Origin: Cryomorphaceae bacterium BACL7 MAG-120322-bin74
GTDB lineage: Bacteria; Bacteroidota; Bacteroidia; Flavobacteriales; Schleiferiaceae
Assembly (NCBI GenBank): GCA_001438205.1
Contig: LICG01000012.1
Span: 1 to 49,392, forward strand
Direction of reading: 5' to 3'
Length of the DNA stretch: 49,392 nt
Shown here piece by piece: positions 1-49,392 of the stretch. The position numbers and the translations under genes are program-made. Each line of letters begins with the position of its first letter. The first letter of the stretch is position 1. The notes under the pieces were generated by a model. That model made no database searches. It saw only the letters and a program-made list of their open reading frames with translations, and was not told the origin of the DNA.

Positions 1-221
1 CCGGCAGCATCAAAAACCCGTACCGTAAAGCCAATGGTTAGATTGTCAATACACTGATCTTCTTTGGCGATGCAAAGCGTTAAGCGCCCATCTACACGAA
101 CAGACTCGCTGATCATGCCTAACGCTACGTCTTTATCTTCCCATGAACCATCTGCCAAGCGCGTTTGCGCCACGGATGCGACACTTAGGACACTAAAAAG
201 GAGTAAGAGATACTTTTTCAT
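1..221 (-). CDS. Partial exported protein of unknown function (N-terminal 73 residues)
   Basis: The reading frame opens with ATG at 221 on the minus strand and stays open to the left edge, so only the N-terminus is seen. It starts with a typical Sec signal peptide: two lysines, a run of leucines, and a likely cleavage after SVAQ near residue 19. The mature part contains two cysteines in the stretch LCIAKEDQC that could form a disulfide, and has no motif I recognise. Its ATG overlaps the miaB stop codon (ATGA), so it is probably the second gene of a miaB operon and translationally coupled to it. The product is presumably periplasmic or outer-membrane; no function is proposed. Confidence 0.75.
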   Translation of the reverse strand, partial: MKKYLLLLFSVLSVASVAQTRLADGSWEDKDVALGMISESVRVDGRLTLCIAKEDQCIDNLTIGFTVRVFDAA

Positions 222-1672
222 AAGGACAATCCTTTGGCCTTTCCCAGCAATGTAGCAGGTGTTGAACGAACAATCTCAACCATGACACGGTCTCCGGCTT
301 GATATTTTTCTCTTGGGAACACCACGACCGTATTGAAGGTTGTCCGCCCGTACAAGTCGTCCGCGGAACGCTTTGATCGGCCTTCTACCAGCACTTCCAT
401 GGTCTGACCCACATAAGCCGCCGTGCGCTCTGCACTGTGCTCTTGTTGCCTCGTAATGATTTCCGCCAAACGGCGCTTCTTCACCTCGGTAGGAATATCA
501 TCTTCGAGCTTACGCGCCGCATAGGTATTTGGTCGTTCAGAATAGAAGAACATATAGCCGAAATCGTAGCGAACTGCGTCCATTAAACTCAAGGTTTGGG
601 CATGATCTTCTTCTGTTTCCGTGGGGAATCCCGCCATCATATCATGTGAAATGCCACAACCGGGAATGATGCGCTTAATTCGTGCAATAAGATCCAAATA
701 TTCTTCCCGATTATGCCCGCGGTTCATCGCTTTCAGGATACGTGAACTGCCACTCTGAACTGGTAAGTGGATGTAGTTACAAATATTTTCATGGGCGGCG
801 ATGGCGTGCAGCACCTCGTCCTTCATATCCTGAGGATTAGAGGTGGAAAAGCGAATGCGCATCTGTGGCGCCGCCTCTGCTACGCTGTGGAGTAAATCAG
901 CAAAATGGACCGCAGACGCTTGCGCAGAGGTGCTGGCTTTGGTGAACTCTTTCTTCAGCCCTCCGCCATACCACAAATAACTATCCACATTTTGGCCCAG
1001 AAGCGTCACCTCCTTGTAACCATCAGCCCACAGTTGTTGTACTTCTTCTATAATCGTTTGCGGATTGCGGCTACGTTCGCGACCCCGGGTAAAGGGCACA
1101 ACGCAGAATGTGCACATATTGTCACAACCACGGGTAATGGATACAAATGCGGTGACCCCATTTCCGCCTAAACGAACAGGCTCAATATCATGGTACGTCT
1201 CCTCTTTTGAAAGGAGGACATTCACCGCCTTGCGTCCACCATCTATTTCTTCTAATAGATTGGGTAGATCACGGTACGCATCTGGACCCACGACCAGGTC
1301 AACCAACTTTTCCTCTTCAAAAAATTTCTCTTTTACGCGCTCCGCCATACAGCCCAGAACGCCAATCTTGAGTTCAGGCTTAGCGGCCTTTAGCTTGTTA
1401 AATTGGTCCAAACGCGTACGGACAGTTTGTTCGGCTTTTTCGCGAATTGAGCAGGTATTTAAGAGGACCAAATCCGCTTCTTCGAGCGATGTGGTGGTCT
1501 CATAACCGTCTTTTTGGAGGATAGACGCGACGATTTCACTGTCAGAAAAGTTCATTTGACAGCCATAGGACTCCATGTACAATTTCTTACCAGAGCCAAT
1601 CCCTTCAAGCACCAAGGCTTCGCCTTGTCGCTCGTCTGACAATAACTCCCGTTCTGCAGGGTTCTTTTCCAT
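218..1672 (-). CDS. miaB: tRNA-2-methylthio-N6-dimethylallyladenosine synthase MiaB
   Basis: A radical-SAM methylthiotransferase that adds the 2-methylthio group to i6A37 in tRNAs reading UNN codons. Numbered from the ATG at 1672 (484 aa, normal length), the N-terminal MTTase domain carries the three [4Fe-4S] cysteines C38 (YGCQMN), C74 (NTCSIR) and C108 (LGCMAE). The radical-SAM domain has C183-x3-C187-x2-C190 (RGCDNMCTFC), and a TRAM-like RNA-binding domain closes the protein. The frame extends upstream to a TTG at 1681, but that codon lies inside a perfect TAnnTTTG promoter box (1679-1686), so 1672 is the better start. That leaves only six bases between box and ATG. It is followed without a gap by the partial exported-protein gene. 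Confidence 0.96.
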   Translation of the reverse strand: MEKNPAERELLSDERQGEALVLEGIGSGKKLYMESYGCQMNFSDSEIVASILQKDGYETTTSLEEADLVLLNTCSIREKAEQTVRTRLDQFNKLKAAKPELKIGVLGCMAERVKEKFFEEEKLVDLVVGPDAYRDLPNLLEEIDGGRKAVNVLLSKEETYHDIEPVRLGGNGVTAFVSITRGCDNMCTFCVVPFTRGRERSRNPQTIIEEVQQLWADGYKEVTLLGQNVDSYLWYGGGLKKEFTKASTSAQASAVHFADLLHSVAEAAPQMRIRFSTSNPQDMKDEVLHAIAAHENICNYIHLPVQSGSSRILKAMNRGHNREEYLDLIARIKRIIPGCGISHDMMAGFPTETEEDHAQTLSLMDAVRYDFGYMFFYSERPNTYAARKLEDDIPTEVKKRRLAEIITRQQEHSAERTAAYVGQTMEVLVEGRSKRSADDLYGRTTFNTVVVFPREKYQAGDRVMVEIVRSTPATLLGKAKGLSL

Positions 1673-1678
1673 AGAATG

Positions 1679-1686
1679 CAAAATTA
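1679..1686 (-). promoter_or_regulatory. Promoter -7 box for miaB (TAATTTTG)
   Basis: On the minus strand this reads TAATTTTG, a perfect match to the Bacteroidota TAnnTTTG element. A TTG at 1712-1710 lies 23 bases further upstream, which fits the -33 element. Only six bases separate the box from the miaB ATG, so the mRNA should be almost leaderless. Confidence 0.6.
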
Positions 1687-1788
1687 CGGACTTCGTCCGG
1701 AGATTGTGACAAAATGTCAGTAAATGATTTTTGCCGGATGTATAATAATGTGGCCTTTACTTTGTGCGCTCAAACCCAATCCTTTCTC

Positions 1789-4146
1789 ATGGCAAAAAAT
1801 CTAGTTATCGTCGAATCACCCGCCAAAGCGAAAACCATTGAGAAGTTTTTGGGCCCGGATTTTAAAGTGGAATCCAGTTTTGGCCACATTCGCGATTTGC
1901 CCGCCCGAGACCTTGGGGTAGATGTTGCCCATGATTTCGCGCCTAACTACATGGTGAGCGCCGACAAGAAAGATGTCGTTAAAAAATTAAAGAAGCTCGC
2001 CAAAGAATCAGACACGGTATGGCTCGCTTCCGATGAGGACCGTGAAGGAGAAGCTATTGCATGGCATTTGGCGGAAGCGCTCGAACTAGACGCGCTAAAG
2101 ACCAACCGAATTGTTTTTCATGAAATCACCAAAACGGCTATCCTGAAAGCTATTGATACGCCGCGTCGCATTGACATGGATCTTGTGAATGCGCAACAAG
2201 CACGGCGAGTTTTAGACCGCATTGTTGGATTTGAACTCTCCCCGGTCCTTTGGAGAAAAGTGAAACGTGGTTTGAGTGCAGGCCGTGTGCAATCGGTTGC
2301 CGTTCGCCTTATTGTAGAGCGTGAACGCGAGATCCAAGCTTTCCAGTCTGAAAGCGATTTTCGCATTAATGCACAGTTTACAAACCCAGAAGGTCAATCA
2401 TTTGGCGCAGAAATGCCCCAGGGCATTGTAGCGCAAGCTGAAATTGAACATGCCCTTGCTAGTTTAGCGGAGGGTGGTTTTTATGTCGCAGAACTGGAGA
2501 AGAAAGCCGCAACGCGGAAGCCTACAGCTCCCTTTACCACCTCTACCCTGCAACAAGAAGCTTCACGAAAGTTGGGATTTTCGGTCAACCGGACGATGTC
2601 CTTGGCACAAGGACTCTACGAAAACGGATTTATCACGTACATGCGTACTGACTCTGTCAATTTGAGCGAAGAAGCATTGTCATCTGCAGCGGATAGCATC
2701 ACCGCACAATACGGCGCACAGTATGTGCAACTCCGCAAATTCAACACCAAATCAAAAGGAGCGCAGGAGGCACATGAAGCCATTCGACCTACCAACTTGA
2801 TGTTGCAAACGGCAGGAATGGACCCTGGGCAAAAACGCCTCTATGATTTGATCTGGAAGCGCACCATGGCTTCTCAAATGGCCGATGCAAAACTGGAGCG
2901 GACCACGGCGCAACTAGAAAATAAAGCAGGACTCCGCTTTGTTGCTAAAGGGGAAATGATCGCATTTGATGGTTTCTTAAAAGTGTACCGTGAAGGCGTA
3001 GACGAGGAAGAAGAGGATGCAGGACTGTTGCCCACCTTGGCAAAAGGCGATGCCGTTAACCTGGTTAGAACACAAGCGCACCAGCGTTTTACGCGTCCCC
3101 CAGGTCGCTTTACAGAAGCCACCTTGGTTAAAGCCTTAGAAGAACTTGGCATCGGCCGTCCTTCAACCTATGCGCCTACCATTACCACAGTGCAAAACCG
3201 TGGCTATGTTCAGAAAGGCATCAATGAAGGCGTAGAACGCCATTTTGCGGTGGGCACCTTTACCTCTGGCGCATGGAATTGGGAAAACAAGACGGAAAAA
3301 ACAGGCTCAGACAAAGGACGCCTCGTCCCCACGGACATGGGGAACGTGGTCACGGACTTTTTGAATGAGCACTTTAAAACCGTCATGGACTACCAATTCA
3401 CCGCAAAGATGGAATCTGACTTTGACCTTGTGGCCGATGGGAAGGTATCCTGGACAGAGGTTTTGAATGATTTCTACACTGGATTTAATGGATTGATCGA
3501 AAAGTCAGCGGATGCTGACCGTGCCAGTGGCCAAAGACTCTTGGGCCATGACCCCAAATCAGGTAAGCCTGTCTATGCACGTATTGCGCGTTTCGGGCCA
3601 GTGGTTCAGCTTGGCGAAACAACGGATGAAGAAAAACCGCGTTTTGCGAGTATTCCTGAAGGACAATCCATGGAGACGATCACGATGGAAGACGCCCTTC
3701 CGCTCTTAAGCCTTCCACGCACGTTGGGCACTTATGAGGGCCAACCACTGAAAGCCAGCATTGGCAAGTTTGGTCCCTACGTGCAAGTTGGCCGGACCTT
3801 TGTGAGCCTCCCGGAAGATCTGACGCCATTCAGCGTAACCGAAGCACAAGCCATCGCCTTGATTCAAGCCAAAGCAGCAGAAACTGCCGCTTCGCAATTA
3901 GCCGTTTTTGAGGGGCCTGAAGGCGGTATCGTCGTCACCCAAGGCCGTTATGGTCCCTATATGAAGTACAATGGGGCGAATTACCCTATTCCAAAAACAA
4001 CCGAAGCAAGTAGCCTCACTGCAGAAAGTGCCTTGGCATTCATTCTTGCAGCCGGTGATAGAAAACCAGCGCGTGGTCGCAAAGGCACATCAGCAAAAAA
4101 AACAACCGCAAAGAAGCCCACAGCCAAAAGGGCTAAAAAATCCTAA
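1789..4146 (+). CDS. topA: DNA topoisomerase I (type IA)
   Basis: Relaxes negative supercoils by transient cleavage of one strand. The start is set at the ATG at 1789, because the family N-terminus MAKNLVIVESPAKAK begins there; an in-frame ATG 75 bases upstream would add a tail with no family similarity. The 785-residue protein has the Toprim domain with E9 and the DED acidic triad (D82, D84, E86 region, SDEDREGEA), followed by the type IA core with catalytic Y284 in FITYMRTDS. The C-terminal part carries topoisomerase repeats with GPYVQVG and GRYGPYMKYNG blocks rather than zinc fingers. It ends in a lysine/alanine-rich basic tail that probably binds DNA. The arginase-fold gene follows after three bases, so they form an operon. 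No clear promoter box is seen upstream. Confidence 0.97.
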   Translation: MAKNLVIVESPAKAKTIEKFLGPDFKVESSFGHIRDLPARDLGVDVAHDFAPNYMVSADKKDVVKKLKKLAKESDTVWLASDEDREGEAIAWHLAEALELDALKTNRIVFHEITKTAILKAIDTPRRIDMDLVNAQQARRVLDRIVGFELSPVLWRKVKRGLSAGRVQSVAVRLIVEREREIQAFQSESDFRINAQFTNPEGQSFGAEMPQGIVAQAEIEHALASLAEGGFYVAELEKKAATRKPTAPFTTSTLQQEASRKLGFSVNRTMSLAQGLYENGFITYMRTDSVNLSEEALSSAADSITAQYGAQYVQLRKFNTKSKGAQEAHEAIRPTNLMLQTAGMDPGQKRLYDLIWKRTMASQMADAKLERTTAQLENKAGLRFVAKGEMIAFDGFLKVYREGVDEEEEDAGLLPTLAKGDAVNLVRTQAHQRFTRPPGRFTEATLVKALEELGIGRPSTYAPTITTVQNRGYVQKGINEGVERHFAVGTFTSGAWNWENKTEKTGSDKGRLVPTDMGNVVTDFLNEHFKTVMDYQFTAKMESDFDLVADGKVSWTEVLNDFYTGFNGLIEKSADADRASGQRLLGHDPKSGKPVYARIARFGPVVQLGETTDEEKPRFASIPEGQSMETITMEDALPLLSLPRTLGTYEGQPLKASIGKFGPYVQVGRTFVSLPEDLTPFSVTEAQAIALIQAKAAETAASQLAVFEGPEGGIVVTQGRYGPYMKYNGANYPIPKTTEASSLTAESALAFILAAGDRKPARGRKGTSAKKTTAKKPTAKRAKKS

Positions 4147-4149
4147 ACC

Positions 4150-5304
4150 ATGTGGGAAGATTGCATTCAACCCATTCCGCAAGCTTGGGTTGACGCGTCC
4201 CCAGCCGGGAGCCTAGGCCATCAGCTGGTCGTGCACACGGAAGCCCATGGCTTTCCAGACCTGCGAAATGTGCGCATCGCTATTTTAGGCGTCCCTGAAG
4301 ACCGTGGGAGCGTGGACCAGCGAGGAGCGCGGGATGGTAGTCGCGCCATTCGGAAAGAACTTTATTCTCTCTTCCCAGGTTCGTGGGATTTTCAAATTGC
4401 GGACATCGGGGATATCGTTCCTGGAAGAGATGCGATTGACAGTATGGCCGCAATGGAAGCGTTGTGTGCGGAAATGCTAAAATGCCATTGCATCCCACTT
4501 GTTTTGGGTGGAAGTTCTGACTTAGGCCTTGCTTTATACAGAGCCTATAGCCATCTAGAAATGACGGTGAATGCAGCCATCCTGCACAGTCGTATAGCTC
4601 TTGGACAGGATAGCGAACCTCTCCATGATAAGAATGTGCTTAGCCACATTCTGACGGCTAAACCCTATTGCCTGTATAACCTTGCCCACATTGGGCACCA
4701 AGCGTACTACGTTGCCCCCGAAGTCTTAGACCTTTTTGAACGAATGCATTTTTATGCCCATCGATTAGGTGAAGTACGCGGCAAGGTGCAAGAAATTGAA
4801 CCTTTCCTGCGCGACGCGGACTTTTTATTGGTCAATAATCACGTGGTTCGGATGGCGGATGCCCCGGGGCAATCACACCCCTCCCCGAATGGAATGACCG
4901 CAGAAGAACTTTGCGCAGCCATGCGCTACGCCGGTATGAGTGATAAACTCACCGCAGTAGGTTATTTTGATTACAACCCACTTTTGGATCCCACTGGGCA
5001 AAATGCGCAACTCATTGCCCAAGCTCTTTGGTATTTTATGGAAGGCGTGCAATGGCGCAAAGGCGACTACCCTCTTCGGCCTAAGTCCGACTATACAAGA
5101 TTCACCGTCTTATTGGAAGAACCTGCCCAAGAGCTCGTTTTTTTTAAGTCACCATTCAGTGGTCGTTGGTGGATGGAAGTTCCCGCACATCCAGGTCAAG
5201 ATGCACGTCATCATCTGATGCCCTGCTCTTTAGGTGATTATGAAGCGGCACAACGCGGCGAAATTCCTGACCGCTGGTGGAAGGCTGTGCACAAAGCACA
5301 CTAG
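4150..5304 (+). CDS. Arginase/formimidoylglutamase-fold protein with lost metal-binding residues
   Basis: 384 aa with the overall pattern of the ureohydrolase (arginase, agmatinase, formimidoylglutamase) family. A C-terminal stretch corresponds to the family's DAPG, PNGMTAEE and NPLLDPTGQNAQL blocks. The dinuclear manganese ligands are not conserved, however. The GGDH motif is GGSSD (120-124), DAHxD has become LHSRI around H146, and SxDxDxxD has become LVNNHVVR around 229-234. It should therefore not be an active ureohydrolase and is better viewed as a pseudoenzyme with a structural or binding role. It directly follows topA and precedes porP and gldK, which suggests, without proof, a link to gliding/type IX secretion. 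Automated pipelines would probably label it formimidoylglutamase, which I consider misleading. Confidence 0.75.
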   Translation: MWEDCIQPIPQAWVDASPAGSLGHQLVVHTEAHGFPDLRNVRIAILGVPEDRGSVDQRGARDGSRAIRKELYSLFPGSWDFQIADIGDIVPGRDAIDSMAAMEALCAEMLKCHCIPLVLGGSSDLGLALYRAYSHLEMTVNAAILHSRIALGQDSEPLHDKNVLSHILTAKPYCLYNLAHIGHQAYYVAPEVLDLFERMHFYAHRLGEVRGKVQEIEPFLRDADFLLVNNHVVRMADAPGQSHPSPNGMTAEELCAAMRYAGMSDKLTAVGYFDYNPLLDPTGQNAQLIAQALWYFMEGVQWRKGDYPLRPKSDYTRFTVLLEEPAQELVFFKSPFSGRWWMEVPAHPGQDARHHLMPCSLGDYEAAQRGEIPDRWWKAVHKAH

Positions 5305-5344
5305 TTTTTTTCGCCAATAAAGCACAAGGGTGGCGGATTATTTC

Positions 5345-5352
5345 TATTTTTA
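5345..5352 (+). promoter_or_regulatory. Possible -7 box for the porP-gldKLMN operon (TATTTTTA)
   Basis: One mismatch to TAnnTTTG (final G is A), 18 bases before the ATG at 5371. That spacing matches the boxes of mraZ and the acyl-CoA dehydrogenase. No TTG -33 element is visible, so this is a weak call. Confidence 0.3.
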
Positions 5353-5370
5353 ACCTTCAAACTGCCCTGC

Positions 5371-6315
5371 ATGATTTTACGTAATACTCTTACCGCCACG
5401 ATTCTCATTGGTTTTTCCAGTGTGGCTTTTGCACAGCAGGACGTTCAGTTTACCCAATACTATCACAACCAGATTGGCTTTAATCCAGGTGTTGCCGGGA
5501 GCAGTGACGCCATTAATCTCAATGTTGGGCATCGTTCGCAGTGGGTTGGATTTGACAATGCCCCAACGACACAAAACATCAATGCAGATATTCCACTGAG
5601 TATCCTCCATGGAGGTTTGGTATTGAATATTGTGAATGATCAGATCGGCTTTTTCCAAGATATTTCTGCCGCCATTGGGTATGCCTATCAGCTTGACTTA
5701 GGTCCAGGAACCTTAGGCATTGGGCTTTCCATTGATTTCAGGAATAAAAATGTGAAGACGGCGCAATGGATCTATCCTGATGGAACCTCTGGCTCCAATG
5801 ATCCTAGCATTCTTCGCCCGAATACCTCTGCCATGACGCCGGAACTTAATTTCGGGACTTATTACGCTACGGATACATGGTATGCCGGGCTTTCAACCAC
5901 GCGTTTGTTGCAAAGCGAAGCCAACTTTGGCGGGTCAGCTCGGTATAAAAGCAAGTTGCATTATTACCTAACTGGGGGCTATCATATTCCTTTAGAGGAC
6001 TATCAATTGGTTTTAACCCCAAGTTTTTTAGTAAAGTCAGATGTAAATTCAAACCTCTCTTTGGACCTGAATGTCAATGTTCTTTTCCAAGATAAAATCT
6101 ATGGCGGACTAGGGTATAGAAACCAAGATGCTATTAGCTTAATGGCTGGCTACCAGGTGCTTCCGTCATTGCGCCTTGCCTATTCATATGACATCACCAC
6201 TTCCGTATTGAGTGGTTACAGTGGCGGTAGCCATGAGATTTTCCTGAACTATAGTTTCAATATTGAGATCCCCGAAAGGATACCAGGAAGCTATAGAAAC
6301 GTAAGATTTTTGTAA
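5371..6315 (+). CDS. PorP/SprF family type IX secretion membrane protein
   Basis: A 314-residue outer-membrane beta-barrel protein with a signal peptide cleaved near residue 21 (SSVAFAQQ). The mature start DVQFTQYYHNQIGFNPGVAG is close to the family hallmark, in which FTQY is followed by NPA or NPG. The rest alternates in short amphipathic strands (GHRSQW, LGIGLSIDFR, YYLTGGYHIP, RLAYSYDITTS), as in a barrel of about 14 strands. Family members (PorP in Porphyromonas, SprF in Flavobacterium) sit in the outer membrane and help type IX secretion or attachment of particular adhesins. It is 33 bases upstream of gldK and probably the first gene of the porP-gldKLMN operon. Whether it serves the core apparatus or one substrate cannot be read from sequence. 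Confidence 0.88.
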   Translation: MILRNTLTATILIGFSSVAFAQQDVQFTQYYHNQIGFNPGVAGSSDAINLNVGHRSQWVGFDNAPTTQNINADIPLSILHGGLVLNIVNDQIGFFQDISAAIGYAYQLDLGPGTLGIGLSIDFRNKNVKTAQWIYPDGTSGSNDPSILRPNTSAMTPELNFGTYYATDTWYAGLSTTRLLQSEANFGGSARYKSKLHYYLTGGYHIPLEDYQLVLTPSFLVKSDVNSNLSLDLNVNVLFQDKIYGGLGYRNQDAISLMAGYQVLPSLRLAYSYDITTSVLSGYSGGSHEIFLNYSFNIEIPERIPGSYRNVRFL

Positions 6316-6348
6316 TATCGCACTCTTATATGCGTTAAGCAATTACCT

Positions 6349-7779
6349 ATGAAGAATTTCAATATCTTCTTCCGGATGGCCTCCTTGGCTGCCGTGGCCA
6401 TTTTGGCGGCGTGTTCTGGTTCGGACCACGGCGAACTCGTCGGCGTCCAAAACCGCCCGGAATTTTACCCATCTGACCCTTATGGAATGGTCTACATTCC
6501 TCAAGGATCATTTAATATGGGTAACTCTGACATTGACGTGCCATCTACATTGACGGCTCCTACAAAAACAGTGAGTGTTTCTTCTTTCTATATGGACGAG
6601 ACAGAAATCACCAACAATGAGTACCGTCAATTTGTCCAATGGGTTCGTGATTCTATCCTTCGCTACCGCCTTGCAGAAGGCTTGGTTGAGGACTTTGAGT
6701 ATATCAGTTATGCCGATATGCAAAATCCCACCTACTTTGAAGAGTATGTTGGCCTTGAGTACCCAGACTCGATGCAAACGCATCTGGATTGGAGTAGAAA
6801 GTTGGTTTGGGACACCCACCGCTTCCCTTCTGCTGAGTATACCGAGGTCATTGAATCCATGTACATAGCTCCAGAAGAGCGCTACCTCGGTGGCCGCATG
6901 CTGGATGCGCGTCAAATGAATTATCTCTACTTCTGGATTAATACGCAAAAGGCGTCCAAGAAGTCGAACCGCGTGCAGTACGATTTTAACGATGCAGATG
7001 GAGATGGTCGTACATTCTCTTATAAAGACTACATCAAAGATGGAATGGCTGTTTCAGACCGCTCTAGCTTCTTTGAAAGCGAAACCGTCAACATCTATCC
7101 TGACACATTGGTTTGGTTGGCTGACTTCACCTACTCTTTTAACGAGCAAATGCACGACAATTATTTCTGGCATCCTGCCTATGACAACTATCCTGTTGTG
7201 GGTATTAACTGGAAGCAAGCGATGGCATTCTGTAACTGGCGGACGCGTTACCGCAATGAATACTTGAAAGACAACCGCGACTTCCAAGAGAATGAATTCC
7301 GCCTTCCAACCGAATCTGAGTGGGAATATGCTGCACGTGGTGGTTTTGAATTGACTACTTACCCATGGGGTGGCCCGTATACGACCAATAGTCAAGGTTG
7401 CTTCTTGGCTAACTTCAAGCCTTCACGTGGTAACCTAACAGCTGATGGCGGCTTTCACCCTGTAAAAGTTACCTCCTATGAGCCAAATGGCTATGGTTTG
7501 TACTGCATGGCTGGAAACGTAGCAGAATGGACAAGTACAGCATGGGATGAAGCGAGTTACTATTATGTGGCAGATTTTAACCCTGACTTTAAATACAATG
7601 CCGCTGACTCCGATCCGGAAACCTTAAAGCGAAAAGTGATCCGTGGCGGATCTTGGAAAGATATTGCTTCCTACATGCAAGTAGGAGCGCGTGATTATGA
7701 ATATCAAGACACGAATAAATCCTATATCGGTTTCCGTACCGTACAGAGTTTCTTAGGTCGTGATGCTCGTGACTTTTAA
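6349..7779 (+). CDS. gldK: Type IX secretion/gliding lipoprotein GldK
   Basis: An outer-membrane lipoprotein that with GldN forms the periplasmic ring of the type IX secretion system. The 476-residue protein has a lipoprotein signal with lipobox LAAC, lipidated at C22, and acidic residues soon after the cysteine. The body is an FGE-sulfatase/C-type-lectin-like domain. Visible family blocks include YGMVYIPQGSFNMG, DETEITNNEYRQF, RLPTESEWEYAARGG, MAGNVAEWT and RGGSWKD, ending with the YIGFRTV block. The central insert around residues 120-260 is typical of GldK and distinguishes it from ordinary sulfatase-modifying enzymes. It precedes gldL by 39 bases in the conserved order K-L-M-N. Confidence 0.95.
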   Translation: MKNFNIFFRMASLAAVAILAACSGSDHGELVGVQNRPEFYPSDPYGMVYIPQGSFNMGNSDIDVPSTLTAPTKTVSVSSFYMDETEITNNEYRQFVQWVRDSILRYRLAEGLVEDFEYISYADMQNPTYFEEYVGLEYPDSMQTHLDWSRKLVWDTHRFPSAEYTEVIESMYIAPEERYLGGRMLDARQMNYLYFWINTQKASKKSNRVQYDFNDADGDGRTFSYKDYIKDGMAVSDRSSFFESETVNIYPDTLVWLADFTYSFNEQMHDNYFWHPAYDNYPVVGINWKQAMAFCNWRTRYRNEYLKDNRDFQENEFRLPTESEWEYAARGGFELTTYPWGGPYTTNSQGCFLANFKPSRGNLTADGGFHPVKVTSYEPNGYGLYCMAGNVAEWTSTAWDEASYYYVADFNPDFKYNAADSDPETLKRKVIRGGSWKDIASYMQVGARDYEYQDTNKSYIGFRTVQSFLGRDARDF

Positions 7780-7818
7780 TAATAACACCCTCCAAAAACC
7801 TCTTTAAATTCTATTCTT

Positions 7819-8475
7819 ATGGCTCTAATTGACGTAAACGGCAAACGCTTTAAGGACTTCATGACCAAACTTTATGGTTTGGGTGCGGCAGTTGTTATTA
7901 TGGGTGCACTTTTTAAGATTATTCACCTTCCTTATGCAGACCTCATGCTGATCATCGGTTTGACTACTGAGGCTGTCATCTTCGCTATTTCTGCTTTTGA
8001 AGCAACACCTAAAGATTATGATTGGGGTTTGGTTTATCCGGAATTTGAAAATGGCGAATCTTCAGGCAAAGGTGGCCGAAAAGGCACCGTTACCCAAGAA
8101 ATGGACCGTATGATGGAGGAGGCCAAGATTGGTCCTGAATTATTGACCAGCCTAGGTGAGGGCATGCGCCGATTGAGCGATACTGCTGCATCATTAAATT
8201 CAGCTGTTGATGCTGCTGGCGCGACGTCCGCTTATTCAGATCAACTTAATTCAGCCGCTAAAAACATGGAAGCATTGAACGCTCTTTACGCTGTTCAACT
8301 CGAAAACACCACAAACCAAGTGGAGGTTCAAAATAGTGTCATGGAGAAACTTGGTTCTTCTATGGCTAGTTCAGAAGCCCTTTCAGAAGAAGTAACAAAA
8401 TTGACTTCCAATTTGGGTCAGCTCAATGGCGTATATGGAAACATGTTGGCGGCTATGGGCGGCAACCGCTCATAA
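7819..8475 (+). CDS. gldL: Type IX secretion motor protein GldL
   Basis: A 218-residue inner-membrane protein that with GldM forms the proton-driven rotary motor of type IX secretion and gliding. Two transmembrane helices lie at the N-terminus (about residues 18-36 and 40-60), joined by a short IIHLPYAD turn. Acidic residues E51 and E61 lie in or at the end of helix 2, in the region where family members keep the glutamates needed for proton coupling. The remainder is a cytoplasmic, Ala/Ser/Asn-rich helical domain with coiled-coil character. It lies between gldK and gldM with gaps of 39 and 53 bases. Confidence 0.94.
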   Translation: MALIDVNGKRFKDFMTKLYGLGAAVVIMGALFKIIHLPYADLMLIIGLTTEAVIFAISAFEATPKDYDWGLVYPEFENGESSGKGGRKGTVTQEMDRMMEEAKIGPELLTSLGEGMRRLSDTAASLNSAVDAAGATSAYSDQLNSAAKNMEALNALYAVQLENTTNQVEVQNSVMEKLGSSMASSEALSEEVTKLTSNLGQLNGVYGNMLAAMGGNRS

Positions 8476-8528
8476 TCCTTCAACGAAGTAAATCAAACTA
8501 GTCCATAATATATCCTTAAACCTATCCA

Positions 8529-10049
8529 ATGGCCTCAGGTAAACTGTCCCCCCGTCAGAAAATGATCAACATGATGTATTTGGTGTTGACCGCAATGCTT
8601 GCGCTCAACGTATCCAAAGACATCTTATTGGTTCTTCACAAATTGGACCAAGGCATGACGGCAACTGTGACCACAGTGGCTAAGGGTACGGAAAATGTTT
8701 ACCGTTCTTTTGAGGCGCAGCTTCAAGACAATCCCCGTGCAGCAGAACCTTGGGAGGTTGCTAAAGAGGTTCGGAGCCAAACAGATAAGGTTTTTGGTCT
8801 TCTCTCTAAAACCCGCAATGACTTGATTGACTTAACCGGCGGGATAGATGAAGAAGAAGATGGAAGATTAAATGGAGCAGATAACCGTGATATCCCGGAA
8901 AATTACTTGCTAAACGACAAGAGTATTGGGGGTCAAGGTGCCGCAAAAGATATCAAAGCCCAACTCATTGCTTACCGTGATTACCTATTAACCGTTTCTA
9001 GCGGTGATGAGAATTTGATAAATGAGCTCAATCAAGCCTTTGACTTTAAGGATGTCCAACAAGAAGGTAAGAAAATGACCTGGGAGACAGCCACTTTCTC
9101 AGAATTACCTTTAGCGGGTGTTATTCCCTTTATCACCGATCTTCAGTCCCGCGTTCGTCGGATGGAAGCAAATTCTATAGAGTACCTATATAGCAGCATT
9201 GACGCCGCTACCGTTAAGTTTGATGGTGTTCGTGCTATCGTCATGCCTATAAGCACCTATGTAACGCAAGGTGGCACGTATGAAGCTGACGTATTCTTAG
9301 CGGCATATAACTCTGGCAACAATCCCGTTTTTGAGGGCATTGTTCCTGCATCGATTGAAAACGGCGTAGGCAAACTGACCATTCCTGCAACCGGCATTGG
9401 AGAAAAGTCACTCAAAGGCTCTATGACGCTTCCTGGAAGCGAAACAGTGTATACGTATGATGTTGTTTACACCGTTGCACCTCCTATGGTGGTCATTTCT
9501 CCATCTAAAATGAATGTGTTGTACCGAAACGTTGACAACCCACTTGAAATCTCCGTCCCAGGTGTTGCGCCGAAGGATCTGATTGTCAGTGGCCCTGGCG
9601 TCAGCGGAAGCAATGGGAACTATTCGGCAGACGTGACCAAGATTTCGGGTAAAGAAGTGGTGATCAATGTCCGTGTAAAGGAATCTGACGGCAAAACGCG
9701 TAATGCAGGATCTAAGGAATTCCGTATTAAAGGACTTCCTCAAGCTGTTGGCTCAGTCTACAAGAAGTCTGAAGGCATCATGTCTTCTGGTCTACTTAGC
9801 AAAGCAACCATTGAAGCAGAATACCAAGATTTTCCCTTTGACTTAGCGTTGAAGGTCGTTGCATTTGAATTAAAGATGGACGGTCAACCGCCTATTCAGG
9901 TTCAAGGCAATACAATTCCTAGTACAGCACGTGAGTTAATCACGCGTCTGCGTCCAGGGAGTACGGTCAGTGTCCGTAAAATTGTCGCGACTACGCCAAA
10001 AGGCCAGCGCGTATCTAACGTAGGTATCATTTCCATTGACGTTCAGTAA
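8529..10049 (+). CDS. gldM: Type IX secretion motor shaft protein GldM
   Basis: A 506-residue inner-membrane protein whose dimeric periplasmic shaft links the GldL motor to the GldK/GldN ring. The N-terminus MASGKLSPRQKMINMMYLV is the family signature. A single transmembrane helix occupies about residues 12-30 and carries the conserved polar/charged residues that sit inside the GldL ring. A helical domain (about 35-220) follows, then several beta-rich domains; the VSGPGVSGSNG and IKGLPQAVGSV blocks belong to the distal ones. Its stop codon overlaps the gldN start by one base (TAATG), so the two are translationally coupled. Confidence 0.95.
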   Translation: MASGKLSPRQKMINMMYLVLTAMLALNVSKDILLVLHKLDQGMTATVTTVAKGTENVYRSFEAQLQDNPRAAEPWEVAKEVRSQTDKVFGLLSKTRNDLIDLTGGIDEEEDGRLNGADNRDIPENYLLNDKSIGGQGAAKDIKAQLIAYRDYLLTVSSGDENLINELNQAFDFKDVQQEGKKMTWETATFSELPLAGVIPFITDLQSRVRRMEANSIEYLYSSIDAATVKFDGVRAIVMPISTYVTQGGTYEADVFLAAYNSGNNPVFEGIVPASIENGVGKLTIPATGIGEKSLKGSMTLPGSETVYTYDVVYTVAPPMVVISPSKMNVLYRNVDNPLEISVPGVAPKDLIVSGPGVSGSNGNYSADVTKISGKEVVINVRVKESDGKTRNAGSKEFRIKGLPQAVGSVYKKSEGIMSSGLLSKATIEAEYQDFPFDLALKVVAFELKMDGQPPIQVQGNTIPSTARELITRLRPGSTVSVRKIVATTPKGQRVSNVGIISIDVQ

Positions 10050-10876
10050 TGATGAAAAAGTTCCTTAGCCTTTTCGCTTTTGTCCTTTCGGTAGCCGCTT
10101 TTGGGCAGGTTATTACGCCGGAAGACGATGGCCTTATCCCAAAGAGTGATTATCATCCTGCAAATGCACGTGTGGTCCCTTATCCTTTCCTTCGCCAAGA
10201 TGATATGATGTGGTCTACCCGTCATTGGGAGCGTATCCATGTACAAGAGAAACTCAACCACCCTTTGTACTATCCTGTAGTGCCCCTTCCAGATCGTAAA
10301 TCCATGTTTGACGTCCTTAAAGATGCCATCATGACCGAAGGAAGCATCCGTGAAGTATACCGTGATGATATATTCGAAATGTATCTCACCCCTCAGGAGG
10401 TGGCACAGATCCTTATTCGTGTAGATACATTACGTGATCCTGATGATCCCAGTGTCATTCTTGCCGTCGACTCTATTGAGCTAAAGGCGCCTAATGTGAT
10501 CGCTTGGGAAATCAAAACAGATTGGTATTTTGATAAGCAACGTGGAGAAATGACCAGCCGCATTATTGGACTTTCTCCTGTAGTGAAAGATCCACAGACC
10601 CAAGAGATTTATAATATTTTCTGGATTTGGTTCCCTGATGCACGTCAAGCATTATCCACGAATGTGGCCTATAATCCCGATAATAATAATCGACGTATGA
10701 CCTTCGATCAAATTCTTCAGAGTCGCTATTTTAACTCTGTAGTGTTCAAGGAAGACAACGTCTACGATCGACAGATCCAAGACTACAAGCAAAACCGCCC
10801 CATGGAACAGCTACTTGAGTCACGAAGGATCAGAGAAGAGCTCAGGGACTATGAAAACAACCTCTGGCAGTTCTAA
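10049..10876 (+). CDS. gldN: Type IX secretion ring protein GldN (PorN)
   Basis: A 275-residue periplasmic protein that pairs with GldK in the ring under the outer membrane. The signal peptide (two Met, two Lys, then a hydrophobic stretch ending AAFGQ) is cleaved around residue 20. Family blocks include WSTRHWERIHVQEKLN, the DDPS repeat in the middle, and WDWFFD/WEIKTDWYFDKQRGEM-type and NIFWIWFPDAR segments. Translation can start at either of two adjacent ATGs (10049 or 10052); the first overlaps the gldM stop. It is the last gene of the operon, followed by a strong intrinsic terminator. Confidence 0.94.
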   Translation: MMKKFLSLFAFVLSVAAFGQVITPEDDGLIPKSDYHPANARVVPYPFLRQDDMMWSTRHWERIHVQEKLNHPLYYPVVPLPDRKSMFDVLKDAIMTEGSIREVYRDDIFEMYLTPQEVAQILIRVDTLRDPDDPSVILAVDSIELKAPNVIAWEIKTDWYFDKQRGEMTSRIIGLSPVVKDPQTQEIYNIFWIWFPDARQALSTNVAYNPDNNNRRMTFDQILQSRYFNSVVFKEDNVYDRQIQDYKQNRPMEQLLESRRIREELRDYENNLWQF

Positions 10877-10891
10877 TTGCCCCAAGATTTT

Positions 10892-10920
10892 AAAGGCCGC
10901 ACCTCGCGGCCTTTTTTTTT
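10892..10920 (+). terminator. Intrinsic terminator after gldN
   Basis: A perfect 9-bp stem (AAAGGCCGC paired with GCGGCCTTT, 10892-10900 with 10906-10914) closes a five-base loop and runs into an uninterrupted T tract to 10920. It lies 16 bases after the gldN stop and closes the porP-gldKLMN operon. Confidence 0.93.
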
Positions 10921-10931
10921 AGCCATATCAC

Positions 10932-11936
10932 ATGCCCCATCAGAATCGCCGCGTTGGTATTGTAGGTCAAGGTCTTGCCGGAACCGCTTTGGCTTGGCAA
11001 GCGCATTGGCGCGGCTATGCAGTCCAAATTTTTGACCAAGGCCATACAGAGTCCGCTTCTTGGGTTGCAGCAGGCTTGATCAATCCATTGGTGCTCAAAA
11101 GAAAGCGTCTGGTAAAGAATGCCCAGGCCCATTGCCTTTCCATGGAGCGTTTTTATGCAAAGGTTGAGGTTGAACTTGACACAGAGCTCTTCTATCCTGG
11201 ACCCATTCATGAAATCCTCTCGGACCATGAAGAAGACAATGCCTGGCATGGTCTAGCGAGTGAACAAGGTTTTGATCCCTTTATTGGCCCTAGTAAGCCC
11301 CTGTCGCACCCAGAGCTAAAGGGCTTCAGAATGGGTGAGGTTAATGGAAGCCGACGATTACGCGTCCAGGCCTATCTAACCGAGAGTCGCCGCTTTTTCA
11401 GCCAACACCATCAAGTTGTGGAGGAAAGCGTTTGTCAAATTGAAGCACAAGCCAACGCCTTTGTTGTCAATGGACAAACGGTGGATATTCTTTTATTAGC
11501 AGAGGGCCTGCAGGCGCATTGGACAACTTCCTTTTTTGGGGCGCCTGACTTTGCGCCAACACGAGGAGAGGGATTGCGCATTTCATGGCAAGGGGAACCT
11601 TTGCATGATGCGGTACACAAAAATGTTTTTTTACTCCCAGATGGGGATGGCACCTATCAAGTCGGATCCACATATGCATGGGAGGGATTTGATTTACCCC
11701 CTCAACAGGCAGCGCGAGAAGAAATATGTACGAAACTAAGAACATGGTTCAACGCCTCCTTTCTTGTTGAAGACCAATGGGTTGGGATTCGTCCTACAAT
11801 GAAGGACCGGCAACCTATTCTTGGTTGGCATCAAGAATATTCTAGATTGGGCTATCTCAACGGCCTAGGTTCGCGCGGTGCTTTACTCTCTCCCTTACTC
11901 AGTGCTCAGCTCTTTGAGGCCGCATCTTTGTCATAA
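10932..11936 (+). CDS. FAD-dependent oxidoreductase of the DAO family
   Basis: 334 aa with an N-terminal Rossmann dinucleotide fold. The GxGxxG motif is G12-x-G14-x-x-G17 (VGQGLAGTALA), followed by an acidic residue at the end of strand 2 (FDQG). The ASWVAAGLINP segment and the C-terminal RPTMKDRQPILGW and NGLGSRGALLSP blocks are typical of D-amino-acid-oxidase-like flavoproteins (ThiO, glycine oxidase and the oxidase half of MnmC). It is shorter than most of these. The substrate is unknown; I would not assign thiamine or tRNA-modification function. It starts 11 bases after the gldN terminator with no obvious promoter box, and its 3' end overlaps the DUF983 gene by 31 bases on the opposite strand. 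Confidence 0.85.
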   Translation: MPHQNRRVGIVGQGLAGTALAWQAHWRGYAVQIFDQGHTESASWVAAGLINPLVLKRKRLVKNAQAHCLSMERFYAKVEVELDTELFYPGPIHEILSDHEEDNAWHGLASEQGFDPFIGPSKPLSHPELKGFRMGEVNGSRRLRVQAYLTESRRFFSQHHQVVEESVCQIEAQANAFVVNGQTVDILLLAEGLQAHWTTSFFGAPDFAPTRGEGLRISWQGEPLHDAVHKNVFLLPDGDGTYQVGSTYAWEGFDLPPQQAAREEICTKLRTWFNASFLVEDQWVGIRPTMKDRQPILGWHQEYSRLGYLNGLGSRGALLSPLLSAQLFEAASLS

Positions 11937-12292
11937 TCAACAAAGAAATTTAGGTAGGTGATTCTGCTTAAGCGAAAAATATAGGGGCCAAGCGCCACCA
12001 ATACAAGGATCAACAAACCAATTGTGGGCCACATAGTCATTCCTCCCAGAAGTGCGGCCAAAATGTAGATTGAGACAAACAAGGCCACTGTATAGGCATA
12101 GGACACGTACATGGCGCCGTAGTAAAAATTGGGTTCAGGCTCTGAAGGTTCACCGCATACTGGGCAATTTTGACACATCTTGTCCATGTTCTTCAAGTGG
12201 TATGGATTGGTATCTAGAAAAAGATTTCCTTCATGACATTTTGGACATTTCGACGTAAAAATTGAATATAGTTTTGTGCCTTTTCCAAACAT
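11906..12292 (-). CDS. DUF983 small membrane protein with zinc-ribbon
   Basis: 128 aa. The N-terminal third carries CPKC followed by CQNCPVC, the paired cysteines of a DUF983 zinc ribbon, next to the conserved EPEPNFYYGAMYVSYA segment. Two transmembrane helices follow (about residues 68-85 and 88-108), then a short charged tail. Members are common single genes in Bacteroidota and alphaproteobacteria with no established function. Its promoter box (TACCTTTG at 12368-12361) lies 68 bases upstream, a longer leader than most in this window. The stop-proximal 31 bases overlap the end of the FAD oxidoreductase gene on the other strand. Confidence 0.88.
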   Translation of the reverse strand: MFGKGTKLYSIFTSKCPKCHEGNLFLDTNPYHLKNMDKMCQNCPVCGEPSEPEPNFYYGAMYVSYAYTVALFVSIYILAALLGGMTMWPTIGLLILVLVALGPYIFRLSRITYLNFFVDYDKDAASKS

Positions 12293-12360
12293 AGTGCGTT
12301 GATTTTAAGTCCGCGTGCGCTCCTTAAAAAGAAAATATCACTTCTTCTTAAAGTTCTTGT

Positions 12361-12368
12361 CAAAGGTA
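12361..12368 (-). promoter_or_regulatory. Promoter -7 box for the DUF983 gene (TACCTTTG)
   Basis: A perfect TAnnTTTG match on the minus strand in the 116-base divergent gap between the DUF983 gene and the ABC-F gene. It predicts a leader of about 60 bases for the DUF983 mRNA. No TTG at the right spacing was found. Confidence 0.5.
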
Positions 12369-12392
12369 GCCCCACCCTGTCTGAGGGAATGT

Positions 12393-12400
12393 TACTTTTG
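12393..12400 (+). promoter_or_regulatory. Promoter -7 box for the ABC-F gene (TACTTTTG)
   Basis: A perfect TAnnTTTG match whose last base is eight bases before the ABC-F ATG at 12409. The ABC-F start is well fixed by its family N-terminus, so this promoter should yield a nearly leaderless mRNA. No -33 TTG is seen at 17-23 bases. Confidence 0.55.
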
Positions 12401-12408
12401 TCACCCAA

Positions 12409-14388
12409 ATGTTGAGCGTACACCAAGTTGGTCTGGCCTTTGGGGGCACAGATCTTTTTAAAGACATCTCCTTCCTTGTCAATCCTGGGGAGCGCATCGG
12501 TCTCGTGGGCCGAAATGGAGCAGGCAAGTCTACCCTCCTCAAGCTCATTGCTGGGCACTATGCGCCGGACACGGGAGGTGTTTCGACGCCCTCTGGGTTC
12601 AGAATTGGCTTCTTAACGCAAGACATCCCACCGAAGCCCAGTACGACGGTATGGGAAGAGGCTGCTTCTAGCTTTGTAGAAATCAAAGCCCTGGAGGCCC
12701 AAATGGAGGGCTGGAATGAGCAACTTGCAACGCGCACTGACTATGAGTCAGATGCGTATATGAAAATCATCGAAGACTTAACACACGCGCAAGAAGAGTA
12801 TCAAATGCGCGGGGGTTATACCTATCAAGCAGATATGGAGCGTGTCCTTATAGGGCTTGGCTTCAAAGCTGTAGACTTTCACAAGGCCCTAAGCACCTTT
12901 AGCGGTGGATGGCAGATGCGTGTAGAATTGGCCAAGATTCTTATGCAAAACAATGATTTGTTGTTGCTTGACGAACCAACTAACCACCTGGACATTGAGT
13001 CGATTCTCTGGCTTGAGCAGTTTTTGAGTGACAGCCCACAGGCGGTGATTTTGGTCTCGCACGACCGGACCTTCTTGAATAACGCTACGACAAGGACCAT
13101 TGAAATTGTTTTAGGAAAGAGTTATGACTTCCCTTGCCCTTATTACAAGTACCTAAAATTGCGCGAAGAAATACGCGAAAAGCAACGCCAGGCCAAGGCA
13201 AACCAAGACAAAGAAATCAAACAGACGGAACAGTTAATTGAACGTTTCCGCTATAAAGCTTCGAAGGCCTCCTTTGCGCAGAGCTTAATCAAAAAGCTGG
13301 ACAAAGTAGACATCATTGAGGTAGATGATGAGGATACGCGCAGTATGCGGTTCAAATTTCCGCCTGCACCACATTCTGGAAAAGTGATGGCACGTTTGGA
13401 TGGTATTCACAAGCATTATGGAGAAAAGCATGTACTCAAAGGGCTAGATTTAGAATTCGTCCGAGGTCAGAAAGTAGCCTTTGTCGGTCAGAATGGACAG
13501 GGTAAATCAACGTTGGTTAAAATTTTGGCGGAGCACTTAGCGCATGAGGGCCGCTTAGAGTGGGGACATCAGGTACAGGTCGGGTATTATGCTCAGAACC
13601 AAGCAGAGGCATTAGATGGCAGTAAAACGGTGCTTGCGACGATTGAAGATGACTGCCCCGAAGAGATCCGAAAGTCTGCGCGCAAATTGTTGGGCAACTT
13701 TATGTTTGCCGGGGACGATGTCGAGAAAAAAGTAAGCGTCCTTTCTGGTGGGGAGCGCGGTAGATTGGCCTTGTGTCAGCTGATGCTCAATCCTATCAAC
13801 ATGCTCATTTTGGACGAGCCAACCAACCACCTGGATATGCAAGCCAAGGATGTGTTGAAACAGTCGCTTGAATCGTATGAGGGCACGCTCGTCGTCGTTT
13901 CGCACGACCGTGAGTTCTTGCAAGGCTTGGCGAACATGACCTATGAATTCAAGGACGGAAAGATTAAACAATACCTTGGGGGTATTGAGTACTTCTTAGA
14001 GCAGCGGAAGATGCAATCTATGCGCGAGGTCGAGCTACAGCAGGATGCAAAGAAGCAACTGAAAGTAGAGGCGGCTAACAAGGCGGCAAAGCAAAATCAA
14101 CCTGCAGCAAGTCGAGAGGACCTTAAGCAAACCGAGAAGGCGGTGAGACAAGCAGAGCGCGACGAGCAAAAGGCCCAAGAGGCTTTTGAAATAGCACATG
14201 TCGCGTTAGATGCCGTAGACCAGGTCATGGCCAATCCTGTAGAATTCAAGAAAGTCTCTGCAGAACCTGATTTTTATGCCCGATATGAAGCGCTACAAAA
14301 AGCTTCAGAACAAGCATTTCAAGGATGGGAAAAAGCGACTGGACAGCTACAAATACGTCAGGCTGAATGGGAAGCGATACAACCCTAA
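12409..14388 (+). CDS. ABC-F family ATPase (translation-associated, Uup/EttA-like)
   Basis: 659 aa with two ABC ATPase domains and no membrane domain, the architecture of ABC-F proteins that act at the ribosomal E site. Domain 1 has Walker A GRNGAGKST (34-42), signature FSGGW and Walker B LLLLDEPTNHLD. A charged linker (about residues 245-310) follows, and domain 2 has GQNGQGKST, LSGGERGR and LILDEPTNHLD. A C-terminal Lys/Glu/Ala/Gln-rich coiled coil closes the protein, as in Uup-like members. It may help rescue stalled ribosomes; antibiotic protection is not indicated by sequence alone. The pafA-like gene starts ten bases after its stop and is probably co-transcribed. Confidence 0.92.
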   Translation: MLSVHQVGLAFGGTDLFKDISFLVNPGERIGLVGRNGAGKSTLLKLIAGHYAPDTGGVSTPSGFRIGFLTQDIPPKPSTTVWEEAASSFVEIKALEAQMEGWNEQLATRTDYESDAYMKIIEDLTHAQEEYQMRGGYTYQADMERVLIGLGFKAVDFHKALSTFSGGWQMRVELAKILMQNNDLLLLDEPTNHLDIESILWLEQFLSDSPQAVILVSHDRTFLNNATTRTIEIVLGKSYDFPCPYYKYLKLREEIREKQRQAKANQDKEIKQTEQLIERFRYKASKASFAQSLIKKLDKVDIIEVDDEDTRSMRFKFPPAPHSGKVMARLDGIHKHYGEKHVLKGLDLEFVRGQKVAFVGQNGQGKSTLVKILAEHLAHEGRLEWGHQVQVGYYAQNQAEALDGSKTVLATIEDDCPEEIRKSARKLLGNFMFAGDDVEKKVSVLSGGERGRLALCQLMLNPINMLILDEPTNHLDMQAKDVLKQSLESYEGTLVVVSHDREFLQGLANMTYEFKDGKIKQYLGGIEYFLEQRKMQSMREVELQQDAKKQLKVEAANKAAKQNQPAASREDLKQTEKAVRQAERDEQKAQEAFEIAHVALDAVDQVMANPVEFKKVSAEPDFYARYEALQKASEQAFQGWEKATGQLQIRQAEWEAIQP

Positions 14389-14398
14389 CTTAGATCAA

Positions 14399-16009
14399 AT
14401 GAAAACAGTCCTTGGTTATGCAGCATGGCTTCTAGGTCTTTTGCTGAGCTTTTCTTCTGTGGCACAAACGCCCAAATTGGTGGTTTCCCTTGTGGTGGAC
14501 CAAATGCGTGCCGATTATCTGACGCGATGGACACCCCTTTTTGAAGGTGGATTTAAAACCTTAGCGACAGAGGGTGAAGTATTTTATAATGCCCATTATA
14601 CGTATGCCCCTACCTACACTGGACCTGGACATGCATCCATCTATACAGGCACAGACCCGCGTTACCACGGTATTATTGCCAATGATTGGTATCTGCCCGA
14701 AACGGGTCGTTTCATGTATTGTGTGGAGGATGCCGATGTATGGCCGGTAGGGACCACCTCAGAAAAGGCGAAGCGCAGTCCCAAGAACATTCGAACCACC
14801 ACCTGGACGGATGAACTGGAGCTGGCTTCCGACATGAAGTCCAAGATTTTCGCCTTTTCGCTTAAAGACCGTGGCGCCATTCCCGCAGCAGGACATCTTG
14901 GAGATGGTGCTTTTTGGTTGGATGACAAGGGGTTTGTCACCAGCAGCGCTTACATGGAAACCCTGCCAGATTGGTTGGTACAATTCAATAAACAACACAG
15001 TCCTGCTTCCTACATGAAAGGGAATTGGGATTATGCCCGAGATCGTAGTCTTTACCCGGAGCACTACACCCAAGCCTATGAACGAGCGCCACGAGGGATA
15101 GCCAGCGCTCAATTCCCCTACGATTTGGCAACGGTCTACAAGGCGGGAGGAACCGAAGCGTTCAAAGCAACGCCAGCGGGCAATCAAATTCTGGTAGATA
15201 TTGCCCTGCAAGCGGTAAAATCAGAAAACTTGGGGCGTAATCCTTCTGGAGCCACCGATGTCTTAGCCGTCAGTTTCTCCGCGACGGATTATATCGGCCA
15301 TGCTATGGGTGTTCGGTCGCATGCGACCATGGATATGTATTTGCGTCTTGATGCGCAGTTAGGCGCACTCTTTAAGGGCTTAGATCAAATGGTAGGCGCT
15401 GAGAACTATATCGTGGTTCTCACTGCGGACCATGGTGCTGCGCAAAATCCACGCTTGATGGAAGATGTAATGCCCACGCGCAACTGGTATCCTGCAGATC
15501 TAGAAGCAGAACTACGGACCTTGATCCAAGCAGAGGGCGTTCCTGCAGAAGCTATTTTAAACTTCAGCAATGAGCAATTGTATCTTGATCTGAGTCTCTT
15601 GGATGATGGGGACGACGCAGATATGTGGATGGACGCTGCACGCGATGCGCTCCTAAAGCACCCTGCTATTGCCGAGGCTTGGACGCTAGTAGAAATTCGC
15701 CTTTCGCCCGACCCCTTTGCCACCATGAGGCGCAATGGAACCGACAAGCGCGGCGGACAAGTGTATTTTGCGCTTCAGCCTGGCCATTTGTCCTACAGTG
15801 ATGAGGGCACGTCACATGGCTCTGGCTATGCCTATGATACGCACGTACCCGTCATCTTTTATGGCCCAGGATTCAATCCAAAAAGTCGACATAATGAACG
15901 GATTGGCATTAAAGACATTGCCCCAACTTTGTGTAAGATTTTGCAGATTGCCTTTCCGAGCGGATGTACCGGAAACCCCTTATGGGTCGGTGCAGGCTGG
16001 GCAGATTAA
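14399..16009 (+). CDS. PafA-type alkaline phosphatase, secreted
   Basis: A 536-residue periplasmic phosphomonoesterase of the alkaline phosphatase superfamily, like PafA of Elizabethkingia and Flavobacterium. I start it at the ATG at 14399, where a signal peptide begins (hydrophobic run ending SSVAQ near residue 23); the longer frame upstream lies inside the ABC-F gene. Metal-site residues are visible: D34 in VVDQMRADY, a likely nucleophile T74 in TYTGPGHASIYTGT, ATDYIGH, TADHGA, and the late histidine in TSHGSGYAYDTHVPV. PafA enzymes release phosphate from diverse organic esters and are often phosphate-insensitive. The gene is convergent with nadE, five bases between the stops. Confidence 0.92.
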   Translation: MKTVLGYAAWLLGLLLSFSSVAQTPKLVVSLVVDQMRADYLTRWTPLFEGGFKTLATEGEVFYNAHYTYAPTYTGPGHASIYTGTDPRYHGIIANDWYLPETGRFMYCVEDADVWPVGTTSEKAKRSPKNIRTTTWTDELELASDMKSKIFAFSLKDRGAIPAAGHLGDGAFWLDDKGFVTSSAYMETLPDWLVQFNKQHSPASYMKGNWDYARDRSLYPEHYTQAYERAPRGIASAQFPYDLATVYKAGGTEAFKATPAGNQILVDIALQAVKSENLGRNPSGATDVLAVSFSATDYIGHAMGVRSHATMDMYLRLDAQLGALFKGLDQMVGAENYIVVLTADHGAAQNPRLMEDVMPTRNWYPADLEAELRTLIQAEGVPAEAILNFSNEQLYLDLSLLDDGDDADMWMDAARDALLKHPAIAEAWTLVEIRLSPDPFATMRRNGTDKRGGQVYFALQPGHLSYSDEGTSHGSGYAYDTHVPVIFYGPGFNPKSRHNERIGIKDIAPTLCKILQIAFPSGCTGNPLWVGAGWAD

Positions 16010-16014
16010 ACAGG

Positions 16015-16845
16015 CTACCGCTTTAACCCATCGGGGATACTACAAACCGGAATAGGTTGCATTTTATGGCGGTTGGCGCGGTGATAGCGTGCAAAAATTC
16101 GGAATACCTCCCCTTCTCGGACGGTCAATCCTCTTCCCGCAAGAAACTTTACATCATCCTCAGAACTACATAGGGCATCCCAGCCTACTTGCTGCGCATA
16201 CTTCATAGCCCATTCCAGCTCTGGATAGCTGGCACCAAGCTGATCCTCATCACTTCGGTTGTCCCCCCACAATCCGTCCGTAGGTACTGCCTCTAAAATG
16301 GAAGGGGCTACCTGCAAATGGGCCCCTAAAGCATATACTTCGGTTTTTGTTAGGTCGGCGATGGGGCTCAGGTCCACGCCGCCATCCCCGTATTTGGTAT
16401 AAAACCCCACTCCGAAGTCTTCAATTTTATTCCCGGTTCCGGCCACCAGCAGACCATGTGTTTGCCCTTCTGCATATAGGGTGGCCATGCGCAGTCGCGC
16501 CCGGGTGTTGGCTAAAGCTAAGATGCTAGAGTCCGATGGGACCAATCCCAAGCTCAGTTCATGCGCGTCATAGACCTTCGATAGATCAACCGTACGGGCC
16601 GACACATTTGGATACGCAGCTTTCAATGCATGGATGTGCGTCCAAGCACGGTTGACATGGCTTTTTGGTTGTCGAATGGGCATCTCCAGAAGGCGAACCT
16701 CCAGACCTGTTTTTGCAACCAACGTGGCCGTCACGGCAGAATCAATCCCACCCGAAACCCCTACCACAAATCCATGAACATGGGCTTTTTGGGCATACTG
16801 CATAAGCCAGTCAACAATATGCTGTGTAATCGCGGAAGGATTCAT
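16015..16845 (-). CDS. nadE: NAD+ synthetase (ammonia-dependent type)
   Basis: Makes NAD from nicotinic acid adenine dinucleotide, ATP and ammonia. The 276-residue protein has the PP-loop SGGIDS at residues 31-36 and the family blocks VAGTGNKIEDFGVGFYTKYGDGGVD and PIADLTKTEVYALG. There is no N-terminal nitrilase/glutaminase domain, so free ammonia (or an unknown partner) supplies the nitrogen. It is divergent from gldB, with 27 bases between the two start codons. A perfect promoter box for nadE lies inside the first codons of gldB. The nadE-gldB-gldC neighbourhood recurs in Bacteroidota as far as I recall. Confidence 0.95.
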   Translation of the reverse strand: MNPSAITQHIVDWLMQYAQKAHVHGFVVGVSGGIDSAVTATLVAKTGLEVRLLEMPIRQPKSHVNRAWTHIHALKAAYPNVSARTVDLSKVYDAHELSLGLVPSDSSILALANTRARLRMATLYAEGQTHGLLVAGTGNKIEDFGVGFYTKYGDGGVDLSPIADLTKTEVYALGAHLQVAPSILEAVPTDGLWGDNRSDEDQLGASYPELEWAMKYAQQVGWDALCSSEDDVKFLAGRGLTVREGEVFRIFARYHRANRHKMQPIPVCSIPDGLKR

Positions 16846-16856
16846 GAGATGCGGAG

Positions 16857-16864
16857 TACTTTTG
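16857..16864 (+). promoter_or_regulatory. Promoter -7 box for gldB-gldC (TACTTTTG)
   Basis: A perfect TAnnTTTG match ending eight bases before the gldB ATG at 16873. It argues against the upstream in-frame ATG at 16849, which would lie before the promoter. The predicted leader is only a few bases. Confidence 0.55.
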
Positions 16865-16872
16865 AAACGCCT

Positions 16873-17889
16873 ATGAAAAGAAAGCGTACAAAAATACTAT
16901 TCCTTTTTGGGAGTCTTGCCACCCTTTTGGGTTGTCAATCCGAACCTTGGGATATTATCCCAGACACCGGGGCGAATTTGTCCGTTGTGCACTTTGCCGA
17001 TTCTGTCTTGCCACTTGATTCTGCGGCCCTACTCCCTGCACTTGAGCGCATGCAAACCTCTTATCCAGAGCTCTTTATTCCCAGCGTTGAAGGCGGTGAT
17101 TGGCGTGAAGATCTCCTTCCCTATTTACTGGATCCGGAGGTGAGAAGCCTGTATGCCGATGTCTTGGTTGTCCGAGAAGAAATGACCAAAGAGTCGACGT
17201 CTAACGCATTTGATGATGCGTTACAATTGGGTTTTGGTCGATATACAGCCCATTTTGGTGACCAAGCCTATCCATGGAAACGCCTCTATACGTACGTAAG
17301 CCGGAATGAAGAGCCTTATATTTTACTAGGGCCGCAGGTGATTTTCTTGCCCCTTGACCGCTATTTGGGTCCTGAGCATCCCGCCTATGCGCAAGAAAGT
17401 GCCTATTTGGCACAGCGACACCAACCCGAAAATACCTTGGTCGAAGTTTTTAAAGCCATCGCGTCTGTGCACAACGCAGAAGGAGTTGCGTCTGACTATA
17501 GTCTTCTGGCTTCCATGCTATTTGCAGCAAAAGAGGTGCTCTTTGTTCAATCCACCCTGGGAGAGGAGGCGGCACTCCGGTGTATGGGCTACCGGCCACA
17601 AGATGAAGCCTTTTTAGAAGAACATGAACGCGCATTGTGGGGATTGTTTATTACGCAGCGTTGGTTGTATGACGACGCCGTCGATCTCAAACGCAAACTG
17701 GTGATGCCCGCACCGTTTAGCAAATTGGGCACCCCTATGGACCGAGATGTGCCTGGACAAATTGGGGTATGGTTTGGATGGCGTATTCTACAATCCTACT
17801 GGCAGGAACACCCAGACATGACTCTACCGCAATTGATGAGCGGAGCCAGCGCACAAACGCTACTGCAAGATTCGGGCTATCGCCCATAA
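16873..17889 (+). CDS. gldB: Gliding motility lipoprotein GldB
   Basis: A 338-residue lipoprotein of the GldB family, needed for gliding in Flavobacterium; its biochemical role is not known. The start at 16873 gives a short basic N-region (MKRKRTK), a hydrophobic stretch and lipobox LLGC with C21 as the lipidated residue. The body shows GldB-type blocks such as the early VHFADSVLP segment, PYTYVSRNEEPYILLGPQV-like strands, and the helical IGVWFGWRILQSYW segment near the C-terminus. A TAnnTTTG box eight bases upstream excludes the longer frame that begins at 16849. gldC follows 18 bases after the stop. Confidence 0.88.
   Translation: MKRKRTKILFLFGSLATLLGCQSEPWDIIPDTGANLSVVHFADSVLPLDSAALLPALERMQTSYPELFIPSVEGGDWREDLLPYLLDPEVRSLYADVLVVREEMTKESTSNAFDDALQLGFGRYTAHFGDQAYPWKRLYTYVSRNEEPYILLGPQVIFLPLDRYLGPEHPAYAQESAYLAQRHQPENTLVEVFKAIASVHNAEGVASDYSLLASMLFAAKEVLFVQSTLGEEAALRCMGYRPQDEAFLEEHERALWGLFITQRWLYDDAVDLKRKLVMPAPFSKLGTPMDRDVPGQIGVWFGWRILQSYWQEHPDMTLPQLMSGASAQTLLQDSGYRP
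16889..16896 (-). promoter_or_regulatory. Possible -7 box for nadE (TATTTTTG), inside the gldB coding start
   Basis: A perfect TAnnTTTG match on the minus strand, 43 bases before the nadE ATG. It lies within codons 6-8 of gldB, so the nadE and gldB promoters overlap head to head and transcription of one could affect the other. Confidence 0.4.
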
Positions 17890-17907
17890 CCAAAAGCTAC
17901 AATTCCT

Positions 17908-18231
17908 ATGGATTCCACCATTTCGCTCAATATCGCTCTCGATGACAACCGCATTCCCGAAAGCATCACGTGGTCTGCTCCAGAAGGCGGTGTGGGACAA
18001 TCTGACGCAGATGCTTTTATGTTAACCGTATGGGATGGAAAAGGCAAGGAGGCCTTGCGCATCGACCTATGGACCAAGGACATGTTGGTGGACGACATGA
18101 AGAAATTTTACCACCAAACCTTACTTGCCATGGCAGATGGATATCAGCGTGCTACGAATGAAGATACGATGGCCGAGGACATGCGTGATTTTGCTCGCTA
18201 CTTCGCCGAAAAGCAGAAGCTTATAGGTTAA
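17908..18231 (+). CDS. gldC: Gliding motility protein GldC
   Basis: A 107-residue soluble protein with no signal peptide, matching GldC in length and in the pattern I(A/T)LDDNRIPESITWSA followed by a DLWTKDMLVDDMKKFYHQTL helix and a C-terminal RDFARYFAEK segment. GldC improves gliding in Flavobacterium but is not strictly essential, and its mechanism is unknown. It is the second gene after gldB, and its last four bases overlap the end of ysxC on the opposite strand. Confidence 0.9.
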   Translation: MDSTISLNIALDDNRIPESITWSAPEGGVGQSDADAFMLTVWDGKGKEALRIDLWTKDMLVDDMKKFYHQTLLAMADGYQRATNEDTMAEDMRDFARYFAEKQKLIG

Positions 18232-18875
18232 AGTGCCGCAATATGCGGTCCCACTTCCTCATTGACGGAATGGATGTAGCGAATAATCTCTGCGCGGCCC
18301 AGGCCCGTTGTGGCACTAGATAAAAACATCGGAGGGAGGTTTTCCCACTCTTTGATGAGCTTGCGCTTCATTGCAGCTTGGTTTTTACCAAAGGCAGAAG
18401 AAGACAACTTATCCAATTTGGTGAAGACTAAGCTAAAGGGTATACCCCATTGGCCCAGACTGCGTAAAAAGTCAAGATCCATGGCTTGCGGTTCGTGACG
18501 GCCATCGATGAGCACAAATACATTGACCAAGTTGGTTCGGTTGCGCAAATAATGGCTGATCATTTTTGAAAATTGCTCGCGCTGAACTTTGCTTACACGT
18601 GCATACCCATAGCCTGGCAAATCCACAAGGGACCATGCGCCGGAATCCATGGTGAATAGATTGATCAACTGTGTTTTTCCGGGCTTGCCCGATATTTTGG
18701 CTAGTCCTTGGTGGTTCGCCAACATATTGATCAAGGAAGATTTGCCCACGTTAGAACGGCCAATGAAGGCGTACTCAGGGACCTTTAGTGTGGGACATTC
18801 CTCCGTCCGAGATGCGGATTGAAGGAATTCGGCCTGTACGTGAATTAGGCTTTTGGGGAAATCCGATCCAGCCAT
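18228..18875 (-). CDS. ysxC: Ribosome biogenesis GTPase YsxC/EngB (YihA family)
   Basis: A 215-residue GTPase that assists assembly of the large ribosomal subunit. The P-loop is GRSNVGKSS (39-47), with the G3 motif DLPGYGYA, G4 TKLD and a G5-like SSATTGLG segment. Switch I contains the family phrase GKPGKTQLINLF. Its start lies inside the hydrolase gene (31-base overlap), so it is expressed from the hydrolase promoter and probably by coupled re-initiation. The 3' end meets gldC tail to tail with four overlapping bases. Confidence 0.95.
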   Translation of the reverse strand: MAGSDFPKSLIHVQAEFLQSASRTEECPTLKVPEYAFIGRSNVGKSSLINMLANHQGLAKISGKPGKTQLINLFTMDSGAWSLVDLPGYGYARVSKVQREQFSKMISHYLRNRTNLVNVFVLIDGRHEPQAMDLDFLRSLGQWGIPFSLVFTKLDKLSSSAFGKNQAAMKRKLIKEWENLPPMFLSSATTGLGRAEIIRYIHSVNEEVGPHIAAL

Positions 18876-19612
18876 TCCGAAACTATCTGATTAAATTCTT
18901 TTGGACGCTCCATCATAGCCGCATGGCCACACTCGTCCAACCAGTGAAGCTCGGAATCAGGGAGAAGCTCGTCAAACTTGACGGCCACCTCTGGAGGTGT
19001 CACCAAATCTTGGCGACCCCAAATGAGACAAACGGGTACATTAAAACTAGGTAATTCCTCTGCCATATTGTGACGGATTGCCGACTTAGAGATGGCAAGC
19101 GTCCTAATGGCCTTATTACGGTCGTTGACGATTTCAAATACGTTATCTATAAGTTCTTCCGTCGCCACATCTTTCACATGGAAAACATCACGCACCCGTT
19201 CAGCAATGTAACTGCGGTCACCTCTGCGAGGATACGTATTGCCCATAGCTGCCTCATAAAGGCCAGATGATCCAGTTAAAACCAATCCAGTCACACGCTG
19301 AGGATACATTTTCTGGAACATGAGTCCAATGTGTCCCCCGAGTGAATTACCCACCAAAATGACTTTTTCATAGCCTTTGTGGTCAACAAAATCTCGTACA
19401 AATTTGGTCAGGCTTTTGACCGAAGTTGTAGCTAAAGGCATGCTGTATAAAGGCAATAATGGCACCGTGACTTGATAGCCACCTTTGCTAAAATGGTCTG
19501 CTTGTTCTTGAAAGTTGCTCAGCGTTCCCATCAATCCATGTAAGAAGATGATAGGATGCCCTGTTCCCTCTTGGAGATACTCAAACTTTCCTTCTTGTAC
19601 CGGTTCGGACAT
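18845..19612 (-). CDS. Alpha/beta hydrolase
   Basis: A 255-residue alpha/beta-hydrolase-fold protein with the oxyanion-hole motif HGLMG (25-29), nucleophile elbow GNSLGG (S90), acid D202 in WGRQDLVTPP and H230 in DECGHAAMMERP. All three catalytic residues are present, so it should be an active esterase, C-C hydrolase or related enzyme of the cytoplasm; no signal peptide is seen. The substrate is unknown. It is the upstream partner of ysxC and is transcribed divergently from mraZ. A perfect promoter box lies 17 bases before its ATG. Confidence 0.88.
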   Translation of the reverse strand: MSEPVQEGKFEYLQEGTGHPIIFLHGLMGTLSNFQEQADHFSKGGYQVTVPLLPLYSMPLATTSVKSLTKFVRDFVDHKGYEKVILVGNSLGGHIGLMFQKMYPQRVTGLVLTGSSGLYEAAMGNTYPRRGDRSYIAERVRDVFHVKDVATEELIDNVFEIVNDRNKAIRTLAISKSAIRHNMAEELPSFNVPVCLIWGRQDLVTPPEVAVKFDELLPDSELHWLDECGHAAMMERPKEFNQIVSEWLDRISPKA

Positions 19613-19629
19613 AGGTTATAATTATCGGG

Positions 19630-19637
19630 CAAAGATA
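19630..19637 (-). promoter_or_regulatory. Promoter -7 box for hydrolase-ysxC (TATCTTTG)
   Basis: A perfect TAnnTTTG match on the minus strand, 17 bases before the hydrolase ATG. No TTG lies at the expected distance. The gap to the mraZ promoter on the other strand is about 120 bases, so the two units have separate promoters. Confidence 0.5.
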
Positions 19638-19723
19638 CGCATTCCCCTTTGTGTGGATTTGGCTTCGAAGAAGGGCGTGTTTTCCTGGCCTTTTCTTTTT
19701 CAGGAGAAAAGTTATTAACTATT

Positions 19724-19748
19724 GTGGGGTTTTGTGGGAGAAAGTGGG
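19724..19748 (+). promoter_or_regulatory. MraZ operator: three GTGGG boxes at 10-bp spacing
   Basis: GTGGG occurs at 19724, 19734 and 19744, exactly one helical turn apart, just upstream of mraZ. Direct repeats of this motif with ten-base periodicity are the known binding sites of MraZ in other bacteria. A degenerate fourth position follows at 19754. The boxes cover the probable -33 element, so binding should block transcription of the whole dcw cluster. Confidence 0.85.
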
Positions 19749-19757
19749 AGAAAAAGG

Positions 19758-19765
19758 TATTTTTG
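19758..19765 (+). promoter_or_regulatory. Promoter of the dcw cluster (-7 box TATTTTTG)
   Basis: A perfect TAnnTTTG match 19 bases before the mraZ ATG. A TTG at 19732-19734 lies 23 bases upstream and overlaps the second MraZ box. This is the only convincing promoter for the mraZ-to-ftsZ run. Confidence 0.65.
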
Positions 19766-19784
19766 ATAAAGAATCCCCCTGAAT

Positions 19785-20255
19785 ATGGCCCCATTACTTG
19801 GTGTATATGAATGTAAAATGGATGCGAAAGGTCGCGTCACCGTCCCTGCTGGCATAAAAAAGCAGTTGGCGGAGCTGGGCGCAGGTGGATTTATTTTGAA
19901 ACGCAGTGTTTTTAGTCCTTGTCTTGAGTTGCATACCCCATCAGAATGGGCAAGTCTCACTGCATCCATTGGGAAACTCAACCGGTTTGTCAAAAAAAAT
20001 GCTGAATTCATTCGAATTTTTCATGCCGGCGTAAAGCAAATTGACATGGATGCTGTCGGGCGTTTATTGATTTCGAAAGACTTGATTGCCTTTGCCCATT
20101 TAGAAGGAACCGTGGTCTTTAGCGCTACCCCTTTTGGTTTGGAAATTTGGAATCAAGCAGACTATGAGAAAGCAGTCCAACCCGAAGGATTGGATTTTGC
20201 TGCATTAGCAGAAGAGGTTATGGGCGATCAATCCGAGCACCATGACGTACCATAG
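19785..20255 (+). CDS. mraZ: Transcriptional regulator MraZ
   Basis: A 156-residue DNA-binding protein with two SpoVT/AbrB-like halves, each marked by a DxxGR motif: MDAKGRVTVP near residue 10 and MDAVGRLLIS near residue 87. MraZ forms ring-shaped oligomers that bind GTGGG repeats and, where tested, repress the dcw operon. Three such repeats sit immediately upstream, so autoregulation is likely here. The gene overlaps rsmH by 14 bases and is the first gene of the division/cell-wall cluster. Confidence 0.95.
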   Translation: MAPLLGVYECKMDAKGRVTVPAGIKKQLAELGAGGFILKRSVFSPCLELHTPSEWASLTASIGKLNRFVKKNAEFIRIFHAGVKQIDMDAVGRLLISKDLIAFAHLEGTVVFSATPFGLEIWNQADYEKAVQPEGLDFAALAEEVMGDQSEHHDVP

Positions 20256-21150
20256 CCCCGTTCTTCTCCAAGAATCCCTTGACTTACTCAAAATCCGCCC
20301 TAATGGCACTTATGTCGACGTCACCTTTGGTGGCGGTGGCCATAGCCGCGCTATTCTAGAACGCCTTGGACCGGCAGGGCGCTTATTCGCATTTGATCAA
20401 GATCCAGATGCCGCAGCCAACGCGTTGGATGATCCACGCTTCACGCTGATTCCGCACAATTTTGAACACCTCCGACGCTTTTTGAAATTGCATAAGGCGA
20501 CTGATGTGGATGGAATTTTGGCTGACCTGGGCGTGAGTTCACATCAGTTTGACGTATTTGACCGTGGCTTCAGCATACGAGGGGATGGCCCCTTGGACAT
20601 GCGGATGAACCCACGAATTGGGCAGTCTGCAGCTGAATGGATGCAAGAGGTGGACGAGCTCACCCTGGTGCGCACACTCGCCGTATATGGCGAAGTGGAT
20701 CAACCCAAACGGGTCGCCCAAGCCATCTTAGCCGCACAGTATCAAGCACCCATTCTCCGCACGCAAACACTTTTAGACATCCTAGAACCCCTGGGAACAA
20801 GAGGAGAAAAACTCTTCGCCAAGGTCTTCCAAGCCCTACGCATTGCAGTAAATCGAGAGATGGAAGTCCTTGAGCAGTTGCTAGAAAGTGGGCGAGATGT
20901 TCTTGCCCCAGGTGGGCGGTTTGTCGTCATTTCATATCACAGCCTAGAGGACCGTCGCGTCAAGCGGTATTTCCGCGAAGGAAAATTAGAAGGAGAGGCT
21001 CCACGCGACACCTTTGGCAACCGGTTGGTGCCTTTTAGCTTGATTACACGCAAGGCGCTTATTCCAAGCCCTGACGAAGTGCAAGAAAACCCGCGTGCCC
21101 GCAGCGCCAAACTGCGTGGAGCAGAAAAACGTGAAGGATCATGGCTATAA
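20242..21150 (+). CDS. rsmH: 16S rRNA (cytosine-1402-N4)-methyltransferase RsmH
   Basis: A 302-residue SAM-dependent methyltransferase that modifies C1402 in the P-site region of 16S rRNA. The N-terminus MTYHSPVLLQESLDLL and the SAM-binding YVDVTFGGGGHSRAIL are family signatures. FDQDPDA, ILADLGVSSHQFD, RGDGPLDMRM and ISYHSLEDRRVKRYF complete the pattern. It overlaps mraZ by 14 bases and the ftsL-like gene by ten, as usual in dcw clusters. Confidence 0.97.
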   Translation: MTYHSPVLLQESLDLLKIRPNGTYVDVTFGGGGHSRAILERLGPAGRLFAFDQDPDAAANALDDPRFTLIPHNFEHLRRFLKLHKATDVDGILADLGVSSHQFDVFDRGFSIRGDGPLDMRMNPRIGQSAAEWMQEVDELTLVRTLAVYGEVDQPKRVAQAILAAQYQAPILRTQTLLDILEPLGTRGEKLFAKVFQALRIAVNREMEVLEQLLESGRDVLAPGGRFVVISYHSLEDRRVKRYFREGKLEGEAPRDTFGNRLVPFSLITRKALIPSPDEVQENPRARSAKLRGAEKREGSWL

Positions 21151-21494
21151 AACTCTCCAAAAAGCGGCTGTCGCAATCGGGCAATGCCGCCCGTGAGATT
21201 TTGCGCGGAAGCTTCATTGGCCATCCTGTCATCATCCGTAATCTGCCCTTTGCCCTCTATCTTACTTTTTTAAGCCTTGTGGCCATTTGGAGTGCGCACC
21301 GCGCAGAGTCACGCGTCCGTGAAATCTCTAAAAAGGTGGTTCAACTCAACGAACTCGAAAGCGAATACCTAGAAGCTAAGTCCAATCTCATGAAAATGGG
21401 GACAGAATCTTCGGTACGTCAACGCAGTCATGCGATTGGACTGATTCCGTCTCACCGTGCACCAGCGCGCATCACCGCCCCGGCCGATGAGTGA
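21141..21494 (+). CDS. ftsL: FtsL-like cell division protein
   Basis: A 117-residue bitopic protein: a basic cytoplasmic N-terminus of about 35 residues, one transmembrane helix (about residues 36-53), then a periplasmic heptad-like segment around 55-90 ending near an SVRQRSHAIGLIP block. FtsL-type proteins share this topology but little sequence; the identification rests on size, topology and its place between rsmH and ftsI. It would bridge FtsQ and the FtsW-FtsI synthase. It overlaps both neighbours (ten and eight bases). Confidence 0.8.
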   Translation: MAIKLSKKRLSQSGNAAREILRGSFIGHPVIIRNLPFALYLTFLSLVAIWSAHRAESRVREISKKVVQLNELESEYLEAKSNLMKMGTESSVRQRSHAIGLIPSHRAPARITAPADE

Positions 21495-23475
21495 TCTGCA
21501 TCCAAAAAGTGCGCGTTGGATGGCTGGGCTTGTGCTCTTTATTGCCTTGCTGACGCTCAGCATCTTGACCAAGCTCTATTATGTTTCCTTCCAACTCGGG
21601 CCTGACCTCATTGCTGCTGCGAGAGAAAAAGTGATTCAAGAGCGGGAAGTGCCGGCGAGTAGAGGCAACATTTACTCTTCAGACGGTCAACTTTTGGCTA
21701 CCTCCATGCCCGTATATGAACTGCGTTGGGATGCTGCCGTGGTCGAAGAAGGTAGGATAAATGAACATGTCAAGGAAACCGCCAAGGCATTAGCACAGTT
21801 ACTTCCAGAAAGAAATGCCACAGAATGGTCTGCCTATCTGAGGCAACAGTTTAATGTCAAGCGACGTTATGCGTTGATTGCCAAGAATTTGAGTTACTCA
21901 CACTACCGGAAGGTTGCCCAGACCCCCTTGTTTGACGGGAGTCGTTACCAAACAGGATTGATTGCTGAAGAGCGATTTACCCGATTAATGCCCCTGGGGG
22001 AATTAGCCGAAAGGACGATTGGATATCAAAGGCCCGATGCCACGGCAGGCCTTGAAGCATCATTTCATGAGGTTTTGCGCGGACATGATGGCAAACGTTG
22101 GATGCAGCATCTTGGAGGCAACCAATGGAAGCCAATGGAAAGCTCCTATACCCGGGAGCCAAGTAATGGCCAAGACATTATCACAACGCTAGATGCGCGC
22201 ATGCAAGATGCCGCACATAGAGCCCTAGAGCATACCCTCAAGAAGTATCAAGCCGACCATGGCTGCGTCGTGCTCATGGAGGTAAAAACTGGAAAAATTC
22301 GGGCTATGGCCAACCTCGGAAAGATTGCTGGGGATAGTGTTTACCACGAACTCCGCAATTATGCCGTTTGGGAGCGAACAGAACCAGGGTCGACTTTCAA
22401 AGTGGCTAGCGTCTTGATTGGACTTGAAGATGGCACGGTTGACACGTCTGATATCATCGACACCTCTCCGGGCGTTTATACCCTTTTTGGCCGAAATGTA
22501 AATGACTCTCACCGGGGGGGATATGGCCGCATATCACTAGGTCGTGCCTTAGAACTGTCCTCTAATACGGGCATTGTCAAAGCCTTGTACCCAAAGTATG
22601 CCAAGAACCCAGAGGCATTTATTGACCGGATGTTCCAATTGGGATTGGCGGATCGCTCGGGTATTCAGATCAAAGGAGAGAGCCAGCCTCATATTCCAAA
22701 ACCGGGCGACAAGGATTGGTATGGCACCACCTTGCCTTGGATGTTTTTTGGTTACGGTGTTTTATCTACCCCGCTTCAGACCTTGACTTTCTACAACGCC
22801 ATTGCCAATGAAGGCACTATGGTCGCTCCCTCTTTATGGGAAGCCACCCGAGATCGTGGCAGTATTGTAGAAGAATACCAAACCGAGATCCTCCACCCCG
22901 CTATTGCGTCAAAGGACAACATACACCAAATCCAAGACCTCTTGGAGAAGATTGTTATTCGGGGCACCGCAAAAAACATATTTACGGACTCTTTACGTTT
23001 GGCAGGTAAGACGGGCACTTGCCAACTTAACTATTGGGATCCCGAAAACCGGGGCTACCAAGCCTCCTTTGCGGGATATTTTCCTGCCGACAATCCCTTG
23101 TATTCATGCATCGTGGTGATCAATCGGCCCAAAATATCGGTGGGCTATTACGCCAATATTGTTGCCGCGCCTGTTTTTCGCGATGTAGCGATGGCTGTTT
23201 ACCGCATGACCCCCCGAGAAATTGCCCCCGCAGCTGGCTACTGGAATGATGGGATTGCCTCAGAGCAGAAGCGCACTGACCGGTTAAATGGGCAGAAACA
23301 TGACGCGGCACGACAAGCCATGGAAGCAGGGCAATTTCCTGATTTGCGTGGTTGGTCCGCTCCTGATGCCATTGCATGGTTGGAAGAGCACGGGTACAAA
23401 GTGCAAGTCAAAGGCCATGGCCGTGTGCAAGCGGCCATTCGGAACGAAAAAACCATCGAACTGAAACTGGGATGA
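21487..23475 (+). CDS. ftsI: Division transpeptidase FtsI (PBP3-type) with C-terminal PASTA domain
   Basis: A class B penicillin-binding protein that crosslinks septal peptidoglycan together with FtsW. I start it at ATG 21487 (662 aa), giving a short cytoplasmic tail and a membrane anchor at about residues 12-33; the longer frame adds ten residues inside ftsL. A dimerisation domain begins at VPASRGNIYS. The transpeptidase motifs are S302-x-x-K305 (GSTFK), S358-x-N360 (SSN) and K508-T-G. One PASTA repeat (FPDLRGWSAPDAIAWLEEHG) lies at the C-terminus, as is usual in Bacteroidota FtsI. Its stop overlaps the murE start (ATGA). Confidence 0.95.
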   Translation: MSDLHPKSARWMAGLVLFIALLTLSILTKLYYVSFQLGPDLIAAAREKVIQEREVPASRGNIYSSDGQLLATSMPVYELRWDAAVVEEGRINEHVKETAKALAQLLPERNATEWSAYLRQQFNVKRRYALIAKNLSYSHYRKVAQTPLFDGSRYQTGLIAEERFTRLMPLGELAERTIGYQRPDATAGLEASFHEVLRGHDGKRWMQHLGGNQWKPMESSYTREPSNGQDIITTLDARMQDAAHRALEHTLKKYQADHGCVVLMEVKTGKIRAMANLGKIAGDSVYHELRNYAVWERTEPGSTFKVASVLIGLEDGTVDTSDIIDTSPGVYTLFGRNVNDSHRGGYGRISLGRALELSSNTGIVKALYPKYAKNPEAFIDRMFQLGLADRSGIQIKGESQPHIPKPGDKDWYGTTLPWMFFGYGVLSTPLQTLTFYNAIANEGTMVAPSLWEATRDRGSIVEEYQTEILHPAIASKDNIHQIQDLLEKIVIRGTAKNIFTDSLRLAGKTGTCQLNYWDPENRGYQASFAGYFPADNPLYSCIVVINRPKISVGYYANIVAAPVFRDVAMAVYRMTPREIAPAAGYWNDGIASEQKRTDRLNGQKHDAARQAMEAGQFPDLRGWSAPDAIAWLEEHGYKVQVKGHGRVQAAIRNEKTIELKLG

Positions 23476-24935
23476 AGTTATTAAAGGACATACTTTTCGG
23501 TCTCCGCTTACGAGAAGTGCTCGGTTCCACGCACGTGGCTATTGATGGTGTGACGAGCGATTCGCGTGCCGTTCGCAAGGCTAGTCTTTTTGTGGCCATC
23601 CGTGGAACACATGTGGATGGGCATCAATTTATCGCACAAGCAGCTCAGCAGGGGGCCTGTGCGGTTGTATGCGAAGAATTGCCCACATCACCGGTGACAG
23701 GGGTCACCTATTTATGCGTCCCAGAAACGACTGAGGCTTATGCGCTCTTGGCTGCCAACTGGTTTGGTCGCCCAGCAGAAAAAATGAAAGTCGTCGGGGT
23801 CACAGGTACCAATGGCAAAACCACTACGGCAACCCTTTTACATCAGCTTTATCAGCACCAGGGGATAAAATCCGGCCTGCTTTCTACCGTGCGGATTGTG
23901 ATCCACCACAAAGAAATTCCCGCTACGCACACAACCCCAGATGCATGGGCACTGCAAAGCTATTTGGCACAAATGCTCGAGGCAGGATGTAAAATCGTTT
24001 TTATGGAGGTGAGCTCACATGGCCTGATACAAAACCGCGTCGTCGGCATCCCCTTTGCGGGAGCTGTTTTCTCTAATATTAGCCGCGATCACTTGGATTA
24101 CCATCAAACCATGGATGCCTATGTAGCGGCGAAGAAACGCCTTTTTGATGGCCTTGGACCACAGGCTTTTGCCTTGGTAAACATCGATGATGTGCACGGT
24201 GAAACCATGCTTTTAGACTGTAAAGGCAAAGCCATCACCTATGCACTTAAACGGACTGCAGATATCAAAGTCCGCATCCTAGAGAGCCATTTGAATGGCA
24301 CGTTGATGAGCGTAAACCAAAGAGAATGCTGGATGCACTTAATTGGTGCCTTCAATGTTTACAATGCAGCCGCCATCTATGGGGCTGCCACCGCACTTGG
24401 CATGCCGGCCGATGAAGCACTGCAGGGTATATCTGCCTTACACTCTGTGGATGGTCGCTTTCAGAGAGTGGATGGCCCGATTGGCATCGTGGGCATCGTG
24501 GACTATGCCCATACGCCCGACGCCCTAGAGAATGTGCTGCAAGCACTGCAAGGATTTCGGCAAGGACCGCAACGCATTTTGACCGTCGTTGGCTGCGGTG
24601 GTGATCGTGACAAAGGCAAGCGACCTCAAATGGCGCAAATTGCTGCTGACCTGAGTGACTATGTGGTCTTCACAAGCGATAACCCCCGTTCAGAATCCCC
24701 ATCCGCCATTTTAAAAGACATGGAAGACGGCCTTGACCCCTTGCAGAAACGTCGTTGCATTGCCATCGAAGACCGTGCGCAAGGCATCAAACTCGCCTGC
24801 CAGTATGCCCAGGCAGGTGACATTCTATTGGTTGCCGGAAAGGGACACGAAAAATACCAAGACATCGAAGGGGTCAAGCACCCTTTTGACGACGTAGCCG
24901 TACTCAAATCCACCCTTAAAGACGTCCACGCCTAA
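23472..24935 (+). CDS. murE: UDP-N-acetylmuramoyl-tripeptide synthetase MurE (meso-DAP adding)
   Basis: Adds the third residue of the peptidoglycan stem peptide. The ATG at 23472 overlaps the ftsI stop and gives 487 aa; the upstream extension of the frame lies within ftsI. The ATP loop is [11 protein letters not shown] around residues 110-120, and the carbamylated-lysine and substrate blocks ([31 protein letters not shown]) are present. The specificity motif is D403-N-P-R406, which marks meso-diaminopimelate enzymes rather than L-lysine ones. The cell wall is therefore predicted to be DAP type. murF is not in this cluster. Confidence 0.96.
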
Positions 24936-24937
24936 TT

Positions 24938-26164
24938 ATGCTTTACGAACTATTCTCCTACCTCGATACGCTGGATGTTCCCGGCGCCGGGCTCTTTCAG
25001 TTTTTGACCTTCCGTGCTGCCATGGCCATTTTGGGTGCTTTGACCATCAGCTTGCTTTTTGGTCGACAGCTCATTGAACGACTTCGCGCACAGCAGATTG
25101 GTGAGACGATTCGGGACCTTGGACTTGAAGGACAAATGGCGAAGAAAGGGACCCCTACCATGGGTGGGCTGATCATCCTTGCAGCCCTTGTGATTCCTGT
25201 TTTGCTCTTTGCGGACCTAGGCAATATTTATATCCAACTCCTTCTACTCACGACCCTATGGATGGGCGCCATAGGATTTGCAGATGATTACATCAAAGTA
25301 TTTCAGAAAAACAAAGAAGGTCTAAGAGGATTATTTAAAGTCATTGGCCAGGTGACGCTCGGCGTTATCGTCGGCTCAGTACTGGCCTTTCATCCCGATG
25401 TCACCCTCAAAGAAGAGGTGCCCATCGCGCGGCAGACCAACTTCTATGGGGAGGTGGCGCAACAAACACCTGTGTTTGGTCAAGCGGAGCACAGCCTCAA
25501 AACCACGATTCCTTTCCTCAAAGATGCCACCTTCGATTATGGCAGCCTCATGGAATGGGCCGGAGGTGGCCTTTGGGCTTCCATTGCCTTCATTCTCATT
25601 GTCATCTTCATCATCACAGCCGTGAGCAATGGTGCCAATCTGACCGACGGTTTGGACGGGCTAGCCGGCGGAACTTCTGCTATCATCGCCTTCACTTTAG
25701 CCATCTTGGCCTATGTCAGTGGATCCGTGGTATTTGCGAGCTATTTAGATATCATGTACATACCCAATTCCGGTGAATTGGTTGTCTTTGCTGCCGCCTT
25801 TTTGGGCGCCTGCATAGGCTTTTTATGGTATAATACCTATCCAGCTCAAGTGTTTATGGGCGATACTGGGAGTTTGTCCATTGGCGCCATCATTGCCGTA
25901 TTTGCCATTGTCGTCCGCAAAGAACTGCTCATTCCCATTTTGGCGGGGATCTTCTTGATTGAAAATGTCAGTGTCCTATTACAGGTAAGCTATTTCAAGT
26001 TTACCAAAAGAAAGTACGGCGAAGGGCGACGCATATTCCTCATGTCACCGCTACACCACCATTATCAAAAGAAAGGCTTGCACGAAGCCAAAATCGTCAC
26101 GCGTTTTTGGATTACCGGCATTTTCCTCGCCATTCTCACCCTGATCACCCTCAAGCTACGCTAA
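24938..26164 (+). CDS. mraY: Phospho-N-acetylmuramoyl-pentapeptide-transferase MraY
   Basis: A 408-residue inner-membrane enzyme that transfers phospho-MurNAc-pentapeptide to undecaprenyl phosphate, making lipid I. About ten transmembrane helices are visible. Key motifs are the GTPTMGGL loop, the aspartate pair D116-D117 (FADDYIKV) and D237 in [12 protein letters not shown], with [11 protein letters not shown] near the C-terminus. It has an extended periplasmic loop around residues 155-200, common in Bacteroidota MraY. Two bases separate it from murE, and its stop overlaps the murD start by one base. Confidence 0.96.
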
Positions 26165-27510
26165 TGCATCTACCCGCATCCCTTGCTATTCTAGGCGGCG
26201 GCGAAAGCGGTGTGGGCGCAGCCTTACTCGCTACACACCTTGGGATTCCCTGCTTTTTGTCTGAAGGCAAACAGCTTGGGGACGCCCACCGGGCAGAGCT
26301 AGAGGCAGCAGGGATTTCATATGAAGAGGGAGGGCACAACGTGCAACAGCTTTTGGGATTTGCCGCAGTGGTCAAGAGCCCGGGCATCCCCCCCACCGTT
26401 GAGGTGGTCCAGACATTACGTGCGGCGGGCATACCCATTTGGTCTGACATAGAGTGGTTCTATCGCTGCAAGCCGCAACATGCACGTGTCGCAGCCATTA
26501 CAGGTTCTAATGGAAAGACCACCACCACAGCATGGTTGGGGCATATACTCGAAAAGAGTGGGGCAAATGTTCGGGTCGGTGGCAATATTGGCACCGGTGC
26601 TGGGCGGCTCTTACTGGGAGATCCTGCCGATATCTACGTGCTAGAAGTCAGCAGCTACCAGTTAGAAGACTGCCCTTCATTTCGGCCCCATGTAGCGGTT
26701 CTTACCAACATCACCCCGGACCATTTGGACCGCTATGGCTCCCTAGAAGCCTACGCCCAAACAAAGTTTTTGATTACAGCGCATCAAACAGAAGATGACG
26801 CCTTTTTATACTACGCAGAAGACCCCATTTCTGTAGCCAAGCTCTCTCAAGTTCGGGCGCAGAAATACCCCATTTATACCACTGAACCTCAGGAAAAACC
26901 TACCGTAGGCGCTTTTCCTGAAGGTAAACACTTTACCCTCATCCCTCAACCCCAAGACGCTATGACCATCGAGGAACTCGCCCTTCAGGGCAAACACAAC
27001 AGCTACAACGCGCTTGCCGCTGGATTATCTGCACGCCTACTTCAGGTGCGAAGCGAGATGGTCCGCGAATCCCTAGCCCATTTTGAAGGTCTAGAGCACC
27101 GGATGGAAAGTGTTGGACATGTTCACGGAATTCACTTTGTCAATGACAGCAAGGCCACCAACGTAAATTCTACCTACTACGCCCTTGAAAGCATGAAAAC
27201 ACCGGTCGTTTGGATTCTTGGCGGGGTGGACAAAGGCAATGATTATGCGGAGCTTTTTGGTTTGGTAGAGAAGAAAGTCAAAGCCGTCATTGCACTTGGT
27301 CCGGATGTTGCCAAAATCCGGGCAGCCTTCGAAGGCCGAGTAGAAATGTATGAGGAAGTGGGAAGCATGGAGGCAGCTGTGCGCACCAGTTATCTACATG
27401 CCACCAAGGGGGAAACCGTATTGCTCTCTCCTTGCTGCGCCAGTTTTGATCTCTTTCAAAACTATCAGGACCGCGGGCAACAATTCAAAGCTGCCGTACG
27501 CAAACTCTAA
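26164..27510 (+). CDS. murD: UDP-N-acetylmuramoylalanine-D-glutamate ligase MurD
   Basis: Adds D-glutamate to UDP-MurNAc-L-Ala. The ATG at 26164 overlaps the mraY stop (TAATG) and starts the expected N-terminal fold (ILGGGESGVGAALLA); 448 aa, standard length. The ATP loop is TGSNGKTTTT with K118, followed by GGNIGTG, EVSSYQLE, NITPDHLDRYGS and NDSKATNVNST. The C-terminal ligase domain shows WILGGVDKGNDY and LLSPCCASFDLF. All catalytic blocks are intact. Confidence 0.96.
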   Translation: MHLPASLAILGGGESGVGAALLATHLGIPCFLSEGKQLGDAHRAELEAAGISYEEGGHNVQQLLGFAAVVKSPGIPPTVEVVQTLRAAGIPIWSDIEWFYRCKPQHARVAAITGSNGKTTTTAWLGHILEKSGANVRVGGNIGTGAGRLLLGDPADIYVLEVSSYQLEDCPSFRPHVAVLTNITPDHLDRYGSLEAYAQTKFLITAHQTEDDAFLYYAEDPISVAKLSQVRAQKYPIYTTEPQEKPTVGAFPEGKHFTLIPQPQDAMTIEELALQGKHNSYNALAAGLSARLLQVRSEMVRESLAHFEGLEHRMESVGHVHGIHFVNDSKATNVNSTYYALESMKTPVVWILGGVDKGNDYAELFGLVEKKVKAVIALGPDVAKIRAAFEGRVEMYEEVGSMEAAVRTSYLHATKGETVLLSPCCASFDLFQNYQDRGQQFKAAVRKL

Positions 27511-27525
27511 ACCTCCAAGACTAGG

Positions 27526-28701
27526 ATGAACCCCATGGAACGCTTTACGACCTATTTTCAAGGCAGCACACAGATCTGGATGATCACGCTGCTCTTGGCG
27601 GTCTTTTCGTTCCTACCCGTCTTTAGCACCAGTACAAGCGTGTGGATGCATATGGCGCATATTGGGTTGGGTTTATTGATTGCCCTCGGTGCACACCGAC
27701 TCCCCTATCGATATTACGGTCCCCTTTCGGTCATGTTGCTTTGGATTTCCCTCGGCCTCCTGACCTTTACCATTGCACAGGGACAGACGATCGGGGGCGC
27801 TAACTCTTCTCGCTGGATCTACGTCTTGGGGATGTCCTTTCAACCCAGTGCCTTGGCCAATGTGGTTCTCATGGTCTTCCTGGCTCGAAAACTGGCCAAA
27901 AAAGAAGGGGAATGGGCATTTAAGGCCTCGATTAAAACCCTGCTATGGCCCATTTTTGCGGTCTGTGTATTGGTCTTACCCGCCAACTTTTCGACCACGG
28001 CGTTGATATTTTTCAATAGCATGATTCTCCTCGCGGTAGGCGGATACCCCATGAAGCATGTGGGCAAAATTTTCGCCGCTGGATTGATCTTTCTAGCACT
28101 TTTCATCAGCGTTGCCAAAGCCTTTCCAGAGGCTATGCCTAACCGCGTGGATACATGGATGGAGCGAATTGACACATTTTTTGGAGGGGGTGATGCTGAT
28201 GACACCTATCAAACAACGCTCGCCATGACGGCCATTGCCGAGGGGCAAATCACGGGCATGGGTCCAGGACGAGGATTACACAAACATTTTCTGCCGCAGA
28301 ATAACTCTGACTTCATTTATGCCACGATTGTCGAAGAATACGGCATCGTCGGCGGAACGTTTGTCTTGCTCATGTACCTCTGGTTTATGTTGGCTTCTGT
28401 GCGCGTTGCCCGGCGGGCTCCGGATCTATTTGGTCGACTGGTCGTTATTGGACTGAGTTTTTCGATTTCACTGCAAGCCATGATCAACATGGCCGTGGCG
28501 GTCAACTTGTTCCCTGTGACAGGACAAACCTTGCCCCTGGTGAGCGCTGGAGGGTCATCCATATGGATGACCTGTCTGGCCATTGGCATCATTCTGTCCG
28601 TCTCCCGAGGCCGTGGCGATGGAGAGAAAATGGACCGGGAGGCTGAAGTGGCAAATGCCCAAGAATTAGAAACCCTTCATACTACTGAGGATGTCTTCTA
28701 G
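27526..28701 (+). CDS. ftsW: Septal peptidoglycan glycosyltransferase FtsW
   Basis: A 391-residue SEDS-family membrane protein with about ten transmembrane helices; it polymerises glycan strands at the septum as partner of FtsI. Family blocks are GGANSSRWI, SFQPSALAN, TYQTTLAMTAIAEGQITGMGPGRG, the DFIYATIVEEYGIVGG loop with its conserved acidic residues, and PLVSAGGSS near the end. The last ten residues are cytoplasmic and acidic. It begins 15 bases after murD, the largest gap in this stretch of the cluster, and overlaps murG by 11 bases. Confidence 0.95.
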   Translation: MNPMERFTTYFQGSTQIWMITLLLAVFSFLPVFSTSTSVWMHMAHIGLGLLIALGAHRLPYRYYGPLSVMLLWISLGLLTFTIAQGQTIGGANSSRWIYVLGMSFQPSALANVVLMVFLARKLAKKEGEWAFKASIKTLLWPIFAVCVLVLPANFSTTALIFFNSMILLAVGGYPMKHVGKIFAAGLIFLALFISVAKAFPEAMPNRVDTWMERIDTFFGGGDADDTYQTTLAMTAIAEGQITGMGPGRGLHKHFLPQNNSDFIYATIVEEYGIVGGTFVLLMYLWFMLASVRVARRAPDLFGRLVVIGLSFSISLQAMINMAVAVNLFPVTGQTLPLVSAGGSSIWMTCLAIGIILSVSRGRGDGEKMDREAEVANAQELETLHTTEDVF

Positions 28702-29839
28702 TCAAACCAAAGCAACCCTAAACGCCCCCCGCGTGGTCATCAGCGGGGGCGGAACGGGGGGGCATATTTTCCCGGCAGTAAGTATTGCACAAGAAATTCA
28801 ACGGCGTTATCCCGACGCAGACCTTCATTTTATTGGGGCTCAAGGGCGAATGGAGATGGAGCGTATTCCCGCTGCTGGCTATCCTATCGAAGGCATTCCT
28901 ATTGCGGGATTTCAGCGCAAGGCGCTGCACAAAAACTTGGGATTGCCGTGGAAAATCCTTCAGAGTTTATGGAAGGTCCGGAGGCATCTGAAAGCATGGC
29001 AGCCCCATGCCGTCGTGGGCACGGGGGGGTATGTTTCGGGGCCTACCTTATTTGTAGCGCAATGCCTAGGCTTCCCCACCCTTATTCAGGAGCAAAACAG
29101 TTTTGCGGGCTGGACAAACCGACTGGTTAGCCGAAGGGCAAAAGCTATCTGTACCGCCTACCCCCACATGGAATCCGTTTTTCCCGCGACCTCAACCCAC
29201 CAAACCGGCAATCCGGTTCGCCCAGCTATTGCGGACCTATCCCAGCGCGTTGTATCAGAGCAGGAAAGGGCCCATGCGAAGAAAACCTTGGGATTTGACC
29301 CCCAATCTGCCTTGATTTTGATTTTAGGGGGCAGCCAAGGTGCCCGCGCCATCAATCAGGCTACCACCAGCGCAGAAAGCACTTGGCGCGCAGCAGGTCA
29401 CCAAGTATTATGGCAGTGTGGCCGGTTTTATGAAGCAGATCTTCGGGCAACCTTGGGGGATGCCCCAGGGAGAAAAATTCAAGCCTTTGTGGACGATATG
29501 GTCCTTGCCTATACAGCAGCAGACGTCGTTGTGTCACGTGCCGGGGCGGGGACACTTTCTGAATTATGCTGTGCCGGTGCCGCATCCATCCTTATCCCTT
29601 CACCCAATGTGGCAGAGGACCATCAAACCCACAATGCACAGAGTCTGGCCTCTCGACATGCGGCGGTTCATCTTCCTGAAAAAGAGGCGATGCGGGCCCT
29701 TTCTCAGCAAGTCATAGATCTTTTACAAGACAGTGCACGACGTCAAATGCTTTGCGAGGGCGCGCGGGCTTTAGCGCAACCTTTGGCGGCATCAGACATT
29801 GTTGATCACCTAGAAAAAAATTGGTCATGGAAAAGATGA
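28691..29839 (+). CDS. murG: Lipid II synthase MurG
   Basis: A 382-residue GT-B glycosyltransferase that adds GlcNAc to lipid I on the inner face of the membrane. Glycine-rich loops VISGGGTGGHIFPA (N-terminal domain), VGTGGYVSGP and ILGGSQGARAIN (C-terminal domain) are present, with the UDP-binding SRAGAGTLSELCCAG block. The slightly long N-terminus before GGGTGGH may mean the true start is later, but no better ATG is near. It overlaps ftsW by 11 bases and murC by four. Confidence 0.96.
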   Translation: MSSSQTKATLNAPRVVISGGGTGGHIFPAVSIAQEIQRRYPDADLHFIGAQGRMEMERIPAAGYPIEGIPIAGFQRKALHKNLGLPWKILQSLWKVRRHLKAWQPHAVVGTGGYVSGPTLFVAQCLGFPTLIQEQNSFAGWTNRLVSRRAKAICTAYPHMESVFPATSTHQTGNPVRPAIADLSQRVVSEQERAHAKKTLGFDPQSALILILGGSQGARAINQATTSAESTWRAAGHQVLWQCGRFYEADLRATLGDAPGRKIQAFVDDMVLAYTAADVVVSRAGAGTLSELCCAGAASILIPSPNVAEDHQTHNAQSLASRHAAVHLPEKEAMRALSQQVIDLLQDSARRQMLCEGARALAQPLAASDIVDHLEKNWSWKR

Positions 29840-31155
29840 TGCCCGCAGCAATGGACTTTCTAGGCATTGGCGGCATTGGCATGTCCGCATTGGCGCGCTG
29901 GGCCCTTTCCCAGGGAATCCATGTCACCGGATATGACAAAGTACCCAGCCCTTTGACTCAAAAGTTGGCTGCTGAAGGGGCAGTCATTCGCTATTCAGAT
30001 CAACGAAAAGATTGGCATATTGAACCCGAGGCATGGGTGATTTACACCCCCGCTATACCCGCCGGGCATCCACAATTACAGGCTGCACTGGCCTCCGATA
30101 GACGCGTTCTTAAACGCGCCGCTTTACTTGGTGAAATTGCCAACCGCGGCACCTGCCTTGCCGTGGCCGGCACGCATGGGAAAACTACCACTTCGTGCTT
30201 ATTGGCCTGGATTCTTTACCAAAGTGGCATGCCCGTTCAAGCATTCTTGGGGGGCATATCTAGCAACCTCAACAGCAATTTCTTGCCAGGCCCAGCAGAC
30301 ATTACAGTGGTAGAGGCAGATGAATTTGATCGATCCTTTTTGCATCTGCACCCTACTGCTGCCGTCGTCACGTCGACCGATGCAGACCACTTGGATATTT
30401 ATGGTGATTCTCAGCATGTTACAGAAGCCTTTGCGGTTTTTTCTGCACAATGCCAGACCCTGTATGCGAGTGCGCATGCTCAAGGCATCACAGGCCATAT
30501 CTATGGCCTGTCAGGCGAAACTTTTCGCGCAGAAGACATCACAGTAGAAGAGGGAAGGCAATCCTTCACTTTGGTTTTAGACGACCAGCGCATAACGAAT
30601 GTAAACGCAGGTCTTCCTGGCTTACACAATATTGAGAATGCGCTGGGGGCTGCATGTTTGGCCAACCATGTCGGGGTGTCCATGGAGGCGATTGCCGAGG
30701 GCATCCGAACTTTTCAAGGAGTACGCAGACGGTTTGACATCCGTTGGGCCCAACAAGGCTGTTTTTATATCGATGACTATGCCCATCACCCCACAGAAAT
30801 CCAACGCCTTTTAGAAGCGGTGCGCAGTCTGTATCCAGGAAAGGAAGTATCGCTCATTTTTCAACCGCATTTGTACAGCCGGACCCGCGACTTTTTGGAC
30901 GGCTTCGCAGATGCGCTGCAAGGGGCTGACTACTTAGGTATATTACCCATTTATGCAGCGCGCGAGTTGCCCATTCCTGGCGTGGATGCGCAGGCCTTGG
31001 TCGACCTTATCCCGCATGCCACTTTGCTCTCTTTTGAAGAAGCGGCTACTTGGCTGACCTCTAGCCCTTCTCCCATTAAGCTTACCGTGGGTGCCGGCGA
31101 CATAGACCGCCTTGTTGATCCCATTGTTGAACAGCTGCAATACCTACACGTATGA
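29836..31155 (+). CDS. murC: UDP-N-acetylmuramate-L-alanine ligase MurC
   Basis: The first Mur ligase, joining L-alanine to UDP-MurNAc. I choose ATG 29836, which overlaps the murG stop (ATGATG); an in-frame ATG at 29827 and a TTG at 29821 are alternatives and would only lengthen the tail before the conserved FLGIGGIGMSALARW. The 439-residue protein has the ATP loop GTHGKTTTS with K116, EADEFDRSF, STDADHLDIYGD and the DDYAHHPTEI block. Its end overlaps ftsQ by four bases. Confidence 0.94.
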   Translation: MMPAAMDFLGIGGIGMSALARWALSQGIHVTGYDKVPSPLTQKLAAEGAVIRYSDQRKDWHIEPEAWVIYTPAIPAGHPQLQAALASDRRVLKRAALLGEIANRGTCLAVAGTHGKTTTSCLLAWILYQSGMPVQAFLGGISSNLNSNFLPGPADITVVEADEFDRSFLHLHPTAAVVTSTDADHLDIYGDSQHVTEAFAVFSAQCQTLYASAHAQGITGHIYGLSGETFRAEDITVEEGRQSFTLVLDDQRITNVNAGLPGLHNIENALGAACLANHVGVSMEAIAEGIRTFQGVRRRFDIRWAQQGCFYIDDYAHHPTEIQRLLEAVRSLYPGKEVSLIFQPHLYSRTRDFLDGFADALQGADYLGILPIYAARELPIPGVDAQALVDLIPHATLLSFEEAATWLTSSPSPIKLTVGAGDIDRLVDPIVEQLQYLHV

Positions 31156-31889
31156 CCTGGGTAAAACGTATTGTCGTCCTCTTCACTTGGTTGATCGTCT
31201 TGATAGGCGGAGGATTTGCCTTGATCAGCAGCCAAAATGTCCGTCAAGAACGGCCTATTATCCGTTACCAAGTTGACATTCAACACCCTGATAATCAACA
31301 ATTTTTAATTGAAGATGACCTTCAAAAAATACTGCAATCGGCTGGAGCTCCATGGGATAGCGTAGCACGGGTAGAAATCAACATTCCATTGTTAGAAGAA
31401 AACCTGCGGAAACACCCATTGGTACTGGGCGCAGAGGTATTTTCAACGTGGGAAGGAGTACTCCATGTGGAGATTGTCCAAAAACAAGCTAAAGCACGTA
31501 TGTCCAACGAGTTAGAAATGATATATGTAGACAATCAGGGAGCCACATTCCCCTTGTCTGCACATGCTTCGGCTGTTTTGCCGCTCCTTACAGGCCATTT
31601 GGACTCTGCTGCAAGGGTGGAATCGCTTTTTCTTTTGGACCAGGCACGTCAACATCCAGCCTTTCCGGGCGGATGGACTGCATTGCACCGAGACGACCAA
31701 GGCACCTACACAGCCTACCCTGCATGGCATGCACATTCGCTCAACTGGGGGGATGCAGCAGATTTTAAAGTAAAAGCCCACAAAGCCCACGCACTGTATG
31801 CGCAAATATTACAAGCAAAGTCCATGGACAGCTTGCAATGGGCGGACGTGCGCTTTGCGGACCAAATTGTATATGGATTTAGAGACTGA
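31152..31889 (+). CDS. ftsQ: FtsQ-like division protein
   Basis: A 245-residue bitopic membrane protein: a very short cytoplasmic tail, one transmembrane helix (about residues 5-26) and a periplasmic part. The segment from FLIEDDLQKIL to LEENLRKHPLVLGAEVFSTWEGVLHVEI resembles the POTRA-like region and following strands of FtsQ/DivIB. Similarity outside that region is low, as is normal for the family in Bacteroidota. Position between murC and ftsA supports the call. It would link FtsA/FtsZ to the FtsL and FtsI complex. Confidence 0.85.
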   Translation: MTWVKRIVVLFTWLIVLIGGGFALISSQNVRQERPIIRYQVDIQHPDNQQFLIEDDLQKILQSAGAPWDSVARVEINIPLLEENLRKHPLVLGAEVFSTWEGVLHVEIVQKQAKARMSNELEMIYVDNQGATFPLSAHASAVLPLLTGHLDSAARVESLFLLDQARQHPAFPGGWTALHRDDQGTYTAYPAWHAHSLNWGDAADFKVKAHKAHALYAQILQAKSMDSLQWADVRFADQIVYGFRD

Positions 31890-31892
31890 GCT

Positions 31893-33380
31893 ATGAAAAC
31901 CAACCGAATTGCCGTAGGCCTAGACATTGGCACCACCAAAATTGTCGCCCTCATAGGACGCCACAATGAATTTGGCAAAATTGAAATTATCGGACACGGA
32001 ACCGCTCCTAGCCTAGGTGTGCAGCGCGGTGTGGTCGTGAATATCACCCAAACCATTGAGTCTATTGAGAAGGCAGTCGCATTGGCAGAGCAGAGCGCCG
32101 GGCTCCAGATCAAGTCCGTGGCCGTAGGTATTGCAGGCCAGCATATCCGCAGCCTGCAGCACAGCGACTATATCACCCGTGAGGATGCAGAAGAAGTCAT
32201 CGAGGATGCCGACTTGGATCGCTTAACTGAAAATGTGCACAAGCTTGCCATGATGCCAGGGGAAGAAATCATCCATGTGCTTCCGCAAGAATACAAGGTG
32301 GATGGCCAAGGGGATATCAAAGAACCGCGCGGCATGTATGGCGGCCGACTCGAAGCTTCCTTTCACATTGTTGTAGGCCAGCTCACAAGCATAAAGAACA
32401 TCGCTCGTTGTGTGAAAAGCGCCCATCTGGACCTCCACACCGTTAACTTAGAACCCCTTGCCAGTGCGGATGCTGTACTGAGTCAAGAAGAGAAAGAGGC
32501 TGGCGTTGTGCTAGTCGATATTGGTGGAGGAACCACCGATGTAGCCATATTTAAAGACGGCATCATCCGTCATACGGCAGTCATACCCCATGGCGGCAAC
32601 ATCATCACTAGTGACATTAAGGAAGGTTGTGCCATCATCGAAAAGCAAGCTGAGACGCTCAAAGTGCGCTTTGGCAGCGCTTGGCCCGGCGAAAACAAGG
32701 ACAATGAAATTGTCGCTATTCCTGGGCTACGCGGTAGAGATCCCAAAGAAATCAGCCTTAAAAACTTAAGCCGCATTATCCATGCACGCTGCACGGAAAT
32801 CATCAATGCCGTCTTTACTGAAATCAAAAATTACGGCTATGATCAGCCTTCTAAAAAACTGATCGCTGGCGTCGTCATCACCGGCGGCGGAAGCCAACTC
32901 AAACACGTCAAACAATTGGTGGAGTACTTGACTGGCCTCGATACCCGCGTGGGCTATCCCAATGAGCATTTGGCTTCTTTGGATGCGAGCAACCCCTTGA
33001 ACTCCCCTATTTATTCCACGGCCGTGGGACTATTGATGCAAGGACTCAACAGCCGCAAGGATATTGATTTTGTCACTGAAAATGAGGCCATCGAGGACCC
33101 CCTTCTCGAAGAGGTGGCCGTTGGGATTGGTATGAATCCTAACGAAGGCACACCAATGGAATTACACACGGCAGGCTTCGCAGAGGGGGATGCTATAGAA
33201 GACGAGACCCAATATGACCATCTGCTGAATACCCCTCTGGATACGGAAGAGATGGAAGCGGTAGAAGCATCTTCCCCTATTGAGACAGAAATAAAACGTA
33301 CAAAAATTGCGCAAAGCGACAGCCAAGGAAATTGGTTCAAGCGTTGGGCAGACAAGTTTATCGACCTAATTGACGAATGA
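31893..33380 (+). CDS. ftsA: Cell division protein FtsA
   Basis: A 495-residue actin-family ATPase that anchors FtsZ to the membrane. The phosphate-1 motif is VGLDIGTTKIVALIG, and the inserted 1C domain follows from about residue 85. The second phosphate loop is VLVDIGGGTTDVAIF and the adenosine motif is VVITGGGSQLKHV. The C-terminus ends in an amphipathic helix (NWFKRWADKFIDLID) that fits the membrane-targeting sequence. A poorly conserved acidic stretch of about 90 residues precedes it. It overlaps the possible upstream start of ftsZ but not the one chosen here. Confidence 0.96.
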   Translation: MKTNRIAVGLDIGTTKIVALIGRHNEFGKIEIIGHGTAPSLGVQRGVVVNITQTIESIEKAVALAEQSAGLQIKSVAVGIAGQHIRSLQHSDYITREDAEEVIEDADLDRLTENVHKLAMMPGEEIIHVLPQEYKVDGQGDIKEPRGMYGGRLEASFHIVVGQLTSIKNIARCVKSAHLDLHTVNLEPLASADAVLSQEEKEAGVVLVDIGGGTTDVAIFKDGIIRHTAVIPHGGNIITSDIKEGCAIIEKQAETLKVRFGSAWPGENKDNEIVAIPGLRGRDPKEISLKNLSRIIHARCTEIINAVFTEIKNYGYDQPSKKLIAGVVITGGGSQLKHVKQLVEYLTGLDTRVGYPNEHLASLDASNPLNSPIYSTAVGLLMQGLNSRKDIDFVTENEAIEDPLLEEVAVGIGMNPNEGTPMELHTAGFAEGDAIEDETQYDHLLNTPLDTEEMEAVEASSPIETEIKRTKIAQSDSQGNWFKRWADKFIDLIDE

Positions 33381-33393
33381 CCCTATCATCCTT

Positions 33394-35946
33394 ATGAGCG
33401 ATACATTAGATTTTGACCTTCCTAAGCATAGATCTTCCGTCATCAAGGTGATTGGCGTTGGTGGCGGTGGTTCTAACGCGGTCAACTACATGAAGATGCA
33501 AGGCATTCGCGGCGTGGACTTTATTGTCTGCAACACGGATGCGCAGGCTTTAGCCCACAGCCCTGTGGAGACTAAGATTCAACTAGGCGCCGATCTTACC
33601 GAAGGGCTAGGTGCAGGCGCAAACCCTGACGTAGGTGAACAAGCAGCCCTTGAATCCTATGGCCTAGTTCAGGCTGCCTTACAAAGCCAAACCAAGATGG
33701 TCTTTATTACGGCGGGCATGGGTGGTGGCACAGGTACAGGGGCCGCCCCAATCATTGCTAAAGCCGCAAGAGAAATGGGTATTTTGACGATAGGCATTGT
33801 CACTGCTCCTTTCGCTTTTGAAGGAGGCATGCGCCAACGTCAAGCGGAAGCTGGGGTAGCAAAGCTGAAGGAACACGTTGATTCCTTGATTGTCATCAAC
33901 AACAACAAACTGCGTGAGGTCTACGGTAACCTAGGATTTAAAGCAGGATTTAACAAGGCAGACGAAGTTTTGGCTACAGCGGCCAAAGGCATTGCGGAGG
34001 TTATCACTCATCACTACAACGTGAATATTGACCTCCACGATGCGCGAACTGTTTTGCGCAATTCAGGTACTGCCATCATGGGCTCGGCCAAAGCAACGGG
34101 CCCCAATCGCGCCATGGAGGCGGTCCAAGAAGCATTGGATTCACCGCTGCTAAATGACAACCACATTCAAGGGGCCAAGCATGTCTTGCTGTTGATTGTA
34201 TCGGGTACAGGACAGCGCGAAATCACCTTTGATGAAATTGGCGAAATCAATGACCACATCCAAGACCAAGCGGGACGCCAAGTAGACATCATCATGGGCA
34301 TTGGCGAGGATGAGCAACTCGGAGAAGCCATACAAGTGACCGTTATTGCCACTGGATTTAGTGCAAATAACCCCGTAGGTACCCTCGCCCCTTCAGTGCC
34401 CGAAACCGTGGTCTACGACCTAGAAGAGGACAAGCCCTTGAACCAGGTGCCCAAGATGCCAGAGCCAAAGGCTGCCAGCGCTCAAATTGATTTGTTTCAG
34501 GCCATTGAGGATCAACCTCTACCGGAAGACCCAAAAAAGGCTAGCCGAGGTATCCCTTCACCCACCTCCCCTGCTGAGCAACCCCTGGCTGCCCATGACC
34601 ATGAGGACGATGCCTCTGCTGTTGTTCACCAACTGGAGGAGTTGTCTAGCCCTGAAGCATCCGAGGCGTCAGCGCCCATTGAAGATGCACTGCCTTTATC
34701 GGAAGGCCTTTCCACTCTAGGGGCGTTATCACCTTGGGATCAACCCATAGAATCTGAGTTCTCTGCGCCCAATATTGAAGGCGAAGAAAATCTTCCAATG
34801 GGGGAAGCCTTTGACAATACGGCCGAAGAATCCGCCTATGATATGCCCGCTTTTGATATGTCTGCTGACGTTGAATGGGACATCGAACAACCGCTACATG
34901 CAGCTGAACAGAAGGAGGAGCGCGCATTCGATAGTGAATCCACAGCCTATCGCCTAGAGGATGAATCTGAAGGGTTTGCCTTAGAAGGCGTGGACAGCTT
35001 TGACGCATTCAGCCACGATGCCCCCATCAACGAATTTATCCCTGAAGTGCCTATGCCTGTAGCGCCTTCTTTGGAGGTAGAAGACCTATTCCCTGCAGTG
35101 GATTATGAACTACATGACGCAGCGGAATCGACCCTTTACAAGGAAGTATATGCCCCATCAGAAACCATGACAGAAAGCGTTTCTGAGGAGCCCTTCATGG
35201 AAAACAGTGAAGCCGCACTTAGCGACCAAGAAGAACGGTCTTCGCTGGAAGAAAATGTTCCCAATGAAGCCAATGAAGCGATCGCCCCACGCAGAGAAGT
35301 TGCTAGCTATAATCTTGAAGATCTACGGGCACTTGAAGCGGAACTCAACGGCACGGCTGCGCCAACCATAGCAGAATCTCAAAGGGTTGAGTCCTCAGAT
35401 GCGACGTCCGAAGTGCTTTCTGAGCAGGAAGACGCATTTGAAGCAGTACAAGATGCCATAGCAACCTCCAACCCTAGCGTGACCGAAGATTGGGCTGTTT
35501 CAGAGGTGCAAGTACCTTCTTCATCCCCTTTCCTAGATCCAGAGGCCGCCTTACCCAAGCAAGGCGTTGCATATGACGCAAAAGACACCGCAGAAAAAGC
35601 CGCTAAAGAGGAGGGATTTGAATTAAAAGTGGTTTCTAATGTACCCAAAGGTCCCGCGCATCTAGATCCTGAACACGACCCCATTAGCCGAGAACAACTT
35701 GCCCGGGTTGCAGCAGAACGTCGCGCTTATCTGCAGAACTACAACCATAGTTTTCAAGGCCATGTCCAGGCAATGGTCCTGGACGAGCAAGATTGGGAGA
35801 CTCCTAGCTACGAACGCAAAGGCATGGATGTCACTCCTATCGCGCACTCTAAAGAATCCAACCTTGGTCAAACGGGGATAAGTGGAGATAACAAGGACAT
35901 CGAATTTCGCTCGCATAATTCATTTTTACACGACAATGTTGATTGA
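33394..35946 (+). CDS. ftsZ: Cell division tubulin FtsZ with exceptionally long linker
   Basis: The tubulin-like GTPase of the Z ring. I start it at ATG 33394 (MSDTLDFDLPKH, 850 aa); a start at 33370 inside ftsA would add eight residues. The GTPase domain ends near residue 320 and has VIGVGGGGSNAVNYM and the tubulin signature GMGGGTGTGAAP at 108-119. The remaining 530 residues are a low-complexity linker rich in Glu, Asp, Ser, Ala and Pro. A conserved end follows, with a basic helix (REQLARVAAERRAYLQNYN) and the extreme C-terminal peptide NSFLHDNVD that binds FtsA. Bacteroidota FtsZ proteins usually run to roughly 400-670 residues, so this linker is long even for the group. No frameshift is seen. 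Confidence 0.96.
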   Translation: MSDTLDFDLPKHRSSVIKVIGVGGGGSNAVNYMKMQGIRGVDFIVCNTDAQALAHSPVETKIQLGADLTEGLGAGANPDVGEQAALESYGLVQAALQSQTKMVFITAGMGGGTGTGAAPIIAKAAREMGILTIGIVTAPFAFEGGMRQRQAEAGVAKLKEHVDSLIVINNNKLREVYGNLGFKAGFNKADEVLATAAKGIAEVITHHYNVNIDLHDARTVLRNSGTAIMGSAKATGPNRAMEAVQEALDSPLLNDNHIQGAKHVLLLIVSGTGQREITFDEIGEINDHIQDQAGRQVDIIMGIGEDEQLGEAIQVTVIATGFSANNPVGTLAPSVPETVVYDLEEDKPLNQVPKMPEPKAASAQIDLFQAIEDQPLPEDPKKASRGIPSPTSPAEQPLAAHDHEDDASAVVHQLEELSSPEASEASAPIEDALPLSEGLSTLGALSPWDQPIESEFSAPNIEGEENLPMGEAFDNTAEESAYDMPAFDMSADVEWDIEQPLHAAEQKEERAFDSESTAYRLEDESEGFALEGVDSFDAFSHDAPINEFIPEVPMPVAPSLEVEDLFPAVDYELHDAAESTLYKEVYAPSETMTESVSEEPFMENSEAALSDQEERSSLEENVPNEANEAIAPRREVASYNLEDLRALEAELNGTAAPTIAESQRVESSDATSEVLSEQEDAFEAVQDAIATSNPSVTEDWAVSEVQVPSSSPFLDPEAALPKQGVAYDAKDTAEKAAKEEGFELKVVSNVPKGPAHLDPEHDPISREQLARVAAERRAYLQNYNHSFQGHVQAMVLDEQDWETPSYERKGMDVTPIAHSKESNLGQTGISGDNKDIEFRSHNSFLHDNVD

Positions 35947-36397
35947 GACCTTAGACGCCCAGCTCACCCAAGACCTTAAAGATGCCATGCGCGCAAAAGC
36001 GTCTGTGCGCCTTGAGGCCATTCGCTCCATACGCTCTGCCTTAACGATGGAAAAGTCTAATCCAGGGAACAGCGGTTCGTTGACGGAAGCACAAACCATC
36101 ACGGTGCTACAAAGGCTCAAAAAGCAAAGACAAGAGTCAGCAGATATCTATAATACCCAAAACCGAGCAGACCTTGCCCAGGTAGAGGAAGAGCAGTTGG
36201 CCATTATCCAAGCCTACTTACCACAGATGATCGAAGGGGATGATTTAGAAGCAGCCCTAAGACCCCTCTTAACTCAGATTGGCGCATCAGGCCCCGCTGA
36301 CTTTGGTAAAGCCATGGGTGTCTGCAGCAAAGCTATGGCAGGAAAAGCAGAAGGAAAAGTGGTAGCGGATATGGTGAAGCGCTTGCTACAAGGCTAG
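35936..36397 (+). CDS. GatB/YqeY domain protein
   Basis: A 153-residue protein of the YqeY family, small helical proteins homologous to the tail domain of GatB and thought to touch tRNA; the physiological role is unknown. Family blocks are LKDAMRAKASVRLEAIRSIRSAL, EEEQLAIIQAYLPQM and FGKAMGVCSKAMAGKAEGK. The ATG at 35936 lies within the last codons of ftsZ (11-base overlap), so it is co-translated with ftsZ. The longer frame upstream is an artefact of the ftsZ sequence. This is the last gene of the run that starts at mraZ. Confidence 0.9.
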   Translation: MLIETLDAQLTQDLKDAMRAKASVRLEAIRSIRSALTMEKSNPGNSGSLTEAQTITVLQRLKKQRQESADIYNTQNRADLAQVEEEQLAIIQAYLPQMIEGDDLEAALRPLLTQIGASGPADFGKAMGVCSKAMAGKAEGKVVADMVKRLLQG

Positions 36398-36417
36398 GGC
36401 AACGTCAAACGAAAGCC

Positions 36418-36972
36418 TTATAAAAACTCGTAGATCAACTTAATGGCAAACACTTGGCTGCGCCCGTTCTGGGCGTTCATTCCACGCCAATTGGCCACCG
36501 CTAGGGTGATATTTTGACCATAATAAGGGATGCGCAGCCCTGCATGTACATAGGGGCCATAGTGTGCATCTCTAGTCGTTCCGTATAAGTCCACGTAATA
36601 GACATCATAACTGCCAAAGCCTAGACCGAAAAAGCCCCCAACAAGGTTGTTGCTTAATTCTGTTGCGCCCATCCCGGCATGGAGGTCAGCACTAATCGCA
36701 TAGTTTGCCCCAATGGCCGCCGCTCCGGAAACCAAAGACTGCACTAGGCTTGCCCCGATGGGAAGGCCCACGCCATAGCTCAAATTTTCATTGACAGGCT
36801 TGATATAACGCAACACATAGGATGCACCATTGCCCATAAAAAGTTGTCCTGAATTATTCCGCGGAACGCCAATAGAATAATCATAGCCAAATCCTTGTAA
36901 AAAATGGGGTTCTTGCTGCGCCATTGTTGTTAACGACCCACCTACAAGCAAAAGAAATAGAAAGCGCTTCAT
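36418..36972 (-). CDS. Small outer-membrane beta-barrel-like protein
   Basis: A 184-residue exported protein beginning at ATG 36972 with a signal peptide cleaved after TTMAQ (residue 18-19). The mature part is Gly/Tyr-rich with alternating strands such as SYGVGLPIGAS, LVGGFFGLGFGSYDVYY and YGPYVHAGLRIPY, and ends with the aromatic IYEFL. That is the pattern of a small outer-membrane barrel, in which the last residue is often aromatic or hydrophobic. I do not recognise the family. It is convergent with the yqeY-like gene (20-base gap) and divergent from the MFS gene. No clear promoter box precedes it. Confidence 0.7.
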   Translation of the reverse strand: MKRFLFLLLVGGSLTTMAQQEPHFLQGFGYDYSIGVPRNNSGQLFMGNGASYVLRYIKPVNENLSYGVGLPIGASLVQSLVSGAAAIGANYAISADLHAGMGATELSNNLVGGFFGLGFGSYDVYYVDLYGTTRDAHYGPYVHAGLRIPYYGQNITLAVANWRGMNAQNGRSQVFAIKLIYEFL

Positions 36973-37011
36973 TGAGGTGAAGATAGCAAATCCCATGCCC
37001 CTATTCGGCGG

Positions 37012-37019
37012 TACCTTTG
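37012..37019 (+). promoter_or_regulatory. Promoter -7 box for the MFS gene (TACCTTTG)
   Basis: A perfect TAnnTTTG match ending seven bases before the ATG at 37027. If the next in-frame ATG (37057) is used instead, the leader would be about 30 bases. No -33 TTG is visible. Confidence 0.5.
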
Positions 37020-37026
37020 GGCCTTC

Positions 37027-38256
37027 ATGCCGATTCAAAATCCTATCCATGCCGCTATGCGCGGGTATAAGGCCGCCTTTACGGGTCTATCGCCAGAAGC
37101 CTGGGTACTTGCCACGGTGATGCTGATCAACCGGGCAGGCACGATGGTCCTCCCCTTTTTGAGCCTATACTTAATAGAGGGATTAGGCTTCACATTAGAA
37201 GACACGGGCTATGTGATGGCCTGCTTTGGCGCCGGCTCCATGCTCGGGGCATTCAATGGAGGGTACTGGACGGACCGTATTGGCAGCTACAAAGTGCAAA
37301 GTTTTGCCCTATTTGGCGGAAGCCTTTTGTTTTTGGGGCTGTCATTTGTTTCGAGCTTTTGGCTCCTCTGTGCCGGTTTGTTTTTCTTGACCGCTGTAGC
37401 AGATATGGTGCGACCTGCAAATGCTGCGGCTGTTTTTGAGTATGCAAAACCCGAAAATGTTACCAAGGCTTTTTCATTGAACCGCATGGCCATTAACCTT
37501 GGCTTCTCTCTAGGTCCAGCTGCCGCAGGTTTGATCGCAGCTTTAAACTATCAAGGACTTTTTTGGGCAGATGCCTTGACGTGTTTTGGTGCAGGCATTC
37601 TGTTCACCGCGTATTTTAGAAAGCGTCAGCCACGCACACCACGCGCTCAAAAACCTAAGGGACGCTCTCCCTTTAAAGACAAAAGTGCCCTTGCCTTTTC
37701 TGGCCTTGTTCTGCTTTTTGCCGTCGTATTCTTTCAACTTGTCGCCACACTCCCCTTGTATTACCGATCTAAGTATGCCCTTTCCGAAGAAATGATTGGC
37801 CTGTTGTTGGGCGCCAATGGTGTTTTAGTTGTGGGTTGTGAAATGGTCTTTGTCAATTGGGCTGAGCATAAAATCAAGCCACGCTATGCCATCGCTTTGG
37901 GCTGTATCACCCTCGCTATCTCCTTTGCCAGCCTGAACCTTTTAGAGGGTGTTCCCTTTCTCTTCCTTTCAATGGGAATCCTAAGTATAGGCGAAATCCT
38001 AGCTATGCCTTTTATGATCTCATGGATCACCCTGCGTGCGGGTGACACCTCAAGAGGACGCTATTTGGGCATGTATGCTGCCACCTATGCCTTCGGTCAT
38101 ATACTCGCGCCCATCATCGGGATGCACATGATTGCCACAGAAGGATTTCCTTCTCTCTGGTGGCTATGTGTTGGACTTGCCCTACTGGCTGCCCTTGGAT
38201 TTAGTCAATTGCCTCCCGCGACTGCGCATCAATCACCGCCATCGCTGCCGCATTGA
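37027..38256 (+). CDS. Major facilitator superfamily transporter
   Basis: A 409-residue inner-membrane transporter with 12 predicted helices in two halves of six. The first half has an MFS-type loop after helix 2 (GGYWTDRIGSYKV, corresponding to the family's GxLaDrxGrr motif), and a charged cytoplasmic loop near residue 200 (RKRQPRTPRAQKPKGRS) separates the halves. The N-terminal SPEAWVLATVMLINRAGTMVLPFLSLYL is typical of a Bacteroidota MFS subgroup close to MdtH/YfcJ-like efflux proteins. The substrate is unknown. The start may be 37027 or 37057. The 3' end overlaps the malic enzyme gene by 56 bases on the other strand. Confidence 0.9.
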   Translation: MPIQNPIHAAMRGYKAAFTGLSPEAWVLATVMLINRAGTMVLPFLSLYLIEGLGFTLEDTGYVMACFGAGSMLGAFNGGYWTDRIGSYKVQSFALFGGSLLFLGLSFVSSFWLLCAGLFFLTAVADMVRPANAAAVFEYAKPENVTKAFSLNRMAINLGFSLGPAAAGLIAALNYQGLFWADALTCFGAGILFTAYFRKRQPRTPRAQKPKGRSPFKDKSALAFSGLVLLFAVVFFQLVATLPLYYRSKYALSEEMIGLLLGANGVLVVGCEMVFVNWAEHKIKPRYAIALGCITLAISFASLNLLEGVPFLFLSMGILSIGEILAMPFMISWITLRAGDTSRGRYLGMYAATYAFGHILAPIIGMHMIATEGFPSLWWLCVGLALLAALGFSQLPPATAHQSPPSLPH

Positions 38257-40489
38257 CAATCTCGCGGACGCTAGAACCCAACTGCAATACATGCGCAGGA
38301 TAGCTCAATCCAATGAGCAAAGGGCCCACCGCTTCCATGCTGCCCATTGACTGCAAAAGCTTGTAAGAGATATTGGCTGAGCTCAAGCCAGGGAAAACAA
38401 AAATATTCGGCTCTTTTCCGACCAAGTCACTAAAGGGGAACTGTTCCTGCAGCAGTGTATTGTCTACGGCAAAATTTGCCTGCATTTCACCGTCTGCAAT
38501 CAGCCCTGGTTCACGCTCACGAATAATGCGCAATGCCTCACGCATTTTACGGGGTGTCTTGCCATCTACTGAAGAGCCAAAATTGGAGTAACTCAACAAG
38601 GCCACACGTGGTTCTATATTCATTTTACGCACCATGGCCGCTGCTTCGCATGCGATCTGCGCCACACGTTCAGCAGAAGGATCTTGGTTCATCGTGGTAT
38701 CTGCAAAGAAACGTGGACCGCGTTTGGTCAACATCACATAGACGCCTGCAACAGTTCGGCTAGGGTCTTTTGGACCCAGAATTTCTAATACGGGTTTAAC
38801 AGCACGTGGATACTTTACCATCGACCCTGTGATATAGGCGTCGGCATCCCCCATAAGAACCATCATCGGACCATAATAATCTCGGTTCCGCATGTTGCGG
38901 CGCGCCTCGTCAAAGCCTACGCCTTTGCGTTGACGAACCTTGTAATATGCATCTGCATATGCTTCGATTTGAGGAACATGAAGGGACTTTACATCAATGA
39001 CTTGCACCTCTTCTAACCCCAGGGCATACGCTTCATTCAACGCTTGAATACGGCTGGCATCTCCCAAAAGAATAGGCTCCGCAATTCCTTCTTCAAGCAC
39101 AATCTGAGCTGCCTTCAGTACACGGTAATTGTCTGCCTCATTAAAGACCACCTTTTTGGGATGGGTCTTAGCTTTTTCCATGACCAAACGGATGAATTTA
39201 TCATCTCGACCCAATCGGCTTCGCAATTCTTCTTCATAGGCATCCCAATTGGCAATGGAGGTTTGTGCCACGCCGGATTCCATTGCGGCACGAGCCACGG
39301 CGGAAGAAACCTTATAAATCAAACGCGGATCAAATGGCTTTGGAATGATGTAATCCTGACCGAACGTCATATTCCTACTGCCATATGCCAGATTGACAAT
39401 CTCAGGAACAGGCTCCTTGGCCAGATCTGCAATAGCACGGACCGCCGCCAACTTCATGGCTTCATTGATGCGGGTAGCCCGAACATCTAGGGCTCCGCGA
39501 AAGATGTAGGGAAATCCTAAAACATTGTTGACCTGGTTGGGATTGTCACTTCGACCGGTGGCCATGATCAAATCATCACGGGTCGACTTAGCTATATCGT
39601 ATTGAATTTCAGGATCAGGATTGGCCAACGCAAAGACAATCGGGTCCTTTGCCATAGTTTTGATCATGTCAGGCGTCAAAATGTTGCCTTTGGATAGGCC
39701 TACAAATACGTCAGCGCCATCCATCGCTTCCGAAAGTTCACGCAGTGGGGTGTCGCGTGCAAAACCTAGTTTTTCATGGGTTAAACCGGTCCGACCTGAA
39801 TGTATGACCCCTTTAGAATCACACATGATGAGATTCTTAGGGTCAACGCCCAAGACTAAATAGAGCGTAGCACAAGAAATGGCACTAGCGCCGGCGCCGT
39901 TAAAGACCACCTTGACTTGCTTGATGTCCTTTTGGACTATTTCTAATGCGTTTAAAAGCGCAGCCCCTGTAATGATGGCCGTGCCATGTTGATCATCGTG
40001 CATGACCGGGATATCCAGCTCCTCGCGCAAACGTCGCTCAATTTCAAAACATTCTGGCGCACTGATGTCCTCCAAATTAATGCCTCCAAAGGTGGGGGCC
40101 AGAATTTTTACGGTCTCAATGAATTTTTCTGGATCCTTGGTGTCCAATTCTAAGTCAAACACATCAATATCTGCGAAGATTTTGAATAGCACCCCTTTCC
40201 CTTCCATCACAGGCTTTGATGCTAACGCGCCAATATCACCCAATCCTAAAACGGCTGTGCCATTGGAAATGACGGCTACCAGATTTCCCTTTGCGGTATA
40301 TCTATAGGCGTCAGAGGGATTGGCCGCAATTTCTAAGCAGGGCTCTGCTACACCTGGAGAATAGGCAATACTTAAGTCGCGTTGAGAATTTGAAGGCTTG
40401 GTTGGAATGACTTCAATCTTTCCAGGACGTGGTCCTTCGTGGTAATCCAATATGTCGCGCTTCCGAATCGGAGCATTTTTCTTCGCCAT
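38201..40489 (-). CDS. maeB: NADP-dependent malic enzyme with phosphotransacetylase-like domain (MaeB type)
   Basis: A 762-residue fusion enzyme. Residues 1 to about 420 are the malic enzyme, converting malate to pyruvate and CO2; visible blocks are [13 protein letters not shown], the metal/substrate region [16 protein letters not shown], the NAD(P) fold with [13 protein letters not shown] and the [10 protein letters not shown] segment. Residues from about 430 to the end form a phosphotransacetylase-like domain that in MaeB proteins appears to be regulatory (acetyl-CoA sensing) rather than catalytic. A promoter box with one mismatch lies 20 bases upstream. The 3' end overlaps the MFS gene by 56 bases in opposite orientation. 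Confidence 0.95.
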
Positions 40490-40509
40490 GACGTTTGCTT
40501 TAACAACAG

Positions 40510-40517
40510 CAAAGGTG
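40510..40517 (-). promoter_or_regulatory. Possible -7 box for maeB (CACCTTTG)
   Basis: One mismatch to TAnnTTTG on the minus strand, 20 bases before the maeB ATG. It shares a 79-base divergent gap with the box of the neighbouring plus-strand gene. Confidence 0.35.
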
Positions 40518-40537
40518 GTGACGATTTTTTATTGAAG

Positions 40538-40545
40538 TACCTTTG
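40538..40545 (+). promoter_or_regulatory. Promoter -7 box for the small membrane protein-hflX unit (TACCTTTG)
   Basis: A perfect TAnnTTTG match 23 bases before the GTG start at 40569. The unit probably includes hflX, which follows nine bases after the first gene. Confidence 0.5.
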
Positions 40546-40568
40546 GCTTCGGACTAAACGTAATTATC

Positions 40569-41006
40569 GTGTACACAGGACTGCTCCACACCCACCGACT
40601 GCTGGCATATTTCTTTTTGCTCGCTACCGTGGGATTGCTTTTTTTGACGCTTTATAGCCGTATTTCAGGCAAAACCCCCAGTGCAAGTGCCCGTAAATTC
40701 TTGAGCACATTCGCCTTGATAACAGGCCATACGCAGCTGCTGTTGGGCCTAGGACTTTATTTTGTTGGGCCTTGGTTTTCACTATTGACCTCCAATACCG
40801 CAGAAGTCATGAAAGATGCCGACTTGCGTTGGTTTGCTGTTGAGCATCTCACCGTCAACATTTTAGGCATTGTGCTCTTGACGATTGGCCATAGCAGATT
40901 CAAGAAGGCCGCAGATGATGCTGCCAAAGACAAAGCCATTTTGCGCTATTTCGGTTTGGCCTTCTTGCTGATTGCAAGTCGGATTCCATGGGATCGTTTG
41001 TTCTAA
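40569..41006 (+). CDS. Small four-helix membrane protein (Bacteroidota 'cytochrome B'-like family)
   Basis: A 145-residue integral membrane protein with about four transmembrane helices (roughly 9-27, 44-66, 88-106 and 121-137). It starts at GTG; no ATG is available before the first helix, and the N-terminus (M)YTGLLHTHRLLAY matches a family often labelled cytochrome B in Bacteroidota. Histidines at positions 7 and 9, in HTQLLLG and in VEHLT could be haem ligands, but I cannot show that haem is bound. It is followed after nine bases by hflX. Function is unknown. Confidence 0.78.
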   Translation: MYTGLLHTHRLLAYFFLLATVGLLFLTLYSRISGKTPSASARKFLSTFALITGHTQLLLGLGLYFVGPWFSLLTSNTAEVMKDADLRWFAVEHLTVNILGIVLLTIGHSRFKKAADDAAKDKAILRYFGLAFLLIASRIPWDRLF

Positions 41007-41015
41007 GTACGTTCT

Positions 41016-42191
41016 ATGCTTGAACGTACTTCTGCCCGGTCTACAGAGCCGGAACGCTGCATCCTTATTGGCGCTATCACGCGTGCTCAACCCGAAGCCA
41101 AAAGTGAAGAATACCTTGAAGAACTTCGCTTCTTGGCCTTTACTGCAGGGGCTGAAACCCTTGAGGTCTTCACGCAAAAACTAGATCGACCCGATTCCAG
41201 TACCTTCTTGGGCAGCGGCAAGATGGAGGAGATCAAAGAATATGTGGACGAGAACAAAATAGACCTTGCCATTTTTGATGATGAGCTGTCCCCTTCCCAA
41301 TTAAAAAATATTGAGCGTATGCTCGAGATTAAGGTGATGGACCGCACCAACTTGATTTTGGACATTTTTGCAGCACGTGCGCAAACCTCTTATGCCCGCA
41401 CCCAGGTTGAACTAGCCCAATATGAGTACCTCCTTCCGCGTCTTACCAAAATGTGGACGCACTTAGAGCGTCAAAAGGGGGGAATTGGCATGCGTGGTCC
41501 GGGTGAAACGCAGATCGAGACGGACCGCCGAATCATCAAACAAAAAATTACCCTTCTTCAGCAAAAGCTAGGAAAGATTGACCGACAAATGGCCACCCAA
41601 CGGGGAAACCGCGGCAACTTGATTCGCGCGTCCCTGGTGGGATATACCAACGTAGGCAAGTCTACCCTAATGAATGCCCTGGGAAAGACGGAGGTATTAG
41701 CCGAAAACAAGCTCTTTGCGACCCTTGACACGACGGTACGCAAAATCGTGATTGGCAATTTGCCCTTTCTCTTAACGGATACGGTTGGCTTCATCCGAAA
41801 ACTACCTACTCAATTGATCGAGTCCTTCAAGTCGACATTGGATGAGGTCCGAGAAGCGGATATCCTTTTTCATGTTGTGGATATTGCGCATGAATCCTAT
41901 GAGGACCATATGGCTTCGGTTGATCAGATCCTAACGGAAATCAAAGCGCACGAAAAGCCCATCTTGGTCATCTTTAACAAGGTGGATGCTTGGATGCCAG
42001 AAAAAGATGCGGATGGGTATCTGCCGCGCATCGAAGACTTTCAAAATCGCTGGATTAAAGAGCTTGGCGGACAATGCGTCTTTATCTCTGCAACACAGAA
42101 AGGCAACTTTGATAGTCTACGTGAATCTATCTACCGCGCCGTGGCCACGTTGCACGCCGTGCGCTTCCCCTTTGATACTTTTTTGTATTAG
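41016..42191 (+). CDS. hflX: GTPase HflX
   Basis: A 391-residue GTPase that binds the 50S subunit and splits or rescues stalled ribosomes. The N-terminal nucleotide-binding-like domain contains DRPDSSTFLGSGKMEEIKEY and DDELSPSQLKNIE, followed by the glycine-rich GIGMRGPGETQIETDRR linker that is diagnostic of HflX. The GTPase domain has the P-loop GYTNVGKST (209-217), DTVGFIRKLP, and NKVD. The protein ends shortly after the SATQKGN motif, normal for the phylum. It appears co-transcribed with the small membrane protein upstream. Confidence 0.95.
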   Translation: MLERTSARSTEPERCILIGAITRAQPEAKSEEYLEELRFLAFTAGAETLEVFTQKLDRPDSSTFLGSGKMEEIKEYVDENKIDLAIFDDELSPSQLKNIERMLEIKVMDRTNLILDIFAARAQTSYARTQVELAQYEYLLPRLTKMWTHLERQKGGIGMRGPGETQIETDRRIIKQKITLLQQKLGKIDRQMATQRGNRGNLIRASLVGYTNVGKSTLMNALGKTEVLAENKLFATLDTTVRKIVIGNLPFLLTDTVGFIRKLPTQLIESFKSTLDEVREADILFHVVDIAHESYEDHMASVDQILTEIKAHEKPILVIFNKVDAWMPEKDADGYLPRIEDFQNRWIKELGGQCVFISATQKGNFDSLRESIYRAVATLHAVRFPFDTFLY

Positions 42192-42311
42192 GTTGGTGGG
42201 ATTAAAGAGTTGAAGGGAAAAGACGCTTCTGTGCGTCGTCACTTCTACCCTTAAACGCTTAAACCCTTTTTCTCTTAGACGCTTATAGCCTTGTCTTTTC
42301 TAGGCGTTCAC
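42192..42311. other. Convergent intergenic region with a short degenerate repeat
   Basis: The 120-base gap between the ends of hflX and the acyl-CoA dehydrogenase gene holds no gene. A weak 5-bp hairpin (GACGC at 42222, GCGTC at 42233) is followed on the minus strand by TTTT. Two similar copies of about 24 bases start at 42250 and 42274, each with CTTA, ACGCTTA and a T-rich end. A third, poorer copy follows at 42300. It may act as a bidirectional stop, but no standard terminator is visible. Confidence 0.35.
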
Positions 42312-43490
42312 TTATTTAAACGCAGAAATACCGGTAACGTCCATACCCGTGATAAGCAAATGAATATCATGGGTGCCTTCATAGGTCACCACGGATTCTA
42401 AGTTCATCATATGGCGCATAATGGGATAATCGCCCGTGATGCCCATACCACCCAACATTTGACGCGCATCACGCGCTATGGTCAAGGCCATGTCAACGTT
42501 ATTGCGTTTTGCCATAGAGATCTGTGCAGTGGTGGCTCGGCCCTCATTTTTGAGTTGACCCAAACGGTAGGTCAACCATTGTGCTTTGGTGATTTCTGTG
42601 ATCATCTCAGCCAATTTCTTTTGCTGCAATTGGAATCCGCCAATAGGACGGTCAAATTGAATGCGCTCCTTTGAATACCGAAGGGCCGTGTCATAGCAAT
42701 CCATCGCAGCGCCAAGCGCTCCCCAGGCAATCCCATAGCGTGCAGAATCTAGGCAGCCAAGTGGCGCGCCCAAGCCCGACTTATTGGGTAAAAGGTTTTC
42801 CTTGGGAACCTTGACATTGTCAAAAACCAATTCGCCTGTAGAAGACGCACGCAATGACCATTTGTTGTGTGTTTCTGGCGTAGTAAATCCTTCCATGCCG
42901 CGCTCAACCAACAAACCGTGGATACGACCTTCTTCATTTTTTGCCCAAACGACGGCCACATCACAGAAGGGCGCATTTGAAATCCACATTTTTGCTCCAT
43001 TCAATAGGTAGTGGTCACCCATATCCTTAAAGCTGGTGACCATTCCTCCTGGATTTGAACCAAAATTGGGTTCGGTCAAGCCAAAGCTGCCCAACCACTC
43101 GCCACTTGCAAGCTTGGGTAGGTATTTGTTTCGCTGTGCCTCATTGCCATAGGCGTAGATAGGATACATGACCAAGGATGATTGCACTGAACACGTAGAT
43201 CGTACGCCGCTATCACCGCGCTCAATCTCCTGCATCATCAGTCCGTAGCTCATTTGATCTAGACCTGCACCGCCATATTCAACGGGGATATAAGGACCAA
43301 AAGCACCAATCTCTGCCAATCCTTTGACGATTTGTTGCGGAAATTCCGCCTTTTGAGCATAGTCTTCAATGATGGGGCTCACATCGCGTTTTACCCATTC
43401 ACGGGTGGCATCGCGGACGAGCTTGTGCTCCTCGCTAAGCAATTCATCTAACCCGTAGTAATCGGGGTGTTCAAATAAGTCTGGACGCAT
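42312..43490 (-). CDS. Acyl-CoA dehydrogenase (glutaryl-CoA dehydrogenase-like)
   Basis: A 392-residue flavoenzyme that oxidises acyl-CoA, probably glutaryl-CoA with decarboxylation. I start it at ATG 43490 (MRPDLFEHPDYYG), because a perfect promoter box at 43517-43510 lies between this ATG and the alternative one at 43520. The LERGDSGVRSTCSVQSSLVM-type block, GLTEPNFGSNPGGM and the C-terminal YEGTHDIHLLITG (catalytic E371) follow glutaryl-CoA dehydrogenases more closely than fatty-acyl ones. In that role it would act in lysine and tryptophan breakdown. No partner genes for that pathway are adjacent, so the exact substrate is inference. Confidence 0.9.
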   Translation of the reverse strand: MRPDLFEHPDYYGLDELLSEEHKLVRDATREWVKRDVSPIIEDYAQKAEFPQQIVKGLAEIGAFGPYIPVEYGGAGLDQMSYGLMMQEIERGDSGVRSTCSVQSSLVMYPIYAYGNEAQRNKYLPKLASGEWLGSFGLTEPNFGSNPGGMVTSFKDMGDHYLLNGAKMWISNAPFCDVAVVWAKNEEGRIHGLLVERGMEGFTTPETHNKWSLRASSTGELVFDNVKVPKENLLPNKSGLGAPLGCLDSARYGIAWGALGAAMDCYDTALRYSKERIQFDRPIGGFQLQQKKLAEMITEITKAQWLTYRLGQLKNEGRATTAQISMAKRNNVDMALTIARDARQMLGGMGITGDYPIMRHMMNLESVVTYEGTHDIHLLITGMDVTGISAFK

Positions 43491-43509
43491 GTCTAAAAGA
43501 TTGTGTGGG

Positions 43510-43517
43510 CAAAGGTA
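43510..43517 (-). promoter_or_regulatory. Promoter -7 box for the acyl-CoA dehydrogenase gene (TACCTTTG)
   Basis: A perfect TAnnTTTG match on the minus strand, 19 bases before the ATG at 43490. It lies in the 62-base gap after the MazG-like gene and decides the choice of start codon. Confidence 0.55.
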
Positions 43518-43552
43518 CAAAAGGGGTCCTTGCGAAGGATGCGCATGCAGGG

Positions 43553-43885
43553 CTACTTCAATTTGGGGTTGTTGGCATGCCGGGATTGGTCTCGGTTTCC
43601 TTTGTCCACCATCCGGCGGTCAAAGGACGCTTGAAGATCGGTGCCAGTCTGGTTGGCCAAGCACAAGGTGACAAAAAGAACATCGGCCAATTCTTCGCCC
43701 AAATCTTTTGCAGCATCACTGGGTTTTTCAGATTGCTCCCCATAGCGGCGCGCAATGATCCTTGCTACCTCACCCACCTCTTCGGTGAGTTGCGCCATAT
43801 TGGTGAGTTCATTAAAATAGCGAACACCAAAATCTGTGATCCACTGGTCAACTTGTGCTTGAAGGTCTTTGATAGGGGCTTCCAT
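43553..43885 (-). CDS. MazG-like nucleotide pyrophosphohydrolase
   Basis: A 110-residue all-alpha NTP pyrophosphatase of the MazG/dUTPase superfamily. The metal-binding glutamates appear in the two helices LTEEVGEVARIIARRYGE and AKDLGEELADVLFVTLCLANQ, which match the EExxE and ExxD pattern. Such small enzymes hydrolyse (d)NTPs to monophosphates and are thought to remove aberrant nucleotides; the substrate here is unknown. Its ATG overlaps the dtd stop by one base, making it the third gene of the rsgA-dtd-mazG unit. Confidence 0.9.
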   Translation of the reverse strand: MEAPIKDLQAQVDQWITDFGVRYFNELTNMAQLTEEVGEVARIIARRYGEQSEKPSDAAKDLGEELADVLFVTLCLANQTGTDLQASFDRRMVDKGNRDQSRHANNPKLK

Positions 43886-44337
43886 TATTCTTTGTTTTGT
43901 GAGTCCATAGTGACGGTGACGGGCCCGTTATTGATCAGCGCTACTTGCATATCAGCGCCAAAAACGCCTGACTTTACGGGCAGGTTGGATGCATTCCACA
44001 ACTGGTCCAAAAAGTCTTCGTAGAGCGGTTGCGAAATACGAGGGTGTGCTGCTTTAAAGTAGCTCGGGCGATTGCCTTTTTTGGTGGATGCGTGCAAGGT
44101 GAATTGCGAGACTACCAAAATTTGCCCACCGGCTTCCATGATGGAACGGTTCATGACGCCTTCATGGTCTTCAAAAAGACGAATTTTACTGATCTTCTGC
44201 GCCATCCACTGATTGTCTTCGGCGGTGTCGATGGCTTCCCATCCAGCAAGGACCATAAGGCCCTCGTCAATTCTTGCATGTACTTGGCCCCCAATCGTCA
44301 CCGAGGCAGAAAGCACTTTCTGGACGACCACTCTCAT
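43885..44337 (-). CDS. dtd: D-aminoacyl-tRNA deacylase Dtd
   Basis: A 150-residue homodimeric enzyme that removes D-amino acids (and glycine mischarged on tRNA-Ala) from tRNA. The N-terminus MRVVVQKVLSASVTI and both catalytic-site motifs are present: SQFTL at 77-81 and the NNGPVTV loop (GPVT at 138-141, where the cross-subunit Gly-cisPro sits). Full length. It overlaps rsgA by four bases (ATGA) and the MazG-like gene by one, so the three are translated in series. Confidence 0.96.
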   Translation of the reverse strand: MRVVVQKVLSASVTIGGQVHARIDEGLMVLAGWEAIDTAEDNQWMAQKISKIRLFEDHEGVMNRSIMEAGGQILVVSQFTLHASTKKGNRPSYFKAAHPRISQPLYEDFLDQLWNASNLPVKSGVFGADMQVALINNGPVTVTMDSQNKE

Positions 44338-45287
44338 GCCTGACTCCCTTTACCTTCTCCATGACGGTAAGGATCTTCCCCTTCGTCTCCGTGTAACATG
44401 GACAAGTAATTTTCATAGCGGGTCGGGGCTATCTGATGGGCATCATAGGCAGAACGAACAGCGCAATTGGGCTCATCCTCATGGGTGCAATTGTTAAAAC
44501 GGCACGCATCGCTGAGGGCAAAAATTTCAGGGAAATAATGGCCGATCTGGTCCCGTTCCATGTCCACAAGCCCAAAGCCACGAATGCCAGGTGTGTCAAT
44601 GAGATAGCCCCCAAAATGGAGCGGGTGCATCTCGGCAAAGGTGGTGGTATGCTGACCTTGGCCGTGCGCCGCAGAAATAACGCCTGTTTTAAGGTCTAAA
44701 CCCGGCTGAAGGGCATTGGCTAACGTGCTCTTTCCTACACCTGAATGACCAGAAAACAACGTGACCTGGTCTTGTAATGCGGCCTTTAATTCTTCCAAAC
44801 CTTCTCCGGTGATCGCAGAAACCCGCAGACTTTGGTATCCTGCCTTGCTATAAGCAAGCTCTCGATAGTTTAATTCTTCCAATTCCGCCTCGCCATAAGC
44901 GTCGATTTTATTAAAAAGTAATAAAGACGGGACGCCATAGGCCTCTGCCGTCGCCAAGAACCGGTCCATAAAACCATAGAGTGTTTTAGGGGCTGCTATC
45001 GTACACACAAGGACCGCTTGGTCAATATTGGCGGCAATCACTTGGGTCTTTTTAGACAAATTCACGGAACGACGCACCATATGGTTCTTCCTGGGCTGTA
45101 CCATCGAAATGGCATAGCGCCCCTCCGATTCTGGCTCTAGGTCTACAAAGTCACCCACCGCCACGGGGTTGGTTGCCTTGGACCCCTGCAAGCGCATGGC
45201 TCCACGCAAACGTGCGTCAACGAGGGCTCCATCTTGAAGCTCGACTTTGTACCAACTCCCGGTGGATTTAATTACGCGTCCTGTCAT
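44334..45287 (-). CDS. rsgA: Small-subunit ribosome biogenesis GTPase RsgA
   Basis: A 317-residue circularly permuted GTPase that checks maturation of the 30S subunit. An N-terminal OB-fold precedes the GTPase domain, in which the motif order is permuted: G4 NKID (126-129), then the P-loop GHSGVGKST (180-188), then G3 DTPG (231-234). The C-terminal zinc site is C262, C267, H269 and C275. A perfect promoter box lies seven bases before the ATG. In between sits a two-codon frame (ATGAAATGA) whose stop overlaps the rsgA start, probably by chance. It leads the rsgA-dtd-mazG operon. Confidence 0.96.
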   Translation of the reverse strand: MTGRVIKSTGSWYKVELQDGALVDARLRGAMRLQGSKATNPVAVGDFVDLEPESEGRYAISMVQPRKNHMVRRSVNLSKKTQVIAANIDQAVLVCTIAAPKTLYGFMDRFLATAEAYGVPSLLLFNKIDAYGEAELEELNYRELAYSKAGYQSLRVSAITGEGLEELKAALQDQVTLFSGHSGVGKSTLANALQPGLDLKTGVISAAHGQGQHTTTFAEMHPLHFGGYLIDTPGIRGFGLVDMERDQIGHYFPEIFALSDACRFNNCTHEDEPNCAVRSAYDAHQIAPTRYENYLSMLHGDEGEDPYRHGEGKGSQA

Positions 45288-45294
45288 TTCATTC

Positions 45295-45302
45295 CAAAGA
45301 TA
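45295..45302 (-). promoter_or_regulatory. Promoter -7 box for rsgA-dtd-mazG (TATCTTTG)
   Basis: A perfect TAnnTTTG match on the minus strand, seven bases before the rsgA ATG at 45287. The predicted mRNA leader is only a few bases. Confidence 0.55.
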
Positions 45303-45309
45303 TCTGCCT

Positions 45310-45317
45310 TACTTTCG
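45310..45317 (+). promoter_or_regulatory. Possible -7 box for the exported protein-gldA unit (TACTTTCG)
   Basis: One mismatch to TAnnTTTG, 16 bases before the ATG at 45334. It lies seven bases from the rsgA box on the other strand, so the two promoters are almost back to back. Confidence 0.35.
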
Positions 45318-45333
45318 GTGGAGCATTATTCTT

Positions 45334-45825
45334 ATGAAAAAGTTTCTTCTATTTCTCTTCCTTCTCCCTGCTGTGCTGCAGGCAAAAGACCTGATTGTCC
45401 TTCAAAATGGCCACTCCTTTGAGGGCTCTGTATGCAAAGTTCAAAAAAGTCATGTGCTTTTTGTGCAAGATGGAAGGCGATTCCGCATCCCAGCAAAAGA
45501 ACTGGCCTTTGTTGGTTTGGAGGATCCCACACGCCTAGATGACGTAGATATTTGCCTTCGTGCCTATCGGGATGTCCGGCTGCGTGGTCGTCAATGGCAC
45601 AATTTCTTTGGCGGGGTGTTCTTTGGCCCTATTACGGTCATCTATGACCTATTGAAAGATTATCATCCACTCAGGGATGAACGCGTTTTATTGTTGAGTA
45701 AGAACAAAGGGAGTTTTTCTGACCCGGTGTATGTAGAATGCTATACCTACCAAGCACGTACCCGTGCAACCATTCAAGCTGCTGGCGGCTGGGCGACGTG
45801 GATCATTCTCTTTAGCAAACGCTAA
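45334..45825 (+). CDS. Small exported protein of unknown function
   Basis: 163 aa starting at ATG 45334 with a signal peptide (MKKFLLFLFLLPAVLQA, cleaved near residue 17). The following 50 residues (LIVLQNGHSFEGSVCKVQKS and RRFRIPAKELAFVGLED) resemble the small beta-domain seen in many Bacteroidota proteins that begin with KDxIxLxxGxxxxgkV. Later there is a short hydrophobic segment (FFGGVFFGPITVIYDLL) and another at the C-terminus (GWATWIILF). No catalytic motif is seen. It is followed after two bases by the gldA-like gene, so it may be functionally linked to that ABC transporter. Confidence 0.72.
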   Translation: MKKFLLFLFLLPAVLQAKDLIVLQNGHSFEGSVCKVQKSHVLFVQDGRRFRIPAKELAFVGLEDPTRLDDVDICLRAYRDVRLRGRQWHNFFGGVFFGPITVIYDLLKDYHPLRDERVLLLSKNKGSFSDPVYVECYTYQARTRATIQAAGGWATWIILFSKR

Positions 45826-45827
45826 AA

Positions 45828-46526
45828 ATGGCTATACGGACGCAAGAACTTACCAAAGTATACGGTGCGCAAAAGGCATTGGATGCCGTAACCTTAGACT
45901 TGCCCAAAGGGCAGATCGTGGGCTTACTGGGGCCTAATGGTGCTGGGAAAAGCACCTTGATGAAAATTTTAACGGGCTACCTTCCTGCCACTTCTGGAGA
46001 AGCGGAAGTATGCGCATTAGACTGCGCTAAAGACTCCTTTGAAGTGCGCCGAAAGGTGGGCTATTTGCCCGAACACAACCCCTTGTACATGGATATGTAT
46101 GTGACAGAATTCTTGCGCTTTGTGGCCCGTATTTATGGCGCAACGAATGAAGCGGTTGAAACCTGTATTGAAGAGGTGGGCCTGACCCCTGAGCGCCATA
46201 AGCAGATCAAACAGTTATCAAAGGGCTATCGCCAGCGCGTTGGTCTTGCGGCGGCCTTGGTGCACGATCCCGAGGTTCTAATTCTGGATGAGCCCACCAC
46301 AGGACTTGACCCCAATCAACTAGTTGAAATTCGCAAACTCATTCGACGTGTGGGGGCCAACAAAACCGTGCTGCTCTCCACCCATATTATGCAGGAGGTA
46401 GAGGCGCTGTGTGACCGAGTGGTCTTTATCAAACAGGGCAAAATTGTCCGACAAGAAGCCATTGAGGTCTTCACTGCAAAGGGCGGCGAAAATCTGGAGG
46501 CTGCCTTCAGAAAGGCTACTGCCTAA
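45828..46526 (+). CDS. gldA: ABC transporter ATP-binding protein, GldA-type
   Basis: A 232-residue ABC ATPase with Walker A GPNGAGKST (35-43), Q-loop region YLPEHNPLY, signature LSKGYRQR (130 onward) and Walker B LILDEPT (151-157). The N-terminus (IRTQELTKVYGAQKALDAVTLDLPKGQIVGLLGPNG) and the PEHNPLYMDMYVTEFLRF block closely follow GldA, the ATPase of the GldA-GldF-GldG transporter needed for gliding in Flavobacterium. Known GldA proteins are about 300 residues; this one goes almost directly from KQGKIV to the terminal LEAAFRKAT, so an approximately 60-residue C-terminal domain is missing. gldF and gldG are not next to it. A different drug/polysaccharide exporter ATPase remains possible. Confidence 0.78.
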   Translation: MAIRTQELTKVYGAQKALDAVTLDLPKGQIVGLLGPNGAGKSTLMKILTGYLPATSGEAEVCALDCAKDSFEVRRKVGYLPEHNPLYMDMYVTEFLRFVARIYGATNEAVETCIEEVGLTPERHKQIKQLSKGYRQRVGLAAALVHDPEVLILDEPTTGLDPNQLVEIRKLIRRVGANKTVLLSTHIMQEVEALCDRVVFIKQGKIVRQEAIEVFTAKGGENLEAAFRKATA

Positions 46527-46535
46527 AAAACGCGT

Positions 46536-47855
46536 TTACTTTTTACGGAAGTACACCACAATCGGCACGCCCGAAAAGTCATATTGCTTACGCATCTGAT
46601 TTTCGACATAACGATAGTAGGATTCTTTCACATACTGGGGCAGATTGCAGAAATAGACAAACTGCGGATAGTGCGTAGGAAGTTGCGTCACGTACTTAAT
46701 CTTGACTTCTTTTCCCTTATAAATCGGCGGCGGCATATGCTTGACGATCGGCAACATCTCATCGTTCAACTTTGAGGTGGTGATGCGGGCCTTGCGGCGT
46801 TTATACACTTCCATGGCCTCTTCAATTCCTTTGAGCACGCGCTGCTTGGTGATGGCCGAAGTAAATATCACAGGGATGTCCACAAAAGGCTTGGTACGCT
46901 CTAGAATGAGCTTCTTATATTCATCCATGGACTTGTGGTCCTTTTCGACCAAATCCCATTTATTGACTAAAATCACGAGGCCTTTATTGTTTTTCTCAAT
47001 GACATTGAGGATGGCCAAATCTTGCGCTTGAAATCCCTGGGCGGCATCAATGACCAAGATGCAAACATCGGAATCTTCAATGGTCCGGATACTACGCATA
47101 TTGCTGTAAAACTCAAGGTCTTCATTGACCCGGCCTTTCTTACGCAACCCTGCCGTATCCAGCAACAAAAACTCCATACCAAATTTGTTGAAATGGGCAT
47201 TGACCGTATCACGCGTGGTACCTGCAATGTCCGTCACAATGGACTTTTCTTCGTCAAAAAGCGCATTGGTCAATGAGGACTTACCTACGTTTGGACGTCC
47301 CACGATAGCCAAGCGCGGAAGGCCTTCCCAAGGATCATCGGTTGTATCCCCTTCTTCAATGACGGGTAGGTGTCCCACTAGGACATCAAGTACTTCGCCT
47401 GTTCCCGCACCATTGATGCTGGACATGCAGATAGGCTCACCTAATCCTAATGAATAGAATTCTGCAGCAACCCCTGCACGTTGGTGGTTGTCTACTTTAT
47501 TGGCCACCAAGACCACGGGCTTTTCTTGCTTGCGGAGCATTGCCGCAATTTCTTTATCGTCGTGGGTAATGCCATCCTCTACATCCACCAAAAACAGAAT
47601 TGCATCGCATTCAACCAAGGCAGCTTCTACCTGTTTGCGGATTTGACCTTCAAAAATGTCGTCCGTCCCTTCAACATAACCGCCTGTATCGACAATGTTA
47701 AAGCGTTTTCCAATCCACTCGGTATGGCCATAGTGACGGTCACGTGTTACGCCTGCAATGGCATCTACAATGGCATCACGGCGTTGGACCAATCGATTAA
47801 AAAAGGTGGACTTGCCCACATTAGGGCGACCTACGATAGCTACAAGGGATTTCAT
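46536..47855 (-). CDS. der: Ribosome-associated GTPase Der (EngA)
   Basis: A 439-residue protein with two consecutive GTPase domains and a C-terminal KH-like domain, needed for 50S assembly. Domain 1 has GRPNVGKST near residue 9, DTGGY and NKVD; domain 2 has GRPNVGKSS near residue 180, DTAGLRKKG and NKWD. The C-terminus (PPPIYKGKEVKIKYVTQ, NYRYVENQMRK-like end) matches the KH region. Its ATG overlaps the era stop (ATGA), so it is the second gene of an era-der operon. It is convergent with gldA, nine bases between the stops. Confidence 0.97.
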   Translation of the reverse strand: MKSLVAIVGRPNVGKSTFFNRLVQRRDAIVDAIAGVTRDRHYGHTEWIGKRFNIVDTGGYVEGTDDIFEGQIRKQVEAALVECDAILFLVDVEDGITHDDKEIAAMLRKQEKPVVLVANKVDNHQRAGVAAEFYSLGLGEPICMSSINGAGTGEVLDVLVGHLPVIEEGDTTDDPWEGLPRLAIVGRPNVGKSSLTNALFDEEKSIVTDIAGTTRDTVNAHFNKFGMEFLLLDTAGLRKKGRVNEDLEFYSNMRSIRTIEDSDVCILVIDAAQGFQAQDLAILNVIEKNNKGLVILVNKWDLVEKDHKSMDEYKKLILERTKPFVDIPVIFTSAITKQRVLKGIEEAMEVYKRRKARITTSKLNDEMLPIVKHMPPPIYKGKEVKIKYVTQLPTHYPQFVYFCNLPQYVKESYYRYVENQMRKQYDFSGVPIVVYFRKK

Positions 47856-48748
47856 TCGTATCCGAAGCGTTTGAGTTTGCTGCGGTCATTCCGCCAGTCT
47901 GCTTGCACCTTCACATACAATTCGATGTGAACGTGTTTTTGAAAAAAGTCTTGGAGGCGCTTCCTCGCACCAGTTCCCACGCGTTTCAGCGCGGCGCCCT
48001 TGTGCCCAATTAGAATGCCTTTTTGCGAATCGCGCGCCACATACAATAGTGCACGGATTTTGATAATCTTTTCTTCTTCGACAAAGGTATCAATCCCTAC
48101 CTCGACAGAATAGGGAATCTCTTTGCTGTAGTTCAGCAAAATTTGTTCGCGGATAATCTCCGACGTTACAAAGCGTTCTGAGCGGTCCGTTAATTGTCCC
48201 TTTTCAAAATAGGGGGGGCATTCAGGCAGTAACTGCAAAAGGCGCTGCATGACATAATCCAAATTGAACTTGGTCAAAGCCGAAATGGGGATTATTTCCG
48301 CCTTGGGCATCCAAGTGCTCCAAAGGACCGTTTCACGTTCCAACTTTTGTTGGTCGTGCAAGTCCACCTTATTGAGCAGAACTAGAACAGGCTTATCCGC
48401 CTCTTGCAATCCTTTGAATAAATGTTCATTCTTTAAGGGGCCCTCGCCTAATTCTACTACATAGAGGAAGATGTCAGCATCCTCAAATGCAGACTTAACC
48501 GCCGACAACATGGTTTCTTGCAACGCATAGGCAGGATCTAGAACGCCAGGTGTGTCGCTAAAAACCAATTGGTAGTCAAAGTCCGGTGTTTCCCCATTGA
48601 GGATGCCAAAAATTCTATGGCGTGTCGTCTGTGCCTTTGGCGTAATGATATTAAGGCGCTCCCCAACCAAAGCATTGGTAAGGGTGGACTTACCTACATT
48701 GGGATGCCCAATGAGGTTAACAAAGCCAGATTTATGCGCTTTTTCCAT
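47852..48748 (-). CDS. era: GTPase Era
   Basis: A 298-residue GTPase that binds the 3' end of 16S rRNA during 30S assembly. The P-loop GHPNVGKST lies near residues 14-22, with the switch region TPKAQTTRHRIFG, G3 DTPG and G4 NKVD. The C-terminal KH domain contains VGIDTFVEEEKIIKIRALLYVARDSQKGILIGHKG with its GxxG loop. Start at 48748 gives the normal short N-terminus. A promoter box with one mismatch (GACCTTTG) ends only four bases before the ATG. der follows with overlapping start and stop. Confidence 0.97.
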   Translation of the reverse strand: MEKAHKSGFVNLIGHPNVGKSTLTNALVGERLNIITPKAQTTRHRIFGILNGETPDFDYQLVFSDTPGVLDPAYALQETMLSAVKSAFEDADIFLYVVELGEGPLKNEHLFKGLQEADKPVLVLLNKVDLHDQQKLERETVLWSTWMPKAEIIPISALTKFNLDYVMQRLLQLLPECPPYFEKGQLTDRSERFVTSEIIREQILLNYSKEIPYSVEVGIDTFVEEEKIIKIRALLYVARDSQKGILIGHKGAALKRVGTGARKRLQDFFQKHVHIELYVKVQADWRNDRSKLKRFGYE

Positions 48749-48752
48749 GGTG

Positions 48753-48760
48753 CAAAGGTC
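48753..48760 (-). promoter_or_regulatory. Possible -7 box for era-der (GACCTTTG)
   Basis: One mismatch to TAnnTTTG on the minus strand, four bases before the era ATG. If real, the mRNA would begin at or next to the start codon. Confidence 0.3.
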
Positions 48761-48863
48761 GCGTTTTTCCGGTCTGCTTTAAAAATGTATCCCGGAATCA
48801 TTCAACGAATCAGCCCGTTACACATTTCCTATTCGCTGAAGACCTCAATTGAGAAAGTTTTTG

Positions 48864-48871
48864 TAGTTTTG
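48864..48871 (+). promoter_or_regulatory. Promoter -7 box for the initiator tRNA (TAGTTTTG)
   Basis: A perfect TAnnTTTG match ten bases before the tRNA 5' end, leaving room for a few leader bases that would be removed by RNase P. A TTG at 48849 is only 12 bases away, too close for a normal -33 element. Confidence 0.6.
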
Positions 48872-48881
48872 CCGTCCACAT

Positions 48882-49312
<431 letters not shown>

Positions 49313-49315
49313 TCA

Positions 49316-49392
49316 TTGAATCGACTTGTCTTCATTACCCCAAAAATCAAAAATTATCCTTTTCATTGTTTTCGAATTACGGGGGGAATACA
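49316..49392. other. Right edge of the window, no assignable gene
   Basis: On the minus strand the frame of the recombinase remnant stays open here (IIFDFWGNEDKSIQ before the TGA), but I cannot match these residues to the recombinase family or to anything else. They may belong to the missing part of the element or to another truncated gene that continues past the edge. Confidence 0.3.

Follow-up and report, generated by a model that had tools for sequence, protein, structure and literature searches.

A putative arginase-fold pseudoenzyme encoded beside type IX secretion genes across a bacterial class

Across most of a large bacterial class, an arginase-like protein that has no metal-binding residues is encoded adjacent to the genes of the secretion and gliding motor. 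In the window (the whole stretch of 49,392 nucleotides analyzed here), it is the product of an intact open reading frame of 384 amino acids at positions 4150 to 5304 of the forward strand. We propose that a ureohydrolase-superfamily protein, ancient in the class (which we take to be Bacteroidia), would have lost its binuclear metal center, and that the resulting cytosolic pseudoenzyme with a C-terminal domain of its own may have been retained for binding instead of catalysis, most likely as an accessory to the type IX secretion system (T9SS) and gliding machinery; we give this reading about an even chance of being right. The subfamily thus looks like an ancestral enzyme repurposed for a helper role without catalysis, and if its gene does encode a part or a regulator of the T9SS, it would make the motor's cytosolic side accessible to study. 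Family matches are likely to name the protein a formimidoylglutamase or arginase, yet it is without the metal site that these enzymes need, and because this site is absent, any prediction of metabolism that treats the protein as an enzyme would be in error throughout the class.

Family assignment and loss of the metal site

The Pfam Arginase profile (PF00491) matches residues 42 to 296 of the window protein (positions 4273 to 5037, forward strand) with an E-value of 8.2e-18 and a score of 65 bits (cut-off 22). The match runs across the whole domain and places the protein in the ureohydrolase superfamily, so that it probably adopts the ureohydrolase fold; a whole-protein AlphaFold2 model built from seven close sequences (the window and six loci) was unusable at a pLDDT of 45.9. 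The best curated family match is HutG (TIGR01227; solved structures 3m1r and 1xfk), and 3m1r is also the best PDB profile match (E 3.4e-17, profile A1). However, the score of 81.3 bits is far below the curated HutG cut-off of 229.15 bits and leaves the window protein outside this family, from which it also differs by the loss of all six metal ligands, by an extra C-terminal domain, and by its location outside a hut operon. No segment of the protein is hydrophobic enough for a signal peptide or membrane helix in a scan of its sequence (maximum 19-residue mean of 1.31), and we therefore predict that it is cytosolic. The genome of the window encodes three further members of the arginase family. 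A HutG-like paralogue in the same genome (L003 1414-2370, G000:C19), found between genes that by eye resemble hutI and ftcD, is itself atypical: It keeps GGGH and DPHPD, carries Glu and Cys at the positions of the final two Asp ligands, and reaches 70 bits with the HutG model. A search of plasmids returned three distant family members (22.9% to 23.4% identity), none of which covers 80% of the query.

Alignment with a canonical agmatinase and a canonical arginase of the same genome shows that the window protein keeps 0 of the 6 ligands of the metal center. The GGDH motif is replaced by GGSS (residues 120 to 123, positions 4507 to 4518; followed by D), DAHxD by HSRIA (residues 146 to 150, positions 4585 to 4599), and SxDxDxxD by LVNNHVVR (residues 227 to 234, positions 4828 to 4851), all on the forward strand, while the DAPG and NPLLDPTGQ blocks are retained. 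Both retained blocks and, with LHSRI given in place of DAHxD, these replacements had been described in the initial annotation, and the alignment bears out the loss of the motifs. The protein hence does not have the six ligands found in active ureohydrolases such as arginase, agmatinase, and HutG, and it probably has no ureohydrolase activity.

The same is seen throughout the subfamily. Taking the best frame per locus at 193 loci (the duplicate locus of the window, L004, was omitted), we scored the ligands of 177 distinct orthologues, none of which has all six. Eighteen orthologues keep no ligand, 22 keep one, 11 keep two, 107 keep three, and 19 keep the maximum of four, with which metal binding might still be possible. 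Usually both His and one Asp are lost: The position of H101 is mostly Gln (109 orthologues, with His in 17), that of H126 is Arg or Lys in 95 and His in 6, and that of D234 is most frequently Ser (75) and Asp in 6, whereas D124 (145/177), D128 (127/177), and D232 (140/177) are commonly kept. The window protein has thus degenerated further than most of its orthologues, but the degeneracy of the site is no local accident since all 177 scored orthologues are affected. From these sequences, we judge that the subfamily is a conserved pseudoenzyme of the ureohydrolase superfamily; homologues with intact ligands, which would have spoken against the same proposal in the initial annotation, did not turn up among the 177. 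Because the ligands are lost, a non-enzymatic binding role would be the natural reading. One orthologue (L026, G028:C126) contains an in-frame TAA, so that either the gene is broken or the assembly is faulty there, and was omitted from the first ligand alignment.

Gene neighborhood

In the window, the arginase-fold gene starts 3 bp after the end of topA (positions 1714 to 4146, named from its sequence without a family search) and is followed on the same, forward strand by porP/sprF (5371 to 6315; TIGR03519, 243 bits), gldK (6349 to 7779; TIGR03525, 584 bits), gldL (7819 to 8475; TIGR03513, 184 bits), gldM (8529 to 10049; TIGR03517, 335 bits), and gldN (10049 to 10876; TIGR03523, 208 bits). All five downstream matches exceed their curated cut-offs, which confirms the earlier placement of the gene directly before porP and gldK, and the complete order is topA, arginase-fold gene, porP, gldK, gldL, gldM, gldN.

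We compared this order at 100 loci from 100 genomes, comprising 20 relatives and 80 loci picked across families (hence not a random sample), and scored topA as a neighbor if its homologue lay on the same strand no more than 500 bp upstream, and gldK if it lay within 3 kb downstream. The subfamily gene has topA as a neighbor at 76 of the 100 loci, gldK at 68, and both at 64, with a median gap of 4 bp between topA and the gene. Seven loci that extend far enough downstream carry topA but no gldK, 4 have gldK without topA, and 19 have neither; the remaining 6 have too little downstream sequence to score gldK (5 with topA, 1 without). The link to gldK, which the initial annotation had mentioned for other Flavobacteriia, is therefore real and class-wide. 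At four further loci (L139, L154, L155, and L156), the gene is found at a second T9SS locus beside murF and gldJ and without topA. Clustering places a porU homologue at all four of them and porP at L139, L154, and L155; the curated PorU model is exceeded at L155 and L156 and that of MurF at L155 and L139, while the GldJ scores at L155 and L139 (411 and 435 bits) are slightly below the cut-off of 458 but above those for GldK. Taken with the 68 loci carrying gldK, these four show that the gene is encoded together with T9SS genes in two separate settings.

At six loci elsewhere, the gene shares a stretch with an epimerase-like gene, and at three loci of family f6 it adjoins a cluster that resembles surface-polysaccharide genes (named by eye from sequence). 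At L135, L144, L145, L149, L190, and L191, it is unlinked from topA and gldK and often lies near an epimerase-like gene, of which the copy at L135 matches HpnA below the HpnA cut-off.

The main alternative to a role in T9SS starts from the upstream neighbor. The protein may be a general housekeeping pseudoenzyme, perhaps tied to topA, with its place before gldKLMN being a retained ancestral order without any T9SS function. It fits this view that topA is the commoner neighbor (76 versus 68 of 100 loci) and that the seven loci with topA and no gldK exist. Conversely, the gene stays with gldK at four loci without topA and is at the second T9SS locus, again without topA, at four more, and topA is universal, whereas the subfamily is unseen outside the GldN-bearing class among the matches listed (see below). 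With the evidence on gene loss and evolutionary rates described in the next sections also considered, we regard this alternative as rather unlikely, though a serious contender.

Distribution of the subfamily and of the T9SS

Members of the subfamily were recognized by matches that extend into the C-terminal domain. Among 296 genomes sampled across the phylum, GldN is found in 71, all of them from the class of the window; 69 genomes have both GldN and the subfamily, 2 have GldN only, none has the subfamily only, and 225 have neither, so that no member was seen outside the GldN-bearing class among the matches listed. In a sample of 296 genomes from this class, the corresponding numbers are 276 with both, 13 with GldN only, 3 with the subfamily only, and 4 with neither, and in 149 genomes of the order of G285 they are 103, 36, 1, and 9. 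The subfamily is thus missing from 13 of 289 GldN-positive genomes in the class sample and from 36 of 139 in this order. It follows that the T9SS does not require the gene everywhere; the gene is dispensable to the T9SS in many lineages.

We checked SprA and GldM in 23 genomes. Of the four genomes with the subfamily but without GldN, two with broken assemblies (G683 and G558) encode SprA together with all or part of GldM and were counted as T9SS-positive. In G663 (99% complete, nine contigs), SprA was found and GldM and GldN were not. All three markers (SprA, GldM, and GldN) are absent from ten of the checked genomes, of which eight are also without the subfamily (G285, G293, G451, G537, G606, G676, G682, and G693) and two keep it (G525 and G395). 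The gene of G525 is intact in a genome that is 99% complete, and none of the three markers was found there, while its congener G061 has GldM and GldN, with SprA not found. A T9SS loss in G395 is doubtful given a completeness of 95% and the presence of SprA in five of its congeners. In at least one lineage, the gene hence seems able to persist without the T9SS. A degenerate subfamily common in genomes without a T9SS would have counted against the initial annotation, and this is not observed: Only 2 of 279 subfamily-positive genomes of the class lack all three markers. In the one-contig genome of G061, where SprA was not found, GldL, GldM, GldN, and GldK-like genes are rearranged on two strands (L192, G061:C1:3468000-3480000).

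The association of the gene with the T9SS gives Fisher p values of 2e-4 in the class and 9e-5 in the order of G285, which ignore relatedness and are not proof. The genomes negative for both partly belong to families (f25 and f119) that lost the gene yet kept the T9SS, so that the association is not phylogenetically independent, and co-occurrence with the T9SS does not settle the function of the subfamily. The earlier suggestion of a binding or scaffold job for type IX secretion is plausible from the order of the genes and their distribution: The gene is linked to T9SS genes at two separate loci and confined to the GldN-bearing class, which speaks for such a job, and against it are the even more constant neighbor topA, the GldN-positive genomes without the gene, and the retention of the gene in G525 (and maybe in G395) without the markers. 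As to whether its presence tracks the T9SS across genomes, the subfamily shares its class with GldN, but it is lost from many T9SS genomes and kept in G525. The retention in G525 also fits a housekeeping function.

Rate covariation and a possible link to the motor

In mirror-tree distance matrices of 50 loci, the pseudoenzyme had its highest partial correlation (0.53) with GldL. When branch lengths were compared on a fixed 65-locus tree, the covariation with gldL fell to a rho of 0.11 (p 0.22), and it is 0.09 if only the portion of GldL that follows the membrane segment is used. We therefore rejected the distance signal for GldL as clade structure. Branch by branch, the pseudoenzyme covaries most strongly with topA (rho 0.43, compared to 0.13 for gldK, 0.11 for gldL, and 0.15 for gldM), as a topA-tied housekeeping protein might. 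However, topA and gldM also covary (0.49), so that the test does not discriminate and is no evidence for a role with topA.

Within the reading of the protein as a T9SS accessory, the subfamily could be an unnamed cytosolic T9SS or gliding factor of the whole class, which would attach to the GldLM motor from the cytosolic side or direct how the motor is assembled, and which was overlooked because its family match makes it resemble a formimidoylglutamase or arginase; we advance this only tentatively, as somewhat more likely to be wrong than right. Part of GldL, one of the two proteins in the GldLM motor, lies in the cytosol, so that binding to it is conceivable, and PMC10951265 describes such binding for PorX, a cytosolic T9SS response regulator. 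PorX thus offers a model for a cytosolic protein that acts on the motor, but it is unrelated to the present protein. By this analogy, the pseudoenzyme might bind the cytosolic part of GldL and aid the assembly or regulation of the GldLM motor, which we consider unlikely.

C-terminal domain and conserved residues

Beyond approximately residue 303, the members in an alignment of 31 sequences run on into a conserved domain of approximately 75 residues, which in the window protein comprises residues 304 to 384 (positions 5059 to 5301, forward strand). This domain is specific to the subfamily; the matches of solved family members end at position 306 of the 388-position profile. A model of the domain alone, at a pLDDT of 80, shows four strands together with two helices. 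Sequence searches of Pfam and the PDB with this domain found no convincing match, and neither did Foldseek (best E 0.43) nor a second structure comparison (best Z 3.1) with its model; this absence of a structural match implies neither a new fold nor that there is none. At L154, L155, and L156 (family f19), the frames are shorter (288 to 337 residues) and match the profile only from position 177-205 to 383-385, i.e., its C-terminal half, which suggests that the function resides there and in the extra domain.

Across the 177 orthologues, Q184, G248, and W294 are conserved at approximately 1.00, E217, R221, and F331 at 0.99, and W340, W341, C359, and Y364 at 0.98, so that all of F331, W340, W341, C359, and Y364 in the C-terminal domain are at least 98% conserved. 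Given these near-invariant residues, the protein is under selection for something else and not in decay. Near-invariant polar residues would also suit an enzyme whose active site has been built anew, e.g., formed by the conserved Q184, R205, E217, R221, C255, and C359, so that the protein would be no pseudoenzyme at all. Yet members of the subfamily do not conserve the former catalytic pocket, and the match of the shortened f19 proteins spans only the C-terminal half; we find a new active site improbable and keep to the pseudoenzyme reading.

Comparison with known pseudoenzymes

We found no description of the subfamily, its C-terminal domain, or a class-wide link to T9SS genes in the open-access literature, and look-ups of the words "arginase" and "formimi" found neither in PMC12758843, PMC10994853, PMC10936215, and PMC8986121. 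Arginase-fold pseudoenzymes as such are already known from TbARG and MetCb. TbARG, an arginase-like protein of Trypanosoma brucei, has an arginase fold without a metal cluster; it resembles the window protein in this respect and differs in being eukaryotic and sharing no common context. MetCb, the subunit B of metformin hydrolase (8ryi and 8snf), is an arginase-family pseudoenzyme like the window protein that, according to PMC11271267, lost five of the six ligands and is kept as a binding partner in MetCaCb.

Following this precedent, the window protein could belong to a mixed ureohydrolase as the subunit without catalysis, paired with an active member of the arginase family whose gene lies elsewhere, and MetCb is its best single-sequence PDB match (E 1.2e-7) in a genome with three other family members, but we deem this highly improbable: The gene of the active partner adjoins that of MetCb, whereas the present protein occurs in genomes apparently without another family member. 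Specifically, 15 of the 279 subfamily-positive genomes of the class have a single PF00491 match with an E-value in the range of the subfamily rather than of the stronger family members, so that no active partner would be needed there, and an obligate MetCb-like partner was rejected as a general rule. The apparent sole PF00491 protein is the subfamily member in G154, G193, G269, G316, G385, G440, G457, G522, G525, G527, G539, G541, G550, G552, and G594, and a cross-check of two of these (G316 and G525) gave 87 and 80 bits for their subfamily members, consistent with a single match.
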